Positions 1-64,000 of a stretch of DNA of 64,000 bases are shown here, piece after piece. The translations under genes were made by a program, and so were the position numbers. Position 1 is the stretch's first letter, and the number at the start of each line of letters is the position of its first letter. The stretch lies in the NCBI RefSeq assembly GCF_001553405.1, contig NZ_KQ960955.1, positions 1 to 64,000 on the forward strand, read 5' to 3'. The stretch is from Megasphaera hutchinsoni. Lineage in GTDB: Bacteria; Bacillota; Negativicutes; Veillonellales; Megasphaeraceae. The notes below the pieces were generated by a model. That model saw nothing but the letters and a program-made list of their open reading frames with translations, was not told the origin of the DNA and made no database searches.

Positions 1-3000
1 GACATATGTTTTTTCTGCTTTATTTGCTACTTCGGCTTTTGTTGCTTTCCCTTCAATTTCCGTAACTAATTCATCACTTAATTTGCCTTTAGAAATTGCC
101 TTGTCCTTGATGTCCAATGTCAAATCAGCACCAACAACCTTACCATCACCGGTAACCGTTAATGTCTTAGATGTGACACTTCCTTTCTTTACCTTACCGG
201 TCACAAAAGTTTCTGTAACAGTACTGTCAATTTGTTCTTTCGCCAAGTTTTTAACAACCGTTTTTCCGTTTTGTGTCAAGTTATCTAAATCGGTATTGGC
301 TTTATTATTCAAATTTTTCGTAACTTCCGTCTTATACGCAGCAAGCTCTTTATTTACTTTATCTGCTGCACCTTTTGCTTGTTCTGCCGTTAACTTTGCC
401 GTATTTGCAGTAGAATTTGCCGTATTTGCCGTAGAGTTTGCTTGAGTTGCAGTTGAATTTGCCGCAGTCGCCGTATTTTGTGCCGTTGTGATTTCTGTTT
501 TCAGTTCGTTTTTCGCCGTATTTATTTGTCCTACTGTGGCGGCACTGGTGACGGTCGTACTTTCTTTGACATTCGTGATTTCCTGACCGCCCATATTGAG
601 TCCGTCTTTGGTCAAAGCGACAGCCGTTTTACCCGAACCGATGGTCAAGCCGTCCTGATTAAGCGTACTCGTCCGTTTGTCTTTGGTAAACGTAGCACTT
701 TCTAACTTATTCAAATTATGATTCAAATTAATTTTGGCTTCAATGGTATCAAAACCATCATTCGTAGACCTTCCAAGATCTACATTAATATTACTATCGT
801 TATCTCCACCTCGTATTTTTAGAGAAATTTTTCCTTTTTGACTGGCTTTTGTTCCTGCCGACACCCACGGTTGTCCGCCGGTATTTCCTTCGATATTAAA
901 ACCGATATTGCCTTCTACCTTAGTGTTTACATCATTTACCTTGTTATCTACACCACTTATCTTATTATCTACACCATTTATCTTATTATTAACTTGCTTC
1001 AACTGTGCCACATTGACGGCATCCGTATCTTCGCTACCGCCTGCTACATTCGTGATTTGACGAGTAATCGAATCACTGCCGATTGATAAGGCTCCGGAAG
1101 TAGATTTATTGGCACGTAGTCCGCCGATTCCTTTACCTGCATCACCGTCATTAGCATATACAGTATTCTTACCGAAATCATATGCACGCTGTCCGCCGGC
1201 TCTTGTACCTCTTGACAAAGCTCCCAAAGCTATACCGCCTTGCGCCCCTTTCTCTACGTGACTGTCTTTACCGATAGCGATGGAATTATCCGCCAAACTT
1301 TGCGCTTTATAACCGACAGCAATGGCATCCTTCCCCTTCGCGCCGTCATTCAAATAGTTGGTCCCTTTAAGAAAGCCCTGTTCATCATTTGTCAACGCTT
1401 TCGTTAAGCTGTCTTTCAGTTTTTCCTTCTTCCACTCATTAAGTTTGTTGATAACATCATTCGTATCACTTGTATCCAACCCCGGATACTTTGCTTTCAA
1501 TTCGTTGAGAATAGTGTCGACATTCTTTCCTTTTAATCCGGAAGCATCAATCCCCGTCTTATTATCGCCTTTTTCCAAATTAGTTATTACATTCTGAATC
1601 CGATTCTTGAATGTTTCATCAACTTTTTCCTTATTTTTTTCCCTAACCTGTAATTCTATCTGTTTAATGCGGTAATTGACATACTTCCGATAATTCATCT
1701 CTTTCTTCTGCAGCGGTATAACTTTGGTTACATCCCCACTCTTTTTATCCACCGCCAAGTAGCTGAAAGGATTAAGATCTGAGTCCTCAGGCAAATTACT
1801 GGAGAAACGTTCTTCCAAACTGCGAAGCTGCGATACATTGACGGCATCCGTATCACGATACCCGCTGGCTACATTAGAAATACGACGTTCACTACCGATT
1901 TTTCCGACAGAAACAACACCCACCTGTGTGGATGACGGGAAGGTAATAGCATTGCGCGGTGCCCAACCGTCCTGTTCCAAATCGTCTTTCGTGTAATCCG
2001 TCTTACTGCCTACACCGATAGCAACAGAATTCGTCAAATTGGCAAAGGATCTCACACCTATCGCCATAGAATTGTCTGCTATGGCAGCAGCTTCCATACC
2101 GATAGCAGCAGAATTTTCTCCTTTAGTATATGTAAAATGACCGACGTTCAATGAGTTATTACCGGCACCCAGTGAAAGTGAACCCAAGACCAAAGAATTA
2201 TTGCCGATCGCATACGTACGTCTTCCGATAGCAATCGCATTATCACTCCACTGTTTAGGTCCCACTTGAGCCTGTTTTTTTCTATATTCAGTTCTAAAAG
2301 GACCGTTGTTTCCATCTTTCCACTGACGTAGCACGCTACCTTCATCATCAACCCATTGTTTGTTCTTTTTATCATAGCCGGCCATAATTTTTTCCAGATA
2401 GGTAATTCTATCTTGCGTAGTATCGAATCTCGTACCAGTAGGTTTAATTTTCCCTTCTCCGTTATATAGAAGAACATTCGCCATGGTATTTTGAGCTTCA
2501 CTGTTTAACATCGCATTGGCACCGACATTATGACCGATAGCAATAGAATTGGCACCGAGAGCTTTCGCATCATATCCATACGCCAGCGAGCCGTCTCCAC
2601 TGGAATAAGTCTTATTCCCGACAGCCAAACCGTCTTTACTCATAACACGACTTTCTTCACCAAGTGCCATACCGCCTTTAGCGCCGGAACTAACCAAAGA
2701 ACGAACGCCTAATGCGGTCGATCTGTCTGCCAATGCCATAGCCAACACGCCGATAGAAGTAGAATCGTCTCCTAAAGCGACTGTTCTGGAACCGATAGCG
2801 ATAGATGCCTCCCCTGCGGCATAATTCGGCGACCATACACGTCTATCATTACCGGCATCATCTATCATATATTTATTTTTAAACCAAGTAGGATTATCGT
2901 TTATCATGTCTTTATAAATTTTTTTTATGGTTTCTTCCGGTAATTTATCCGAAAACTTACTTCCGGTGAAAGCTTTCGGATCTGCATCATCACTACCGAT

Positions 3001-3657
3001 GGAAATGGAGGCATAGCCCTGTGCACGTACATCCGCACCAAGTGCTACAGCTTGGTCATTTGCCCAACTATGAGCCCCGACAACAGTTCCCTGTCCTTTC
3101 AAAACTTTCGCATAAGAACCGATTGCTGTACCTTCATTACCATTTGTCGTTGCAGCATGTCCGACTGCCAATGAACCTTCACCTACTGCATTAGTACCAT
3201 AACCATATGCCGTTGCCCCGAATCCAAATACACGAAATCGATTTCCTATGGCTGTTCTATGCTTCAACTCTTCAGGCAAACCATCTTCCTTGCCCGCAAC
3301 TGTTTCACCGCTGATCAGCCCCATCAGAAAACTAAGTCTAGCTTTGCCAGATCTCACTCCGATAGAACCGTAATCCTCATCTGTAACCGGATGATTTGGA
3401 TCCCATTCAGCCTTATTATGTTTATCTTTATCCCACTTAAGATCTCCTGCATGATAAGTACCTATGGTATCTGCCCGAACCGGCATTGTCGGCAAAACGG
3501 TGCTTACGCCGCACAAGGCCATGACCGCCAAGACGGCCGCTTTGCGGGCAAGGAGTCCCGTCGGGGACACACTTTTCCCGTCTCGCTTGGTAATTTCCGA
3601 AACCACTACGTAGCAATGTTTTACTTTACTCCAAATAACTTTGTAAATTTTGTTCAT
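1..3657 (-). CDS. Trimeric autotransporter adhesin (YadA/Hia-like), 3'-truncated by window edge
   Basis: The frame is open from the ATG at 3657 to base 1 (1219 codons, no stop), so the C-terminal part and membrane anchor lie outside the window. A GGAGGG ribosome site precedes the ATG. The N-terminus MNKIYKVIWSKVKHCYVVVS is a classic ESPR extended signal peptide, followed by a hydrophobic stretch and a likely cleavage after about residue 62. Residues about 120-580 are YadA-head type repeats (AIGxxSxAxGxxA style, e.g. GANSIAIGHNVG). Two neck motifs of the form NVAxGxxDTDAVNVxQL lie near residues 595 and 870. The C-terminal half has heptad coiled-coil stalk (VDNKISG VDNKVND) and Ala/Thr/Asn-rich repeats. 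Family role: homotrimeric surface adhesin secreted by a type V mechanism. Binding target cannot be told. Confidence 0.95.
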   Translation of the reverse strand, partial: MNKIYKVIWSKVKHCYVVVSEITKRDGKSVSPTGLLARKAAVLAVMALCGVSTVLPTMPVRADTIGTYHAGDLKWDKDKHNKAEWDPNHPVTDEDYGSIGVRSGKARLSFLMGLISGETVAGKEDGLPEELKHRTAIGNRFRVFGFGATAYGYGTNAVGEGSLAVGHAATTNGNEGTAIGSYAKVLKGQGTVVGAHSWANDQAVALGADVRAQGYASISIGSDDADPKAFTGSKFSDKLPEETIKKIYKDMINDNPTWFKNKYMIDDAGNDRRVWSPNYAAGEASIAIGSRTVALGDDSTSIGVLAMALADRSTALGVRSLVSSGAKGGMALGEESRVMSKDGLAVGNKTYSSGDGSLAYGYDAKALGANSIAIGHNVGANAMLNSEAQNTMANVLLYNGEGKIKPTGTRFDTTQDRITYLEKIMAGYDKKNKQWVDDEGSVLRQWKDGNNGPFRTEYRKKQAQVGPKQWSDNAIAIGRRTYAIGNNSLVLGSLSLGAGNNSLNVGHFTYTKGENSAAIGMEAAAIADNSMAIGVRSFANLTNSVAIGVGSKTDYTKDDLEQDGWAPRNAITFPSSTQVGVVSVGKIGSERRISNVASGYRDTDAVNVSQLRSLEERFSSNLPEDSDLNPFSYLAVDKKSGDVTKVIPLQKKEMNYRKYVNYRIKQIELQVREKNKEKVDETFKNRIQNVITNLEKGDNKTGIDASGLKGKNVDTILNELKAKYPGLDTSDTNDVINKLNEWKKEKLKDSLTKALTNDEQGFLKGTNYLNDGAKGKDAIAVGYKAQSLADNSIAIGKDSHVEKGAQGGIALGALSRGTRAGGQRAYDFGKNTVYANDGDAGKGIGGLRANKSTSGALSIGSDSITRQITNVAGGSEDTDAVNVAQLKQVNNKINGVDNKISGVDNKVNDVNTKVEGNIGFNIEGNTGGQPWVSAGTKASQKGKISLKIRGGDNDSNINVDLGRSTNDGFDTIEAKINLNHNLNKLESATFTKDKRTSTLNQDGLTIGSGKTAVALTKDGLNMGGQEITNVKESTTVTSAATVGQINTAKNELKTEITTAQNTATAANSTATQANSTANTANSTANTAKLTAEQAKGAADKVNKELAAYKTEVTKNLNNKANTDLDNLTQNGKTVVKNLAKEQIDSTVTETFVTGKVKKGSVTSKTLTVTGDGKVVGADLTLDIKDKAISKGKLSDELVTEIEGKATKAEVANKAEKTYV
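925..987 (-). repeat. 21-bp tandem repeat in adhesin stalk
   Basis: Three consecutive 21-base units (925-945, 946-966, 967-987), each coding one coiled-coil heptad of the type NKIxGVD. Units two and three differ at one base. Copy changes would keep the frame and lengthen or shorten the stalk. Confidence 0.8.
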
Positions 3658-3677
3658 TATTTTTCCCTCCACAAAAT

Positions 3678-3713
3678 CCCTTTTATTAAACAATACCCTT
3701 TTATTAAACAATA
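3678..3713. repeat. Perfect 18-bp tandem duplication in adhesin leader
   Basis: Two adjacent identical 18-base units (3678-3695 and 3696-3713) lie between the adhesin promoter and its ribosome site; a partial third unit follows. Slippage here would change leader length. Confidence 0.85.
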
Positions 3714-3747
3714 CTTTTATTACATTATTAACTAAGAAGTCATATAA

Positions 3748-3787
3748 ATACTATTAAATGCTATTATATAATAGCATTTAATAGTAT
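3748..3787. repeat. Perfect 40-bp palindrome over the adhesin promoter
   Basis: Two 19-base arms (3748-3766 and 3769-3787) are exact inverted copies with only TA between them, so all 40 bases are self-complementary. It covers the -10 box and most of the -35 to -10 spacer of the adhesin promoter. It has no T-run typical of a terminator. Operator or cruciform-forming site is inferred. Confidence 0.85.
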
Positions 3788-3791
3788 ACAA
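3763..3791 (-). promoter_or_regulatory. Adhesin promoter
   Basis: On the minus strand TTGTAT (3791-3786), a 17-base spacer, then TATAAT (3768-3763), the -10 box being at the centre of the palindrome. Predicted start near 3756 gives a leader of about 100 nt. Confidence 0.6.
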
Positions 3792-4058
3792 CCTTTTCAA
3801 TTATACTTTTCAAGTATATAAGTATTATTTTAAATGCTTTTATAAAAAAAATTATCTATTCTAAAGAGAATAAAAATGCAATTCCATTCCTATGTTCCAC
3901 CAAAATTATGAGCACACTCATCTGTCGATGAGTTTCTCACAAATGCTTTTATTTATTAACAAAGAGTATATTCGAATTGGTACCACGTATTATTAATTGC
4001 CTCTGCTACATGTATTGATATTTATACGTAACATCAAGGTTCACCGTAAATAAAAAAA

Positions 4059-4090
4059 GCGTGATAAGTAATACTTATCACGCTTTTTTT
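4059..4090. terminator. Bidirectional terminator after lctP
   Basis: Stem 4059-4069/4073-4083 (11 bp, 3-nt loop) with A-run before and T-run after, so it works on both strands; on the minus strand it ends lctP. Confidence 0.85.
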
Positions 4091-4124
4091 ATATTTGTTT
4101 ATCTCTAACGTACTTTCTCTTTTC

Positions 4125-5732
4125 TTAGTGAAGGAAAATGGTCATACCAAAGAAACTAATCAACCCACTAATGATAACATACAGAATAAAGTATTTTGCA
4201 ACGCTTTGCATAATAACATTTGCTTGAATGCTTTTCCGTAGTGCTTCAGCTTTATCGCCAACCAAGTTCTTTTCTTTAATGAAAATTTCTAAGGCCGGTG
4301 CAACTGCACCAATACCGATGGCAATACTTTGGGGTGAGAACATTTTTCCTGTACCAGCCGCACCAGAGCTAGCCGCAGCCAACCACGATGCCAATGCACC
4401 ATTTCCCGGATGCAATTGTGCTGCTGCAGCTGTCTGCAATGGTCCAAAGAGAACGTTACTATTCGTACCGGAACCCGTAATAAAACCGCCAATAGCACCC
4501 ACAAAGGGAGCAAAAGCAGGATAAGCCGTGCCAGTAGCACCTACTAAGGCACTTGCTAATGTAGCGGTCATACCACTGTACGTCATAAGTTTTGCTGTTA
4601 CAACAACAGCGATGATCGTAACATACGTGAATTTCAAATTAGCAAAGGTCGTACCTAAAACACTTAACATTTCACCTAATTTCGCTTTTTGATATGCGCC
4701 ACCCAAAAAGGCGGAGATGAAAATCATAATGCCCGGTGTAACAATCCATACAAACGTATAGGGTTTTGCATGTTCCCCTAAATAGATAGGTACGGTCGTC
4801 TTAATAGCACTTAACGGTCCATTGATAGCTGGTACTAATTTTGAAGTCAATATGAGAAGGATAAAAATCAAGATAAATGGCATTGCTGCCGTCACGCCTT
4901 CGCTGCCAGAAACAGGACGAACGTCAGCGTCGCAACGATATTCGGGTGCGTCCGTTTTAAAGATTTTAGCACAAATAATAATTGCACCCATAACAATTAT
5001 CGACGAAATCATCACGGCAAGTTCCGGACCTACCGCCATGGTAATAATAAGTTCGGGTACTGCCAAAGCTAAGCCTGCAATAAGTGTCGGCAAGAATACC
5101 CCTTTCAATGCTTTAACCCCACCGCATACGATAGCAACTACCAAAAATGGACTAAGCACATTGAGGATAAACAATTGCGTCGAAATAAAACTGCCCAATT
5201 CTATTGGATCAAGTCCGGTCAATGAAGCTAATGTCGTCGTAGGAATACCGATAGAACCAAAGGTTGTCGGTACGGAGTTTGCTACGAGGCATGCTAAAAT
5301 GGATTTGAGCGGATCAAAGCCTAACGCCACCATCATGGCTGCCGGAATAGCAACGGCTGTACCAAAGCCAGCCATCCCTTCCATAAAAGCACCAAAGCCC
5401 CAAGCTAAGAGCAAGGCAAGAATCCGTTTATCCGGACTCACACTCGTCAGCATGGTCTTAATGGTTTCCATCGCTTTAGTATGGACAACCAAGTTGTACG
5501 TAAAAATAGCAGCTGTAATAACCAACAAAATTGGCCATACGGCTAATGCTACCCCTTCTAACGCACCCGAAAGCATAATGACGGGAGCTTTGCTAAAAGG
5601 TCCAACAGAAATAATAAACGAAATAATTGCTGCAATACCGCAGGCTTTCCAAGCGGCCATCTTTAACACGGTCAAGCCAATGAGAAGCCATAAAATCGGC
5701 AATACTGATAAAAATACATCTAAAGCACTCAT
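4125..5732 (-). CDS. lctP: L-lactate permease (LctP family)
   Basis: A 535-residue, strongly hydrophobic protein with about 13 membrane segments and full LctP length. Recognisable family stretches include the GFGAFMEGMAGFGTAVAIP block (around residue 115) and GAIGGFITGSGTNSNVLFGP near residue 410. The family imports lactate (or glycolate) with protons across the inner membrane. The gene stands alone between a GntR-like operator/promoter and its own terminator. A FAD-linked oxidase of the GlcD/lactate dehydrogenase family at the far right of the window could use the imported substrate, but the two are not linked. The long plus-strand reading frame opposite this gene is a shadow. Confidence 0.93.
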   Translation of the reverse strand: MSALDVFLSVLPILWLLIGLTVLKMAAWKACGIAAIISFIISVGPFSKAPVIMLSGALEGVALAVWPILLVITAAIFTYNLVVHTKAMETIKTMLTSVSPDKRILALLLAWGFGAFMEGMAGFGTAVAIPAAMMVALGFDPLKSILACLVANSVPTTFGSIGIPTTTLASLTGLDPIELGSFISTQLFILNVLSPFLVVAIVCGGVKALKGVFLPTLIAGLALAVPELIITMAVGPELAVMISSIIVMGAIIICAKIFKTDAPEYRCDADVRPVSGSEGVTAAMPFILIFILLILTSKLVPAINGPLSAIKTTVPIYLGEHAKPYTFVWIVTPGIMIFISAFLGGAYQKAKLGEMLSVLGTTFANLKFTYVTIIAVVVTAKLMTYSGMTATLASALVGATGTAYPAFAPFVGAIGGFITGSGTNSNVLFGPLQTAAAAQLHPGNGALASWLAAASSGAAGTGKMFSPQSIAIGIGAVAPALEIFIKEKNLVGDKAEALRKSIQANVIMQSVAKYFILYVIISGLISFFGMTIFLH

Positions 5733-5905
5733 AACGATTCACCCTTTCTACTCCTGCATGGAGCGTTGTGTTTCCTGCATTTCTTGCCTTGCATGTCTCC
5801 CTTCTCACGAGGACATACCAACTTTCTTCAACACCATGTGCAAAAGACTGTTACTACCGCTGTATGCGGTCATGCATTAAGCCGTTGCCTTGTGTTTCTT
5901 TTATC

Positions 5906-5945
5906 ATTATAATGCATATAGTGAATAAATCAATATAGTATACCA
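5906..5945 (-). promoter_or_regulatory. lctP promoter with possible GntR/FadR-type operator
   Basis: Minus strand TTGATT (5933-5928), 16-base spacer, TATAAT (5911-5906). Just upstream, 5936-5945 reads TGGTATACTA on the minus strand, matching the FadR-family pattern T-N-GT-N-AC-N-A used by lactate regulators such as LldR. Operator assignment is inference. The rest of 5733-6226 shows no gene. Confidence 0.45.
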
Positions 5946-6226
5946 TTATTGCAAGGCTTATATTTTTTTATTCTTTTGCGGTATATATTTTCATATTATA
6001 TGATATTTTTTCGCATTATCGTTTATTTTATAATTACTTTTTCTTTTTTTCCTTAAAAGGTTAGTTGATATTCGTTTTCATTTTTATCTTTGCGCGATTG
6101 GTATTACGTATTATTCTAAATACGAATTACTTTAAGTCATGATTTTTTCCATGCAATCAAACGGGATTTTCCCGTCCCTTCCTGTGCAGGTAGGGAGAAA
6201 AGAAGTGTATACAACCAACTAAAATA

Positions 6227-6235
6227 TGGTATAAT
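6227..6235 (+). promoter_or_regulatory. Extended -10 promoter of the DUF1858 gene
   Basis: TGGTATAAT, an extended -10 element without a clear -35, about 58 bases before the start codon. Confidence 0.45.
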
Positions 6236-6293
6236 ATAATCAGTAACCCTATAAAGGGGTCGTATGAAAGGGATATATAAGGAGGATACAAAC

Positions 6294-6497
6294 ATGGTTA
6301 TCACCAAAGATTCCAGCATCATTGAAGCCGTTCAACAGTACCCACAAATTGTTGAAATTTTTCAAGATTACGGCTTAGGTTGTGTCGGTTGTATGGCCGC
6401 TCATTTTGAAACTATCGGTCAAGGAGCCGGTGCTCACGGTATTGATGTCGATGCATTAATCGCCGATATTAATGATGCCATAGCAAATCCAGAATAA
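6294..6497 (+). CDS. DUF1858 domain protein (small CxxC protein)
   Basis: A 67-residue protein. The ATG at 6294 is chosen over the upstream in-frame ATG at 6264 because AAGGAGG (6279-6285) is placed 8 bases before it. Residues 40-43 region carries GCVGCMAA, the conserved CxxC of the DUF1858 family, in the typical context of a short N-terminal helix (I-EAVQQYPQIVEIFQDYGLGC). Members are annotated as hybrid-cluster-associated or disulphide oxidoreductase-like; exact role unknown. It is monocistronic with its own promoter and terminator. Confidence 0.85.
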   Translation: MVITKDSSIIEAVQQYPQIVEIFQDYGLGCVGCMAAHFETIGQGAGAHGIDVDALIADINDAIANPE

Positions 6498-6503
6498 ATA
6501 AAA

Positions 6504-6537
6504 GCGTGTCTGCCTCAAGGGTGACACGCTTTTTTTT
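6504..6537. terminator. Terminator shared by DUF1858 gene and dgt
   Basis: GCGTGTC (6504-6510) pairs with GACACGC (6523-6529), then eight T; A/T-rich on the other side too, so it can also end the leftward dgt transcript. Confidence 0.8.
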
Positions 6538-6547
6538 GCTTTTTTTC

Positions 6548-7792
6548 TTATAAAGTCGTCATTTCTTGGAATAGTTTTTCCGCATAGCGATCGGTCATAC
6601 CGGCAATATAATCAACACAAGCTTGGCGATAAGCTTTTTCATCCGTTGTAATAGCATAGATGATCTGATTCCCATAAGGATTGCCAAAAGCATCAACGTT
6701 GACCCATTTTCGGCCGATATCCGAATATTTATAAAGGCGTTCCAAAAAATGCGTTCCTAAGATGGGATAATCATCTTGTAACGCTTGTATACGATTTATC
6801 GTATTTCTCCCATCATAGCAATGTGCCAGGGCCTCATAGATGGAACGAATAATCAGCGCTGCATAATTATGATAGACTTTTAACCGAGGATGACGATAAA
6901 TATAACGATAGTTGAAATTCATTATAATATTCATTAAGGCAATATTTTCCTCTGATAACACTAAGCCTCGTTCAGGCGTACTTTCTTCACAAATATCCGT
7001 AATCAAAGGATACATAATAGAAGTGTTCGTCAACGTAGGATTTTTTATATTCGCATGATCTGCCAGTTTCTTTTTTAACATGCGTACGGGATCACTTTTT
7101 TCCGTAATTAAGTCCAGTCGCAATGCATCTTCAATATCACGCCCTAAATAGGCTATTTTATCGGCAATCTTCACGACACACCCTTCCCACGTATACGGTT
7201 CGTATTCATGCGGATGGGAAATAATATTTAAATCAATCGCTTCTTCACGTGGTCGCAGTATCGTATCACGGACTTCACCGCAATGACTGATAATGCCATC
7301 ACGTACAGCATAGGTCAAGCACATATTGACCATCGAACCATCAGGAGCAAGCAAGGTTTCAATACCATCGACAATTCGTAACCCTTGACGTTCATGCCAA
7401 AAAGATTCACCGATTTCTCGTTTACAAATATCCCGTAAAATCCGTTCACCCAAATGACCAAAAGGAGCATGCCCTAAGTCATGACCCGTGGCAATCGCTT
7501 CTATCAATTCCGTATTTAACCCTAAATAATAGCCAATCGTTTTACTTACTGAGGCGACATGATTAACATGTTCGATGCGAGTGCAAATATGATCATTTTG
7601 AGTCGTAAAAAAAACTTGTGTCTTATATTTCAACCGGCTATATGCGGTCGAGTGAAGGATCCGCGTATAATCACGACCAAACTCCGTACGAAAGTCATTT
7701 TTTCGTTTATACAACGGCTGCATACGAGAAATCGCTTGTTTCCAATGCGGATGTTGTTCATCCATACGAACTTGCTGAAATGCTAATTTCAT
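6548..7792 (-). CDS. dgt: dNTP triphosphohydrolase (dGTPase-like, HD domain)
   Basis: A 414-residue HD-superfamily enzyme. The N-terminal FRTEFGRDYTRILHSTAYSR segment, HVNHVASVSKTIGYYLGL, and the metal-binding TGHDLGHAPFGHLGE motif (about residues 103-117) are hallmark of deoxyguanosinetriphosphate triphosphohydrolase-like proteins, which remove triphosphate from dNTPs. A later D in VVKIADKIAYLGRDIEDAL completes the H-HD-D set. AGGAGG precedes the ATG. It follows an unknown gene with a 30-base gap and is probably co-transcribed with it. Confidence 0.92.
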   Translation of the reverse strand: MKLAFQQVRMDEQHPHWKQAISRMQPLYKRKNDFRTEFGRDYTRILHSTAYSRLKYKTQVFFTTQNDHICTRIEHVNHVASVSKTIGYYLGLNTELIEAIATGHDLGHAPFGHLGERILRDICKREIGESFWHERQGLRIVDGIETLLAPDGSMVNMCLTYAVRDGIISHCGEVRDTILRPREEAIDLNIISHPHEYEPYTWEGCVVKIADKIAYLGRDIEDALRLDLITEKSDPVRMLKKKLADHANIKNPTLTNTSIMYPLITDICEESTPERGLVLSEENIALMNIIMNFNYRYIYRHPRLKVYHNYAALIIRSIYEALAHCYDGRNTINRIQALQDDYPILGTHFLERLYKYSDIGRKWVNVDAFGNPYGNQIIYAITTDEKAYRQACVDYIAGMTDRYAEKLFQEMTTL

Positions 7793-7822
7793 GTTATTGC
7801 CTCCTATCCCTGTCCATTCCTT

Positions 7823-8404
7823 TTAAGGATACGTTGTCTTCTCTACTTGGATATACTTTCCTTCTTCATCGGCTAATGCTATTCCTAACCGCCGTTTTGC
7901 TTCTTGTTGAATATACCGATACAACCCTTGTGGAAATGCGACTATATGCGTTGTCACGCCCCGCGGAAAAACGAACTCTTTTTCTAACATATATCCCTTT
8001 GGTCGATGACGCGACGCATACGGATGATATGGATCTACATACAATGTATCCTGCCATGTACCACTACGATTAATAAGTGCAAAGACCATGATTGATCCTT
8101 CCTGTCGTAATTGGTGAAAAAACACCTTAGATCCCGTCTGCATCCAACGCAATCGTGATAAATACGTCCATGCACCAAATAAGCCATTTACGGGAATAGG
8201 ATTGGTCACCGTGCGACCAAATTCACCCGTTCCGTTAGCTATTTGCTCACAGGCGACACCCATTTCTACACGTTGCCGTTCCTTGGGTCCTAATGTTTCA
8301 TTCTGCCGTGTCGGCGAATTGCACAACGCATAAGCGTCTTCATACATTTGTTCCAGCCGTGTGCGATTTCTGTCGCTCTTGCGTAACGTATCCCATACAC
8401 CCAT
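7823..8404 (-). CDS. Hypothetical protein, 193 aa
   Basis: I do not recognise this family. The protein is soluble-looking, rich in Arg/Tyr/Gly, without signal peptide or membrane segment; GAGGAG precedes the ATG at 8404 by 6 bases. A central part (MVFALINRSGTWQDTLYVDP) and a C-terminal helix (LYRYIQQEAKRRLGIALADE) look like a compact alpha/beta fold. It lies 30 bases upstream of dgt in the same direction, so a shared transcript is likely. Base use resembles the neighbours. Confidence 0.75.
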   Translation of the reverse strand: MGVWDTLRKSDRNRTRLEQMYEDAYALCNSPTRQNETLGPKERQRVEMGVACEQIANGTGEFGRTVTNPIPVNGLFGAWTYLSRLRWMQTGSKVFFHQLRQEGSIMVFALINRSGTWQDTLYVDPYHPYASRHRPKGYMLEKEFVFPRGVTTHIVAFPQGLYRYIQQEAKRRLGIALADEEGKYIQVEKTTYP

Positions 8405-8641
8405 TCATATCTCCTCACTTTTTTCATTATCCATATACCCGAGTACCCTGTCGAGAAGGGATTCTCGCCATACTCCAGCACTTATTTTTACTATACTACA
8501 TTTTTATTAAATAACAAATACCATTCCCCATTTATCTTATTTTTAACGGTTATTCCTCTCTTAAACGATAAAAACAACATAATTCGATTATCAATATCAT
8601 TTAATATCATCTTTGCCTCAGGGGCTATCCTTTTTTTATAT

Positions 8642-8670
8642 TTGCTTTTCTTCCCTTACATCGGTATGCT
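8642..8670 (+). promoter_or_regulatory. Promoter of the 27-residue peptide gene
   Basis: TTGCTT (8642-8647), 17-base spacer, TATGCT (8665-8670); predicted start near 8677. Confidence 0.45.
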
Positions 8671-8720
8671 AACGGTGTACACAGACCTATACATAGTTAG
8701 ACCACGAGGGGGGAATATAT

Positions 8721-8804
8721 ATGGTATCACTTCATCCTTATATTAAATTCATGATTGGGGTAATCCTCTTACTTGCTTACCCCTTTGTCGTGAATCAATG
8801 GTAG
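8721..8804 (+). CDS. Small single-span membrane peptide, 27 aa
   Basis: ATG at 8721 to TAG at 8802-8804, preceded by a GAGGGGGG ribosome site 7 bases away. The product begins MVSLHPYIKF, then has a hydrophobic span of about 16 residues (MIGVILLLAYPFVV) and ends NQW. A promoter lies upstream and a strong hairpin terminator 33 bases downstream, so it forms a complete tiny transcription unit. No family recognised; options are a membrane micropeptide or a regulatory RNA that happens to carry an ORF. The flanking stretches 8405-8640 and 8870-9060 hold nothing I can name. Confidence 0.5.
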   Translation: MVSLHPYIKFMIGVILLLAYPFVVNQW

Positions 8805-8837
8805 TAGCTCTCTTATTCACTCATACACAGCAAAAAA

Positions 8838-8867
8838 GCGGAAACTCTTTAGGGTTTCCGCTTTTTT
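8838..8867. terminator. Terminator after the 27-residue peptide
   Basis: GCGGAAAC (8838-8845) pairs with GTTTCCGC (8854-8861), then six T. Confidence 0.85.
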
Positions 8868-9070
8868 GTTGCTTTTGTACCAGTTTTCACGTTTATATAC
8901 ACATATTTTATGTAATATATCTCTTTTTATAAATCATCTATTATAAAACGAATAACCTATTTTTATGATTAAACGACGAATATTAGCGGACAAAATACTA
9001 TTTTCATGATTTTTTTTAATTCTCTTCGTTCAGGTTTGCACATTTTGCATGACAAATAGTAAAAATATAC

Positions 9071-9099
9071 TTGCATTTCAAGATAAAAACTCTTACTAT
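9071..9099 (+). promoter_or_regulatory. Thiolase promoter
   Basis: TTGCAT (9071-9076), 17-base spacer, TACTAT (9094-9099). Leader about 120 nt. Confidence 0.5.
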
Positions 9100-9227
9100 A
9101 AGTATAGATAGTTTGTGAATTTTAGAACTATTATTTTTCTAAAAACAAACAATTGGTCATCGTGTGTTTGAGTATAGCAAAACGCATGCTGTACCCCAAA
9201 GAGCTAATATTAAAAGGAGTGGTCATC

Positions 9228-10409
9228 ATGAAAGAAGTAGTAATTGCAAGTGCATGCCGTACGGCTATTGGTAAATACGGTGGTAGTTTAAAAGACGTAC
9301 CAGCTGCTGAATTAGGCGGTATCGTTATTGCCGAAGCTATTAAACGTGCTGGTATTTCTGCCGCACAAGTAGATGAAGTACTTATGGGGAACGTATTACA
9401 AGCTGCCAGCGGACAAAATCCAGCTAGACAAGCTATGATTAAAGCGGGTATGCCCGTAGAAATTCCTGCTATGACGATTAATAAAGTATGCGGTTCCGGT
9501 TTACGTTGTGTTACCTTAGCAGCACAAATGATAAAAGCTGGTGATGCCGATATCGTAATTGCCGGTGGTATGGAAAATATGTCGCAAGCTCCCTACGCTA
9601 TGCCAAAAGCACGTTGGGGCTATCGCATGGGCAATGGTACCCTCGTTGATACAATGATTAAAGATGGTTTGTGGGATGCTTTCAATGATTATCATATGGG
9701 TATTACCGCCGAAAATATAGCGGCTCAATACGACGTAAGTCGTGCTGACCAAGATGCTCTCGCAGCAGCATCACAACAACATGCGTGTGCAGCTATCAAA
9801 GGCGGCTTATTTAAAGATGAAATTGTACCCGTTGTCATGAAATCGAAAAAAGGTGATATCATCTTTGATACGGACGAATTCCCTCGTGATAATACGACTG
9901 TCGAAAGCTTGTCTGGCTTAAAACCTGCTTTCAAAAAAGATGGCACCGTAACGGCCGGCAATGCATCCGGAATTAACGATGGTGCAGCAGCTTTCGTCAT
10001 CATGTCTGCTGATAAAGCAAAAGAATTGGGCATTAAACCACTTGCTAAAATTGTGAGCTACGCTTCCGCCGGTATCGATCCGAGCATCATGGGTGCAGGT
10101 CCGATTCCTTCTTCGCAGAAAGCGTTGGATAAGGCCGGCTTAAAAGCATCTGATTTGGATGTTATCGAAGCAAATGAAGCATTTGCTGCACAAGCTGTTC
10201 ATTGTTGCCGTACGCTCGGTCTTGATATGAAGAAAGTAAACATTCACGGTGGTGCCATCGCTTTAGGACATCCCATTGGTGCATCTGGTGCACGTATTTT
10301 AGTTACCTTGCTCTATGCATTACAACAAGAAAAAGGGAAATACGGCTTAGCTACACTTTGCATCGGTGGTGGACAAGGCGCGGCTTGCGTTGTAGAAAAC
10401 TTAAAATAA
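9228..10409 (+). CDS. Acetyl-CoA C-acetyltransferase (thiolase)
   Basis: A 393-residue thiolase. The ATG at 9228 has AAGGAG placed ahead of it; the upstream in-frame ATG at 9153 lacks a site and adds 25 residues the family does not have. Catalytic Cys88 lies in [10 protein letters not shown]; the C-terminal half has [24 protein letters not shown] (catalytic His) and CIGGGQGAA (second active-site Cys). It condenses or cleaves acetyl-CoA/acetoacetyl-CoA, a step in butyrate or fatty-acid type metabolism. It is monocistronic here; no hydroxybutyryl-CoA or crotonase genes adjoin it. Confidence 0.93.
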
Positions 10410-10430
10410 TCAACATTTATCATACCCATC

Positions 10431-10464
10431 AAAGCCTACTTGTCAATATGACGAGTAGGCTTTT
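10431..10464 (+). terminator. Terminator after thiolase
   Basis: AAAGCCTACT (10431-10440) pairs with AGTAGGCTTT (10454-10463); T-run follows. Confidence 0.8.
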
Positions 10465-10593
10465 CCTCTATCTAAGTCAACGCAAAAAAAAGCGTTATTT
10501 TTTAATAAAAAAGTATTTTATTTTGCTTCTAAAAATGCTAGAATTGATATACTTGTAACAAGATACATAGATATAGAGAAAGAAGGACTGATA

Positions 10594-11922
10594 ATGAAAT
10601 CAACTCGTCGAAAAATGTCATTACTCCAATTAACCTTTATTACCGCTGCCAATATGATGGGTGCCGGTATCATCATGCTACCTACCAAGTTAGCTGAAGT
10701 CGGTACCATTTCCATCCTCTCTTGGCTCGTCACAGCACTAGGTTCGCTTGCTTTATCGATTACCTTTGCACGCTGTGGCATGTTTTCCACGAAAGACGGT
10801 GGTATGGGGGGATATTCCGAATATGCGTTTGGTCGTTTCGGACATTTTTTAGCGAGTTACGCCTATGCTATTTCTATCGTTATTGCGAACGTGGCAATCG
10901 CCCTTTCGGCAATCGGTTATGGTGCCGCCTTTTTAGGGACGGTCTTCTCTCCTATCCAAACCTGTGTCTATACGATAGCTTTGCTTTGGCTAACAGCCGT
11001 CCTCAACTTTAATGGCTCCCACTACTCAGGAAAACTTAGTTCAATTGCCATTTGGGGTTCGATTTTGCCTATTCTTATTTTGTCCATCTGTGGTTGGTTG
11101 TGGTTCTCCCCTACCGTCTGGATAGCGGCTTGGAATCCCCACCATTATCCATATAGCACGGCAATTGGAACATCTATTTCCCTCACCTTATGGTCTTTTC
11201 TTGGTCTTGAATCGGCAGCCGTCAATATGGATGCCGTAGAAAATCCGCAACGTTCCGTGCCGTTAGCAACATTTTTCAGTACCCTCGGCGTTGCTATCAT
11301 CTATATCGTGTCAACGAACATCATTTCCGGCATTATTCCATATCATGAAATTGTGTCATCTCACGCTCCTTTCGGACTAGTCTTCACGTACATGTTCGGA
11401 TCGCTTGCAGGAAAACTCGTCATGGGCATGATGGTTATCGCTTGTGCCGGTTCCCTTCTTTCATGGCAATTTACGCTGGCACGAGTCTTTAAAACAAGTG
11501 CCCAACGTGGACTATTTCCGAAAATATTCGCCAAAGTCACCCGGGCAGACGTACCTATAAAAGGACTACTAGCTATCCTCGCGATACAAAGTATTCTCTC
11601 TATCGCCTCGATTAGCCCGTCCTTGACAAAACAATTTGAAATGATGGCGAATTTAGCCGTTGTAACTAATATCATCCCTTATATATTATGTGCTGCTGCG
11701 TTGCGAAGTATCATCAAAAAAGAACACCCCTTGCGGACGGTCTGGACAACACGCACCACCTATGCCTTAACGACCATTTCTATCATCTACTGTCTCTACG
11801 CCTTGACAACCTTGTCCTTGATGACTTGTATCGGTGGTGGTGTCGCCCTCCTCACGGGTTGGCTTATTTATGTCATTCGTTTTGCACTTGCTAAACAACG
11901 AATAATGGAAATAAATAAATAA
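10594..11922 (+). CDS. potE: PotE-like putrescine:ornithine antiporter (APC family)
   Basis: A 442-residue, 12-span APC-superfamily permease. Stretches such as NMMGAGIIMLPTKLAEVGTI, GGMGGYSEYAFG, WNPHHYP, LWSFLGLESA and VVTNIIPYILC match PotE from E. coli nearly word for word, and the length is the same. PotE exchanges putrescine and ornithine across the inner membrane. AAGGA lies before the ATG. It usually travels with ornithine decarboxylase (speF); no decarboxylase is adjacent, so the exact substrate pair here is inferred from similarity only. Function as a related polyamine or basic amino-acid exchanger is the alternative. Confidence 0.87.
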   Translation: MKSTRRKMSLLQLTFITAANMMGAGIIMLPTKLAEVGTISILSWLVTALGSLALSITFARCGMFSTKDGGMGGYSEYAFGRFGHFLASYAYAISIVIANVAIALSAIGYGAAFLGTVFSPIQTCVYTIALLWLTAVLNFNGSHYSGKLSSIAIWGSILPILILSICGWLWFSPTVWIAAWNPHHYPYSTAIGTSISLTLWSFLGLESAAVNMDAVENPQRSVPLATFFSTLGVAIIYIVSTNIISGIIPYHEIVSSHAPFGLVFTYMFGSLAGKLVMGMMVIACAGSLLSWQFTLARVFKTSAQRGLFPKIFAKVTRADVPIKGLLAILAIQSILSIASISPSLTKQFEMMANLAVVTNIIPYILCAAALRSIIKKEHPLRTVWTTRTTYALTTISIIYCLYALTTLSLMTCIGGGVALLTGWLIYVIRFALAKQRIMEINK

Positions 11923-11940
11923 AAATATATAACATACGCT

Positions 11941-11998
11941 AAAAAGAAGAAAGTGTTTGCCAAAAAAAAGCACGCTTTTCTTCTTTTTTTCTTTTATC
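11941..11998 (+). terminator. Probable terminator after potE
   Basis: An A/G-rich arm (11941-11955) pairs imperfectly with the CACGCTTTTCTTC arm (11971-11983) and is followed by a T-run. The remaining gap to 12179 holds no gene; a TTGACA at 12015 lacks a convincing -10. Confidence 0.55.
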
Positions 11999-12179
11999 TA
12001 TAATGACATTTTTGTTGACAACCCCCTACATCCAAAGTGTTATCTATAAAATTAATCCTTCCCTTCTTTGTATACTATTTACGCATTCCCTTCATCGTTG
12101 ACTTCTCCCCCTATTCTTCATACAATAAAAGTAGCTATTTATACCACAATAGTACATAAAAAAAAGGAGGTTTTTAATC

Positions 12180-14111
12180 ATGTCTGATGTATCCGAAAAA
12201 AAAGAAAAATCAGTCTATGATCCACCCATGTCACCTCACCAATCATATGCAGAAATCAATTCCTATGTTGTTGGTTGGGGCCTATTTTTTGCTGCTTTAT
12301 TTTCACTTGCCGTTGGCTATCTGTGCTTGAAAATAGGGCAAACGGTTGATGCCTTTGCACCCGTATCAGTCTTAGCAATGGGTATGGCTATCATGTTTAA
12401 ACGAAAAAATGCTTTCCCTGAAACCGTGCATATCCAAGCGATTGCCAGTGCAGGAACAAATATTTTAGGCGGCACCATGTTTATTTTACCTGCACTTTTT
12501 ATTCTTAATCTCCATGGTGTTTCCTTCGTTCAAATGATTATTCCCATCATCTTAGGCGGTATTTTAGGGGTATTTTTAGCAACAACGTTCCGCCGTTATT
12601 TTTGTGAAGAAATGGATGCCGCCTATCCTTTCCCGGCCGGTCGAGCAGCAGCAGAAGTGTTACAATGTAACGAAGGCTCTAAAGCACGCATCATGATCGG
12701 TAGCGGTCTGCTCGCAATGGGCTATGACTTTGTTTTAAATACCCTCGGCTGGTGGCGTGAAGTCTTATCTACACAAACCTTTACGTGGGGACAATCCATT
12801 GCGGATAAATATAAACTCATGCTTAGTTTGGACAGCGATGCGGCTTTACTCGGGATCGGCTATTTTACCGGTATCCGTTATGCCGCAATCATTGCAGCCG
12901 GTTCATTTTTCTCCTGGTTCGTCTGCTTACCAGTAATCTATTACTTAGGCGGCGACCACCTCATGACCGTAGACGGACAAGCTATGTTATTGTCACAAGC
13001 GCCGATGCGTGAAGTCTTCAATCAGTATGTCCGCCATATCGGTATCGGCATGCTTGCCATGGCAGGTATTATCGGACTTATCTCCATGTCTGGTGTCGTT
13101 GCACGAGTTATAAAACGAGCTTTCGTTGATATCTTTTCCGGCAATGCCACTGGTTCAACCGGCTTATTGCGGACACAACGGGATTTGCCAATGAGCCAAA
13201 TCGCTATCGGCACTTTGCTCATGACCATCTTATTCGCGATTTTCTTCCACATTACTTGTGCGGACACCTTAGTTCAAACAATTTTGGCATTTATCATCAT
13301 CCTCATCTTTGCGTTTATGCTATCCGTAGTAGGTATCAGCTCGATTGCCTTTACGGGGAATGAACCCGTATCAGGAATGACCATCTTTATGATTATCGTA
13401 TCTGCCGTAATCATGAGTGCTGCTGGCATGCGTGGTGAAAGTGGTATCATTGCTATTTTAATGATGGCGGCATTTCTTTGCTCAACCCTTGCCGTTGCAG
13501 GTAACTTCATGTCTGAATTAAAAGTCGCCTATATTACTGGTGCTACACCGAAAAAAATGCAACAATGGCAACTAGTATCCATTATCTTAGCTGGTGTTGT
13601 TTCCGTTGGCGTTATCTTCCTCTTAAACAATGCATACGGCTTTACAGGTGAACACGCCTTAGCCGCACCGCAAGCCAATGCGATGGCTGCCATCGTTAAA
13701 CCTATGATGGACGGCGGTATGGCTCCTTGGCCGTTATATATGGCGGGTGCGTTCCTCGCGTTTCTCATGTGGATGATTAAAGTTCCCCCGCTTGCTTTCG
13801 CCTTAGGTGCATATTTACCGATGGAAATCAACACGCCCGTATTAATCGGCGGTATTATTTCCTACCTCGTTTCTCATAGCAGCAAGAGCGATATTATCAA
13901 TGAATTGAGACTCCATGAGGGCAATACCATTGCGTCCGGTTTCGTTGCAGGAGGGGCTATCGGTAGCTTGATCAGTGCTGTGTTACACATCGCTGGCATT
14001 CATTGGTTTATGGAAAACTGGGTAACAACACCAGGTGCAACCTACCTCGGTATCCTCACATACATTGGCATGGGCTGCTTTATCTACTTCATGTCAAAAA
14101 GAGCAAAATAA
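12180..14111 (+). CDS. OPT-family oligopeptide transporter
   Basis: A 643-residue membrane protein with about 16 predicted spans, typical of prokaryotic OPT (oligopeptide transporter/YSL superfamily) proteins. Family features seen: an N-terminal NSYVVGWGLFFAALFSLAVGYLCLKIGQ, the AAYPFPAGRAAAEVLQ segment (around residue 150), and a late KVPPLAFALGAYLPMEINTPVLIGG block. The family moves small peptides or metal-chelates into the cell by cation symport; substrate cannot be inferred. AGGAGG precedes the ATG and the gene is monocistronic. Confidence 0.9.
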   Translation: MSDVSEKKEKSVYDPPMSPHQSYAEINSYVVGWGLFFAALFSLAVGYLCLKIGQTVDAFAPVSVLAMGMAIMFKRKNAFPETVHIQAIASAGTNILGGTMFILPALFILNLHGVSFVQMIIPIILGGILGVFLATTFRRYFCEEMDAAYPFPAGRAAAEVLQCNEGSKARIMIGSGLLAMGYDFVLNTLGWWREVLSTQTFTWGQSIADKYKLMLSLDSDAALLGIGYFTGIRYAAIIAAGSFFSWFVCLPVIYYLGGDHLMTVDGQAMLLSQAPMREVFNQYVRHIGIGMLAMAGIIGLISMSGVVARVIKRAFVDIFSGNATGSTGLLRTQRDLPMSQIAIGTLLMTILFAIFFHITCADTLVQTILAFIIILIFAFMLSVVGISSIAFTGNEPVSGMTIFMIIVSAVIMSAAGMRGESGIIAILMMAAFLCSTLAVAGNFMSELKVAYITGATPKKMQQWQLVSIILAGVVSVGVIFLLNNAYGFTGEHALAAPQANAMAAIVKPMMDGGMAPWPLYMAGAFLAFLMWMIKVPPLAFALGAYLPMEINTPVLIGGIISYLVSHSSKSDIINELRLHEGNTIASGFVAGGAIGSLISAVLHIAGIHWFMENWVTTPGATYLGILTYIGMGCFIYFMSKRAK

Positions 14112-14133
14112 TTGCTCTACAAAGAAAATAAAA

Positions 14134-14160
14134 AGAGTGCTTTATAAGCACTCTTTTTTT
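14134..14160. terminator. Bidirectional terminator between OPT gene and hutW
   Basis: AGAGTGCTT (14134-14142) pairs with AAGCACTCT (14146-14154), flanked by A- and T-runs; serves both converging transcripts. Confidence 0.85.
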
Positions 14161-14212
14161 ATGTCATCAACCATTTTACGATACACTTATTTTATCCTAA
14201 TCAGCAAATTCT

Positions 14213-15829
14213 TTATTCGCCACCCATCATGCGTTTCATAACAGCTTGTAACTCTTCAGGACTCATATTATTCATCGCTTCAGCCATGCGTTCCATCGGA
14301 CTAGCAGCCGCTTTCCCCTCTTTACCATGTGCTGCCCCCATTTCTGCCATTTTCTTCATCACTTCTACACCATGACCAGTATACATTTCCTTCATCTTCT
14401 TCATCGCTTCCACCATAGCGGATGCCTTTTCCGAATCTTGGGCTGCCACTTTTTCCATAGCAATAGCATTTTTTCCTGTCATGAGATATTGAATGCATTC
14501 TAACGTAGATTGCGTTAAATTAACTTGCCAAAATTGACCAGCATCAGTCAAATCATATCGAAAGCCATTAAATGAAATTAGACCTCGTTTTTCCCACAAA
14601 GAAAACAACCAATCTAACCCTTGTAACCGTTCATCAAAAGCAACAATCTTTTCTAAATGGATAAAACCCATTTCAAATTGCGATTGCACTTCTTCGACAA
14701 TCGGTTCTAACGGGGACTGCTTCATTAATGCCATAAACGGTTTTTTCCCTTGTGCCACATAAGCTTCATACGGCTGAATAATCCGATGAAGCATCGTAGA
14801 ATAGCCATCAATATGTCCGCCTGCGCCACTACCAAAAGGGAACATCGGTGCAGATGAACGAGCTAACGTATTATATAAACTCCGTTCTCGGTTTGTTGAG
14901 CTCCAGTGACAAATATTCAAACGTTTATATCCATGTTGTGCCAAATAATTTTTCCCAAATAAAAACATCTGCGACTGGTATTCCGTCGTTGCAGCGGCCG
15001 GCAATTTTCCCGAAACAATCGCTTTATTTAGATCACTGCCATCAAATACATTCAATTGATATAAATCACAGCCATCTACTTTAGAGGCAATAAGCAGATC
15101 TAAATCTTCTTTCCACTTATCCATATCTTGTCCGGGCAATCCATAAATCAAGTCAATAACAATTGACGCTTGATTATATGACCGCAATTCCTCTAATCTT
15201 TTTAGTACTGTTTCTTGGTCATCTAAACGACCAACATTTTGTCGAATATCCGTATGAAATGATTGTACCCCCAAAGATACACGATTCACCCCATTGGCAA
15301 ACCATACATCCATATTTTCTGGAATAACATCATGAATTCTACCTTCTAGCGTTAATTCATAGTCGTTAGCCAAGGGCAAACATTTCTGAATGGTTTGTAA
15401 TAACCGTTCCATATTTTTTGTAGAAAGAGATGTCGGCGTACCGCCACCAATAAATAAGGCATGAATTAAACCATCACGCAAACGTGGATTTTTCGCTTCC
15501 ATTTCAATTTCTTGAACTAACTTATCAATATACTGATCTTCCACCGATTGACTCGTGCCATTTTGGAAAAAGCCACAATATAAGCACTTCGTCTTACAAA
15601 AGGGAATATGAATATACGCCATTTGTGTTTCTTTTGTCTTCGGTGGTTTAGACATTAACTCCTGCCAAATTTGTTGTGACTCAGCCGGAGCTACCACAGT
15701 TCCATTTAAGCCGGCATGTACAACACGTTTACGAGGAAATGCGTTCGCCAACGGATTATCCGTTGGTGCACCAAATTGAAAAATCTGTTGTTCTTCTGTT
15801 AAACTATCAAATAATGTTTGTAAACTCAT
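14213..15829 (-). CDS. hutW: HutW/ChuW-family radical SAM haem enzyme with Met-rich tail
   Basis: A 538-residue coproporphyrinogen-oxidase-like radical SAM protein. Cys78, Cys82 and Cys85 in HIPFCKTKCLYCGFF form the CxxxCxxC cluster site; FIGGGTPTSL and VNRVSLGVQSFH follow. The N-terminal part and TonB/flavodoxin context match the HutW/ChuW/HmuW family, anaerobic enzymes that open haem using SAM and release iron, with a flavodoxin as electron donor. GAGGAG precedes the ATG. Last gene of the exbB-exbD-tonB-flavodoxin operon. Odd: about 80 C-terminal residues beyond the usual domain are helical and carry some 15 methionines plus two GxHG motifs. Haem degradation is family-based; HemN-like coproporphyrinogen oxidase is a less likely alternative. 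Confidence 0.85.
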   Translation of the reverse strand: MSLQTLFDSLTEEQQIFQFGAPTDNPLANAFPRKRVVHAGLNGTVVAPAESQQIWQELMSKPPKTKETQMAYIHIPFCKTKCLYCGFFQNGTSQSVEDQYIDKLVQEIEMEAKNPRLRDGLIHALFIGGGTPTSLSTKNMERLLQTIQKCLPLANDYELTLEGRIHDVIPENMDVWFANGVNRVSLGVQSFHTDIRQNVGRLDDQETVLKRLEELRSYNQASIVIDLIYGLPGQDMDKWKEDLDLLIASKVDGCDLYQLNVFDGSDLNKAIVSGKLPAAATTEYQSQMFLFGKNYLAQHGYKRLNICHWSSTNRERSLYNTLARSSAPMFPFGSGAGGHIDGYSTMLHRIIQPYEAYVAQGKKPFMALMKQSPLEPIVEEVQSQFEMGFIHLEKIVAFDERLQGLDWLFSLWEKRGLISFNGFRYDLTDAGQFWQVNLTQSTLECIQYLMTGKNAIAMEKVAAQDSEKASAMVEAMKKMKEMYTGHGVEVMKKMAEMGAAHGKEGKAAASPMERMAEAMNNMSPEELQAVMKRMMGGE

Positions 15830-15844
15830 AATGTTCTCCTCTTA

Positions 15845-16360
15845 TTATTGCACATGACTCCATACGCGAGTAGCAAATTTCGTTGCATGATCCAAATCTG
15901 TTTCATCCGGATGCTTTGCTGCCCGTGCATGTAGGGCATCGCGTTCTGCCGACTGACCATGGGGATGACCCTGCGGGAATTGTTTATACATCATCGCGAT
16001 AATTTTAGGATCTACCGCTCCCTGACAAATAAACGAATCTTCAATAGTACAGCCTTCTGGTACTACGGAATTCGCATTTTTAATGCACATAGAACCATGT
16101 TCTGAATCTGGATCTGCTCCCAACGTACCAAATAAAGCTACATGAGCATTCGTTAATTTACTAATACATTCTTTCGCTGCTGCATCGGGAAAACCGCGAT
16201 CTACCCAATATCCGACAAATACACAGTCGTATTCATCTATATTAGCTGGTACATCAGTTACAGACAAACAGAGTGTACCTGCCGGTAATCCTTTTGTAAC
16301 CGCTTCCGCTACTTTTTTCGTATTTCCTGTACGAGTAGAATATAATACAATTGCTTTCAT
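15845..16360 (-). CDS. Flavodoxin-family protein of the haem operon (HmuF/BilS-like)
   Basis: A 171-residue flavodoxin. The ATG at 16360 is used because GAGGTG precedes it; an earlier in-frame ATG at 16390 lacks a site. The FMN phosphate loop is YSTRTGNTKK (about residues 6-15) at the end of the first beta strand, and GYWVDRGFPD and FGTLGADPDSEHG are the later flavin loops. The C-terminal extension with several His (HPHGQSAERDALHARAAKH) is characteristic of flavodoxins that sit with haem-degrading radical SAM enzymes or bilin reductases. Expected to reduce HutW, whose start codon is 15 bases downstream. Confidence 0.85.
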   Translation of the reverse strand: MKAIVLYSTRTGNTKKVAEAVTKGLPAGTLCLSVTDVPANIDEYDCVFVGYWVDRGFPDAAAKECISKLTNAHVALFGTLGADPDSEHGSMCIKNANSVVPEGCTIEDSFICQGAVDPKIIAMMYKQFPQGHPHGQSAERDALHARAAKHPDETDLDHATKFATRVWSHVQ

Positions 16361-16413
16361 ACCTATCACCTCATAAAAAAATATAAACACATATATGTTA
16401 TATGTAGTAAAGA

Positions 16414-16447
16414 GACGATAATGCCTAACAAAGTTACATTATCGTCA
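16414..16447 (-). other. Stem-loop between tonB and flavodoxin gene
   Basis: Perfect 10-bp stem (16414-16423/16438-16447), 14-base loop, within the 118-base gap. There is no proper T-run, so it may be an mRNA-processing or partial attenuation element separating tonB from the enzymes. Confidence 0.55.
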
Positions 16448-16478
16448 CTCCACTTACATCATAACCAACATCATATTC

Positions 16479-17273
16479 CTATTCATCATCGTCCTCTAAT
16501 TCAAATCGCACTGTTGTCGTAACCGTAATCTTCTTTTTCGTTGCATTGGGGTACGGGCATGCTGCACGAGCCGCACGCACGGCGGCACTATCCAACATTG
16601 CTTGCCCTGAAGAAGCCACTACAGCCACACCAAGACAATTCCCATTTCCATCTAGTGTCGTTTGAATTGTAACGTTTCCTTGAATATGCCGTTTCACTGC
16701 CATCGGCGGATACTGTTTATGACTATCAATTCTAGCTCTAAAACCAGCTTTATCAAAAGGACTACTACCTGTTCCTGATGCATTACCATAGCCACTGCCT
16801 TGACCATCTCCACTACCTTTACCGTAGCCATGACCATCGCCAACACCCGAACCAGTTCCACGACCTGTTCCTGAACCGATACCGCCACCCGTTCCAGATC
16901 CACTACCACCAGAACCATGACCGGACGTAGTCGCCTTACCAACATTACCTGAACTAGCTACGGCCTTCGTCATTACCGCTTGTTTCGGTATTTCTTGTGG
17001 TATCGATTGATTTGCTTCTACTTGTGTTACTTTTTCTGCTACTTCTTTTTCGGATAATTTATCGGGGAATAGCTCATTGCTGTCACTTCCTCCTCCTCCT
17101 CCAGCATGACCACTCCCTTGACTCATATCACCATCATCCAAATCAACTACATACATTTGTTGTTTTTCTTGATGTAGCACTTGTCCCGCTACGCAGAATG
17201 CAGCAATCCCAAGAACTAAGATATGAACAGCAGCAGAGCAGGCATACGCCCTTTTCCAACTAAATCTCCGCAT
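16479..17273 (-). CDS. tonB: TonB-family energy transducer with Gly-rich linker
   Basis: A 264-residue protein. The ATG at 17273 sits 7 bases after the exbD stop with GAGGA ahead. Residues about 8-30 are one membrane anchor (YACSAAVHILVLGIAAFCVAG). A periplasmic linker of about 130 residues is Gly/Ser-rich (GHGSGGSGSGTGGGIGSG and similar), in place of the usual Pro-Glu/Pro-Lys linker. The last 85 residues are a TonB C-terminal domain (YPPMAVKRHIQGNVTIQTTLDGNG, later ACPYPNATKKKITVTTTVRF). It couples the ExbB-ExbD proton motor to outer-membrane receptors; no receptor gene is in the window. Acidic tail EDDDE. Confidence 0.88.
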   Translation of the reverse strand: MRRFSWKRAYACSAAVHILVLGIAAFCVAGQVLHQEKQQMYVVDLDDGDMSQGSGHAGGGGGSDSNELFPDKLSEKEVAEKVTQVEANQSIPQEIPKQAVMTKAVASSGNVGKATTSGHGSGGSGSGTGGGIGSGTGRGTGSGVGDGHGYGKGSGDGQGSGYGNASGTGSSPFDKAGFRARIDSHKQYPPMAVKRHIQGNVTIQTTLDGNGNCLGVAVVASSGQAMLDSAAVRAARAACPYPNATKKKITVTTTVRFELEDDDE

Positions 17274-17280
17274 GATGTCC

Positions 17281-17685
17281 TCATCCCTTCTGTTCTGCCG
17301 CAATCGCCAATCGTTTTACACCACTTGACTTCAACATATCCATAACTGCAACTACTTGTCCATGTATGGTGTTTTTATCCGCCTGTAACACGACCGCTGC
17401 TTCCGGATTTTCTGCCATATGCTGTTTCATCATTACCGTTGCTTCTTGAATGCTAACGGGTTTATTATCCAATGTAATATGCCCTTGTGCGTCAACTGTA
17501 ATAATGATGGGCATTTGTACAGGTGCTGAAGCATGCTGTGCTTGGGGCAATTGCACAGACAACGCTTTTTGTGCCACCGTCTGCAAACTGTTCATCATGA
17601 AAAACACTAAAAGGAAAAAGATGATATCAATCATAGGTATGATCATGAATATCGGTTTCCTCTTTGTTCTCAAGTTCGTAAACAT
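17281..17685 (-). CDS. exbD: ExbD biopolymer transport protein
   Basis: A 134-residue ExbD/TolR protein. One N-terminal span (IFMIIPMIDIIFFLLVFFMM) includes the essential membrane Asp in MIDIIFFLL; the periplasmic domain follows (IIITVDAQGHITLDNKPVS ... VVLQADKNTIHGQVVAVMD). It forms the proton-motive-force motor with ExbB and passes energy to TonB. AGGAGG lies before the start; 12 bases separate it from exbB. Confidence 0.93.
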   Translation of the reverse strand: MFTNLRTKRKPIFMIIPMIDIIFFLLVFFMMNSLQTVAQKALSVQLPQAQHASAPVQMPIIITVDAQGHITLDNKPVSIQEATVMMKQHMAENPEAAVVLQADKNTIHGQVVAVMDMLKSSGVKRLAIAAEQKG

Positions 17686-17697
17686 TCGCTATACCTC

Positions 17698-18309
17698 CTA
17701 TTTTGTTTTCCATGCATTAAAGACAATCGCACATAATTTTTCCGTATCCGTAATAATCGTATCTAATTGATGATCAAAATAGGTATATACACAAAATGAT
17801 ATAATCGCTACACACAAACCAGATGCAGTTGCAATCAACGCTTCGCCAATCCCACCTGTAATGGCAGTTGCACCAGCACCATTATCTAAAATACTAAACG
17901 TACCAATCATCCCTGTAACCGTACCTAACAATCCGAGTAAAGGAGAAATTGTTACAATAGCACTTAAATAATCTAAATATCTACGGAAGCCAACCGCTTC
18001 AACGGTTACTTGTTCCGCAAATCCATCTTTCATTGCCGTTTCACTTTCATCGTGCTGTAAGCCTCCAAGAATAATACGACTAATTGCGGTTTGAGATTCA
18101 CTGCAGAGCTGTGCAATTTCCGACCATTTTTTTGCCTTTACCAACTCTTCAACCTGTGCAAAAAACTGCTTTGAATTTTTCCGATTTGCCCGATAATAAA
18201 AACTACGTTCAATCGCAATTGCTACTGTAAAAATCGATAACAATAGCATAGGGTACATAACAATACCACCACTTCTAAACAAATGCAAACAATACTGTAA
18301 TCCTTCCAT
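17698..18309 (-). CDS. exbB: ExbB/TolQ/MotA proton-channel protein
   Basis: A 203-residue ExbB-type protein. ATG at 18309 chosen over a GTG at 18318, which sits too close to AAGGAG. Three membrane spans: near residues 15-32, and a pair in the C-terminal half with the family block SAIVTISPLLGLLGTVTGMIGTF and ITGGIGEALIATASGLCVAI. First gene of the operon exbB-exbD-tonB-flavodoxin-hutW; a Fur-like box and promoter lie immediately upstream, so iron control is likely. Confidence 0.93.
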   Translation of the reverse strand: MEGLQYCLHLFRSGGIVMYPMLLLSIFTVAIAIERSFYYRANRKNSKQFFAQVEELVKAKKWSEIAQLCSESQTAISRIILGGLQHDESETAMKDGFAEQVTVEAVGFRRYLDYLSAIVTISPLLGLLGTVTGMIGTFSILDNGAGATAITGGIGEALIATASGLCVAIISFCVYTYFDHQLDTIITDTEKLCAIVFNAWKTK

Positions 18310-18383
18310 TCCGCACACTCCTTATAAAATAAATACTCTGCTGAAAAATCAACATATATGTCGATATCCACTACTCCCATTTT

Positions 18384-18398
18384 CGATAGCGATTATCA
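18384..18398 (-). promoter_or_regulatory. Fur-like box at the exbB promoter
   Basis: Minus strand TGATAATCGCTATCG is a 7-1-7 near match to the Fur consensus TGATAATNATTATCA (left half exact, TATC kept on the right). It lies just downstream of the -10 box, a position that would block transcription when iron is plentiful. Inference from sequence match. Confidence 0.55.
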
Positions 18399-18405
18399 TG
18401 TTTGT

Positions 18406-18434
18406 ATCATATCAATCTATCCTTTTTTTGTCTA
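18406..18434 (-). promoter_or_regulatory. exbB operon promoter
   Basis: TAGACA (18434-18429), 17-base spacer, TATGAT (18411-18406) on the minus strand. Confidence 0.6.
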
Positions 18435-18467
18435 CTCCATTACGACAAAAAATACTCCATTCCGACA
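18433..18467. repeat. Two 15-bp direct repeats abutting the exbB -35 box
   Basis: TACTCCATTNCGACA occurs at 18433-18447 and 18453-18467 (one mismatch), 20 bases apart start to start, i.e. about two helical turns, adjoining the -35 box. This looks like a tandem regulator site. Confidence 0.65.
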
Positions 18468-18476
18468 TTTTGTTAT

Positions 18477-18518
18477 AAAAAAAGGAAATCCATGCATATG
18501 GTGCATAAATTTCCTTTT
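18477..18518 (-). terminator. Terminator of the pilus operon
   Basis: On the minus strand AAAGGAAAT pairs with ATTTCCTTT, with an inner ATGCA/TGCAT, ending in seven T; it follows the last pilus gene directly. Confidence 0.8.
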
Positions 18519-18945
18519 ATGACTTTTCAGTTAAAATCTGTACCGTTGCTTGTGAACCTATATCGTTTCTTTCAAATCGCAATAATTTTACTTCTGTCGT
18601 ATATAATCGTTCCGATAACATTTCCAAATACAATAACAGTTGAAAAAAATCACTTTCCACATCAATTTCACAAGTCGTGCCATCATCCGTTATATTCGTA
18701 CGCAATATATTCATATGTAGGGATTGTGCTATTTCTTCTACTGTTTCAACCAGATGTTGCGGTGATGCGGGTGGAAAAACACCCATGCGTAAAGGAGTCT
18801 GATCTTGTACTTGTGCTTGCACATGCTTCCATGCCTGCAATTGGTCATAAAGATGATGGGTATAATATATGCATCCTCCGTGTATTACTATCATACCTCC
18901 AAGCAATGCATATAGCCACCATTTACCGCTCTTTTCCATCTCCAT
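18517..18945 (-). CDS. PilO-like pilus assembly protein
   Basis: A 142-residue protein with one N-terminal span (WWLYALLGGMIVIHGGCIYY), a short coiled coil (LYDQLQAWKHVQAQVQDQ) and a small periplasmic domain, the PilO layout. ATG at 18945 chosen because AAGGAGG ends 6 bases before it; ATGs at 18951 and 18939 are worse spaced. Overlaps the preceding PilN-like gene by 23 bases. Assignment rests on topology and position after PilM/PilN-like genes, not on a strong motif. Confidence 0.65.
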   Translation of the reverse strand: MEMEKSGKWWLYALLGGMIVIHGGCIYYTHHLYDQLQAWKHVQAQVQDQTPLRMGVFPPASPQHLVETVEEIAQSLHMNILRTNITDDGTTCEIDVESDFFQLLLYLEMLSERLYTTEVKLLRFERNDIGSQATVQILTEKS

Positions 18946-19480
18946 GGGCATCCTCCTTGTTCTCTAGTTGTATCCACATTTCAAATGGCTGCATCCCAGC
19001 GGTAGCCGAGTCGGCCTTTTTTACTAATACTGCACCTATACGCGGTTCCATTTGTAGCTTTTCTTGCCACCTATAAACCCCTTCCCGCTGTTCCGCTTCA
19101 CCACCAATTAAGATTCGCTTATCTTCCCGTTGCCAAGACAAAAACCGTATGTCGTTGGGTTTCGTCATAGCCAATGAAATCAATAGGGAGATATCCGTCT
19201 CAAGATCCACATCCTGTTCCTGTTCATCCACAAATGCTTGCCACCGTGCTTGCCGCTCTTTTTCTTTTTGCCATGATATCTGTACCTTTTTTCCCTGTTG
19301 ACTATATTGTTGCTGTATCGTGCGTATGCTAACCGTAGCATACATCATATAAGCCATACAGCTCCCCCAACAAAACAATGACAATGCACACCCTATGTAC
19401 CACCATTGTTTTCTCGCTAACCGTTTTCGCTGTTGCTTGATATCCGTAGGCAATAAATTAAGCTGTACTCTCTGTTTCAT
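18923..19480 (-). CDS. PilN-like pilus assembly protein
   Basis: A 185-residue protein beginning MKQRVQLNLLPTDIKQQRKR; the NLLP motif on a short cytoplasmic tail is the PilM-binding signature of PilN. One span follows (residues about 28-48), then a long coiled coil (IRTIQQQYSQQGKKVQISWQ) and a periplasmic ferredoxin-like domain. In the family PilN and PilO form an inner-membrane alignment complex. Confidence 0.75.
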   Translation of the reverse strand: MKQRVQLNLLPTDIKQQRKRLARKQWWYIGCALSLFCWGSCMAYMMYATVSIRTIQQQYSQQGKKVQISWQKEKERQARWQAFVDEQEQDVDLETDISLLISLAMTKPNDIRFLSWQREDKRILIGGEAEQREGVYRWQEKLQMEPRIGAVLVKKADSATAGMQPFEMWIQLENKEDAHGDGKER

Positions 19481-19486
19481 TACTGT

Positions 19487-20251
19487 TTACCCCGTTAAAA
19501 TCGCTGTTAGCAACGATAAATGCCACTGAAAACCACGTGCATACACCTCTAAAAACGGACTCATTTCCCATGCATCCTCTTTCTCATCTTGCCAAAGAAG
19601 AAAAGCTTCTTCTGACGATTTTTCCTGCGACTGTAAATAAATTTTTCCCTTTACGGGCAACTCATCAATGACATCATATCCATAGGGTATACCTTCTTTT
19701 ACGTTGATACGATGAATGACCTTACCTTCCCCTACATACGCATTTCCCCTAATTGCGGGAAGCCAACGAGCAATATACATAGGAAGTGCCTCAATAGAGC
19801 GTACACGATTTTTATCACGTTGTAACATGTGATACACGATCCGTACAAGTGCTTCCGGATAAGCACTCCAAATCCAAGCATACATACCATTTTCTTTCAT
19901 CTTCCCAACACGCGTCACATCATAGGCAAACTCCACATTGCCACAAGCCTCTTCGATTTCACATAAACATAACTCCAACGCTTGTGCACGCGTATACACG
20001 GGAAAAAACGATTCTTTCCACTGTAAAGACGGACCACTTAAGACAACTGAAAAATCACACTGTTCCCATTGATATATTTGTACCAGTGATGCCATTAACC
20101 GTTCCCATCCTTGTTCCGATTCATCCTCTTGGTAATGTCGCTTATATGTACTTCCTTCATAGGCAAAGGGATAACGATTAAAACGCCGATGCACCTCTAC
20201 AATATATACGTTTTCCGTAGAAATCCAAATAATTATCTTATGTCGTTTCAT
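19487..20251 (-). CDS. PilM-position protein of the pilus operon
   Basis: A 254-residue soluble protein starting MKRHKIIIWISTENVYIVEV, which resembles the first beta-hairpin of actin-like PilM/GspL cytoplasmic domains. It sits just upstream of the NLLP-bearing PilN-like gene, where PilM belongs. It is shorter than typical PilM (about 350) and I see no clear nucleotide-binding motif, so it may be a reduced, non-binding form. Function inferred from position. Confidence 0.55.
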   Translation of the reverse strand: MKRHKIIIWISTENVYIVEVHRRFNRYPFAYEGSTYKRHYQEDESEQGWERLMASLVQIYQWEQCDFSVVLSGPSLQWKESFFPVYTRAQALELCLCEIEEACGNVEFAYDVTRVGKMKENGMYAWIWSAYPEALVRIVYHMLQRDKNRVRSIEALPMYIARWLPAIRGNAYVGEGKVIHRINVKEGIPYGYDVIDELPVKGKIYLQSQEKSSEEAFLLWQDEKEDAWEMSPFLEVYARGFQWHLSLLTAILTG

Positions 20252-20258
20252 TTTCTTC

Positions 20259-20720
20259 TCACCTTCGAACTACAGATATAATTACCGTGTGAAACGTACC
20301 GTCTTCATTTTTTCTAGTTTCTGTCTGTACCGTGCCAGCTTTACCAATACGATTTTTCGTGTCATAAAGCCGAATATGTATCTCCCCTTTAATAGGATAG
20401 CCATTAAAATGGGGATCTTGGTATGTATGCTCTCGATATATGAATTGTTCCGGATGTGCTTTTTTCCATTCTTGCACAGGCCTAGCTAAAAAATCTGTTT
20501 TATCTTCGCCAATAGCTTTCCCTTGTATTTCGGCGATACAATCAGAAAGCAACGAAAATACATCATATTCTAATTGCATGGAAATCTTTCTATACGGTAC
20601 TTGCTTTAAATATTGCATCGCCAAATAAGTCGTCCCAGTCGATAAAAAGACCAATAAAAAACCTAACCATAATGCATACCATGTTAAAAAACCATTGCCC
20701 TTTACTCTAATGCCTTCCAT
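20259..20720 (-). CDS. GspK/PilX-like minor pseudopilin
   Basis: A 153-residue protein; ATG at 20720 chosen because GGAGG lies before it. Begins MEGIRVKGNGFLTWYALWLG, a type III-like leader with cleavage after Gly10 and a following hydrophobic helix to about residue 36. It lacks the Glu at mature position 5, as does GspK/PilX, and it is last of four prepilin genes, the GspK place. Overlaps the previous gene by 19 bases. Confidence 0.6.
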   Translation of the reverse strand: MEGIRVKGNGFLTWYALWLGFLLVFLSTGTTYLAMQYLKQVPYRKISMQLEYDVFSLLSDCIAEIQGKAIGEDKTDFLARPVQEWKKAHPEQFIYREHTYQDPHFNGYPIKGEIHIRLYDTKNRIGKAGTVQTETRKNEDGTFHTVIISVVRR

Positions 20721-21253
20721 TCCATCCTCCACGGTGTAATCACCCAACGGTACGGCCAATATATATGTGCTCGCTTATCCCTATAAATCACCTTGCCTTC
20801 CATGGCATTATTATAAGGGAAAAAATATCGACTTTCCTTCTCTTGTAACGTTAAATACACGGCCGATGAACTATTGGGTCCCTTATTGCCTGACATCATA
20901 GCAAATATCTCATCATTAAGTAACCACCGATAAATAATACCGCCACCACAATAAAGACGCCACGCGTTTTTACCATCAAACAAATTCACCATATCTCGCC
21001 CGATTGTAGGCTTAATACTATGATGCACTTCGGAATACAATGTATCTTCTACCGAAAAGCGTTGTCGTAGCATTTCTTCAAACATCTCCCCATATTGAAC
21101 CGATTTAAGAATATGAAAGGCACATACTTGCATAGCTGCCGTTAAAAACAAGGCCATGACAAAAAACACAATCATTTCCATCAAGACAAAGCCGTTACAT
21201 TTTTTGCGGCAACACCGCTGTATACCATAGACATGCTTTCTTTCCTTCTTCAT
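20702..21253 (-). CDS. GspJ/PilW-like minor prepilin
   Basis: A 183-residue prepilin-like protein with a long basic leader (19-20 residues, KKERKHVYGIQRCCRKKCNG) and the mature start FVLMEMIVFFVMALFL, which has the conserved Glu5. The C-terminal domain is beta-rich. Position and length fit GspJ/PilW or ComGF. Overlaps the GspI-like gene by 59 bases. Confidence 0.7.
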   Translation of the reverse strand: MKKERKHVYGIQRCCRKKCNGFVLMEMIVFFVMALFLTAAMQVCAFHILKSVQYGEMFEEMLRQRFSVEDTLYSEVHHSIKPTIGRDMVNLFDGKNAWRLYCGGGIIYRWLLNDEIFAMMSGNKGPNSSSAVYLTLQEKESRYFFPYNNAMEGKVIYRDKRAHIYWPYRWVITPWRMEWKALE

Positions 21254-21548
21254 CGGTCACCTCAACCTGCCTTTTTTTCTTATTCAGCCAGCCATTTTCC
21301 CGTAACACCACAAGAAAGACGCGATTATCTTGTTGTCGCTGAAAATGTTGCCCGTCTTGATACGGCTGTCCACTACGCCATTCTTCCAAAATCGTTCTTG
21401 TTATTTCTAATAATTCCACTTGCCGCCTTGTTTCACGATAAATTTTAAGCGATGTAGATGTCGCCATAAGGGCAGGAACAGCCATACACACAAAAACAAA
21501 CGCTGCGATGATCGCATCAGGTAAAAAAAAACCATTTTGTTTACTCAA
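21195..21548 (-). CDS. GspI/PilV-like minor prepilin
   Basis: A 117-residue protein with leader MSKQNG and mature start FFLPDAIIAAFVFVCMAVPA. Mature residue 5 is Asp rather than the usual Glu. The helix is followed by a short globular domain. GspI/PilV (ComGE) position in the prepilin cluster. Confidence 0.68.
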   Translation of the reverse strand: MSKQNGFFLPDAIIAAFVFVCMAVPALMATSTSLKIYRETRRQVELLEITRTILEEWRSGQPYQDGQHFQRQQDNRVFLVVLRENGWLNKKKRQVEVTDEEGKKACLWYTAVLPQKM

Positions 21549-22008
21549 TTCTAATCCTTCCCGTCTGTGAAGAAATTACCACCTTTTTTTGTACTTTATT
21601 CTGTTCGTCTTGAAGTTCAAACGTTTCCGTTCCCCACACGCGTCCGCGCATAGTAAAAACCACTTTTTTACTATTACGCCAATAAATATGTATTCCTTGC
21701 GGACACGGATAATACCCATTATAAGTAGGGAAACAATCTGACAACGTATACCCGTCCTTCTCAAAGGTAAACCGACTTTTTTGCCCCGGTGGTGACGACA
21801 TATTATAATTACGGGATATTTGAAAATGCATTGCCAAAACGCGTGCATACAAATATGCATCATTTTCTGCCCGCTGTTTATGATACAACGGCATAACCAA
21901 CGAAACAATCATGAGCAAAATAATCAATGCAAACATGCATTCTATGAGTAAAATATACCCATTTTTTATCCTATACCGATCCAACCCCCAATTGTATTTC
22001 CTAGGCAT
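21541..22008 (-). CDS. GspH/FimT-like minor prepilin
   Basis: A prepilin-like protein of about 155 residues. The start is uncertain: ATG at 22008 lies inside the end of the peptidase gene (43-base overlap) and has a weak ribosome site; the frame is open farther upstream to 22140 but that adds residues antisense to prepilin logic. Leader ends RIKNG, mature start YILLIECMFALIILLMIV with Glu5-type residue two positions late. Follows the major prepilin and peptidase. Confidence 0.65.
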   Translation of the reverse strand: MPRKYNWGLDRYRIKNGYILLIECMFALIILLMIVSLVMPLYHKQRAENDAYLYARVLAMHFQISRNYNMSSPPGQKSRFTFEKDGYTLSDCFPTYNGYYPCPQGIHIYWRNSKKVVFTMRGRVWGTETFELQDEQNKVQKKVVISSQTGRIRIE

Positions 22009-22409
22009 TTCGCAATCCACCATCCACTCCATAAAAAGGGGGCAAACGGAATCATACGCACTCCTTGCCGCCACCACAGCCATACTGACACGAGCAAGGC
22101 CAAAAAGAAGGCTACCCACACCATAACAAACCCTTCCCAAAAGGAGCAGCCCAAGGATAAAACGATAACTAGTTTAATATCCCCCGTTCCCAGACCTTGC
22201 GGATACGCATAATAAACCATACCAAAAAACACACTGATAAAAAGCACCGTTATAGGTGTATAAACAGCTAGATGCTCATACCACGCCACAAGCTGTAACA
22301 GTACTAGTACGACAATGGCTCCATCAGGAATCCAATAATACCTCAGATCGGTATAACAAATCCATGCCGTAATGCCTGCTACACCTAAAAACCAAAGCGG
22401 TTCCATCAT
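21966..22409 (-). CDS. A24-type prepilin peptidase, methylase domain absent
   Basis: A 147-residue multispan aspartic protease. The two catalytic Asp motifs are visible: YTDLRYYWIPDG (residue about 20) and GLGTGDIKLV (about residue 73), with FAPFLWSGWW near the C-terminus. The N-terminal methyltransferase domain of PilD/GspO is missing, as in TadV/CpaA peptidases. It cleaves the leader peptides of the five prepilin-like proteins around it. Encoded within the operon, 3 bases after the major prepilin. Confidence 0.85.
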   Translation of the reverse strand: MMEPLWFLGVAGITAWICYTDLRYYWIPDGAIVVLVLLQLVAWYEHLAVYTPITVLFISVFFGMVYYAYPQGLGTGDIKLVIVLSLGCSFWEGFVMVWVAFFLALLVSVWLWWRQGVRMIPFAPFLWSGWWIAKCLGNTIGGWIGIG

Positions 22410-22412
22410 ATC

Positions 22413-22811
22413 CTACATGCTTTTAGGCGTTGCCGTTCCCGTCGAATATACTTTATTTGCATAAGTTCCTGACACAACACCATCCTTCCCGATCGTATAT
22501 TCACTGCCATCGGGTAATTTCGGTTCGCCTTGTAAATATACCTTCCCCCCCTTATCGGGCTTAACTAATGCGGCTACATTCGCTGGATAAGTGCCATTTT
22601 CAATTTCATACAACGCGGCGGCATTGCTAATCGTATGAATATCGGCTTGCACTTTTGCTATTTTCGCCGTTTTTCCCGCTGATGAAAACTTCGGTACAGC
22701 AATCGTAGCCAAAGCCATGATAATACTCACTACAATCAACATTTCCAATAAGGTAAACCCATTTCTAACTCGTTTGTTTTCGTGCTTCGTTGTTAACCCA
22801 AAATACGTCAT
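22413..22811 (-). CDS. Major type IV prepilin/pseudopilin (GspG/ComGC/PilA-like)
   Basis: A 132-residue prepilin. The leader ends RVRNG and mature protein starts FTLLEMLIVVSIIMALATIA, with Glu5 and an ideal hydrophobic helix. The C-terminal domain is short (IHTISNAAALYEIENGTYP, a GspG-like alpha helix then beta loops). Likely the main fibre subunit. Confidence 0.88.
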   Translation of the reverse strand: MTYFGLTTKHENKRVRNGFTLLEMLIVVSIIMALATIAVPKFSSAGKTAKIAKVQADIHTISNAAALYEIENGTYPANVAALVKPDKGGKVYLQGEPKLPDGSEYTIGKDGVVSGTYANKVYSTGTATPKSM

Positions 22812-22825
22812 ATTAATACCCCTTT

Positions 22826-24022
22826 CTACATCGTTACATGTGTCGTCATATCTAAAATCGGTATCACAAAACAGACAATAAGTCCTCCTATAAACACACC
22901 CATTCCTAATAAGGCAACAGGACCTAAGAAGCGTCTAATCCGTGTGATAAAAAGTTGTAATTGCCAATGATAATACGTTGCTATCCCTTGTAAGGCTTGT
23001 TCATATTCACCTGTATGTTCACCCATTTGCAACATCATGCGAACATAATCTAAGGCTAAGGGACTTTGTTCGACAGCTTTACTGAAGGATTCGCCTTTTT
23101 CTAATCTATGACATAACCAATATATGTGGCTACGGAAATAGCCTATCGGAACCGCTGCCACTGCCTCTCGCAATGCCTCTACTAGCGTAATCCCACTGTG
23201 CAATTGTAAAGATGTTAATTGACTGCACCGCTGCCAACAAAAAATCCACAACCAGTGGCGAATCCATTGTACCCGGCACACTGCTAACAATAACCGCTGC
23301 CGTCGATGTGCCGCTCGCAAATACACGCTAGCGAACACGCCAATCCCGACAAAGCCCAACAAGATCCATAGAATGTAGGCGTGCAAGAAATGAGCAATCC
23401 CTAGTATTCGTTGAGTCATCAATGGCAACGGCATTTCCAATTGGACACAGACATCTTCTACCATTGGCAATAGAAAAAATATAGCGATAAACATCGCCCC
23501 GATAGAACAAATGCAAAGAAAACCCGGATACCATAAGGCTTGTACCAATGCTTGCCGTTGTTTCAACATCGTTTGATAATGATCGCCTAACATACGGAAA
23601 ATAGTTTCCAATTGCCCCGTCATTTCACCGGTTTTCACCATATGCTCTACCAACGAGGGAAAAATTGTACACGCTTTTATCGCCTGAGTCAACGATATGC
23701 CTTGCCGCAACCGCTGACCTACTTGATACAATCGCTGTCTTTGCCGCTTGTTACCGATATCCTTGCTTACCGTTTCCCATGCCTGGACAACAGAAATGCC
23801 CGAGTCCATTAATGCTGACAACTGCGAAAACATGATTTGTAAAGTTCCGGGCGAAAGAATGGCTATACGCCACAGTGAAAAAGAAATCACTTCCTGTACT
23901 TGCTGCACCTGCCAATGATATTGCTCACTCAGTTCATATACAGCCTCTTTATCAACGGCTTGTACACGACAAACCGATGCTCTCCCTGCAGAAGTCACAA
24001 AGTACACATCAAATTTTTTCAT
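22826..24022 (-). CDS. pilC: Type IV pilus/type II secretion inner-membrane platform (PilC/GspF)
   Basis: A 398-residue T2SS-F protein. ATG at 24022 has GGAG 6 bases ahead and overlaps the end of the PilT-like gene by 4. Two T2SSF repeats: MFSQLSALMDSGISVVQAWE (about residue 65) and RCSQLTSLQLHSGITLVEAL (about residue 265), each with two or three membrane spans. The platform couples the ATPases to pilin polymerisation. Confidence 0.88.
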   Translation of the reverse strand: MKKFDVYFVTSAGRASVCRVQAVDKEAVYELSEQYHWQVQQVQEVISFSLWRIAILSPGTLQIMFSQLSALMDSGISVVQAWETVSKDIGNKRQRQRLYQVGQRLRQGISLTQAIKACTIFPSLVEHMVKTGEMTGQLETIFRMLGDHYQTMLKQRQALVQALWYPGFLCICSIGAMFIAIFFLLPMVEDVCVQLEMPLPLMTQRILGIAHFLHAYILWILLGFVGIGVFASVYLRAAHRRQRLLLAVCRVQWIRHWLWIFCWQRCSQLTSLQLHSGITLVEALREAVAAVPIGYFRSHIYWLCHRLEKGESFSKAVEQSPLALDYVRMMLQMGEHTGEYEQALQGIATYYHWQLQLFITRIRRFLGPVALLGMGVFIGGLIVCFVIPILDMTTHVTM

Positions 24023-24954
24023 ACCTCTCTCCAATAACGATTTAACGCTTGTTCCATGGTTTCCATCCCAAATGCACTCCCCGTCTGCATGATCGATGTC
24101 AAACGGAAAAATTGTCCACTCCGAATAACTGCGGCCACCGCTGAATTAGTCCATAATTGCTCGCGTAGAAGATGTAATTTATTCTCCTTTTCCATAAATT
24201 TTTGTGCTACCACTGCTTTCAGTACTACCGCTAATCGTTGCCGTATTTCTTCTTGTTCACTACCTTCAAACATCCCTACCGCACGATTAATCGCTAACAT
24301 CACACTGGGTGAATGCATGGTCGCAAATACGGTAATACCTGTTTCAGCGGCCATAATAGCCGCTCGCATCGTTTCTCTATTGCGAATTTCACCAATAAAC
24401 AGCACATCTGGATCTTGCCGCAACGACTGTACAATGCCCGTATCAAAATCGCTAACATGCCTACCTATTTCTCGTTGTGTTATCAGTGCTTTCTTTCCCT
24501 TAAGTATATATTCAATGGGATCTTCCAACGTAATAATATGATAAGGCTTATTTGACATAATCCCCTGTAATACCCGACATACCGTAGTAGTTTTACCACT
24601 TCTAGTAGGTCCACATATCAATACCAAACCTGCCCCTACACAACTTAAGTGAGCAAGCGTTATAGGCTGTTCATCCTCAGGCAATGTCTCTAGCGGATAC
24701 AACAAGCGAATAACACCATACATCCCGTTTTCAGTCATACAAACTTGACACCGACAGCGTACCTGTTGCCACGAAAAAGACCAGCCATCCCTATGATTTG
24801 CCATCCATTGTTGTAACCATTTTTCTTGTATCGGTGTATCATTCATTTTTTGCAAACTTAAACGAACTCGCATATAAGGAACCTGCCCACTTTGCAAATG
24901 TATATCCGAAGCACCTTCAACAATGGCGGTTGCGATTAACTCTTCTATATCCAT
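24019..24954 (-). CDS. pilT: PilT-like retraction ATPase
   Basis: A 311-residue secretion ATPase. Starts with ASDIHLQSGQVPYMRV (PilT N-domain), Walker A GPTRSGKTTT, Asp box ITLEDPIEYI, Walker B LFIGEIRNRET, His box ATMHSPS. Somewhat short of the usual 345-370 residues, with a diverged N-domain that contains a short Cys-rich piece (VRCRCQVC). Retraction motor in the family; overlaps the PilB-like gene by 38 bases. Confidence 0.85.
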   Translation of the reverse strand: MDIEELIATAIVEGASDIHLQSGQVPYMRVRLSLQKMNDTPIQEKWLQQWMANHRDGWSFSWQQVRCRCQVCMTENGMYGVIRLLYPLETLPEDEQPITLAHLSCVGAGLVLICGPTRSGKTTTVCRVLQGIMSNKPYHIITLEDPIEYILKGKKALITQREIGRHVSDFDTGIVQSLRQDPDVLFIGEIRNRETMRAAIMAAETGITVFATMHSPSVMLAINRAVGMFEGSEQEEIRQRLAVVLKAVVAQKFMEKENKLHLLREQLWTNSAVAAVIRSGQFFRLTSIMQTGSAFGMETMEQALNRYWREV

Positions 24955-26086
24955 AACTCACCTCACGATTATCATATACGCGTTGAATTTCCTGCCAATC
25001 TGTATATCCCTTCTGAATATGATATAATAACACCTCTTTCATCAACACAGCCCCATCGGTAATAGCTGCAGCTTCCATCTCATCCATACCGTCACCTTGA
25101 CGAATACACTTGCGGAGTTGTTGCTTTACTGGCATGATTTCGCACAAACAAATTCGACCCTCATAGCCTGTTGAAAAGCAGGCGGTGCACGTTTTTCGCA
25201 ACTCTTCTTTACCACGACAATGTCGGCATATCCGTCTTGCTAATCGCTGTGACGTTATCCCCGACAAAGCATCGGCAACCAAATAAGGTTCGACACCCAT
25301 ATCAATTAATCGCTCTGGCACCTCCGCTGCCGATGCCGTATGCACCGTAGATAATACCAAATGCCCCGTAAGTGCGGCTCGCACCGCAATATTTGCCGTC
25401 TCGCCATCTCGAATTTCCCCAATCACTAAAATATCCGGATCTTGCCGCAGTAACGCCCGTAAACCATTTTGAAATACCAATCCCCCTTTTTCATGAATTT
25501 GACTTTGACAAATCCCATTCACCTTATATTCAACAGGATCTTCCAAGGTAGCAATACTCACTTCCGTCTTATGTAACTCTCGTAATACCGCATACAACGT
25601 CGACGTTTTTCCACTTCCCGTGGGACCACTAAAAAGGAATAACCCCCGATGTTGAGATACAATCTGACGAATACTTTGGCAAACAGATGGCGTTATTCCT
25701 AATGTTTCCAATTTTAATTCTACATGTGTTGTATCTAACAACCGCAGTACCGTCTTTTCACCTCGCACTGTAGGCATCGTACTAACACGCAAATCCACTG
25801 TTTTTTCGTGACTATCCCACACGATCCGTCCATCTTGGGGCCGTCGTTTATCCGCTATGTCCATACGAGCTAGCACTTTAATCCGTGCCGTCACCATGTC
25901 CGCTTTCGCTAACGGAATTGATGCAGCCGTCAACAGAACGCCATCACGCCGAAACCGCACCCGTACAGCTTCATCTAACGGCTCAATATGAATATCACTG
26001 GCATGTACTTCTATCGCTTGTTGTAAAAGCATCTCTACAATACGTGTTGCTGAGGCTTGCCCAATTCCTGCTAATGACGAAAACAT
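24917..26086 (-). CDS. pilB: PilB/GspE-type assembly ATPase, lacking MshEN domain
   Basis: A 389-residue assembly ATPase. ATG at 26086 has AGGAGG 7 bases ahead. HASDIHIEP near residue 35 starts the N2 domain; Walker A GPTGSGKTST, Asp box ATLEDPVEY, Walker B LVIGEIRDGETA, His box STVHTASA; a zinc site CRHC...CTAC lies near residues 295-315. The N-terminal MshEN domain present in full-length PilB/GspE (about 560) is absent, as in ComGA. First gene of the operon, which ends at 18517. Confidence 0.88.
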   Translation of the reverse strand: MFSSLAGIGQASATRIVEMLLQQAIEVHASDIHIEPLDEAVRVRFRRDGVLLTAASIPLAKADMVTARIKVLARMDIADKRRPQDGRIVWDSHEKTVDLRVSTMPTVRGEKTVLRLLDTTHVELKLETLGITPSVCQSIRQIVSQHRGLFLFSGPTGSGKTSTLYAVLRELHKTEVSIATLEDPVEYKVNGICQSQIHEKGGLVFQNGLRALLRQDPDILVIGEIRDGETANIAVRAALTGHLVLSTVHTASAAEVPERLIDMGVEPYLVADALSGITSQRLARRICRHCRGKEELRKTCTACFSTGYEGRICLCEIMPVKQQLRKCIRQGDGMDEMEAAAITDGAVLMKEVLLYHIQKGYTDWQEIQRVYDNREVSYGYRRVNRNRHC

Positions 26087-26197
26087 ATAGCCACCTCCTA
26101 AAAAAAGCATACCATAAAGACTACTATTTTCCCCATTCTTTATATAACTTTCATTATTAATATATATATTTATTTCTTATTAAAAAATTAAAAATAT

Positions 26198-26226
26198 TTG
26201 ACAGTATAATCACTGTATTATATACT
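26198..26226 (+). promoter_or_regulatory. tRNA-Val promoter
   Basis: TTGACA (26198-26203), 17-base spacer, TATACT (26221-26226); start 20 bases later at the tRNA. Confidence 0.8.
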
Positions 26227-26246
26227 AAATAAATAATCTTATTTAT

Positions 26247-26323
26247 GGGCAGTTAGCTCAGTTGGTTAGAGTATCTCGTTGACATCGAGGGGGTCGATGG
26301 TTCGAATCCATTACTGCCCACCA
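26247..26323 (+). tRNA. tRNA-Val (GAC)
   Basis: 77 nt including encoded CCA. Acceptor GGGCAGT/ACTGCCC, D arm GCTC/GAGT, anticodon stem TCTCG/CGAGG with loop TTGACAT (anticodon GAC), T arm GATGG-TTCGAAT-CCATT. Confidence 0.93.
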
Positions 26324-26330
26324 CACAAAA

Positions 26331-26364
26331 AAAAAGAGCATTGTCACTGACAATGCTCTTTTTG
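26331..26364. terminator. Bidirectional terminator after tRNA-Val
   Basis: AGAGCATTGTC (26335-26345) pairs with GACAATGCTCT (26349-26359), A-run before, T-run after; also ends the converging small gene. Confidence 0.88.
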
Positions 26365-26370
26365 CCCTAT

Positions 26371-26697
26371 TTACACAACACCGGGAAAATTCCGTACAAA
26401 TTGAATACGTATATCTGGAAACATTTCTACATATTGAATCGTAAAATCCTCTCCATACTCAACAAACTGCCATTCTCCAATTTCCTCTGGAAAGATCCGT
26501 ACACGCTGTACGCGCAAATCTGGAAAAGATCCCACTACTTTTACCCGTAAATCTCCATGATAAGGAACTACTTTTACCTTTCCTACCAAATGAATGCCCT
26601 TACAATACCCATCAGGCGAAACATTCATACTTGCCATACTTACAAAGGGAATGCAACACAATAGGAAAAAAAATAATAAACCTACCTTTTTTATCAC
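26371..26697 (-). CDS. Small exported protein with D(L/I)RV...FP repeats
   Basis: About 108 residues. The likely start is GTG at 26697 (AGAGGTG 6 bases ahead); an in-frame GTG at 26706 overlaps the ribosome site. N-terminal signal peptide (VGLLFFFLLCCIPFVSMAS). The rest is a repeat of about 11 residues: DLRVKVVGSFP, DLRVQRVRIFP, DFTIQYVEMFP, DIRIQFVRNFP, with one 13-residue insert. It reminds me of DUF6150-type beta-strand repeats, but I cannot confirm it. Function unknown; periplasmic or surface location is inferred. Confidence 0.7.
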   Translation of the reverse strand: MIKKVGLLFFFLLCCIPFVSMASMNVSPDGYCKGIHLVGKVKVVPYHGDLRVKVVGSFPDLRVQRVRIFPEEIGEWQFVEYGEDFTIQYVEMFPDIRIQFVRNFPGVV

Positions 26698-26756
26698 ATA
26701 ATCCACCTCTTTTCATTCCTTATTTTCAGTATACCCAAAAACTATACGTATAGCAA

Positions 26757-26791
26757 GAAAGAGCGAAACCAAAATGGTTTCGCTCTTTTTT
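26757..26791. terminator. Terminator after secF
   Basis: GAGCGAAACC (26761-26770) pairs with GGTTTCGCTC (26776-26785); A-rich and T-rich flanks. Confidence 0.8.
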
Positions 26792-27752
26792 ATTCATCCA
26801 TATCTTCCCATTCTTCCCACTCATCTGTTTCTTTTTCTTCTACTACTTTATGAGCAACATGAGATCCACGTACGCCATTCGTACGATTTTTCCATACCAC
26901 CCACAAAGATGTATCCACACAAATAGACGAATAGGCACCACTAATAAAGCCGATTAACATAACCAGTGAAAAATTCTTTGTCGACTCTCCACCAAAGAAA
27001 TGTAAGGCTCCACACGCAAATAATACCGTTGCCAACGTATAAAAACTACGATGAATACTTTGTGCAATGCTATCGTGTGCTAATTTTTCATATGAATCCG
27101 TACGACGATGCGTTCGTGTATTTTCGCGAACCCGGTCAAAAATAACAACCGCTTCGTTCATAGAATATCCAATAACCGTTAAAATAGCGGCCAAAAAGGA
27201 TGCATCTATTTCTAAATGAAAGAACGAAAACACACCTAAAACCATAATCAAATCATGTAATATTGACACAATAGCGGAAATAGCGATTTTATATTCAAAA
27301 CGAAAAGAAATATAAAGGGCTAAGGCAATAAACGCAACAGCTAAATTTAAGATAGCATTTTTAGTAACCTCTGAACCAATAACAGCCCCTACCGATTCCG
27401 TTCGTTTTACTTCAGCTCCACCTAATTTTACATTTAATTCTTGTGCAACCGCTTTACTTTCATCAGTCGTCAAATTACGCATCCTCAACATAACTTCTTT
27501 AGATGAACTTTGATCTGTAACACCCGACAACTGGATAACTGTATTCCCCAAATGCAAGGAAGACCGATCTACTACATCCCGTACTTGCGCTACCGTAACG
27601 GCTTGTTTAAATTTCATATCTAAAATGGTACCGCCCGTATAATCAATACCAAAATTAAAACCATGCACAAAAATCGAAATAAGACTTAAAATGACCAGAA
27701 TAGCAGATAGGGAGAACCACCATTTTCTATGTTTGACTATTTCAAAACTCAT
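26790..27752 (-). CDS. secF: Protein translocase subunit SecF
   Basis: A 320-residue six-span protein. FNFGIDYTGGTILDMKF (residue about 32) is the conserved SecF D1 motif; later VIGYSMNEAVVIFDRVREN and a C-terminal acidic tail (EEKETDEWEEWEDMDE). With SecD it uses the proton gradient to pull proteins through SecYEG. Start codon overlaps the secD stop (ATGA). Confidence 0.96.
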   Translation of the reverse strand: MSFEIVKHRKWWFSLSAILVILSLISIFVHGFNFGIDYTGGTILDMKFKQAVTVAQVRDVVDRSSLHLGNTVIQLSGVTDQSSSKEVMLRMRNLTTDESKAVAQELNVKLGGAEVKRTESVGAVIGSEVTKNAILNLAVAFIALALYISFRFEYKIAISAIVSILHDLIMVLGVFSFFHLEIDASFLAAILTVIGYSMNEAVVIFDRVRENTRTHRRTDSYEKLAHDSIAQSIHRSFYTLATVLFACGALHFFGGESTKNFSLVMLIGFISGAYSSICVDTSLWVVWKNRTNGVRGSHVAHKVVEEKETDEWEEWEDMDE

Positions 27753-29050
27753 TTTTGTTCCCCCTTTTTTAAGTGCGCTGGTATCGGTCTATTTAATCCA
27801 TACCACCGTGGATTTAAAACAAGACCAGTATTAATAAACCATGTTAATAACGAGCGGCTAACCACAATTGCTGTAAACATACTAACAATCAAGCCAAGTG
27901 CTAAGTTCACGGCAAAGCCTTTAACCGTTCCTGAACCCATTAACATTAATACGATAGCAGCAATCATAACGGAAACATTAGCATCTAAAATCGTACTAAA
28001 AGCACGCTTAAAGCCCGTTTCCATAGAAGAACGCAAGCTTTTACCGACTAATACTTCTTCCTTAAACCGTTCAAAAATCAAAATATTCGCATCCACGGCA
28101 AAGCCCATCGACAAGATAATACCTGCAATGCCTGGCAAGGTCAACGTTGCTTCCAAATATTTCAACACGCCTAATAAAATTACCACGTACACGAGCAATG
28201 CTAAATTAGCAACAATGCCAGCAATACGATAAATAATAATCAGGAAAAGCATAATTAATAAAATCCCGATGGCAAAGGCACGTTCACTCTTTATCTTTGA
28301 ATCTTGCCCTAGACTAGGCCCAATCGTACGCACTTCCATCACTTTCAATTTTACTGGCAAGGCACCCGAACGAAGTAAAATAGCTAAACGTTTTGCTTCT
28401 TCCAGCGTATTACTACCAGTAATAACCGCTTTGCCCCCCGTAATTGCTTCATTAACAACGGGATTGGTAAGCACTTTACCATCAAGTAAGATCGCAATAC
28501 GATGTCCTACATTAGCCGCAGTTAAATCGGCAAATTTTTTCGCACCTTGATCGGTAAATTCGATAGCGACTACATTTTTATGACCATTATCAATTTGTTC
28601 TTTCGCCGTTTTTAAATCCTTACCCGTAAGCTGAGTTGTACCGCTTTCGTCTTTAAATTCCATAACGGCAGTTTTCCCAATCGTCTCAATGGCTTTTTCT
28701 GGATTCTTTTCACCCGGCAATTCGACAATAATACGCTTTGCCCCTTCTTGTTGTACTAATGGCTCGGTTAATCCCATTTCATTAATACGACGTTCAACAA
28801 TAGAAACCGCTCGTTTGACTGAATCATCTGTAACAGGAGCCCCTGGTGTATCTTCCGCTTCCAACACAATATGTGTACCACCTTGTAAATCCAGCCCTTG
28901 CTTAATAGAATCAGGAAATGGCTTAACTACACCAAATGGTAATACCAAACCTTGTCGCATAGACGGAATGGGTGAAAATACCAACGTAAAAAAGGCACAC
29001 AATATAATCACAACTGCTATTAAGCATTTAATAATATTACGAATTCGCAA
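27749..29050 (-). CDS. secD: Protein translocase subunit SecD
   Basis: A 433-residue six-span protein. GLDLQGGTHIVLEAED (about residue 52) is the SecD D1 motif and MGFAVDANILIFERFKEE the D4/TM motif. The start codon is TTG at 29050, preceded by a strong GAGGGGGG site at 6 bases; no upstream ATG fits. Follows the folate ligase and yajC in the operon yajC-ligase-secD-secF. Confidence 0.95.
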   Translation of the reverse strand: MRIRNIIKCLIAVVIILCAFFTLVFSPIPSMRQGLVLPFGVVKPFPDSIKQGLDLQGGTHIVLEAEDTPGAPVTDDSVKRAVSIVERRINEMGLTEPLVQQEGAKRIIVELPGEKNPEKAIETIGKTAVMEFKDESGTTQLTGKDLKTAKEQIDNGHKNVVAIEFTDQGAKKFADLTAANVGHRIAILLDGKVLTNPVVNEAITGGKAVITGSNTLEEAKRLAILLRSGALPVKLKVMEVRTIGPSLGQDSKIKSERAFAIGILLIMLFLIIIYRIAGIVANLALLVYVVILLGVLKYLEATLTLPGIAGIILSMGFAVDANILIFERFKEEVLVGKSLRSSMETGFKRAFSTILDANVSVMIAAIVLMLMGSGTVKGFAVNLALGLIVSMFTAIVVSRSLLTWFINTGLVLNPRWYGLNRPIPAHLKKGEQK

Positions 29051-29069
29051 TAGTGTCCCCCCCTCTGGG

Positions 29070-29639
29070 TTATATAGTTATCTTTAAAAATCGTGTAGGT
29101 GTAAGTATAGCACTTACACCTCTATCCCATGGTTCAATAGGTACCTGTGCCACCACTTGACAATCCCAAGCAACACCAATACATAATGCCTGTCCTGACC
29201 GTGCCAAAAAACGATCATAATAACCGCCACCATGCCCTAACCGATGCCCTTTTACATCAAATGCCAAGGCTGGTACCATAATGAGATCTAACGCTTCGGT
29301 CGCTAGAGGCGGTCTTTTGTCTGACACCGTTCGAATCCCATACATACCTATACGGGTTTCCTCTAACGAATACAGTCGAACCGCTTCCATACTACCTGCC
29401 GCTTGACAACGCGGTACATAAACCTCTTTCTGATTTGCTAATGCATGTACAAGTACGGTATCTATGCATACCTCTTGCTTCGTTGCCAAAAAGAACAGTA
29501 TCCGCCGTGCCTTTTGATAAGCTGACAAACAGCACAAACGCCGACAAATCAGCTGACTATCGGCGCTCATCTTTTCACATGCTATCTTGGCTATCTGTTC
29601 TTTTATATCCGTTCTTAACCGTGCTTTACTGTACTGCAT
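29070..29639 (-). CDS. 5-formyltetrahydrofolate cyclo-ligase
   Basis: A 189-residue MTHFS-family enzyme. Signature GHRLGHGGGYYDRFL near the C-terminus; N-terminal KARLRTDIKEQI basic helix. It converts 5-formyl-THF to 5,10-methenyl-THF with ATP. ATG at 29639 overlaps the end of yajC by 14 bases (coupled translation); a start at 29669 is possible but has no better ribosome site. Its place inside the yajC-secDF operon is unusual. Confidence 0.88.
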   Translation of the reverse strand: MQYSKARLRTDIKEQIAKIACEKMSADSQLICRRLCCLSAYQKARRILFFLATKQEVCIDTVLVHALANQKEVYVPRCQAAGSMEAVRLYSLEETRIGMYGIRTVSDKRPPLATEALDLIMVPALAFDVKGHRLGHGGGYYDRFLARSGQALCIGVAWDCQVVAQVPIEPWDRGVSAILTPTRFLKITI

Positions 29640-29919
29640 CGTCTGTACCAAATACTTGACTAATCGCATTACGAGAAACGGATATTACCACTTGATCGGC
29701 AATACGAAGTTCTAAAACATCTTTTTGAATACCTGTAATCGTTCCGTAAATACCTCCAGCTGTCATTATCTTGGTACCGACTTTAAGACTATTCATCATT
29801 TCTTGACGACGACGCTGTTGCTTTTTCTGCGGACGCCACAACAAGAAATAAAAAATAACAATCATAATAATAATTGGCCAAAATTGTTGTAACTGACTAA
29901 GCATCTCCATACGATTCAC
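29626..29919 (-). CDS. yajC: Preprotein translocase subunit YajC
   Basis: A 97-residue protein: one N-terminal span (FWPIIIMIVIFYFLLWRPQ), the family motif RPQKKQQRRRQEM, then an SH3-like domain with LKVGTKIMTAGGIYGTITG. Accessory to SecDF. AGGAGG before the ATG. Confidence 0.94.
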   Translation of the reverse strand: MNRMEMLSQLQQFWPIIIMIVIFYFLLWRPQKKQQRRRQEMMNSLKVGTKIMTAGGIYGTITGIQKDVLELRIADQVVISVSRNAISQVFGTDDAVQ

Positions 29920-30091
29920 CTCCTACGTATAAAATTCGAACGTAAATAATACTAGATAATGAATAGATACGCTGTACATATACTCACCGCAGTGCATCAA
30001 CTCATACGGAGAAACGTTTGAATAGCTACCATCTTACCCATTATACACTACTATCATACACTGTTTTACTATCTAAAATCAATAAATAGAA

Positions 30092-31210
<1,119 letters not shown>

Positions 31211-32230
31211 TTATCGAATAAACATGGCATCGCCAAAGCTAAAAAAACGGTACCGTTCTGCCACAGCAATGGCATAGGCATGTAATATTTTTTCACGTGT
31301 AGAAAGTGCACTAATAAGCATTAATAATGTCGATTCAGGTAAATGAAAATTCGTTACTAAGGCATCGGCAATTCGATAGGTATAACCAGGATAAATAAAA
31401 ATATCCGTCCATGCACTACCCGCTTGAACTACGCCACTTTTTCCCGCACTTTCTAATGTTCTAATCGAAGTCGTTCCCACGGCAATAACTCGCCGCCCCT
31501 CTTTTTTAGCCATATTAATACAAGCGGCTGCCTCTGGCGTAACACTATAAAATTCACTATGCATACGATGATTTTCAATCGTTTCTTCTGATACGGGGCG
31601 AAATGTCCCTAACCCTACATGCAAAGTGACAAAAACCGTTTTAACGCCTTTATCTCGAATTTTTTGCAATAACGTTTCCGTAAAATGCAAACCTGCCGTT
31701 GGCGCCGCCGCACTGCCTCGCTCACGGGCATATACGGTTTGATAATCCTCTGGATCATCTGGTTTTTCATGAATATAAGGAGGTAACGGCATTTCTCCTA
31801 CCGCATCTAGTACCTCATCAAATACCCCATCATAAATAAAACGCACAATACGACCACCAAAATCAGTTCGTGCTTCTACGACACCTCGCAACGCCGATGA
31901 AAATACAATTTCCGTTCCCGGCAAGGCCTTTTTACCAGGTTTTACCAACACTTCCCAGCGATCATCACCGAGCGGCGTTAACAAAAGTACTTCCACCTTA
32001 CCACCCGTTTCCTTTTTCTTCCCATGTAACCGGGCTGGAATAACACGTGAATCATTAAATACTAACACATCTCCTTGTTTCAATTCATCCACTAAATCAT
32101 AAAAATGACGATGCCCTACCTCACCCGTTTCTTTATCATATATCATTAAACGAGCATGATCTCGTGGTTCCACTGGATGTTGTGCAATTAATTCTTCTGG
32201 TAATTCATAATTAAAGTCGACTAATTTCAA
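31211..32230 (-). CDS. queA: S-adenosylmethionine:tRNA ribosyltransferase-isomerase
   Basis: A 339-residue QueA. Motifs: [19 protein letters not shown] at the N-terminus, [31 protein letters not shown] and [15 protein letters not shown]. Builds epoxyqueuosine from preQ1-tRNA and SAM, the step after tgt. Confidence 0.96.
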
Positions 32231-32244
32231 AATAATACCTCTTT

Positions 32245-33474
32245 CTAATACAGTTGTTCAAGACTAGTTCCTGTATAATAATGTGCTAAAATAGTACGAT
32301 AATAATTTTTTACTCCACGGTGGGACAAGGCCATATGATATGCCCCATATTGACTCATCCCTAAGCCATGGCCCCAACCAAAACCATAAATCACAAAAGG
32401 TATCCCCTTATCGACCGTAAAAAACGCTTCCCGTTGTACACTATTCGTTTCCGGATCGGGTAAACTACTTTGTCCATCATACACATCAAAGACAGCGCTT
32501 TTCAACGAAAATAACGATTGAAACACATTTCCTGATAAGGTTACCTTGCCATCGGTTCCATAAATAGTAAGCGAACGTACCCGCCCTGATATGCCGCGAT
32601 CACCAACACTCATCGGTCGTTTTTGTAACGGCGAAAGCAAAATCCCCGTCACTTCTCCTACGGTTCGTCCTGACGCTTGCAAGACATTTGCCATTTGCTC
32701 CGGTGTCACCTTAACATGCCATCGATATTCAGGCATCGTGCGACTAAAATCAGGCACCCCACGCAAATAACCATATGCTCTGCCCCAAACATTTTCACTA
32801 TTTTCCGTCCATCCGCCAGCGGTCGAACAAAAAATGGCATCAATTAATTTGCCCTTATAAAAAAGCACTTCACCATTTGTTTCATCGACTGCACGAATAA
32901 CGCTATGTGCTTCGCCATTCATACCACCATACATCTGACTACGCGTATCATCAGTAACATCAAAACCGCGCTGACGATAATAATTTTTATGTGTAATAGC
33001 ATACGTACGAGCCGCCACAGCCTGTGCTTTAAGGGCCTCTAAATTCCATGACGGAGACATTTCTTTTCCAACGACACCATACAAATAATATTCAACTGGT
33101 ACCACATTAACTACGGTTAATCCATCTCTTCCAGGTGTTTTTAAACACTCCATGGATCCGCGATAGGTATACCCATCAGTCAACCGTATAGTGCCCTGGT
33201 AAGTACGTGCATGAAACGTAACTGGTGCTATTACCTTATCCCCATCCACATACATATCTTTTCCACGATTGGAAATACGTACAACTACATTATTATCCAC
33301 GCTTTTCAAAAAAGATGTTCCTGTATATATATTCATACCGCCCGTAGAAACCATGGCAACTGACGGTCGGCCTTCTCGAATTCCCACACGAATTAACACG
33401 CCCGGTCCCGAAGCATCGCTACCCAGATTTCCCAGACAAAAACAACATGCAAGTAGCATCGCGATGAGTTTCAT
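32245..33474 (-). CDS. SpoIID/LytB domain protein
   Basis: A 409-residue exported protein. ATG at 33474 follows AGGAGG; signal peptide [19 protein letters not shown]. SpoIID motifs: [30 protein letters not shown] and [23 protein letters not shown] at the C-terminus. Family members cleave denuded glycan strands (lytic transglycosylase) or activate amidases; here outside a sporulation cluster, so a general wall role is likely. Between ruvB and queA. Confidence 0.88.
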
Positions 33475-33505
33475 ATAGCCTCCTCTCATTGCTTACGCAA
33501 CGATA

Positions 33506-34522
33506 TTAAATACGTTCCCTTTCTATTGGTACCGATAATCCTAAATGAAGATATGCCGCATCCGTAACAACTCTTCCTCGAGATGTACGTTGTAAAAATC
33601 CTTTTTGCATTAAAAATGGTTCGTATACATCTTCAACCGCATCAACGGACTCACTAATCGCAGCAGCAATCGTATCCAAGCCAACAGGACCGCCGGAAAA
33701 TTTTTCTATAATCGTTTCTAATACGCGCCTATCCGTACGATCTAAGCCCTCATTATCCACATCTAATCGTTGCAATGCCTTATCCGCTAAGGTGGCAGTA
33801 ATACAATCCTTCCCGTCCACTTGGGCAAAATCACGTACGCGTTTTAACAAGCGATTAGCAATACGCGGTGTTCCTCTTGAGCGACAAGCAATTTCAAAGG
33901 CGCCTTGCTCTTCAATATCAATATGTAAAATGTCGGCCGTACGCTGAATAATAACTACCAATTCTTCAGGGCGATAAAACTCAAGCCGACAAATAACACC
34001 AAAACGATCTCGCAATGGCGGTGCCAACCGTCCTACTTGCGTTGTTGCCCCAACTAACGTAAAAGGCGGTAAATCAATCCGCACCGATCGTGCACTAGGA
34101 CCTTTACCGATAACAATATCTAATGCATAGTCCTCCATCGCCGCATACAACACTTCTTCCACGCTATGGGACAGGCGATGTATTTCATCAATAAAAAGAA
34201 CATCTCGTTCTTGTAAGTTCGTTAATAATGCCGCTAAATCACCTGGTCTTTCAATCGCGGGGCCTGATGTAATCCGCAAACTAACATTCAATTCATTAGC
34301 GATAATACCTGCCAAAGTTGTTTTCCCTAACCCAGGCGGTCCATATAACAACACATGATCCAACGCTTCATTACGTAGTTTAGCTGCCTCGATAAAAACC
34401 GATAAATTTTGCTTTGCTGCCATCTGCCCAATATATTCTTTAAGATAATGAGGACGCAAACTATATTGCCAAGAATCTCCAGGAAGATTATGTGTTTCTA
34501 CAATACGTGCTTCTTCCATCAT
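33506..34522 (-). CDS. ruvB: Holliday junction helicase RuvB
   Basis: A 338-residue AAA+ motor. Walker [16 protein letters not shown], Walker [11 protein letters not shown], sensor [18 protein letters not shown], arginine-finger and C-terminal winged helix ([16 protein letters not shown]). Drives branch migration with RuvA. ATGA overlap with ruvA. Confidence 0.97.
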
Positions 34523-35112
34523 GTATTACCTCCACCTAACTGTTGTAATGCTCGTCGTATCTGTTCTGGTAAAGATAGGTCTAACGAAGTCACACGAGCC
34601 GCTGCCTTTTGTGCTTCGCCCTCACTATATCCGAGGCTCACCAACGCCATAACCACTTCGTCGTTGGGTACAGATCGGATTGCTTCAACGTCATCAGTTG
34701 TATGTGCATCTGCCTTACCTACCTTATCTTGCAATTCTAATAAAATTCGCTCTCCTGTTTTTTTGCCAATCCCTGGAAGTTTCACCAATGTTTGCAACTG
34801 TTTTTGTTGTACAGCTAATCGAAATCCCTCTGGCGTAACGGCACTTAAAATACCGAGTGCTACTTTTGGTCCCACTCCATTTACACTTATTAACAACATG
34901 AACAATTCATACTCATCGGTGGTAGCAAATCCATATAAAAGAATCGCATCTTCACGAACAGCCATATATGTAAACAACTGTATTTCCTTACCTACGGTTA
35001 TTTCTTGTATCGTCGATGCGGGTATATATACCCGATATCCCACGCCCTGTACATCAACAAAACAAGCATCCTCAAAAAGATGTGTTACCACCCCTCGTAC
35101 ATACCCAATCAT
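34519..35112 (-). CDS. ruvA: Holliday junction protein RuvA
   Basis: A 197-residue protein: OB domain ([20 protein letters not shown]), two HhH motifs ([17 protein letters not shown] and [19 protein letters not shown]), and a C-terminal UBA-like domain ([18 protein letters not shown]). Tetramer holds the junction for RuvB. ATGA overlap with ruvC. Confidence 0.97.
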
Positions 35113-35609
35113 AATTGTACCGTCCTTTTCAAGCGCTGAGAATAGCTATAATAAATAGAATAAATAGCCATAGCCAAAGCATCTGCCGCATCATCGGGTT
35201 TTATTTTTTCCGTTATCCCCAATAACCGCCTTGTCATATCAATTACCTGTTCTTTCGTTGCTCTTCCATAGCCAGTAACACCTTGTTTAACTTGTAAAGG
35301 CGTAAATTCCAATATAGGAATATGTGCTTGTTCTGCTGTAACTAAAATAATACCCCTTGCCTGTCCTACCGTAATAGCGGTTGTAACATTACGATTAAAA
35401 AATAACTGTTCTACCCCAACAACATCTGGTTTATACGTTGTATATAACGACTGTAAGCCCTCAAATAATTGGACTAACCGCTGTGAATCCGTGTATTTCG
35501 GTGACGTTTGGATCGTCCCATACATTACTGGCCGTAGACGACTTCCCTCTGCATCTACCACACCAAACCCACAAATAGCCGTTCCCGGATCAATTCCTAA
35601 TGCACGCAT
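35109..35609 (-). CDS. ruvC: Holliday junction endonuclease RuvC
   Basis: A 166-residue resolvase. Acidic residues: Asp7 in GIDPGTAICGFGVVD, Glu in GVEQLFFNRN, and the Asp pair in KPDDAADALAMAIY. First gene of ruvCAB; the start lies 40 bases after an extended -10 promoter. Confidence 0.96.
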   Translation of the reverse strand: MRALGIDPGTAICGFGVVDAEGSRLRPVMYGTIQTSPKYTDSQRLVQLFEGLQSLYTTYKPDVVGVEQLFFNRNVTTAITVGQARGIILVTAEQAHIPILEFTPLQVKQGVTGYGRATKEQVIDMTRRLLGITEKIKPDDAADALAMAIYSIYYSYSQRLKRTVQL

Positions 35610-35647
35610 ATGCCTATCCTCTCTCTAAAAATATAACTGTACCGTTC

Positions 35648-35656
35648 ATTATACCA
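35648..35656 (-). promoter_or_regulatory. ruvC operon promoter
   Basis: Extended -10 TGGTATAAT on the minus strand, TATAAT at 35653-35648; no clear -35. Confidence 0.5.
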
Positions 35657-35698
35657 TAAAACAACTACTTTGGGGCTAGTCTCCTCTATTTTGGGCAA

Positions 35699-35732
35699 TA
35701 AAAAAAGAGCATGCATAGCACACTCTTTTTGT
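35699..35732 (-). terminator. Terminator of yceD-rpmF
   Basis: GAGTGTGC pairs with GCATGCTC through G-U wobbles on the minus strand and is followed by seven T. Confidence 0.65.
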
Positions 35733-35733
35733 C

Positions 35734-35919
35734 TTATTCTGCCGTTGTATTATTTACAATCTGCTTTCCCTTATAAAAACCACACGTTGGGCAAATATGA
35801 TGTGGCATTACAGGTTCATGACACTGTGGGCATTCTACATATCCCGGAGCCGTTAATTTCCAATTAGCACGACGCATTTTTTGCCGTGTCTGGGACAAAC
35901 GATTTTTTGGTACTGCCAT
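35734..35919 (-). CDS. rpmF: 50S ribosomal protein L32
   Basis: A 61-residue L32. ATG at 35919 follows AAGGAGG and gives the standard MAVPKNRLSQTRQKMRR start. Zinc ribbon CPQCHEP...CPTCGFYKGK. Downstream of yceD as in many bacteria. Confidence 0.97.
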   Translation of the reverse strand: MAVPKNRLSQTRQKMRRANWKLTAPGYVECPQCHEPVMPHHICPTCGFYKGKQIVNNTTAE

Positions 35920-35956
35920 TTTCTGCACCTCCTTACATCTTGGTACGTACGTTGCT

Positions 35957-36448
35957 TTATATTTTTAATGTTTCCAAGATAGCTAATCTCGGATCGATAC
36001 TGTCGGTAGGACAACTACAGTGTTCTTCGTTCAAGTTTGCACCACACGTTGGACAAAGTCCTGCACATGTTTCTTGACATAATACTCGCATAGGCTCACT
36101 TAAAATCAATATTTCTCTAATCGTCTCCGTCAAATCAATGTATTCCCCATTGTACGGCAATACGTTCTCAGGAAGCTCCACTTCCGCACCATAGACTTCA
36201 GACAGTGCTGCATTTCGATCTACCGTGACATCCGTTAAGCAACGGCTACACGTATACACACCCTGTGTATGTATAATGCCATTTATCACAATGTGATTGC
36301 CATCAAACCAATATAAGCCTTCCACCACAATAAGCGATTGACCCCAAGGATAGATCGACACATCATTCAGATCCGCAGCATTTTGTTCAAACCGAAAAGG
36401 AATTTTATCTCCCTTTGCGTTATACACATCTTCGACTTGTAGTTTCAT
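35957..36448 (-). CDS. yceD: YceD/DUF177 protein (23S rRNA accumulation)
   Basis: A 163-residue DUF177 protein. TCSRCLTDVTVDRNAALSEVY and LCPTCGANLNEEHCSC are the family's paired Cys motifs. Always linked to rpmF; implicated in large-subunit rRNA accumulation. Confidence 0.92.
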   Translation of the reverse strand: MKLQVEDVYNAKGDKIPFRFEQNAADLNDVSIYPWGQSLIVVEGLYWFDGNHIVINGIIHTQGVYTCSRCLTDVTVDRNAALSEVYGAEVELPENVLPYNGEYIDLTETIREILILSEPMRVLCQETCAGLCPTCGANLNEEHCSCPTDSIDPRLAILETLKI

Positions 36449-36468
36449 ATTTCTACCTCGACTATATC

Positions 36469-36497
36469 ATTATATATATCCACCTATTCTTTGTCAA
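36469..36497 (-). promoter_or_regulatory. yceD-rpmF promoter
   Basis: Perfect consensus on the minus strand: TTGACA (36497-36492), 17-base spacer, TATAAT (36474-36469). Confidence 0.85.
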
Positions 36498-36540
36498 TCT
36501 TTTTCTACACAACTATCCCCGACGACCAAAGCATACCCCT

Positions 36541-38202
36541 TTACGGTAACTCCCGTTGCTGCGAAAAACCAATAAATTCCCGCAACAACGAATTAAACGG
36601 AACCACTTCTGACGAAAGTGCCTTAAAAGGTTTTAAAAACATCAACAAACGTTGTGCTTCTGCATAATGCACACTATCTTTCGCAATCGATTGTAATAAC
36701 GGTATGGCATATGTCTTAAGCACAGATAATTCATATGGTAGTGCCGTATTGAAAATAATATCCGCATCTTCTTGATAAGGATAAATATTCATTTCTTCCC
36801 CGCGCCGCACATCTGCCCATACATCCATCGTGGCTGTCGCATCACGATCACGAAACTGTTGATCTCGTACCATCCGGCGAATAATCCGTGTATCCGACGT
36901 AGATATACGATTATGATCATTAATCCGGATTTGCGTCAATACCCCCAATGATATTTTCACTTTCTCATACCGAGGCAACATATAGGTCAACGTATCATTC
37001 AATGCATGTAACCCTTCTACGAGTAGCGGTTGTTCTTCTTCCAACCGAACGGGTGTCTTTTCAAAATACCGTTTTCCCGTAACAAAATCAAACCGCGAAA
37101 GATATACCTCTTTTCCCTGTTGTAACTCATCTATTTGTTGATTAAACAACGGAATATCAATGGCTCGCACCGATTCAAAGTCATACGATCCATCTGGATT
37201 TTTCGGTGTATCTTCACGATTATAAAAATAATCATCTAATGAAATCTGCACGGGGCGTAATCCTACTACCCGCAACTGTGTCGTTAAGCGTTTACAAAAA
37301 GTCGTCTTACCTGCTGAAGAAGGTCCTGAAATAAGCACAACTTTAATTTTAGGACGTTGATTAACTACATAATCAGCAATTTCAGCTAACTTTTTTTCTT
37401 GCAAAGCTTCGGCCATATCGACAATATCTTGAATGCTACCATTATCAATATATTGATTTAAATCGGAAACATATTCACAGCGTACAATACGTCCCCAACT
37501 TTCCGCATCTAAAAACAACCGTGCCATTTTAGGAATTTCTTTATAAGGAGGTAGGCTATTCGGATCTTGTGGTGTCGGTACTTCCAAAATAATTCCTGGT
37601 GCATATGAACGTAAATTAAAACAATTCACATATCCCATACTTGGTAGCAACGGGCCCATGTAATAATCAAAAATACGACCACATTGATACGCCATAATTT
37701 GCTGTACATCTAAATGTTGTAGCAGCTCAGCTTCTCGTATCATATGCCTATTTCTACACATTTCCATCGCCGTTTCTATCTGTGTCTGTACAGGTGTAAT
37801 CTTTTCATCCTGTGCAACCATTTCAGCCATCCGCTTTTTAATCAATTCTACATCCCGAACCGTAACGGTATGACCGATACTTAGCTCACAATACAAGGCT
37901 TTGCCCAACGCATGTTTAACAAAGACCTTCCCACCTGGATATAAATCATCAACACTTCTGACTAACAACATAATAGCCGTACGCTGCAAACAACTGTTTC
38001 CCTCAATCGTACCCAAGGAAAACCACGTCACATCACCGCTCTTCTTAACTATCGTATTAAGTCCCACAAATTTCCCATCATACAAGGCCGCGGCAATACG
38101 GGGTGACACATCTTTATAATACGTCTGGACGACTTCCTCTAAGGTCATTTTTTCTGATAGAACATATTTCTTTTGTTGTATCACATCATTTATTTCAATC
38201 AT
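36541..38202 (-). CDS. TGS-domain/uridine-kinase-like nucleoside kinase
   Basis: A 553-residue two-part protein. ATG at 38202 follows AGGGAG by 8 bases. The N-terminal 60 residues are TGS-like (VLSEKMTLEEVVQTYY), followed by a ThrRS editing-domain-like segment (FVKHALGKALYCELSIG... ), and from about residue 280 a P-loop kinase with GPSSAGKTTFCKRL, the DDYFYNREDTPKNPDG uridine-kinase motif and LLVEGLHALN. The family is annotated as nucleoside kinase; true substrate unknown. Downstream of upp, so pyrimidine salvage would fit. Confidence 0.88.
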   Translation of the reverse strand: MIEINDVIQQKKYVLSEKMTLEEVVQTYYKDVSPRIAAALYDGKFVGLNTIVKKSGDVTWFSLGTIEGNSCLQRTAIMLLVRSVDDLYPGGKVFVKHALGKALYCELSIGHTVTVRDVELIKKRMAEMVAQDEKITPVQTQIETAMEMCRNRHMIREAELLQHLDVQQIMAYQCGRIFDYYMGPLLPSMGYVNCFNLRSYAPGIILEVPTPQDPNSLPPYKEIPKMARLFLDAESWGRIVRCEYVSDLNQYIDNGSIQDIVDMAEALQEKKLAEIADYVVNQRPKIKVVLISGPSSAGKTTFCKRLTTQLRVVGLRPVQISLDDYFYNREDTPKNPDGSYDFESVRAIDIPLFNQQIDELQQGKEVYLSRFDFVTGKRYFEKTPVRLEEEQPLLVEGLHALNDTLTYMLPRYEKVKISLGVLTQIRINDHNRISTSDTRIIRRMVRDQQFRDRDATATMDVWADVRRGEEMNIYPYQEDADIIFNTALPYELSVLKTYAIPLLQSIAKDSVHYAEAQRLLMFLKPFKALSSEVVPFNSLLREFIGFSQQRELP

Positions 38203-38258
38203 CCTACTCACTCCCTTCCTTCCTCTATAACAGATGAGATTCCTACGCGATAAGCCGC

Positions 38259-38900
38259 TTATTTAGTACCAAAGATACGGTCCCCTGCATCGCCTAACCC
38301 AGGTACAATATATCCTTCTTCATTTAACGAATCATCTAAAGCACCCACATAAATACGCACATCAGGATGATCCTTATTCACCTTCTTTACTCCTGTTGGT
38401 GCTGCCACCAAGCACATTAATTTAATACTCTGAATACCTTTTTCCTTTAATAACGTTATTGCTTCTGACGCACTACCACCCGTTGCTAACATAGGATCAA
38501 CAATAATAAAATCACGATCCGCTACATCTGGTAACTTGCAATAATATTCGACAGGCTTTAACGTTTTCGGATCTCTATACAACCCAATATGTCCCACCTT
38601 AGCCAAAGGAATTAAATTTAACATCCCCTGCACCATACCTAACCCAGCACGTAAGACAGGCACAATTCCTAATTTTTTACCGCTAATTTGTTTGCCCTTC
38701 ATCTTACAAATAGGCGTTTCAATATCAACTTCTTCTAAAGGCAAATCACGCGTAATTTCATACCCCATAAGCATCGTAATTTCTTCTAATAACTGCCGAA
38801 AATCCATCGATCCCGTTTCTTTTTTCCGCATCAATGTGATCTTATGTTGAATTAACGGATGATCTATGACCTGCACTTGCATATCTCCTGCGTTTTTCAT
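38259..38900 (-). CDS. upp: Uracil phosphoribosyltransferase
   Basis: A 213-residue UPRTase (207 if the ATG at 38882 is used; the 38900 start has better ribosome spacing). [18 protein letters not shown] at the N-terminus; PRPP loop [15 protein letters not shown]; uracil-binding [18 protein letters not shown]-terminus. Makes UMP from uracil and PRPP. Confidence 0.96.
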
Positions 38901-38921
38901 ATTACCGTTTCTCCCTTCATA

Positions 38922-39359
38922 CTACTGTTCTAACTTCCCAATTTTTGCTACACGTTCAACATGACGCCCTCCATCAAAGGGTGTGTGTAAAAAGATACGA
39001 ATTACTTCTTTTGCGACACCTGCACCAATAATTCGTTCACCCATGGTCACAATATTGGCATCATTATGACGACGACCGTATTCAGCGGAAAACAAGTCAT
39101 TACATACGGCTGCACGAATACCTTTTACTTTGTTAGCAGCAATGCCAATACCAATTCCTGTACCACAAATTAAGATACCACGATCAAACGTACCCTCAGC
39201 GACAGCTATCGCCACTTTTTCAGCAATATCGGGATAATCACACCGTTCGCCCGTAAGGGTACCATAATCTTCTACCCCTATCCCTTGCTCCTGCAAATAC
39301 TGCTTAATCGTTTCTTTTAAATGAAACCCACCATGATCTGAACCAATCACTAATTTCAT
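38922..39359 (-). CDS. rpiB: Ribose-5-phosphate isomerase B
   Basis: A 145-residue RpiB. ATG at 39359 chosen over a GTG at 39368 because of the AGAGGCGG site. KLVIGSDHGGFHLKE start, ILICGTGIGIGIAANK active-site Cys loop, and RRHNDANIVTMGERIIG. Interconverts ribulose- and ribose-5-phosphate. Confidence 0.95.
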   Translation of the reverse strand: MKLVIGSDHGGFHLKETIKQYLQEQGIGVEDYGTLTGERCDYPDIAEKVAIAVAEGTFDRGILICGTGIGIGIAANKVKGIRAAVCNDLFSAEYGRRHNDANIVTMGERIIGAGVAKEVIRIFLHTPFDGGRHVERVAKIGKLEQ

Positions 39360-39418
39360 AAAAAGCACCGCCTCTCTTGTATTATAAAACCTTCTCTTTG
39401 TCCTGCAAAGACAATTAC

Positions 39419-40465
39419 TTATACTTCTATCACATGACCACCGGCTGCTTTTTTCATACGATTCATTACAGCCAATCCCAAACCTTTAGATATAACCCCT
39501 TCTGCCAAAATTACATCCACCCGATCCGTATCAAAGGATAACAACCCTGTATACAACTGGTTCGCTAAAGCTATCACATCGCCATGCGTTCCCCATACAT
39601 AGCAATGCTCAGCTGCTACGGCATCAGCCACTTCTTGACTAACTAGTAAACCTACATTTTGTCCCTTAGCCAAGGCCTCTTGATACGCCTGCCTGATAGA
39701 TGTGGCTACCCTTTCCACTGTCCCCACAAATACAACCATCGGTGCATTCGGGGCGTAATGTCTATATTTCATCCCTGGTGCTTTAGGCGTTCCTATTCCT
39801 TGTACCAACGGTGCATCTAAAACAACCGATTCGGCCACTTCCGCAAGCATAGTCGGCGTGACGCCACCGGGACGTAAAATCGTTACTTCCGCCGGTCCCG
39901 TACATTCAATAATAGTTGATTCTACCCCAATATGGCACATACCTCCATCAATAATCATATCAATACGACCATCCATATCATGTAACACTTCTGCTGCCGT
40001 CGTCGGACTAGGCCGAGTAGAACGATTAGCACTAGGTCCCGCCACAGGAACCCCTGCTTCTTGTAAAAAAGCCTGACAAATTGCGTGATCAGGGCAACGT
40101 AACGCCACCGTATCCAAACCACCCGTAGCCGCATCGGGAACACACGCTTTACGCGGTAAAACCAACGTCAACGGACCTGGCCAAAACCGTTCTATTAGTG
40201 CCTTTTCTAAGTGCGAGAAACGTGCTACAACAGCTGTTGCCCCAGCTAAATCAGGCACCGTCAAAATAAGCGGATTATCACTGGGACGACCTTTCGCTTC
40301 GTAAATGCGTTTACAGGCCCTCTCATCTAAACCATTGGCACCTAATCCATATACCGTTTCCGTTGGAAACGCTACTAAACCACCTTGCCGAATAATCTGT
40401 CCCGCCTTTTTCAACAGACCTCTATCTTGCTCTATATCTGCCATCGTAATTACACTTGTTTTCAT
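39419..40465 (-). CDS. Threonylcarbamoyl-AMP synthase (TsaC/Sua5 type)
   Basis: A 348-residue Sua5-type protein. ATG at 40465 lies 4 bases after the prmC stop. YrdC domain: GGLVAFPTETVYGLGANG, KGRPSDNPLILTV, GPSANRSTRPSPTTA; then the proline linker PKAPGMKYRHYAPNAPMVVF and a C-terminal Sua5 domain. Makes threonylcarbamoyl-AMP for t6A37 of tRNAs. Confidence 0.94.
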   Translation of the reverse strand: MKTSVITMADIEQDRGLLKKAGQIIRQGGLVAFPTETVYGLGANGLDERACKRIYEAKGRPSDNPLILTVPDLAGATAVVARFSHLEKALIERFWPGPLTLVLPRKACVPDAATGGLDTVALRCPDHAICQAFLQEAGVPVAGPSANRSTRPSPTTAAEVLHDMDGRIDMIIDGGMCHIGVESTIIECTGPAEVTILRPGGVTPTMLAEVAESVVLDAPLVQGIGTPKAPGMKYRHYAPNAPMVVFVGTVERVATSIRQAYQEALAKGQNVGLLVSQEVADAVAAEHCYVWGTHGDVIALANQLYTGLLSFDTDRVDVILAEGVISKGLGLAVMNRMKKAAGGHVIEV

Positions 40466-40469
40466 ACTT

Positions 40470-41327
40470 TCACTCTTTTCTAAAAACCATATGTCGCGAG
40501 ATATCACTATAATCTTTAATAACCTCTATCAACACATATTCCTGCGACCATTCAAACAACTGACGGACGGCCTTTTCTTGACCCTTGCCAATTTCGACTA
40601 TGCACAACCCGGACGCGTTTAAATAAGCTGGCGTTTCTATAGCCAAACGCCGATAAAAATCCAATCCATCCGTACCCCCAAACAACGCTCCTGCTGGATC
40701 ATACTGTACTTCTGGCGAAAGATGTTTCATATCTTCTGCTGTCAAATAAGGCGGATTCGACACGATAATCGAAAACATCTGTGCTGGCATAGCCGTACAC
40801 AAATCACGCTGTTGCCACGTCACCCGTTTGTCTACGCCCAACTGAAGAGCATTCTTTTTAGCAACAGCCAACGCCGCAGACGATATATCGACACCCACTC
40901 CAGTTGCCTTGGGTAAATAATACAACAAGCTCAATAAAATAGCCCCACTCCCCGTTCCGATATCTAATATGTGCAAAGAGTCTTCCATCCCCATATGTGC
41001 TACCACATACTCCACTAACAACTCCGTTTCAGGTCGTGGAATTAAGACATCTTGTGATACGAAAAAATCCAATCCCATAAACGCCTTTTTCCCCACAATA
41101 TGGGCTACCGAATACCCCCCTGCACGTTGCTGAATATACTGCCGATACTGTGCTAATTCCTCGGCATTTAACGGTTCATCATAATGTGCATACAAATAAA
41201 TTCTTTCTTTATGTAGCACATGTGCCAATAATATTTCCGCATCCAATCGAGGCGTTTCTTTGCCCTTTTGCTGAAAAAACTGCTGTGTCCACGTAAGGAC
41301 AGCACCAATCGTCCAAATCTTATTCAT
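40470..41327 (-). CDS. prmC: Release-factor glutamine methyltransferase PrmC
   Basis: A 285-residue SAM methyltransferase. [15 protein letters not shown] (SAM loop) and the substrate motif IIVSNPPYL. Methylates the GGQ glutamine of release factors. Overlaps prfA by 8 bases, the classical pair. Confidence 0.95.
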
Positions 41328-42402
41328 TTGTTTCCGCCTGCATCAATTCAGCTCGTCTGGTTTCTGCTAACGCCTGAATAAATTCATCAATATCACCATT
41401 AAGCACATTATCCAATTTATATAAAGTCAAATTTATCCGATGATCCGTAACCCGTCCTTGCGGATAATTATACGTACGAATACGTTCACTCCGATCACCT
41501 GTACCAACCTGACTACGCCGTGCTTCCGTCACTTCTTTATTCGCTGCTTGTTGGGCCTGATCCAACATCCGTGCTTTTAACACCCGTAAAGCCTTTGCCC
41601 GATTTTCCAATTGCGACCGTTCATCTTGGCATTCGACAACAATCCCCGTTGGTATATGGGTCATACGCACAGCCGAACTAGTCTTATTGACATGCTGTCC
41701 ACCCGCACCGCTGGCTCGAAAATAATCGATCCGAACATCTTTCATATCCAAATCAATTTCCACATCATCCGCTTCTGGAAGAACCGCCACCGTTGCGGTT
41801 GACGTATGAATACGTCCACCCGCTTCCGTAACAGGCACTCGTTGAACCCGATGGACACCCGATTCATACTTTAACTTACCATACACGCCACTACCTTCGA
41901 CCGAAAAAATAACTTCCTTATAACCACCTAATTCCGGTTCGTTCGCACTAATCAAACTCGCTTTCCAACCAGACTGCTTTTCAATAAACTTCATATACAT
42001 GCGAAACAAATCGCCCGCAAATAAAGCCGCTTCATCACCGCCAGCACCGCCACGAATTTCCATAATCACATTTTTATCATCATACGGATCTTTAGGTAAC
42101 ATTAAAATATGAAGTTTTTCCTCCAAAGCCGCTTGTTTCTTTTCTAACGTACTAATTTCTTCTTTTGCAATACAAAGTAGCTCCTCATCACTATCAGGAT
42201 CATCCAAAATTTCTTGATCCCCCTTTACGGCATTCCTTACTTCTTTATACGCACGAAAGGTATCGACAATATCAACTAAAGAAGCGTGTTCTTTCGTCAA
42301 CTTCTGCCATTCCACTTGATTTGCTATCACCGCAGGATCACTAATCCGTTGTTCCAAATCCATAAATTTATTTTCAACTGCCTGCACCTTATCCAAAAAC
42401 AC
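41320..42402 (-). CDS. prfA: Peptide chain release factor 1
   Basis: A 360-residue class I release factor. PVT tripeptide in [17 protein letters not shown] identifies RF1 (UAA/UAG); [18 protein letters not shown] holds the catalytic GGQ. Full length, no programmed frameshift. Confidence 0.97.
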
Positions 42403-42436
42403 GTTGTTCTCTCCTTTTCTCTTTATTTATAGCAAC

Positions 42437-43303
42437 CTACTCTGACGGTCTTACAGCTTGCAACGCCGCAATAGCCACTTCAATCTGATCAGGGTGAGGC
42501 TCGCGTGTCGTTTCATGTTGTAACCATAATCCCGGTTTAGTAAGTATTTTTACCCATCCCTGCGAAGTATCGATAGCATACCGAATAATTTCATAACTAA
42601 TACCTGCAACAAGCGGCATCAACAAAATCCTAGACAATACACGTATAACCAAATTAGGCCACCCCAAAAAAGCAAACACAAAAATAGAAATAATCATGAC
42701 AATAAGTAAAAAACTCGTACCACAACGGGGATGCAACCGACTATGCTTTTGCACATTTTCCACGGTCAGTGCTTCCCCTGCTTCATACGTCCAAATCGTC
42801 TTATGTTCCGCACCATGATATTCAAAAACACGTTGCATGCCAGCCGTATATGAAATACCCCTAATATATATTAAAAAAACAACTAAACGCAAAAAACCTT
42901 CTACTATATTCAACGCCACGGGACTCGTACCACTTCCCAAAAGAAGATGGGCTACATATGTAGGAATCAATAAAAAGAATACAATTGCGGCAATAATCGA
43001 ACACCCGATGACACCGATCATCCCTAAAGAAGACTCCTCCTCTTCTTCCTCTTCCCCAACAACTCGTGCGGCAAAAGATAAGCTCTTCATACCATAAACA
43101 ACCGCTTCACCTAAGGCAATGGAACCACGCAAAAATCGTTTTTGTAGTATCGGAAATCGCTGTGCAAGCGAATGAACAGAATCGCACTGAATAGTAATCT
43201 TCCCGTCCGGGGTCCGTACAGCCGTTGCAATCTTCTCCGGTCCACGCATCATAACACCTTCAATAACCGCTTGTCCACCAATATATACCCGTTCCTTCTC
43301 CAT
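42437..43303 (-). CDS. DUF1385 membrane protein
   Basis: A 288-residue protein; ATG at 43303 follows GGAG by 5 bases. The family start YIGGQAVIEGVMMRGPEKIA is clear, four or five membrane spans follow, with FEYHGAEHKTIWTYE and HPRCGTSFLLIVM between them. Commonly found between rpmE and prfA; function unknown. Confidence 0.92.
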   Translation of the reverse strand: MEKERVYIGGQAVIEGVMMRGPEKIATAVRTPDGKITIQCDSVHSLAQRFPILQKRFLRGSIALGEAVVYGMKSLSFAARVVGEEEEEEESSLGMIGVIGCSIIAAIVFFLLIPTYVAHLLLGSGTSPVALNIVEGFLRLVVFLIYIRGISYTAGMQRVFEYHGAEHKTIWTYEAGEALTVENVQKHSRLHPRCGTSFLLIVMIISIFVFAFLGWPNLVIRVLSRILLMPLVAGISYEIIRYAIDTSQGWVKILTKPGLWLQHETTREPHPDQIEVAIAALQAVRPSE

Positions 43304-43335
43304 TTCCACTCCTCATTTACTGACATACAAATAGA

Positions 43336-43355
43336 GCAGAGCATTTCTGCTCTGC
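43336..43355 (-). other. Hairpin between rpmE and the DUF1385 gene
   Basis: GCAGAGCA (43336-43343) pairs with TGCTCTGC (43348-43355), tetraloop; no adequate T-run, so probably partial termination or mRNA protection. Confidence 0.5.
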
Positions 43356-43376
43356 CATCCACTTGCAATATGATTA

Positions 43377-43580
43377 TTAAGCTTTTTTACCATACCGTTT
43401 ATTAAACTGTTCAATACGACCACGAGCTTGCTGTGCACGCTGCTGCCCTGTAAAAAAGGGATGGCATTTAGAGCAAATTTCAACACGAATTTCCGAGGCA
43501 GTGGAACGTGTTTCAAACGTATTGCCACAAGCACAAGTAACTGTAACCGTTTCATATTTCGGATGAATTCCTTCTTTCAC
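43377..43580 (-). CDS. rpmE: 50S ribosomal protein L31 (zinc-ribbon form)
   Basis: A 67-residue L31 with GTG start (GAGGTG 6 bases ahead). [20 protein letters not shown] and [14 protein letters not shown] give four Cys, the zinc-containing form. First gene of the rpmE-DUF1385-prfA-prmC-sua5-rpiB-upp-kinase run. Confidence 0.96.
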
Positions 43581-43811
43581 AATTCACACCTCTTTCTTCT
43601 CTGACATACAAAATCCATACTAGGTAATTATATCATACAGAAAATCACATTGCAAGAAACCAATCAAGGAATACCTATTTGTTATCCTGTTCTAATAAAT
43701 ATATAAATTTAACTAATAAATGACCGTCACCCCTAAAACGTATTCATTTTTTATTAAACTTGTCATATATCACAATACCGCTAAAGAATGAACACACCTC
43801 TTGTTTTTTCA

Positions 43812-43840
43812 TTGACATAGAAAATCTTCCGTGCTAAACT
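43812..43840 (+). promoter_or_regulatory. metY-metA promoter
   Basis: TTGACA (43812-43817), 17-base spacer, TAAACT (43835-43840), start near 43847. The 43581-43800 stretch upstream shows no gene. Confidence 0.75.
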
Positions 43841-43846
43841 TACGTC

Positions 43847-44118
43847 CATAATCACAAAACAAGGCGATGAAGAGAAGAGTAAACAAAACGGACTGGCACA
43901 GAGAGTTCCCGTATGGTGAAAGGGAAAGCAGAAAATTTTGTTGAAGATGGCCTCGGAGCCGATTGGTCGAATCATTAAACCATCCGGGTGCACCCGTTAC
44001 AGTGCTATGGTATTCAAGACTACGGTCTGCGTACCTGAAGAGATTCGGTTTGTAAAAATCGAATAAAATTGGGTGGTATCACGGAGCTTCCGTCCCTTAT
44101 GGGATGGGGCTTTTTTTT
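43847..44118 (+). promoter_or_regulatory. T-box leader, probable methionine specificity
   Basis: About 270-nt untranslated leader. The T-box sequence GGGTGGTATCACGG (44071-44084) is followed by a terminator hairpin (44085-44110) and eight T. Stem I is visible: GGC and AACAAAA on the 5' side pair with TTTTGTT and GCC on the 3' side, leaving a specifier loop that contains GAAGATGG, so ATG (43947-43949) is the likely specifier for tRNA-Met. Uncharged tRNA-Met would favour the antiterminator and turn on metY-metA. Confidence 0.88.
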
Positions 44119-44153
44119 ATTATTCGACTGTGTATATAAGAGGAGGTAATCAT

Positions 44154-45440
44154 ATGAGCAACAACACAACGTATCAATTTGAAACATTACAACAACATGC
44201 AGGTCAAACAGCAGATCCCACCACAGGTTCTCGTGCTGTTCCTATTTACCAAACGACATCTTATGTGTTCAAAGACGCACAAGACGGGGAAGATCAATTT
44301 GCTCTACGCAAGCCTGGATACATTTATAGTCGCTTAGCAAATCCAACGCAAGAAGTCTTGGAAAAACGCATTGCTGCACTCGAAGGAGGAACCGCTGCCC
44401 TCGCAACTGCCAGTGGTGCATCCGCCATTGCATACAGCATCATCAACCTCGCCGGTGCCGGTGACGAAATCGTAGCCGCGCCTACCCTCTACGGTGGTAC
44501 GATAGAACTCTTTACCGATACATTTAAACACTTAGGCATTACTACTCGTTTTGCTGACATTGACGATTTGACATCCATTGAAAAAGCAATTACCGATAAA
44601 ACCAAAGCCGTTTATATCGAAAGCTTAGGTAATCCAGCCATTAATATTCCCGACTTTGAAACCATTTCAGCCTTAGCACACCGTCACGGTCTCCCTTTAA
44701 TCGTCGACAGCACTTTCGCTACGCCCTATCTCTGCCGCCCCTTAGAACACGGTGCAGATATCGTTGTTCATTCAGCTACAAAATTTATCGGCGGTCACGG
44801 CACCACCCTCGGCGGACTTATTATCGAAAATGCGTCCTTTGACTGGTGTGCATCTGGTCGTTTTCCTGAATTCACCTCACCAGACGCCTCATACAACGGG
44901 ATAAACTTTGCCGTTGACATTCCCAATGCCCCCTTTGTAACACGCATCCGGGCAAAATACCTCCGCGATTTAGGTGCGTGCATTAGTCCATTTAACGCTT
45001 GGCTTCTCTTACAAGGATTAGAAACACTATCCTTACGTGTCGAACGCCATGTAAGCAACGCTGAAAAAATCGCCACCTATTTATCTAAGCATCCCAAGGT
45101 CGCGAAAGTAAATTATCCATCCTTGCCCTCTTCACCGTACTATACATTAGCAAAAAAATACTTCCCTCGCGGTACTGGTTCCATCTTCTCATTTGAACTA
45201 AAAGACGGCTATGCGGCGGCTCGCAAATTCATTACAGACGCTACTATATTCTCTAACCTAGCCAACGTAGGAGATTCTAAATCTTTATTAGTTCACCCCG
45301 CATCTACAACACATCAACAATTATCTGAAGAAGCTCAACGAGCTTGCGGTATTACCCCAGGAACCGTGCGCATCTCCGTTGGTTTAGAAAATGTAACCGA
45401 CCTAATACATGCCTTAGACACAGCATTTGCTGGATTATAA
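44154..45440 (+). CDS. metY: O-acetylhomoserine sulfhydrylase
   Basis: A 428-residue PLP enzyme of the Cys/Met metabolism family. ATG at 44154 follows AGGAGG; the frame is open upstream through the terminator but that is leader. [34 protein letters not shown], and the PLP lysine in [36 protein letters not shown] is diagnostic for the long MetY form. Makes homocysteine from O-acetylhomoserine and sulphide. Under T-box control with metA. Confidence 0.94.
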
Positions 45441-45469
45441 ACGAATAATAAACAAGGAGAATCAGCAGC

Positions 45470-46396
45470 ATGCCAATTCAAATTTCTAATAATTTATCAG
45501 CAAAAAAACAACTACATGAAGAAGGAATTGCCACTATTGACAACCGCCTTGCCTTACAGCAAGACATTCGCCCCTTACGCATTCTAATTTTGAATCTTAT
45601 GCCCCTAAAAGAGCAGACGGAGTTGCAATTTTTGCGACTCCTCGGTGATTCACCCTTACAACTTGACGTGGATTTTTGCCATATGACATCTCATGCAAGC
45701 AAGCACATTGATAACTCCTATTTAGAAAAAAATTACCGTATATTCGAGGAAATAAAAGATGCCTACTATGATGGTCTTATCATTACAGGTGCACCTGTAG
45801 AAACAATTGACTTTACAGCTGTTGACTATTGGTCAGAATTAACGCAATACTTCGAATGGGCAAAAAGCCACGTGTTTTCCACCCTTTGCTTCTGTTGGGG
45901 TGCCCAAGCAGGCTTATATTATTACTACGGGGTCGAAAAAAAAACCTTACCCCAAAAATTATTCGGCATCTATGAATACGGTCTAACTGTTCGCAATCAT
46001 CCCCTACTGCGAGGATTTGATGATCGCTATTTTATTCCCCAATCACGTCATACATCTATCGATGATAGTCGCATTTATTTCACGCCCGCATTAGAAGTAC
46101 TATCTCGTTCTGATGAAAACGGTATTAATATTACTGGCACATGGGATCACCGCCGTTTTTTCGTACTCGGACACTTTGAGTACGATCGCTATACATTAGA
46201 AACAGAATATAAACGAGATAAGGCAAAGGGACTTCCCATTGACTTACCAAAACATTACTACCCCCAAAACGATGACGGCAAAACCCCTCGTTTCAACTGG
46301 TGCAGCTATGCCCATCTCTTTTACCACAACTGGCTAAACCTCGTTTATCAAGAAACACCTTATCACTTAGAAACACTAACTCCCTTAACAAAATAA
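45470..46396 (+). CDS. metA: Homoserine O-acetyltransferase (MetA type)
   Basis: A 308-residue MetA. Catalytic Cys142 in CFCWGAQAG, His in FIPQSRHTS, and Glu in GHFEYDRYTL. Residue 111 is Glu (ITGAPVETIDF); in this family Glu111 goes with acetyl-CoA use and Gly with succinyl-CoA, so acetylation is predicted, matching the downstream need of MetY. Starts 29 bases after metY. Confidence 0.93.
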   Translation: MPIQISNNLSAKKQLHEEGIATIDNRLALQQDIRPLRILILNLMPLKEQTELQFLRLLGDSPLQLDVDFCHMTSHASKHIDNSYLEKNYRIFEEIKDAYYDGLIITGAPVETIDFTAVDYWSELTQYFEWAKSHVFSTLCFCWGAQAGLYYYYGVEKKTLPQKLFGIYEYGLTVRNHPLLRGFDDRYFIPQSRHTSIDDSRIYFTPALEVLSRSDENGINITGTWDHRRFFVLGHFEYDRYTLETEYKRDKAKGLPIDLPKHYYPQNDDGKTPRFNWCSYAHLFYHNWLNLVYQETPYHLETLTPLTK

Positions 46397-46413
46397 ATAA
46401 AAAAAACACAAAC

Positions 46414-46458
46414 AAAATGTTCCTCTTCCCTAACACCATCGGAAAGAGGACCATTTTT
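46414..46458 (+). terminator. Terminator after metA
   Basis: AAAATG-TTCCTCTTCC arm pairs with GGAAAGAGGACCATTTT, then T-rich. Confidence 0.75.
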
Positions 46459-46551
46459 AATACAAAATTCACACATATACCAGTATCGTTTTACTACTTT
46501 TCTTACCATCATTCACCCTACAGCGAATATCTTAATCTCTTGAATACAACC

Positions 46552-46698
46552 TTATAAACTAAGCGGACCTCCCACAGTTGTACTAAAAACCAACGTGAAA
46601 GGTCCAAATAATATTATACTGCCACTAAAACGAAAGCCATCCCAGCCTAAATTTTTAATTTCTCTATATCCCTGCTTGGAGATACCAAGCGTATTCAT
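46552..46698 (-). CDS. Small coupled membrane protein, 48 aa
   Basis: ATG at 46698 overlaps the stop of the upstream membrane-protein gene (ATGA) and has GAGG 6 bases ahead. Product: MNTLGISKQGYREIKNLGWD then one hydrophobic span (FSGSIILFGPFTLVFSTTVG). No family recognised. The overlap argues that both proteins are made together. Confidence 0.5.
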   Translation of the reverse strand: MNTLGISKQGYREIKNLGWDGFRFSGSIILFGPFTLVFSTTVGGPLSL

Positions 46699-47102
46699 CC
46701 TTTTCCTCGCCGTGATAACAAATAGGTCACGATGAGCATGCCAACGACACCACCATACATAACGACAATCCACACAATATCGCGTCCGATAGTTGACCAT
46801 TCCCAAAAGGGCAATGTCTGCCACATACTTCGTTGCGACCATGCAATGATACTAAGAAGAAGCACTACGATAATCCACACACCCACAAAAGCATTCCGCG
46901 AAAGGGTGTATTCCTGTCTACCGAATACGGCTTCCGGTCTAGATAAATACGCAAAGGGAATCCCCAACGATAAAAGAGCATAGCTAATAACAGCAACGGT
47001 TGCACTTGAACCATTATGAATCGTATAGGCCCCAATGGGAATTGGAACAATAAAAAAACAAAGAAATATACTTTGTCGTATAATGTCACGCCACCAACTC
47101 AT
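46695..47102 (-). CDS. Hypothetical four-span membrane protein
   Basis: A 135-residue protein; ATG at 47102 follows AGGAGG by 6 bases. Four membrane spans (SIFLCFFIVPIPIGAYTI, TVAVISYALLSLGIPFAYL, FVGVWIIVVLLLSIIAW, IVWIVVMYGGVVGMLIVTYL), short tail RRGKG. Extended -10 promoter TGGTATACT at 47134-47142. No family recognised. Confidence 0.75.
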   Translation of the reverse strand: MSWWRDIIRQSIFLCFFIVPIPIGAYTIHNGSSATVAVISYALLSLGIPFAYLSRPEAVFGRQEYTLSRNAFVGVWIIVVLLLSIIAWSQRSMWQTLPFWEWSTIGRDIVWIVVMYGGVVGMLIVTYLLSRRGKG

Positions 47103-47598
47103 ACGTTTCCTCCTCACGGCTTTACTATATAGCAGTATACCATAAATTACCCTGCAAACCAATGAACCCCCTATGACTTAAATATCGGCTTCTACTTCTT
47201 GATCAAATTGACCTATCAAAAACTTCATAGCCTACTTCATGACCGCCGAATGAAAAAATTACATAATTGTCTAAAATGAAGCGATAAAAAAGCACCCCTA
47301 GTATATATTGTTTGAAGTCGTAACCATCTATTGATCCACACATCTCCAATTTTATATTTGAAATAATGCATATCGTCTTTAATTATGAAAAAGATATAAA
47401 GCTTAGGGCATTAGCAAACGATAGATAAATTCCCAGTCATTATCAAATGATGTAGACTTCAATAATGTGCTAAAAAGCTAGAATGAAATGAGAAAAAAGC
47501 ATTACAACGATAAAATAACAGACGAGGAATTTGAAGATTGGAAGTTATCTTACCCTAAAAACAAGATTTTTAAAATAGTAATATATACGCATAATATA
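47103..47598. other. Gene-poor stretch left of the defence island
   Basis: No complete gene. Promoter of the leftward membrane protein at its left end. An ATG at 47488 opens about 56 codons beginning MRKKHYNDKITDEEFEDWKL that run into the repeat; the ITDEEF wording is like the linker of some serine recombinases, so a decayed recombinase is conceivable but unsupported. Confidence 0.4.
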
Positions 47599-47784
47599 TA
47601 CGCAAAAAGACCGCAGCTTGAAACTACGGTCTTATTTTTTGTCCAAATGTAAACCACTTGGAACTATTATTTTGATTATTTTTTTTACTACCAGTACCAT
47701 TTAAGTACCAGTAGCCGTTTTTTATTCTCTTTATAGCTTGTAATCAAGGCATTTTAGAAAATTTTGCGATTATTCCCACTCGAT
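47599..47784. repeat. Left flanking repeat of the island (guaA-tail copy)
   Basis: About 90% identical to 54763-54949, including the hairpin AGACCGCAG...CTACGGTCT, the block with ACTACCAGTACCATTT, GCTTGTAATCAAGGCATTTT, and the terminal ATTCCCACTCGAT, which on the minus strand still spells Ile-Glu-Trp-Glu-stop (TAA here, TAG in guaA). Confidence 0.9.
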
Positions 47785-47922
47785 ATGTCCATTGATATCG
47801 TTTTGTATAAATGGCATAAAATTAAGGTTTTTATATCGGTTTTAGCTCTATTATCCATTTTATTTCTGTTTATTAAATTTTTTGCAAACATATTGCAAGC
47901 ACGAAATAGTAAACTAAATAAA

Positions 47923-50247
47923 TCAATTCGCTAATTCTTTTCCAACTTTTTCAACCATTGCATCATAATGTCTTTCATCTAGCTCTTTTATCATTTTTAA
48001 AATATCATTTATTACCGTTCGGCTACTAGCATCTAAAACTTCAGTATCTAATTCCTCAAGAACATTAATCTTTTTTTCATGAGAATATATGTTTATAAAT
48101 TTATATATTCTTTCTCTAACTATATCATTATCTTGTCCTGGCAAAGCAGCATTCAGTAGTGCCATTAAATCTGCTCGTTGCTTTGGAAATTTAAAACTCA
48201 AAAATGATTCAACAAGTTTTCTTGCAACATTTCCGCAAAAAATCATTTCTTGTTTCGATAAAGTTTTATCTTTCAAAGAATATACCATATTAAAAATATA
48301 GTCATATTCAGTGGCTTGTTTTAGACCTTCACCACCATCATTCAAGAAAGCAAATCTCACTCCATTTTCAAATTTATTTTCAATTCTATATATACTGTAA
48401 TTAGGACATTTTTTATCATCAACTTTAATATGTTTTTTATTAAACCATCCAAATACTAGTGAGAAGAAATTATAATTGTGTGTTAATACAAATAATTGTT
48501 TTGCTTTATCGCATTCAGACTTCATATAAGCATATGCAGAAAAAAGTTTATTTGAATCAAAACTAGAGATTGGATCATCAATTACAAGAATAGTATCTTC
48601 TATTTTTTGCCCATTTTCCTTAATTTTTGTTATGAAATAGATAAATGCTATCGCAGTTTTTTCTCCTTCACTTAAGTTCTTTGCTTCTTCTCTACCATTT
48701 CTATAAATTTTATATCCTTTTTCATCTTTATCAAATTCTATAGTTATCTCGCCGTAGCCTAAAAATTTTTCAAGCTTTTTATTAAATTCCTCAGCTCCTA
48801 AAGTTTCATTAGATAACTTATCTTCTAGTGCTACATATTCCATTTTCTTTTTATCACATGTTTCTTTCATTTTTTTTAAATCATCTTTATATTGTTGCAG
48901 TGTCTCTTCTTTAACATTATATTGCAACTGTTCAATTTGCTCTTGAATATAATGTCGTTCAATACGCTTTTTAGCATCTCTTATAACGACATCGAAATTA
49001 GTGACTTTGTCATTATGCCCGTTAATATATGCCTTTATTTTATTTATCACCAAATTCAATTCATTAAAAAGGTTAATTAATTTATTTACTTCAAATGTAT
49101 TTCCAAGTTTTTCAAACGGTTTTTTCTGTTTTTCTTTTAAAACTTTAATATAAACTTCTATTTCTCTGTTGATTAATTGTGAAATTTCCCTAAATTTAGA
49201 ATTTTGCTCTTTCACTTGCTCTAATAGTTCATCATAAAAATCACTTTCGTCTATTAAAATTATATCTGCATTAATCTTCAGAGACTCCCAACTATCTATT
49301 GATAAGACAATTTCTGAGTTTAGCTCACTTAACGCATTGCTAAAATGAGCTTCTAGCTTTTCTATTCTTTCATCACTAATACTAGAACCACAAAACGCAC
49401 ATATTTTTCTATGTTCGGTTTTATGTAAATTTAAACCATTTTCAACCCAAGCTGACAATTGAGAATTATTTTTTAATTCTTCTATTACTCTTGAAGTTAC
49501 AGTTCTATCAATTAATTCACTACTTTTTTGAATTTCTTTTTGAACATTATCTATACTTAAGATGTCTATCTTTTTTGTGATAGACTCTTTTTTTATTGGT
49601 CTTGCTTTTTTGATTACACTATCTAACTCATCATTTCTAATTAAATCACTCTTAGATATAGGGTTATTTTTATCTTTAATCAGTGATGAAACTTTTCTTT
49701 TATCATAATTCATATAATAGCTATCAGTCGTATCTAATAATTGAAAATTGCTTTTTACATTTTTCCCAATATTAGTTAAGACTTTCTGCAATTCTTTTTC
49801 TTTATCCTGTAATTCTTTTTCTTTGTTTTCAATTTCCTTTAATATCCCTGCAACACTTCCATTCCCATATAATTCATTTTTCAATAAATTATATGACTTA
49901 ATTTCTTCAATATTTTTTTCGTCTAACAATAATATACTTTTTAAAATTCCATTCCAATTAATATTTTCTTTTATAAAGTCTTCGTTAAATACTTTAATAG
50001 ATTCAGTTGATATAGGAAACTGATTTTCTGTATATACTACCCTATCTATACAAATCGAAGTTTTAAAGCCATTATGTATTTCAGCAATATTCTTTCCATT
50101 GACTGAACTAAACAATCTCGATAATGTGCTTTTACCTGAACCATTCCATCCATATATTAGATTATATTGTTTAAATTCATTAATTTTAGAATGATTGAAA
50201 TTTTTATATATTCCTAAATTTTCTATTTTTTCAATCTTTGTAATCAC
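47923..50247 (-). CDS. AAA_13-family ATPase with zinc hook, RloC/PrrC-like
   Basis: A 774-residue ABC/SMC-type ATPase. Walker A GWNGSGKST (33-41), long coiled-coil middle (140-500) with a CxxC (CAFC, 283-286) like a Rad50/RloC zinc hook, ABC signature NLSEGEK (524-530), Walker B LVIDDPISSFD (554-564), switch His590. The C-terminus has Arg676-x3-Glu680 and His723, the spacing pattern of the anticodon-nuclease residues of PrrC/RloC. RloC-type toxins cut tRNA when restriction is breached and lie beside R-M genes. Nuclease activity is inference; a plain AAA_13 defence ATPase is the alternative. Third gene of the island operon, 25 bases after the restriction gene. Confidence 0.78.
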   Translation of the reverse strand: MITKIEKIENLGIYKNFNHSKINEFKQYNLIYGWNGSGKSTLSRLFSSVNGKNIAEIHNGFKTSICIDRVVYTENQFPISTESIKVFNEDFIKENINWNGILKSILLLDEKNIEEIKSYNLLKNELYGNGSVAGILKEIENKEKELQDKEKELQKVLTNIGKNVKSNFQLLDTTDSYYMNYDKRKVSSLIKDKNNPISKSDLIRNDELDSVIKKARPIKKESITKKIDILSIDNVQKEIQKSSELIDRTVTSRVIEELKNNSQLSAWVENGLNLHKTEHRKICAFCGSSISDERIEKLEAHFSNALSELNSEIVLSIDSWESLKINADIILIDESDFYDELLEQVKEQNSKFREISQLINREIEVYIKVLKEKQKKPFEKLGNTFEVNKLINLFNELNLVINKIKAYINGHNDKVTNFDVVIRDAKKRIERHYIQEQIEQLQYNVKEETLQQYKDDLKKMKETCDKKKMEYVALEDKLSNETLGAEEFNKKLEKFLGYGEITIEFDKDEKGYKIYRNGREEAKNLSEGEKTAIAFIYFITKIKENGQKIEDTILVIDDPISSFDSNKLFSAYAYMKSECDKAKQLFVLTHNYNFFSLVFGWFNKKHIKVDDKKCPNYSIYRIENKFENGVRFAFLNDGGEGLKQATEYDYIFNMVYSLKDKTLSKQEMIFCGNVARKLVESFLSFKFPKQRADLMALLNAALPGQDNDIVRERIYKFINIYSHEKKINVLEELDTEVLDASSRTVINDILKMIKELDERHYDAMVEKVGKELAN

Positions 50248-50272
50248 GATCTTCTTGTCTCCTTTATAATTG

Positions 50273-52255
50273 CTATACCTTATATTCTCCCGTAGCCTCT
50301 TTTATCATCCCATCATGCCAATTTACCGTTTCTAGTGGCATTTCATGGTATTTATCAAATACTTCATACAGATACTTGTACTTAACCTTATTTTCAATAA
50401 TTTTCTTAAGAGAATCTGTATCCATTGAAATAATCTTCATTCCTGTAATAGTTTCTTCATCTCTGGTATATGGAATTATCTTTCTATATCTAAAATCTGA
50501 AATCACATTTTTATCTAAGTATGTGCTTACAAATAGGCTGTAATCAAACGGATTATTAAATCTAATCCTATAATCTCCTAAATGTCTTGAAACAGGCTCC
50601 ATTTCCATTCTTCTTTGATTATTTCCATCTGCAAGAGTTGCTTCAAGTAATAGCGAATGTTTAGGATAAGAAGTGCATGCTTCATATTCATATATAATAT
50701 CTGCATAACCTCCGGCTGCATGTGTTTTAGGCAATAAATTTGCTTCTAATGATAATTTCATAAAATCTAAAATATTTCCCTGTCTTTCGCTTACCTTGTA
50801 CCATATAATTCCTAAAATATATTCAAAAATAGTCGGTATTGCAGCCTCATCTGTAACAAGTTCTTCTATTCGCTTATCATCTCGTGTTTCAAAACAATTT
50901 AGTAACTCTATAAGCACAGAATCATTAAATTTCTTATCAATCAAAATATTAAATCTTCTGTATCTTTCATCATTTACACAAGTTGCTGCTTGTTCCGGAC
51001 TCTTTATGGTGATTCCTAAATCTTTACTTAATGCAGCATACACTTTGCTCATGTCTAACTCGAAAGCTCTTGATATAGTTTCTAAAGGAACATCTACACT
51101 GAGATTATCATCTCTACTAAAAGTTTCTTTATACAGAATATCAATACTCTCTTTAAAATAATATTTTGGAATCATGTCCAACTTAACCATGCGATCTTCA
51201 AAGATTAGTATATCTGTAACATTGAAATATCTTCTATTTAGATCAAAGTAATCAGACAAGGTTGCCATTGCCTTAAAAACATGTAAGTATTTGAAAAATA
51301 CCTCTTTTAATTCTTTTTCATTTGCACAGTTTAAAAATGGGCATTGTTTGTGAATTGAAGCCTTCCCATTTTTTCTTACAACACCAATATTGGTTGTTTT
51401 AAATAGTAAACTTCTCCACAACGTTCCAGGTTTTTGATTTATATTCTTTGCAGAATTTAATAGTGATTCATAATCGCTTTTCCCATCAAGAAATACCTTC
51501 TTTAAATTCTCATATAATTTATAGTAAGGCTTGTCATAGCTTCTGCTTTTACGATTCATCCCGACTAAACATATTAAATTTTCATCAACATCAGAGGCTA
51601 TAAATTCTTCTTGTGCAAGTTTATAGTTATCCATTTGCATAAACCTCTTATAAATTATTTCTTCCGGCAAAATTTTACCTTCTCTATATAACTTAATATC
51701 CGATATGATTTGTTTTGCACTTTCATCATCTCTAATTAGCGGAACAAAATAAGTAAACTCATCATAACTCAAAAACTCAAGTTCCGTCAGACACTTTATA
51801 ACCGCAATAAACGGTCTAACGATACTACCACTTACATCTATACTTGTTTTAAGAAGCTGTTTTAGATAGATAAAGCTATCTCTATTAATATTAAACACAT
51901 TATTGGTTTCAAAATCCCCAATACTTGTTATTTTAAGGAGTGAGCTTCCTGCATCCGTAATCAATCTATCTTCTGTAATTAAACCTATATCAACCAATCC
52001 TGATGTTTTTTCTCTGGCATCTTTGTCTTTTCTTTTTGCTTCTCCTGTTAGGAAGGCTCTATCTTTAATAAAATCATAATATTTTTCTTGCAATTCATTG
52101 TTCCAGTTCCAACTTGATTCCTTTATGACCTCATTATAAAACTCATCAAGAAGCAACAATTGTGACTCGATTTTTAAATTTAGTTTTGCAGTTCTAAAAC
52201 TTGTAGTTCCTATAACCCAACAAAAACTTTGATATGGAATACTTTTATTTACCAT
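50273..52255 (-). CDS. AlwI-family type IIS restriction endonuclease
   Basis: A 660-residue protein. The C-terminal catalytic region has GGYADI (Asp519), LLLEATL (Glu538-x-Thr540) and RRMEMEPVSRHLGDY, the conserved wording of the AlwI/PleI/N.BstNBI family. N-terminal two thirds should bind DNA. Cognate methyltransferase ends one base upstream (stop TAA directly followed by ATG), so translation is coupled. Site cannot be read from sequence; GGATC or GAGTC-like asymmetric sites are used by relatives. Confidence 0.8.
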   Translation of the reverse strand: MVNKSIPYQSFCWVIGTTSFRTAKLNLKIESQLLLLDEFYNEVIKESSWNWNNELQEKYYDFIKDRAFLTGEAKRKDKDAREKTSGLVDIGLITEDRLITDAGSSLLKITSIGDFETNNVFNINRDSFIYLKQLLKTSIDVSGSIVRPFIAVIKCLTELEFLSYDEFTYFVPLIRDDESAKQIISDIKLYREGKILPEEIIYKRFMQMDNYKLAQEEFIASDVDENLICLVGMNRKSRSYDKPYYKLYENLKKVFLDGKSDYESLLNSAKNINQKPGTLWRSLLFKTTNIGVVRKNGKASIHKQCPFLNCANEKELKEVFFKYLHVFKAMATLSDYFDLNRRYFNVTDILIFEDRMVKLDMIPKYYFKESIDILYKETFSRDDNLSVDVPLETISRAFELDMSKVYAALSKDLGITIKSPEQAATCVNDERYRRFNILIDKKFNDSVLIELLNCFETRDDKRIEELVTDEAAIPTIFEYILGIIWYKVSERQGNILDFMKLSLEANLLPKTHAAGGYADIIYEYEACTSYPKHSLLLEATLADGNNQRRMEMEPVSRHLGDYRIRFNNPFDYSLFVSTYLDKNVISDFRYRKIIPYTRDEETITGMKIISMDTDSLKKIIENKVKYKYLYEVFDKYHEMPLETVNWHDGMIKEATGEYKV

Positions 52256-54424
52256 TTACTCATCCCTCCAATCAACTGGATAATTAGTAATCAAAACTTC
52301 TTCAGATATGCTATTCTTATTTTTTCTGTGATAATTGCTATTTGAATAACTTTTATTCAAATAATTGCAGTAATATCCCTTGCTTTCAATCCAATTATAT
52401 AAAATATCATTTCTTTTATTTTTACTTTCCAAAACATTAGATAGAGCAAAACTAAAACCTTTTTCATTAGCTTCATCCAAAAATTTAAGTAAAGCTTTTT
52501 CTTCTATTTCAGTCCACATACCATTTTCATTATATGTTGCATTTGTAATCAAATAAGGAGGATCGCAATAAATAAAAGTCTCCTGAGAAAAATCATCTAA
52601 TGAAATATCCCTAAAATCCTTTTTCAAAAACTGAATATCCTTGCTTTTCAATTCCTCGGAAAATAACACAAGTTTACTTCTCATTTTAGAATTAAAATCT
52701 CTCTTACCTACCGGAAGATTAAAAAATCCCTTTCGATTAAACCTAATCTGATTATTAAAAGAGAACACCATAAGTACATACAGCATTGGATAATCTGTTT
52801 CTCCCGCAAGAACTTTAACATTAAAATTATCTCTTAACTTGAGAAATTTTCCTTTATTGTATTCAGCTAAGCCTCTACTACTATCACAATCATAATAAGA
52901 ATATCCATATAATGATGTATTGGATAAATTATACGCCTCAATAATATTGTCTATTTGTTTTAATAAAGCATCAGTATCAGTGTCTTTTATAAATTTAATT
53001 AAATCTATCAAGTGTTCATTCGTATCATTAAAAATGACTTTTGAAGAAGATGAATTTATTCCAACATTTCCTCCTCCGGCAAACAAATCTAAAAATACTT
53101 CCTTTTCATCAAATAAAGGTTGCAACTGTGCTAGCAGCTTAAATTTTCCACCTGTATAATTAAACGGGCAAGGTATATTCATTTTCTTTTTTTCTTCGCT
53201 AAATACTTCACATAAAAATAGTCTTTCTTTATTATCTTTTATATCTGATTTCCCAGTCGAAAAACTCTTGTAGTCTAATTCAAATATAGTGACTTTCCCC
53301 TTTTTACTAAGAATTCTCATAATATCTTCATCTGATATTTTCGCATTCGACCTATCATTTCCCTTGTCAGACATATTATTATATGAAAGTAAGATATACT
53401 TTGTATCAGCCCTTTCAATAAGTTCTTCAAATGCTTTTGTAGCCGTAATCATGCAGTAATCACTTTTAAGTGAGGTCCTATCCATCTTTCTTGCAACCCC
53501 ATAAACTTTAGGCTTTTCCCATCTTGCCACATTTTCAAGTAAATGATATGCATCACAATATTGTCTTGAATTATATGGAGGATCTAAGTACAACAAATCT
53601 CCCTTAATACTTTTAATAAGTTTATTTGCATCTAAGTTATAACAAATATTATTATAATTTACCGTTTCTTCAGGTAATAAAACATTCAATACTAATTTTT
53701 TCTCAAAATCAACGTTTTTTCTATATGCATCGTAGTGTCCAACTGTGTTTGCAATCTTATCCATTGCATATAGAAGCGATGTAATCATTATTGCATATTC
53801 CTTAAAATTTATTTCTTTATTTTTATACTTTGCTTCTATATCTTCTCTTATATATCCTATCTTGCTACAATCATCAGCAGAAAAGAATGTATCTGCAAAA
53901 TTTTCTCGCATATAATTATTTTCTTTTGTTTTAACTTGATTATAGTCGTATATAAGCTCAATGATCTTTTTGCTTGAATATTTTTCATATCCAAACCATG
54001 CATAATTGGAAATATAATTACTATACAGTAAATCATTTGTGATAAGCATTTTATCCTTAAAAGTATTTGCAACTGCACCGGTTCCACTAAATATGTCAAT
54101 AACAATATTTACACCTTTACAATTTTCATCAATTGTTTTTCTTATAAAATCGGAAAGAGAATATTTATTTCCTAAATATCGTCTATTGTTTATGAATGAC
54201 TGCTTTAATCCTAATTTAGATATTAAAAAATCTGTATCATCCTTATCCTGTAAACCATCTATATGCAAAAATCTTTTTATAATTTCAACTGTATTTTCAT
54301 CCCAAAAATACCTTCCTGTATCACTTTTCGGAATTAAAATATTTTCTTTATCTATTAATTTATATAAATAAGACTTAGAAATGTCTAACTCTTTTATTAC
54401 ATCAGTAACATTAAGACTTGCCAT
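52256..54424 (-). CDS. Fused double D12-class adenine-N6 methyltransferase with HTH
   Basis: 722 residues; ATG at 54424 follows AAGGAGG by 7 bases. Residues 5-55 form a MerR-like helix-turn-helix (VTDVIKELDISKSYLYKLID). First MTase module: RYLGNKYSLSDFI (82-94), FSGTGAVANTF (112-122), DPPYNSRQYCDAYH (281-294). Second module: NYTGGKFKLLAQL (422-434), LDLFAGGGN (445-453) and a CDPPYLITNATY catalytic motif. Two N6A modules in one chain, as in M.FokI, suit an asymmetric type IIS site where each strand needs its own enzyme. First gene of the island operon; protects against the downstream AlwI-like enzyme. Confidence 0.88.
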   Translation of the reverse strand: MASLNVTDVIKELDISKSYLYKLIDKENILIPKSDTGRYFWDENTVEIIKRFLHIDGLQDKDDTDFLISKLGLKQSFINNRRYLGNKYSLSDFIRKTIDENCKGVNIVIDIFSGTGAVANTFKDKMLITNDLLYSNYISNYAWFGYEKYSSKKIIELIYDYNQVKTKENNYMRENFADTFFSADDCSKIGYIREDIEAKYKNKEINFKEYAIMITSLLYAMDKIANTVGHYDAYRKNVDFEKKLVLNVLLPEETVNYNNICYNLDANKLIKSIKGDLLYLDPPYNSRQYCDAYHLLENVARWEKPKVYGVARKMDRTSLKSDYCMITATKAFEELIERADTKYILLSYNNMSDKGNDRSNAKISDEDIMRILSKKGKVTIFELDYKSFSTGKSDIKDNKERLFLCEVFSEEKKKMNIPCPFNYTGGKFKLLAQLQPLFDEKEVFLDLFAGGGNVGINSSSSKVIFNDTNEHLIDLIKFIKDTDTDALLKQIDNIIEAYNLSNTSLYGYSYYDCDSSRGLAEYNKGKFLKLRDNFNVKVLAGETDYPMLYVLMVFSFNNQIRFNRKGFFNLPVGKRDFNSKMRSKLVLFSEELKSKDIQFLKKDFRDISLDDFSQETFIYCDPPYLITNATYNENGMWTEIEEKALLKFLDEANEKGFSFALSNVLESKNKRNDILYNWIESKGYYCNYLNKSYSNSNYHRKNKNSISEEVLITNYPVDWRDE

Positions 54425-54464
54425 TATTATTCCTCCTTGCCACATTTCAATCCATTTAGTAGAC

Positions 54465-54473
54465 ATTATAACA
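54465..54473 (-). promoter_or_regulatory. Island operon promoter
   Basis: Extended -10 TGTTATAAT on the minus strand, TATAAT at 54470-54465, about 40 bases before the methyltransferase ATG. No separate controller gene. The stretch 54474-54762 shows no gene. Confidence 0.5.
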
Positions 54474-54762
54474 TATTTCACTCATTTTTTTTGACATTTT
54501 TAGCAAAAAATCAGATGCTAATTGCATCAAAAATACTACCATCAAATTTATACTGCCTTCTATATTAGCTATAGCGCTATCTTTTACTAATAACATGACT
54601 AGACTCAATTATTATATATATTTACAATTTATATTTCTTAATTACTAGTGACAAATTCCTTTTTTCTCCATTTTAGCTCTTATAATTTATTTTAACATAA
54701 ATATATTTATATTTTTATCTCTAACTCTATACATAACCCCAGTCAACCGGATGAATTCTAAT

Positions 54763-54949
54763 TACGCAAAAAGACCGCAGCTTTTAACTACGGTCTAAAT
54801 TTTTGTCCAAATGTAAACCACTTGGAACTATTATTTTGATTATTCTTTTTTACTACCAGTACCATTTGAGTACCAGTGTAGCTATTTTGATTCCTTTATA
54901 GCTTGTAATCAAGGCATTTTAGAAAATTTTGCTACTATTCCCACTCGAT
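54763..54949. repeat. Right flanking repeat of the island (guaA 3' end and terminator)
   Basis: Partner of 47599-47784; overlaps the last 15 bases of guaA (54935-54949) and its 3' untranslated region. Confidence 0.9.
54766..54800 (-). terminator. guaA terminator
   Basis: AGACCG/CGGTCT stem (54772-54777, 54791-54796) with a further AG/CT pair, then TTTTT on the minus strand. A near copy lies in the left repeat. Confidence 0.7.
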
Positions 54950-56470
54950 CGTAGCTGGTGGTTTACTGGTAATATCATAAACAATACGATTGATATGAGT
55001 AACTTCATTAACAATTCTTACAGATACAGCGTCTAATACATCATAAGGAATACGTGCCCAATCTGCGGTCATGAAATCCGTAGTCGTAACACCACGCAAA
55101 GCTAAAGTATAGTCATAAGTACGAAAATCCCCCATAACACCAACGGTTCGATTAGCCGTCAATACAGCAAAATATTGATTAATATCTCGTTCTAACCCAG
55201 CTTTATGGATTTCTTCTCTAAAAATAGCATCAGCATCACGAAGAATTGCCAATTTTTCTTCCGTTATTTCTCCCATCACACGAATAGCCAATCCGGGACC
55301 GGGGAAAGGTTGTCGCCAAACAAGATAATCCGGTAATCCCAATTCACTTCCTAATTCTCGTACTTCATCTTTAAAGAGGTTTCGTAAGGGTTCAATAAGG
55401 CCTTTAAAGTCAATTACTGCAGGTAGTCCCCCCACATTATGATGACTCTTGATGACAGCTGCATCGCCTGTACCTGATTCGATTACGTCTGGATAAATTG
55501 TTCCTTGTGCCAAATAATCAACCGAACCAATTTTCCGTCCTTCTTCTTCAAATACGCGAATAAATTCTTCTCCAATAATTTTTCGTTTTTCTTCTGGTTC
55601 TACCACATGTGCCAATTTTTGCAAAAAACGCTGAGATGCATCAATCCGAATAAAATTCATGCCGGAATGTTGAAAAGCCTGTTCTACTTCATCTCCTTCG
55701 TTTTTGCGCATCAATCCATGATCTACAAAAATACAGGTTAATTGTTTGCCTACCGCTTGAGAAATCAATGCTGCCGCAACAGAACTATCCACTCCTCCTG
55801 ATAAGGCCAAGACTACTTTTCCTGCCCCAACAATACGGCGAATATCTTCAATAGCTGTTTTTGCATAATTAGCCATTGTCCATTGTCCCTTACACCGACA
55901 TATTTCAAATAAGAAATTATGCAACATTTCCTTTCCATGTTCCGAATGCAACACTTCTGGATGGTATTGCATCGCATACAATTGTTTTTCCTTATTTTCC
56001 ATTGCAGCAATAGGACAATTCAAAGATGACGCAACCATTTCAAATCCATCAGGAAGTTCAGCTACATAATCCTGATGACTCATCCATACAGTTTGTGTTT
56101 CCGTTAAACCATGAAACAAAGAACTTGTCGTTTGAACATGAATTTCCGTTTTACCAAATTCTCGTGTATTCGCTTGTTTTACATTTCCACCTAGTGTGTG
56201 GGCCATAAATTGCATGCCATAACAAAGGCCTAAAATAGGAATTCCTAATGAAAATATTTCTTTTTCTATTTTTGGTGCTTTATCTTCATATACACTTGCT
56301 GGTCCACCCGTAAAAATAATTCCCTGTGGTTTCATTTCTTTAATTTTATCTAACGCCTTATAATAAGGGAATACTTCACAATATACATGATTTTCTCGTA
56401 CACGCCGAGCAATCAATTGATTATATTGTCCTCCAAAATCAACAACTATAACAAGCTCTTTTTGATTCAT
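54935..56470 (-). CDS. guaA: GMP synthase (glutamine-hydrolysing)
   Basis: A 511-residue GuaA. ATG at 56470 follows AGGAGG. Class I amidotransferase domain: [15 protein letters not shown] with nucleophile Cys; then P-loop [15 protein letters not shown], and a C-terminal dimer domain ending PPATIEWE. Makes GMP from XMP. Its 3' end is the attachment point of the island but the reading frame is intact. Confidence 0.97.
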
Positions 56471-56489
56471 GGTTCCTCCTTTATATCTA

Positions 56490-56517
56490 ATCATACCGTT
56501 ATTTTTGCATAGTACAA
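56490..56517 (-). promoter_or_regulatory. guaA promoter
   Basis: TTGTAC (56517-56512), 16-base spacer, TATGAT (56495-56490), very short leader; no room for a purine riboswitch. Confidence 0.5.
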
Positions 56518-56595
56518 AACAATACCATTATTATATCATACATGTATTTATTGTATAGTCATAAAGTAAAAACGAAGAGCACCATGAGCAGTGCA

Positions 56596-56645
56596 CAAAA
56601 AAAACAAGAAAGAAATGCATTGTGCTTCATTCTTTCTTGTCTTTT
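56596..56645 (-). terminator. Terminator after the AhpF-like gene
   Basis: ACAAGAAAGAATG arm pairs with CATTTCTTTCTTGT (one bulge), followed by eight T on the minus strand. Confidence 0.8.
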
Positions 56646-56658
56646 AATGCGTTCTATA

Positions 56659-58308
56659 TTATATTTCTTTTAAAATATGAATAATCTCATTCATCGTCTT
56701 TTTGCCAAAATAAACTGCGTTATCATTAATAACCATGCACGGTACACTCATGATACGATATTTATCTTTTAATTCAGGAAAATGTTGTAAGTCAAACATT
56801 TCCGCTTTAATATTATCAGCAACCGCCGCTAATCGTTGCGTTTCTTGTACTACTGCTGGGCACATCGTGCAAGATAAGGATACAAGGATCTTAATATCAA
56901 ATTGTTTATCCGTTTTCTTTAATTCTTCTAACCCCCGCTTGGTTTCTTCATCCAATGCTTGACCTGGTCCAGCAACGTTATACATCGCTAATATGAATGA
57001 ATTAAACTCATGTCCACTAGGAACTCCGTGAAACGCAATACCAGTTAAAGTACCATCCTCTTTTGCTAACGAAATGTAAGGTACTTCCGATGCAGCTAAT
57101 GTTTCTTCTTGTACTTTTATATGTGCACTTAATACAGCCAATTCCTGTACCGCTTCTTTTACTTCTTTCGTTAAAGGATGATCATTGACATGTAATTTCA
57201 GTATAACTGTATGGTCAAATTTTTCTAAAATAGGTTTTAATTGATCACGAATTTCATCTGTTAAGAAGGATCCAGCTGCCTCATTGCGAATTGTCGTTTC
57301 TTCTGTTGACTTTGGTGCCACGGGATGTACAGGCGTCTGCGGAAATTTAGGCAAATTTAATTTTTTGTGCATGATACCACAATATTTCAATGAAGATGTT
57401 GCTGCAATTGCACCATCAGCCGTTGCAGTTACAACTTGACGTAATGTTTTTACGCACAAATCACCAGCTGCATACACACCATCTACACTTGTTTTTTGTT
57501 CTAAATCAGTAATAACATATCCCTTTGGATCTAATTTAACCGATTCACCAAATAAAACAGCATTAGGCTGATGCCCGGCAAACACAAAAATGCCAAACGT
57601 ATCACCCTGAGGTGCATCATAACGCCATGTTGTTCCTTCTTTTCTATTTTTAAACTCAGCATAACGTAAAATGCCATCGTCACCCCCAGCCTGTACTATT
57701 TCCGATGTGTAATGTACAGAAATCATAGGGTATTCTTTTAACTCTTCTACTAATGCTGGGTCACAATCAAATTTAGGTTTTTTTACCAAAATTGTAATAG
57801 ACTTAGCATATTTAGTCAAAAAGATACTTTCGTCTATTGCTGCTGCACCTGAGCCGACAACAAAAATATCTTTTCCTGTAAAAAATTCGCCATCACAAGT
57901 AGCACAATATGCAACGCCACGCCCACGAAATTCTTTTTCACCTTTAAATCCAACGCTTTGTGGGTTGGCACCTGTAGCTAAAATAACAGCTAAAGACTGA
58001 TAGTCTCCTTGTTTCGTATGTACTACTTTAATATCGCCCTCTAATTCTAAGCCTGTAACTTCTGTTTCTAGCCACTGTGCTCCAAATGATAATGCTTGAG
58101 CATGCATTAATTCCGTTACTTCTTTACCCGTTGTATTCGGTACGCCAGGATAGTTGACCAAAGCACCAGCTTCCGTAATTTGTCCGCCGATTTCGCCTTT
58201 TTCAATGACTAACACTTTTCCTCGTGCACGTGCTGCGTAAATAGCAGCAGTTAAACCAGCTGGGCCACCACCAATAATAACGAGGTCATACATTTGATCT
58301 GTATTCAT
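56659..58308 (-). CDS. AhpF-like flavoprotein, thioredoxin-reductase then thioredoxin-fold domain
   Basis: A 549-residue fusion. Residues 8-310 are thioredoxin reductase-like: FAD loop IIGGGPAGLTAAIYAAR, redox centre CATCDG, NAD loop VVGSGAAAIDES, VYAAGDLC. Residues about 345-549 are a tandem thioredoxin-fold like the AhpF N-terminal domain, with CTMC redox site and VPCMVIND cis-Pro. In classical AhpF the order is reversed (thioredoxin folds first). Directly downstream of ahpC, so it should reduce AhpC with NAD(P)H. Confidence 0.88.
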   Translation of the reverse strand: MNTDQMYDLVIIGGGPAGLTAAIYAARARGKVLVIEKGEIGGQITEAGALVNYPGVPNTTGKEVTELMHAQALSFGAQWLETEVTGLELEGDIKVVHTKQGDYQSLAVILATGANPQSVGFKGEKEFRGRGVAYCATCDGEFFTGKDIFVVGSGAAAIDESIFLTKYAKSITILVKKPKFDCDPALVEELKEYPMISVHYTSEIVQAGGDDGILRYAEFKNRKEGTTWRYDAPQGDTFGIFVFAGHQPNAVLFGESVKLDPKGYVITDLEQKTSVDGVYAAGDLCVKTLRQVVTATADGAIAATSSLKYCGIMHKKLNLPKFPQTPVHPVAPKSTEETTIRNEAAGSFLTDEIRDQLKPILEKFDHTVILKLHVNDHPLTKEVKEAVQELAVLSAHIKVQEETLAASEVPYISLAKEDGTLTGIAFHGVPSGHEFNSFILAMYNVAGPGQALDEETKRGLEELKKTDKQFDIKILVSLSCTMCPAVVQETQRLAAVADNIKAEMFDLQHFPELKDKYRIMSVPCMVINDNAVYFGKKTMNEIIHILKEI

Positions 58309-58325
58309 GACAATCGCTCCATTTC

Positions 58326-58889
58326 TTAGAGCTTACCAACTAAATCAAAGCTAGGTTTCAATGTATTTTCACCTGGTTTCCATTTCGCTGGGCACACTTG
58401 ATCGCCGTGTTCTGCTACAAATTGAGATGCTTCTACTTTACGCAATAATTCTTCTGCGTTACGCCCCACACTACCAGCATTTACTTCGTAAGCAACAATT
58501 TTTCCTTCAGGATTAACAATAAATGATCCCCGTTCTGCCATTCCTTCACTTTCAATATATACTTCAAAATCTTTAGCTAATACTGCACGAGGATCACCCA
58601 ACATTGGATACGTTACCTTGCCAACTGCTGTCGATGTTTCATGCCATGCTTTATGTACAAAATGGCTATCGCAAGATACACTAAATACTTCACAATTAAT
58701 AGCTTGGAACTTACTATATAACCCTGCTAAATCTTCTAATTCAGTTGGGCATACAAAAGTAAAATCTGCTGGATAAAAAACAAAAACAGACCATTTTCCT
58801 AATATATCTTTTTTAGAAATTTCTTTAAATTCTCCATTTTGATATGCTTGTACTTTAAAATCTGCAACTTCTTTATTAATTAATGACAT
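58326..58889 (-). CDS. ahpC: Peroxiredoxin AhpC
   Basis: A 187-residue 2-Cys peroxiredoxin. ATG at 58889 follows AAGGAGG. Peroxidatic Cys in FYPADFTFVCPTELEDLA, resolving Cys in GDQVCPAKWKPGE. Reduces peroxides; 17 bases upstream of its AhpF-like partner. Confidence 0.95.
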   Translation of the reverse strand: MSLINKEVADFKVQAYQNGEFKEISKKDILGKWSVFVFYPADFTFVCPTELEDLAGLYSKFQAINCEVFSVSCDSHFVHKAWHETSTAVGKVTYPMLGDPRAVLAKDFEVYIESEGMAERGSFIVNPEGKIVAYEVNAGSVGRNAEELLRKVEASQFVAEHGDQVCPAKWKPGENTLKPSFDLVGKL

Positions 58890-58944
58890 AATACGTACCT
58901 CCTTTATATTAAATGTCAAAAACTATATCATCTCTGACACGTTT

Positions 58945-58973
58945 ATGATAACAGTGTATTTTCTATTTGTCAA
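58945..58973 (-). promoter_or_regulatory. ahpC promoter
   Basis: TTGACA (58973-58968), 17-base spacer, TATCAT (58950-58945). Confidence 0.8.
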
Positions 58974-58985
58974 TAATGATTATTC
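58971..58985 (-). promoter_or_regulatory. PerR/Fur-family box over the ahpC -35
   Basis: GAATAATCATTATTG, a 7-1-7 inverted repeat close to the PerR consensus TTATAATNATTATAA (10 of 14), overlapping the -35 box. Peroxide control is the usual rule for ahpC; inferred. Confidence 0.5.
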
Positions 58986-59008
58986 ATTTCATTATTTTAT
59001 TTAGTAAT

Positions 59009-59053
59009 AAAAGAGCACTATAATGTCTTTTATACATTATAGTGCTCTTTTAT
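59009..59053. terminator. Terminator after the CBS-domain gene
   Basis: Perfect 15-bp stem (59011-59025/59035-59049) with T-run on both strands. Confidence 0.85.
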
Positions 59054-59057
59054 CTTT

Positions 59058-59528
59058 TTATTCTTCGCCAAACTCTTTATATAACTCATCCAAAATATGA
59101 TAACGTGTCACAATACCAATGACGCGTTTATCTTTAACAATAGGTATAACTTTTAAATGTTCTGCCACCATAACACCAGCTAATTGTTCTACATCAGCAT
59201 CAGGTGAGGCGATAATAACATCCTTCGTCATCATATCACCCGCAGTACAAGCCATTAATTTTTTAAATCCTCTATTATACTTGCTAATTCCGCTATAATA
59301 AATGCTAGCACCTAATAAGTTAACATAATGAGGTACATGAGGCTTTATTTTTTTATACAACAAATCTGCATCCGTAACAATACCTACCAACACTTGGTCC
59401 TCATCTACAATAGGAATGGCCGAAACTTTACTTTTTACAAAATAATGAACTAAATCAAATACAGTTGTGTCTATACTAGCCGAAATAAACACTTTTTCCA
59501 TAATGTCTGCTGCTGTTCGTTTTTGCAT
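59058..59528 (-). CDS. Tandem CBS-domain protein
   Basis: A 156-residue protein made of two CBS domains: AADIMEKVFISASIDTTVFD...AIPIVDEDQVLVGIVTDADLL and AGDMMTKDVIIASPDADVEQ...VIPIVKDKRVIGIVTRYHIL. ATG at 59528 follows GAGG. Such stand-alone pairs bind adenine nucleotides; target unknown. Confidence 0.9.
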   Translation of the reverse strand: MQKRTAADIMEKVFISASIDTTVFDLVHYFVKSKVSAIPIVDEDQVLVGIVTDADLLYKKIKPHVPHYVNLLGASIYYSGISKYNRGFKKLMACTAGDMMTKDVIIASPDADVEQLAGVMVAEHLKVIPIVKDKRVIGIVTRYHILDELYKEFGEE

Positions 59529-59610
59529 GATAACCACCTCTTTGTCTATCTAAAAAATATATCTCTATTAATAACATTATACCAAACTATATAAAAATCC
59601 TTTTTATTTT

Positions 59611-60090
59611 TTACCAATGATACGGTTCGTGCCGCTGTATTTTGTGAGCTCGATATAATTGTTCTACTAAAAGTAGTCGAATCATTTGATGGGTAAGTGT
59701 TATTCGACCAAAAGAAATACACCTATCTGCACGTTGTCTCACTTTATCAGATAAGCCAAAAGGTCCCCCAATAATAAAGGTAAAATCACTATTTCCACCT
59801 ACAGTAAGCTCCCCTAATTGCAATGCTAATTGTTCAGAAGATATCAGCTCTCCTTGTACATCCAGTGCATACACATAGGAATTATCTTTAATAGCTCGAA
59901 CCATTTTTTCGCCTTCTTTATCTAATATCCTAACTCGTTCAGCCAAAGAAGGGCGATCCGGCATTTTTTCTTCTGAAAACGAAGTCATTGTCACATGAAC
60001 ATATGGTTTTAGGCGCTTTAAAAATTCATCTATACCTAGCGTAATATATTTTTCTTTAATCTTCCCAATCGTTATAATATGATACTTCAT
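59611..60090 (-). CDS. rlmH: 23S rRNA pseudouridine1915 N3-methyltransferase
   Basis: A 159-residue SPOUT methyltransferase. YHIITIGKIKEKYI start, FIIGGPFGLSDKV SAM knot, and the closing RLLLVEQLYRAHKIQRHEPYHW signature. Two bases after htrA. Confidence 0.96.
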   Translation of the reverse strand: MKYHIITIGKIKEKYITLGIDEFLKRLKPYVHVTMTSFSEEKMPDRPSLAERVRILDKEGEKMVRAIKDNSYVYALDVQGELISSEQLALQLGELTVGGNSDFTFIIGGPFGLSDKVRQRADRCISFGRITLTHQMIRLLLVEQLYRAHKIQRHEPYHW

Positions 60091-60092
60091 AA

Positions 60093-61181
60093 TTACTCCT
60101 GTATTGGCATTTCAGCTAATTGAACTAGCATAGATAAGTATGTTCCTTCACGATATACAGTAATTTTAACACGTTCACCAATATGATGTTTTTGTAAAAT
60201 TCGCTGTACTTGACTCATCTTGTCTACACGCTGATCATCTATAGCAGTCATAATATCACCCACTTGAATATCCCTAGAATGTGCGATCGTACGATATACT
60301 AATATCCCTTTTATTGGCAATTGTAGCCCACCACGCGTAGCCATTTCATAATCAACACCAATAAAACCTAAATAAGGTCGTTGTACTCTACCATTTTTAA
60401 TTAAAGCTTGAATAATCGGACGTGCCCCATTTATAGGAATCGCAAACCCCAGTCCTTCAATACCTTCTTTAGCAATTTTAGCACTATTAATACCAATAAC
60501 TTTTCCTGTTACATCTACTAATGCCCCTCCAGAATTACCCGGATTAATCGCTGCATCAGTTTGAATTAATTGAAATGTTTCGCCTAACGTGCCAACTGTA
60601 CGATGAACAGAACTAATCACCCCCGTTGTAACTGTTCCTTGAAATTCTAGTCCCAAGGGATTACCAATAGCAATTGCCGTTTCTCCAACCTGCAAAGCAT
60701 CACTATCACCCAAAGTAGCCACGGGTAAGTGTTTCGCCTTAATTTTTACCACTGCCAAATCAGTCAATGTATCTTTCCCCACAACTCTCCCCTCATAGGT
60801 TTTACCATCAGACAATGATACCATTACTTTACGTGCCCTACCTACTACATGTGCATTCGTAACAATATATCCATCTTGAGAAAAAATAATCCCCGAACCA
60901 ACCCCTTCTCGAATCGATACTGCCCCATCAAAAGGATCTTGATTATATACTCTAGTAGTAATCCCTACAACAGCCGGTTCAACTTGCTTTACTGCTTGTA
61001 CAATAGGCGTCTGTTTACTATGTTGTATAGATTGTTCAGCTGTCGCTACGATGCTATTTCTATTTATTGACCCAGCAGTGCTATAATCATAAATCTCACG
61101 CCAATAAAAACCTCCAATACTGCCTATGAAAATAAATAGAATACCTAAACATGCCAATATAGTGCGTTTATATTTTATCAT
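60093..61181 (-). CDS. htrA: HtrA/DegP-type serine protease
   Basis: A 362-residue S1C protease. ATG at 61181 has GGAG 6 bases ahead. One N-terminal membrane anchor (TILACLGILFIFIGSIGGFYW), catalytic triad His in VTNAHVV, Asp in TDLAVVKI, Ser in NPGNSGGALVD, then one PDZ domain (YLGFIGVDYEMATRGG). Extracytoplasmic quality-control protease. Overlaps the upstream MBL gene by 14 bases. Confidence 0.94.
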   Translation of the reverse strand: MIKYKRTILACLGILFIFIGSIGGFYWREIYDYSTAGSINRNSIVATAEQSIQHSKQTPIVQAVKQVEPAVVGITTRVYNQDPFDGAVSIREGVGSGIIFSQDGYIVTNAHVVGRARKVMVSLSDGKTYEGRVVGKDTLTDLAVVKIKAKHLPVATLGDSDALQVGETAIAIGNPLGLEFQGTVTTGVISSVHRTVGTLGETFQLIQTDAAINPGNSGGALVDVTGKVIGINSAKIAKEGIEGLGFAIPINGARPIIQALIKNGRVQRPYLGFIGVDYEMATRGGLQLPIKGILVYRTIAHSRDIQVGDIMTAIDDQRVDKMSQVQRILQKHHIGERVKITVYREGTYLSMLVQLAEMPIQE

Positions 61182-62118
61182 ATACATCTCCTCTATCCTT
61201 CTTTACCACTGCTGCTTTCATACCAACAGCACCATGTTGACTGGCCAATCGTAATACAATATCTTGCCCCATTACTTTGCCCCCTTGTGATAAGACCTTA
61301 CGAATGGTTTGTATTGCTAATGTAGGTGTATTATTGTGTTCACTTCTATGTGCTAAAATAACTTTCATTAAGCCCTGTGCCGGTATCCCCCTCAAAAAGC
61401 GTCCAGCTGTTCCATTGGATAAATGCCCTTGTTGCCCTAATATCCGTTGACGCAAATGATATGGATATGGTCCACTTCTCACCATTTGTTCATCATGATT
61501 CGCTTCCAAAATTAAAATATCGGAATACGCTGCATTGTCTTGAACAACTGGCGTTAACATGCCTAAATCCGTTGCTAACGTAATTTTTGTATGGCCAAAA
61601 TACACAGAATACCCAACCGGTCGTATTGCATCATGTGAAATAGAAAAAGGAACTACCTTAATATCTTTTACCCCTGTTGTTTTCATCAGCGGCATAAATC
61701 GATTACGGTGTGTTGTAATAGCTGAATCTAATACACTCCATGTTTCTGCCGTAGTATAAATGGGCATCTTGGATCTTTTAAGCAAAGTGGCTAATCCTTT
61801 TACATGATCAGCGTGTTCATGTGTTAAAAATACTGCATCAATATCATCCACCGTATATCCATAGCGTTTCAACCCCTGAATAATCCTACGTGTGCTAATC
61901 CCTACATCAATTAAAACTTTCGTTTTACCACACCGAATAAACGCACAATTTCCCTGGCTTCCACTAGCTAACATACCCACAAAGCAATCCTTTGTTTGTG
62001 CTTCACCCAATATTTCTAAACCGGTATCCTGCGTTTTTATAGCAGGTACTTTTTGTTCTTCCCGTTTTGCACGTATACACTGGGCTAATTGCTGCAACGC
62101 TAATTCACTATCCTCCAT
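61168..62118 (-). CDS. MBL-fold hydrolase (WalJ/YycJ-like)
   Basis: A 316-residue metallo-beta-lactamase-fold protein. ASGSQGNCAFIRC and the metal motif LTHEHADHVKGL mark the YycJ/WalJ family, and htrA-rlmH follow as in many Firmicutes, though the WalRK two-component genes are absent here. Odd: about 46 N-terminal residues precede the usual FxxLASGSxGN start. AAGGAGG before the ATG supports the long form. Confidence 0.88.
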   Translation of the reverse strand: MEDSELALQQLAQCIRAKREEQKVPAIKTQDTGLEILGEAQTKDCFVGMLASGSQGNCAFIRCGKTKVLIDVGISTRRIIQGLKRYGYTVDDIDAVFLTHEHADHVKGLATLLKRSKMPIYTTAETWSVLDSAITTHRNRFMPLMKTTGVKDIKVVPFSISHDAIRPVGYSVYFGHTKITLATDLGMLTPVVQDNAAYSDILILEANHDEQMVRSGPYPYHLRQRILGQQGHLSNGTAGRFLRGIPAQGLMKVILAHRSEHNNTPTLAIQTIRKVLSQGGKVMGQDIVLRLASQHGAVGMKAAVVKKDRGDVYDKI

Positions 62119-62240
62119 AAAAGCCTCCTTGCTCCGTCCCCTACTAAAACTAATGTATAGATATTTCTATTTTACTGAATCATCCTACATTAGTTTTGTC
62201 TGCTCTCACATTTTTACATTATATCATATACAAGAAAAAA

Positions 62241-62271
62241 AAATCATGACCTTCTATGGTCATGATTTTTT
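62241..62271. terminator. Terminator overlapping the deoC-like stop codon
   Basis: ATCATGACC (62243-62251) pairs with GGTCATGAT (62258-62266); the stem includes the stop codon, A- and T-runs on both sides. Confidence 0.85.
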
Positions 62272-63027
62272 CTCCTCTGCTTGTTGCTGCTGTAAATAGT
62301 AAAATAACTCTTGTTCCGTCATATTTTCAAACGGATTCGTTTCATCCCATCCTTTATATAATCCTGCAGCTTCTGCCTCAGCCACCGCAGCCCGAACTAA
62401 CTGTTTCCCTTCAATCGTAGATAAACATATTGCCCCAACATCAATCAGTTGTTTTGCTAACTCATAATCATCCACCTTGCCGCCAACTTTTACGGCTAAT
62501 TTGCCTTCACTCGCTTTACTTAACAACAAAACATCATCTACTTGTGGAACAGTCTGTGAAAATTGAGTAGACGTACGCACGGCTGAAATTCCCGCATTAG
62601 CAGCCATACGACATACTCGTGCAGTTTCATATGCATTCAGCAATCCCGTTTCTACAACAGCACATACAGGATGACCTGCGGCATTTTTTACCACCCGCCG
62701 CATATCTTCCGTAACATAATCCCATTCGCCACACTTCGCACGACCAACTGCAATTACCATTTCAATGCTATCAGCACCATGAGAGATAGCATATGCACAT
62801 TCTTCTGCTTTAGCCGTCAATGCCATTGCACCTAACGGATAGCCTACTGTAGCGATAAGTTCTATCGGCTGAGATGTGATTAAACTTTTTGCATAAGATG
62901 TATACATAGAATTTACAATAATTCCTCGATAATGAAAGCGAATTGCTTCTTCACACAATTTTTTAATATCACCTGGCATCGTTTCTGCTGCAACCTGCAT
63001 ACTTTCAATATATGCCATAATATTCAT
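62260..63027 (-). CDS. DeoC-like aldolase-fold protein with altered active site
   Basis: A 255-residue TIM-barrel protein clearly of the DeoC (deoxyribose-phosphate aldolase) family: TVGYPLGAMALTAKAEE, VVETGLLNAYETARVCR, VRTSTQFS, AVKVGGKVDD. But the Schiff-base Lys of the KTSTGF motif is Arg151, the Asp of the EVDMVI motif is Glu89, and the N-terminal DHT motif is absent; the second Lys (Lys180) is kept. Normal DRP aldolase chemistry is therefore doubtful. GAGGTG before the ATG. Stand-alone gene with its own terminator. Gln-rich C-terminal tail. Confidence 0.8.
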   Translation of the reverse strand: MNIMAYIESMQVAAETMPGDIKKLCEEAIRFHYRGIIVNSMYTSYAKSLITSQPIELIATVGYPLGAMALTAKAEECAYAISHGADSIEMVIAVGRAKCGEWDYVTEDMRRVVKNAAGHPVCAVVETGLLNAYETARVCRMAANAGISAVRTSTQFSQTVPQVDDVLLLSKASEGKLAVKVGGKVDDYELAKQLIDVGAICLSTIEGKQLVRAAVAEAEAAGLYKGWDETNPFENMTEQELFYYLQQQQAEEKKS

Positions 63028-63103
63028 ATTATCACCTCAAGACAATCAACCATTAGTGTTGTTAGTATATCATACAGAAGATAAAAAGTCACGATTACAT
63101 AAA

Positions 63104-63134
63104 AATACCGTCTTTGCAATGCAAAGACGGTATT
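63104..63134 (-). terminator. Terminator after tRNA-Ile
   Basis: 14-bp perfect stem (63104-63117/63121-63134), 3-base loop, then TTTTT on the minus strand. Confidence 0.85.
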
Positions 63135-63136
63135 CA

Positions 63137-63213
<77 letters not shown>

Positions 63214-63231
63214 ATGACTAATGACTTATTT

Positions 63232-63259
63232 AGTATAACATATATAATTTTGTTGTCAA
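63232..63259 (-). promoter_or_regulatory. tRNA-Ile promoter
   Basis: TTGACA (63259-63254), 16-base spacer, TATACT (63237-63232) with TG extension. Confidence 0.8.
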
Positions 63260-63304
63260 GTATAGATGGCAACTAATAAAATAAATTTTATATCAAATAA
63301 AAAT

Positions 63305-63338
63305 AAAGCGAGCAAGAATTATCCCCTGCCCGCTTTAC
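63305..63338 (-). terminator. Terminator after the GlcD-family gene
   Basis: AAAGCGGGCA arm pairs with TTGCTCGCTTT on the minus strand, followed by ATTTTT. Confidence 0.75.
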
Positions 63339-63352
63339 ATTTATAAGAGTTC

Positions 63353-64000
63353 TTATTCTACTGGAACTTCGTCATTAATGCTAATAACTTTTCCTGGATT
63401 CATAATGTTCTTCGGATCCAATGCTTTCTTAACAGCTTTCATCAAGCGCAATTCCAAAGGATTGCCGTATTTTTCAAGCAAAGCTTGACGTTTATAGCCA
63501 ATCCCGTGTTCGCCAGAAAGACGTCCACCGTATTCAACAACAATTGCATAGATTTCGCCTTGAATCTTAGGCAACATTTCGTTCCATTCTTCTTGTGACT
63601 TGTCATCTTTCAAGATATCAATATGAACGTTCCCATCGCCGCAGTGACCAGCACAATGCATTGCTACGTTATATTTTTCAGCCAACCGTGAAATACGTTG
63701 TACTGCTTCTGGAATCATTGTTAAAGGTACAACAATATCTTCCATCGAGAATACTAAGCTACGAGCACGGTCTGCTTCCAAATACGCTTTACGAGATTTC
63801 CAAATGATAGCGGGGTTTGCCACCAATACATCCAATGCCTTATTTTTACGAGCCAGTTCATCAATAATTTCACATTGTTCATCCAACGTATCTTCACTAT
63901 CTCCAGAAATCTGAATAATAATATAGTTACCATTGTCGGAATGTTGTAATTTTTCATTCAAGAATATTTCTACCTGTTTAATAGATGCATTATCCATAAA
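63353..64000 (-). CDS. FAD-linked oxidase, GlcD/D-lactate dehydrogenase family (C-terminal part)
   Basis: The frame stays open to the right edge, so at least the FAD-binding N-terminal half is missing. The 216 visible codons are a FAD-oxidase C-terminal domain: DIVVPLTMIPEAVQRI, the metal/substrate site MHCAGHCGDGNVHIDI, YGGRLSGEHGIGYKR and ALDPKNIMNPGKVI. Such enzymes oxidise D-lactate or glycolate. A partner for the lactate permease is inferred. Confidence 0.9.
   Translation of the reverse strand, partial: FMDNASIKQVEIFLNEKLQHSDNGNYIIIQISGDSEDTLDEQCEIIDELARKNKALDVLVANPAIIWKSRKAYLEADRARSLVFSMEDIVVPLTMIPEAVQRISRLAEKYNVAMHCAGHCGDGNVHIDILKDDKSQEEWNEMLPKIQGEIYAIVVEYGGRLSGEHGIGYKRQALLEKYGNPLELRLMKAVKKALDPKNIMNPGKVISINDEVPVE

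Follow-up and report, generated by a model that had tools for sequence, protein, structure and literature searches.

The closest described parallel to the locus reported here is the control region of nadA in Neisseria meningitidis, a trimeric autotransporter adhesin gene on which several sites serve one regulator, NadR. Its operators extend from -15 to +7 and from -139 to -119, so that one overlaps the start region and the other lies about 120-140 bp upstream, and the control region also carries a repeat tract, placed between the operators; the sites are about 20 bp long and were shown by footprinting (PMC2791445). A tandem repeat upstream of a trimeric autotransporter open reading frame is known also from uspA2 of Moraxella catarrhalis, where the tetranucleotide AGAT is present in 12-20 copies with proven length variation (PMC7302503). 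For Negativicutes-type bacteria, the open-access literature that we searched holds almost nothing on adhesin control, passing mentions alone.

Here we describe a perfect palindrome upstream of a trimeric autotransporter adhesin gene of Megasphaera hutchinsoni, found in a window of 64,000 nucleotides (the whole stretch of DNA that was analysed). Judged from its sequence, the palindrome is most likely the landing site of a putative control protein, an element of a well known and ordinary kind. The locus shares with NadR-nadA the type of adhesin and the presence of several candidate sites for one putative regulator; the site described here, however, is 40 bp long, perfectly symmetric and known from sequence alone, and its nearby 18-bp repeat (2.6 copies, in contrast to the many short units of uspA2) lies downstream, in the leader, rather than between operators. 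We see the likeness to nadA as confined to layout; it extends neither to sequence nor to descent, and we claim no homology.

A perfect palindrome before an adhesin gene

The adhesin frame stays open for 1219 codons, from its ATG to the contig start, and encodes an ESPR, a YadA head and YadA stalk repeats, and a C-terminal YadA anchor would lie beyond the contig end; these domains agree with the preliminary description of the locus, which had called the gene an adhesin. Its upstream neighbour, which we take from general knowledge of the sequence and not from a family search to be L-lactate permease-like, has orthologues in five species of the genus, 74-75% identical. One of these (L183) stops at its own contig edge, and the downstream comparison was made on the other four (L184-L187), in which the orthologue is followed by a terminator-like hairpin and then by other genes, with no adhesin. 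As far as seen, the adhesin at this locus appears to be special to this species, and its promoter is therefore not comparable between species. Runs of N of about 100 bases were observed within the ESPR adhesin genes L002, L003 and L005 of the same genome, which leaves further adhesins of the assembly with gaps, and the one studied here is cut by the contig start.

Table 1. Features of the adhesin control region and its surroundings (positions in the window)
Feature	Position	Strand	Remarks
ESPR/YadA-type trimeric autotransporter adhesin gene	1..3657	-	ATG at 3657; incomplete at contig start
18-bp tandem repeat, 2.6 copies	3678..3722	-	in the presumed leader, past the palindrome and just before the ribosome-binding site; Tandem Repeats Finder
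10-bp direct repeat in palindrome arm (TAAATACTAT / TAAATGCTAT)	3745..3770	+	Tandem Repeats Finder score 38; spacing about one helical turn
Perfect palindrome	3748..3787	.	20+0+20, AT-rich, no T-run
Candidate promoter TTGTAT-17-TATAAT	3763..3791	-	TTGTAT 3791-3786, TATAAT 3768-3763; not above chance for composition
Alternative candidate promoter TTGAAA-19-TATACT	3783..3813	-	scores slightly higher than TTGTAT-17-TATAAT
13-bp tandem repeat, 2 copies	3793..3818	.	just upstream of palindrome; Tandem Repeats Finder
Upstream half-site copy TTAAATGCTTTTATAAAA	3830..3847	+	16/18 identical to 3754-3771
Second upstream copy of half-site core AAATGCTTTTAT	3941..3952	+	half-site pattern match
Terminator hairpin after permease-like gene	4050..4092	.	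strong; 21+1+21, A/T-runs on both sides, bidirectional by sequence
L-lactate permease-like gene (presumed), upstream neighbour	4125..5732	-	readable orthologues have no adhesin after them

The palindrome (ATACTATTAAATGCTATTATATAATAGCATTTAATAGTAT) consists of two arms, ATACTATTAAATGCTATTAT and ATAATAGCATTTAATAGTAT, contains 15% G+C, and has its near edge 90 bp from the adhesin ATG, with no gene in between. It had been placed at 3748-3791 and described as 19+2+19; the exact symmetry stands, and the two arm counts are equivalent since the central TA is self-complementary, but positions 3788-3791 lie outside the palindrome and merely complete the -35 hexamer of the candidate promoter. When the 350 bp that precede the ATG were shuffled 200 times with dinucleotides preserved, the longest arm averaged 6.7 bp with a maximum of 11, and none of the shuffles matched the observed 20; the palindrome is therefore not a product of chance. 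Dyad symmetry beyond chance is thus present near a promoter whose exact position is uncertain.

A long upstream inverted repeat is not in itself remarkable, because long hairpins are common before genes in this genome: among 253 genes with long upstream gaps, 21 have hairpin arms of at least 14 bp, many of them with terminator A/T-runs, and many of the long palindromes, surveyed over a 741-kb sample, are intrinsic terminators. The palindrome described here resembles these in being a long inverted repeat. However, it has no G+C-rich foot to its stem and no T-run on either strand, the latter as previously stated, and it precedes a gene whereas terminators follow genes; an intrinsic terminator was accordingly rejected. 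A mobile element, phage or plasmid origin was also rejected: a 481-bp region had no match in the plasmid and phage collections searched, nor did the 24-base core among viral contigs.

The preliminary description had further set the -10 box of TTGTAT-17-TATAAT at the dyad. Both hexamers are present as described, but their score of 10.3 was equalled or beaten in 109 of 300 shuffles of the AT-rich region, and a simple consensus promoter scan listed neither this candidate nor the alternative in Table 1. Random palindromes of the same composition carry an exact TATAAT at or near the dyad in 8% of cases and a five-of-six match somewhere in 72%. Given the ease with which TATAAT-like centres arise in AT-rich palindromes, together with the chance-level score, a -10 box at the dyad is therefore treated as a possibility and not as established.

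Half-site copies and a candidate operator array

The half-site of the palindrome, AAATGCTWTTAT, was counted in the whole genome of 1,565,222 bp, in a test devised after the repeats had been seen: it occurs six times, and the reversed-pattern control does not occur at all. Four of the six occurrences (3756, 3768 on the minus strand, 3832 and 3941) fall within 200 bp at the adhesin promoter, two of them being the palindrome arms and the other two direct copies upstream; the remaining pair consists of a site within a proB-like coding sequence and another just past the end of an ABC-transporter ATPase gene. The half-site thus clusters in the adhesin promoter alone, and the full palindromic site is unique. 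Similarity between the nearer upstream copy and the palindrome arm ends where the half-site ends. Members of the motif family lie at 3745, 3755, 3769 and 3831, and a family of four 12-mers was not equalled in any of 60 shuffles of the region, the ten largest values of which were 2.

No second copy of the palindrome was found elsewhere in the genome, and it is absent before the four other ESPR adhesin genes of this genome and from 80 further ESPR upstream regions across the genus (n=85 regions examined; in six the profile match starts one codon past the start, which leaves the count unaffected). A search of 14 other genomes of the genus, with up to 3 mismatches allowed across 32 bases, gave no match, and neither did a search of two more genomes of the family with up to 2 mismatches allowed across the central 22 bases. 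Among the species searched, the palindrome occurs in this one only. Its lack of conservation before related adhesins in the genome or genus is one half of what the preliminary description had itself named as counting against its proposal.

Because the half-sites cluster at the palindrome and the palindrome exceeds chance, we favour, tentatively, an operator array: the palindrome may quite possibly be the main site of a small set of sites for a putative dimeric regulator of the adhesin. Such a regulator, dimeric or possibly tetrameric, would bind a perfect two-fold site over or adjoining the core promoter, two extra half-sites about 75 and 185 bp farther upstream would reinforce binding at the palindrome, and the bound protein would block or assist RNA polymerase in the manner of NadR at nadA. 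The extra upstream half-sites fit the control region of a regulator and therefore favour an operator, since neither a hairpin nor a cruciform needs them. The place of the palindrome so close before the ATG speaks for it as well, and NadR at nadA is a documented precedent of such a layout for an adhesin of this class. The dimer operator put forward in the preliminary description hence gains support from these clustered copies. That a protein binds the palindrome and controls the adhesin gene, with a given sign of effect, is what we infer; on/off control, the remaining part of that proposal, has the same standing. Several observations count against an operator: 40 bp is longer than one ordinary dimer needs, the promoter is not secure, short tandem duplications nearby can yield repeated motifs without binding, and, since the site is unique to the adhesin promoter, the putative regulator would have to be single-target.

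Alternative explanations

The main rival to the operator array is a mutational by-product, in which template switching during replication turned a near-palindrome into a perfect one, within an AT-rich, duplication-prone stretch and without any regulatory role. We consider it unlikely, though by no means negligible. Three short tandem repeats, of 18, 13 and 10 bp, lie within the same 450 bp, a number found in just 3 of 300 shuffles; the palindrome arm is itself a decamer repeat; and the restriction of the palindrome to this species and locus is in keeping with such an origin. On the other hand, a 20-bp arm stays perfect only if it is recent or maintained, and template switching at the dyad alone leaves unexplained two half-sites in the same orientation 75-185 bp away. 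The longest of the tandem repeats, with the unit TATTGTTTAATAAAAGGG in the adhesin sense, reaches a score not attained by any of 300 shuffles, and it might differ in copy number among cells or strains.

Were transcription to start upstream of 3787, the palindrome would form a 5' stem-loop on the adhesin mRNA, protecting the message or controlling translation. In a computed fold of the minus-strand RNA one hairpin dominates, at -27.4 kcal/mol with a z of -3.7, and a 28-bp palindrome right after TTGACA-17-TAGAAT at locus L110, treated below, would likewise form a 5' hairpin. Transcripts from both of the best local promoters, however, would begin within the palindrome and contain just part of it, and most adhesin leaders of the genus have no such hairpin; together with the upstream half-sites, superfluous to a hairpin, this makes the stem-loop rather improbable.

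AT-rich perfect palindromes readily extrude as cruciforms. Supercoiling could in this way gate the promoter, a switch already suggested in the preliminary description, and each single strand is computed to fold to -14.9 kcal/mol; cruciform-capable repeats of bacteria have been reviewed or mapped (PMC6060812, PMC3176155). Nothing specific to this locus speaks for the switch, though, the half-sites stay unaccounted for and the promoter claim does not rise above chance, so that we hold it very improbable. Still further from likelihood is the bidirectional start, also put forward earlier, in which a promoter centred on the dyad would give adhesin mRNA one way and, the other way, a short RNA reaching the terminator after the permease-like gene. 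That terminator has A/T-runs on each side, TATAAT stands on the plus strand too (3767-3772), and weak plus-strand promoter candidates exist, but the best of these scores low, at 8.4, and the second TATAAT is an automatic result of symmetry. Specific support for this start is thus likewise lacking, and no Rfam family reaches its gathering score in this stretch, a result that counts against the short RNA and on which a known RNA element was rejected.

If the favoured operator array is real, it offers a handle on surface-adhesin control in a Negativicutes-type bacterium, with a regulatory layout like that of nadA arrived at elsewhere. If the palindrome is a by-product, it is a clean illustration that perfect symmetry spanning a predicted -10 box is no warrant for assuming a switch. 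A bolder version of the operator array, which we regard as a long shot, would combine a species-specific, single-target regulator acting on the 40-bp operator and two half-sites with tandem repeats that vary in copy number; the promoter would then be subject to regulation and to phase variation alike, and the nadA design would have a second, independent instance in a distant phylum.

Palindromes elsewhere in the genome and genus

Palindromes were also found before other ESPR adhesins, of 20 bp (L003, within chance), 26 bp (L005) and 28 bp (L110). They differ in sequence, and a shared control element of ESPR adhesins was rejected. The most suggestive of them, the L110 palindrome (G009, contig C53), is perfect and AT-rich, lies about 134-162 bp before its adhesin gene, directly follows a strong promoter, and was matched in 0 of 200 shuffles; the N-terminus and signal peptide of this adhesin are the most similar to those of the adhesin studied here. 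Its sequence differs save for the ATGCT...AGCAT ends, and we do not count the two palindromes as homologous.

Further symmetric sites were noticed in the genome of M. hutchinsoni itself. On contig C29 (L143, 2373-2410 and 2432-2467), two parS-like TGTTTCACGTGAAACA cores lie in neighbouring palindromes 21 bp apart; each core is extended so that perfect symmetry covers 38 bp in one and 36 bp in the other, and the outer arms differ. On contig C31 (L159, 976-1008), a 16+1+16 AT-rich palindrome, TACTGATATAATGATAATATCATTATATCAGTA, stands 67 bp before a permease-like open reading frame; it has no T-run and resembles, by eye, a Fur-type box.
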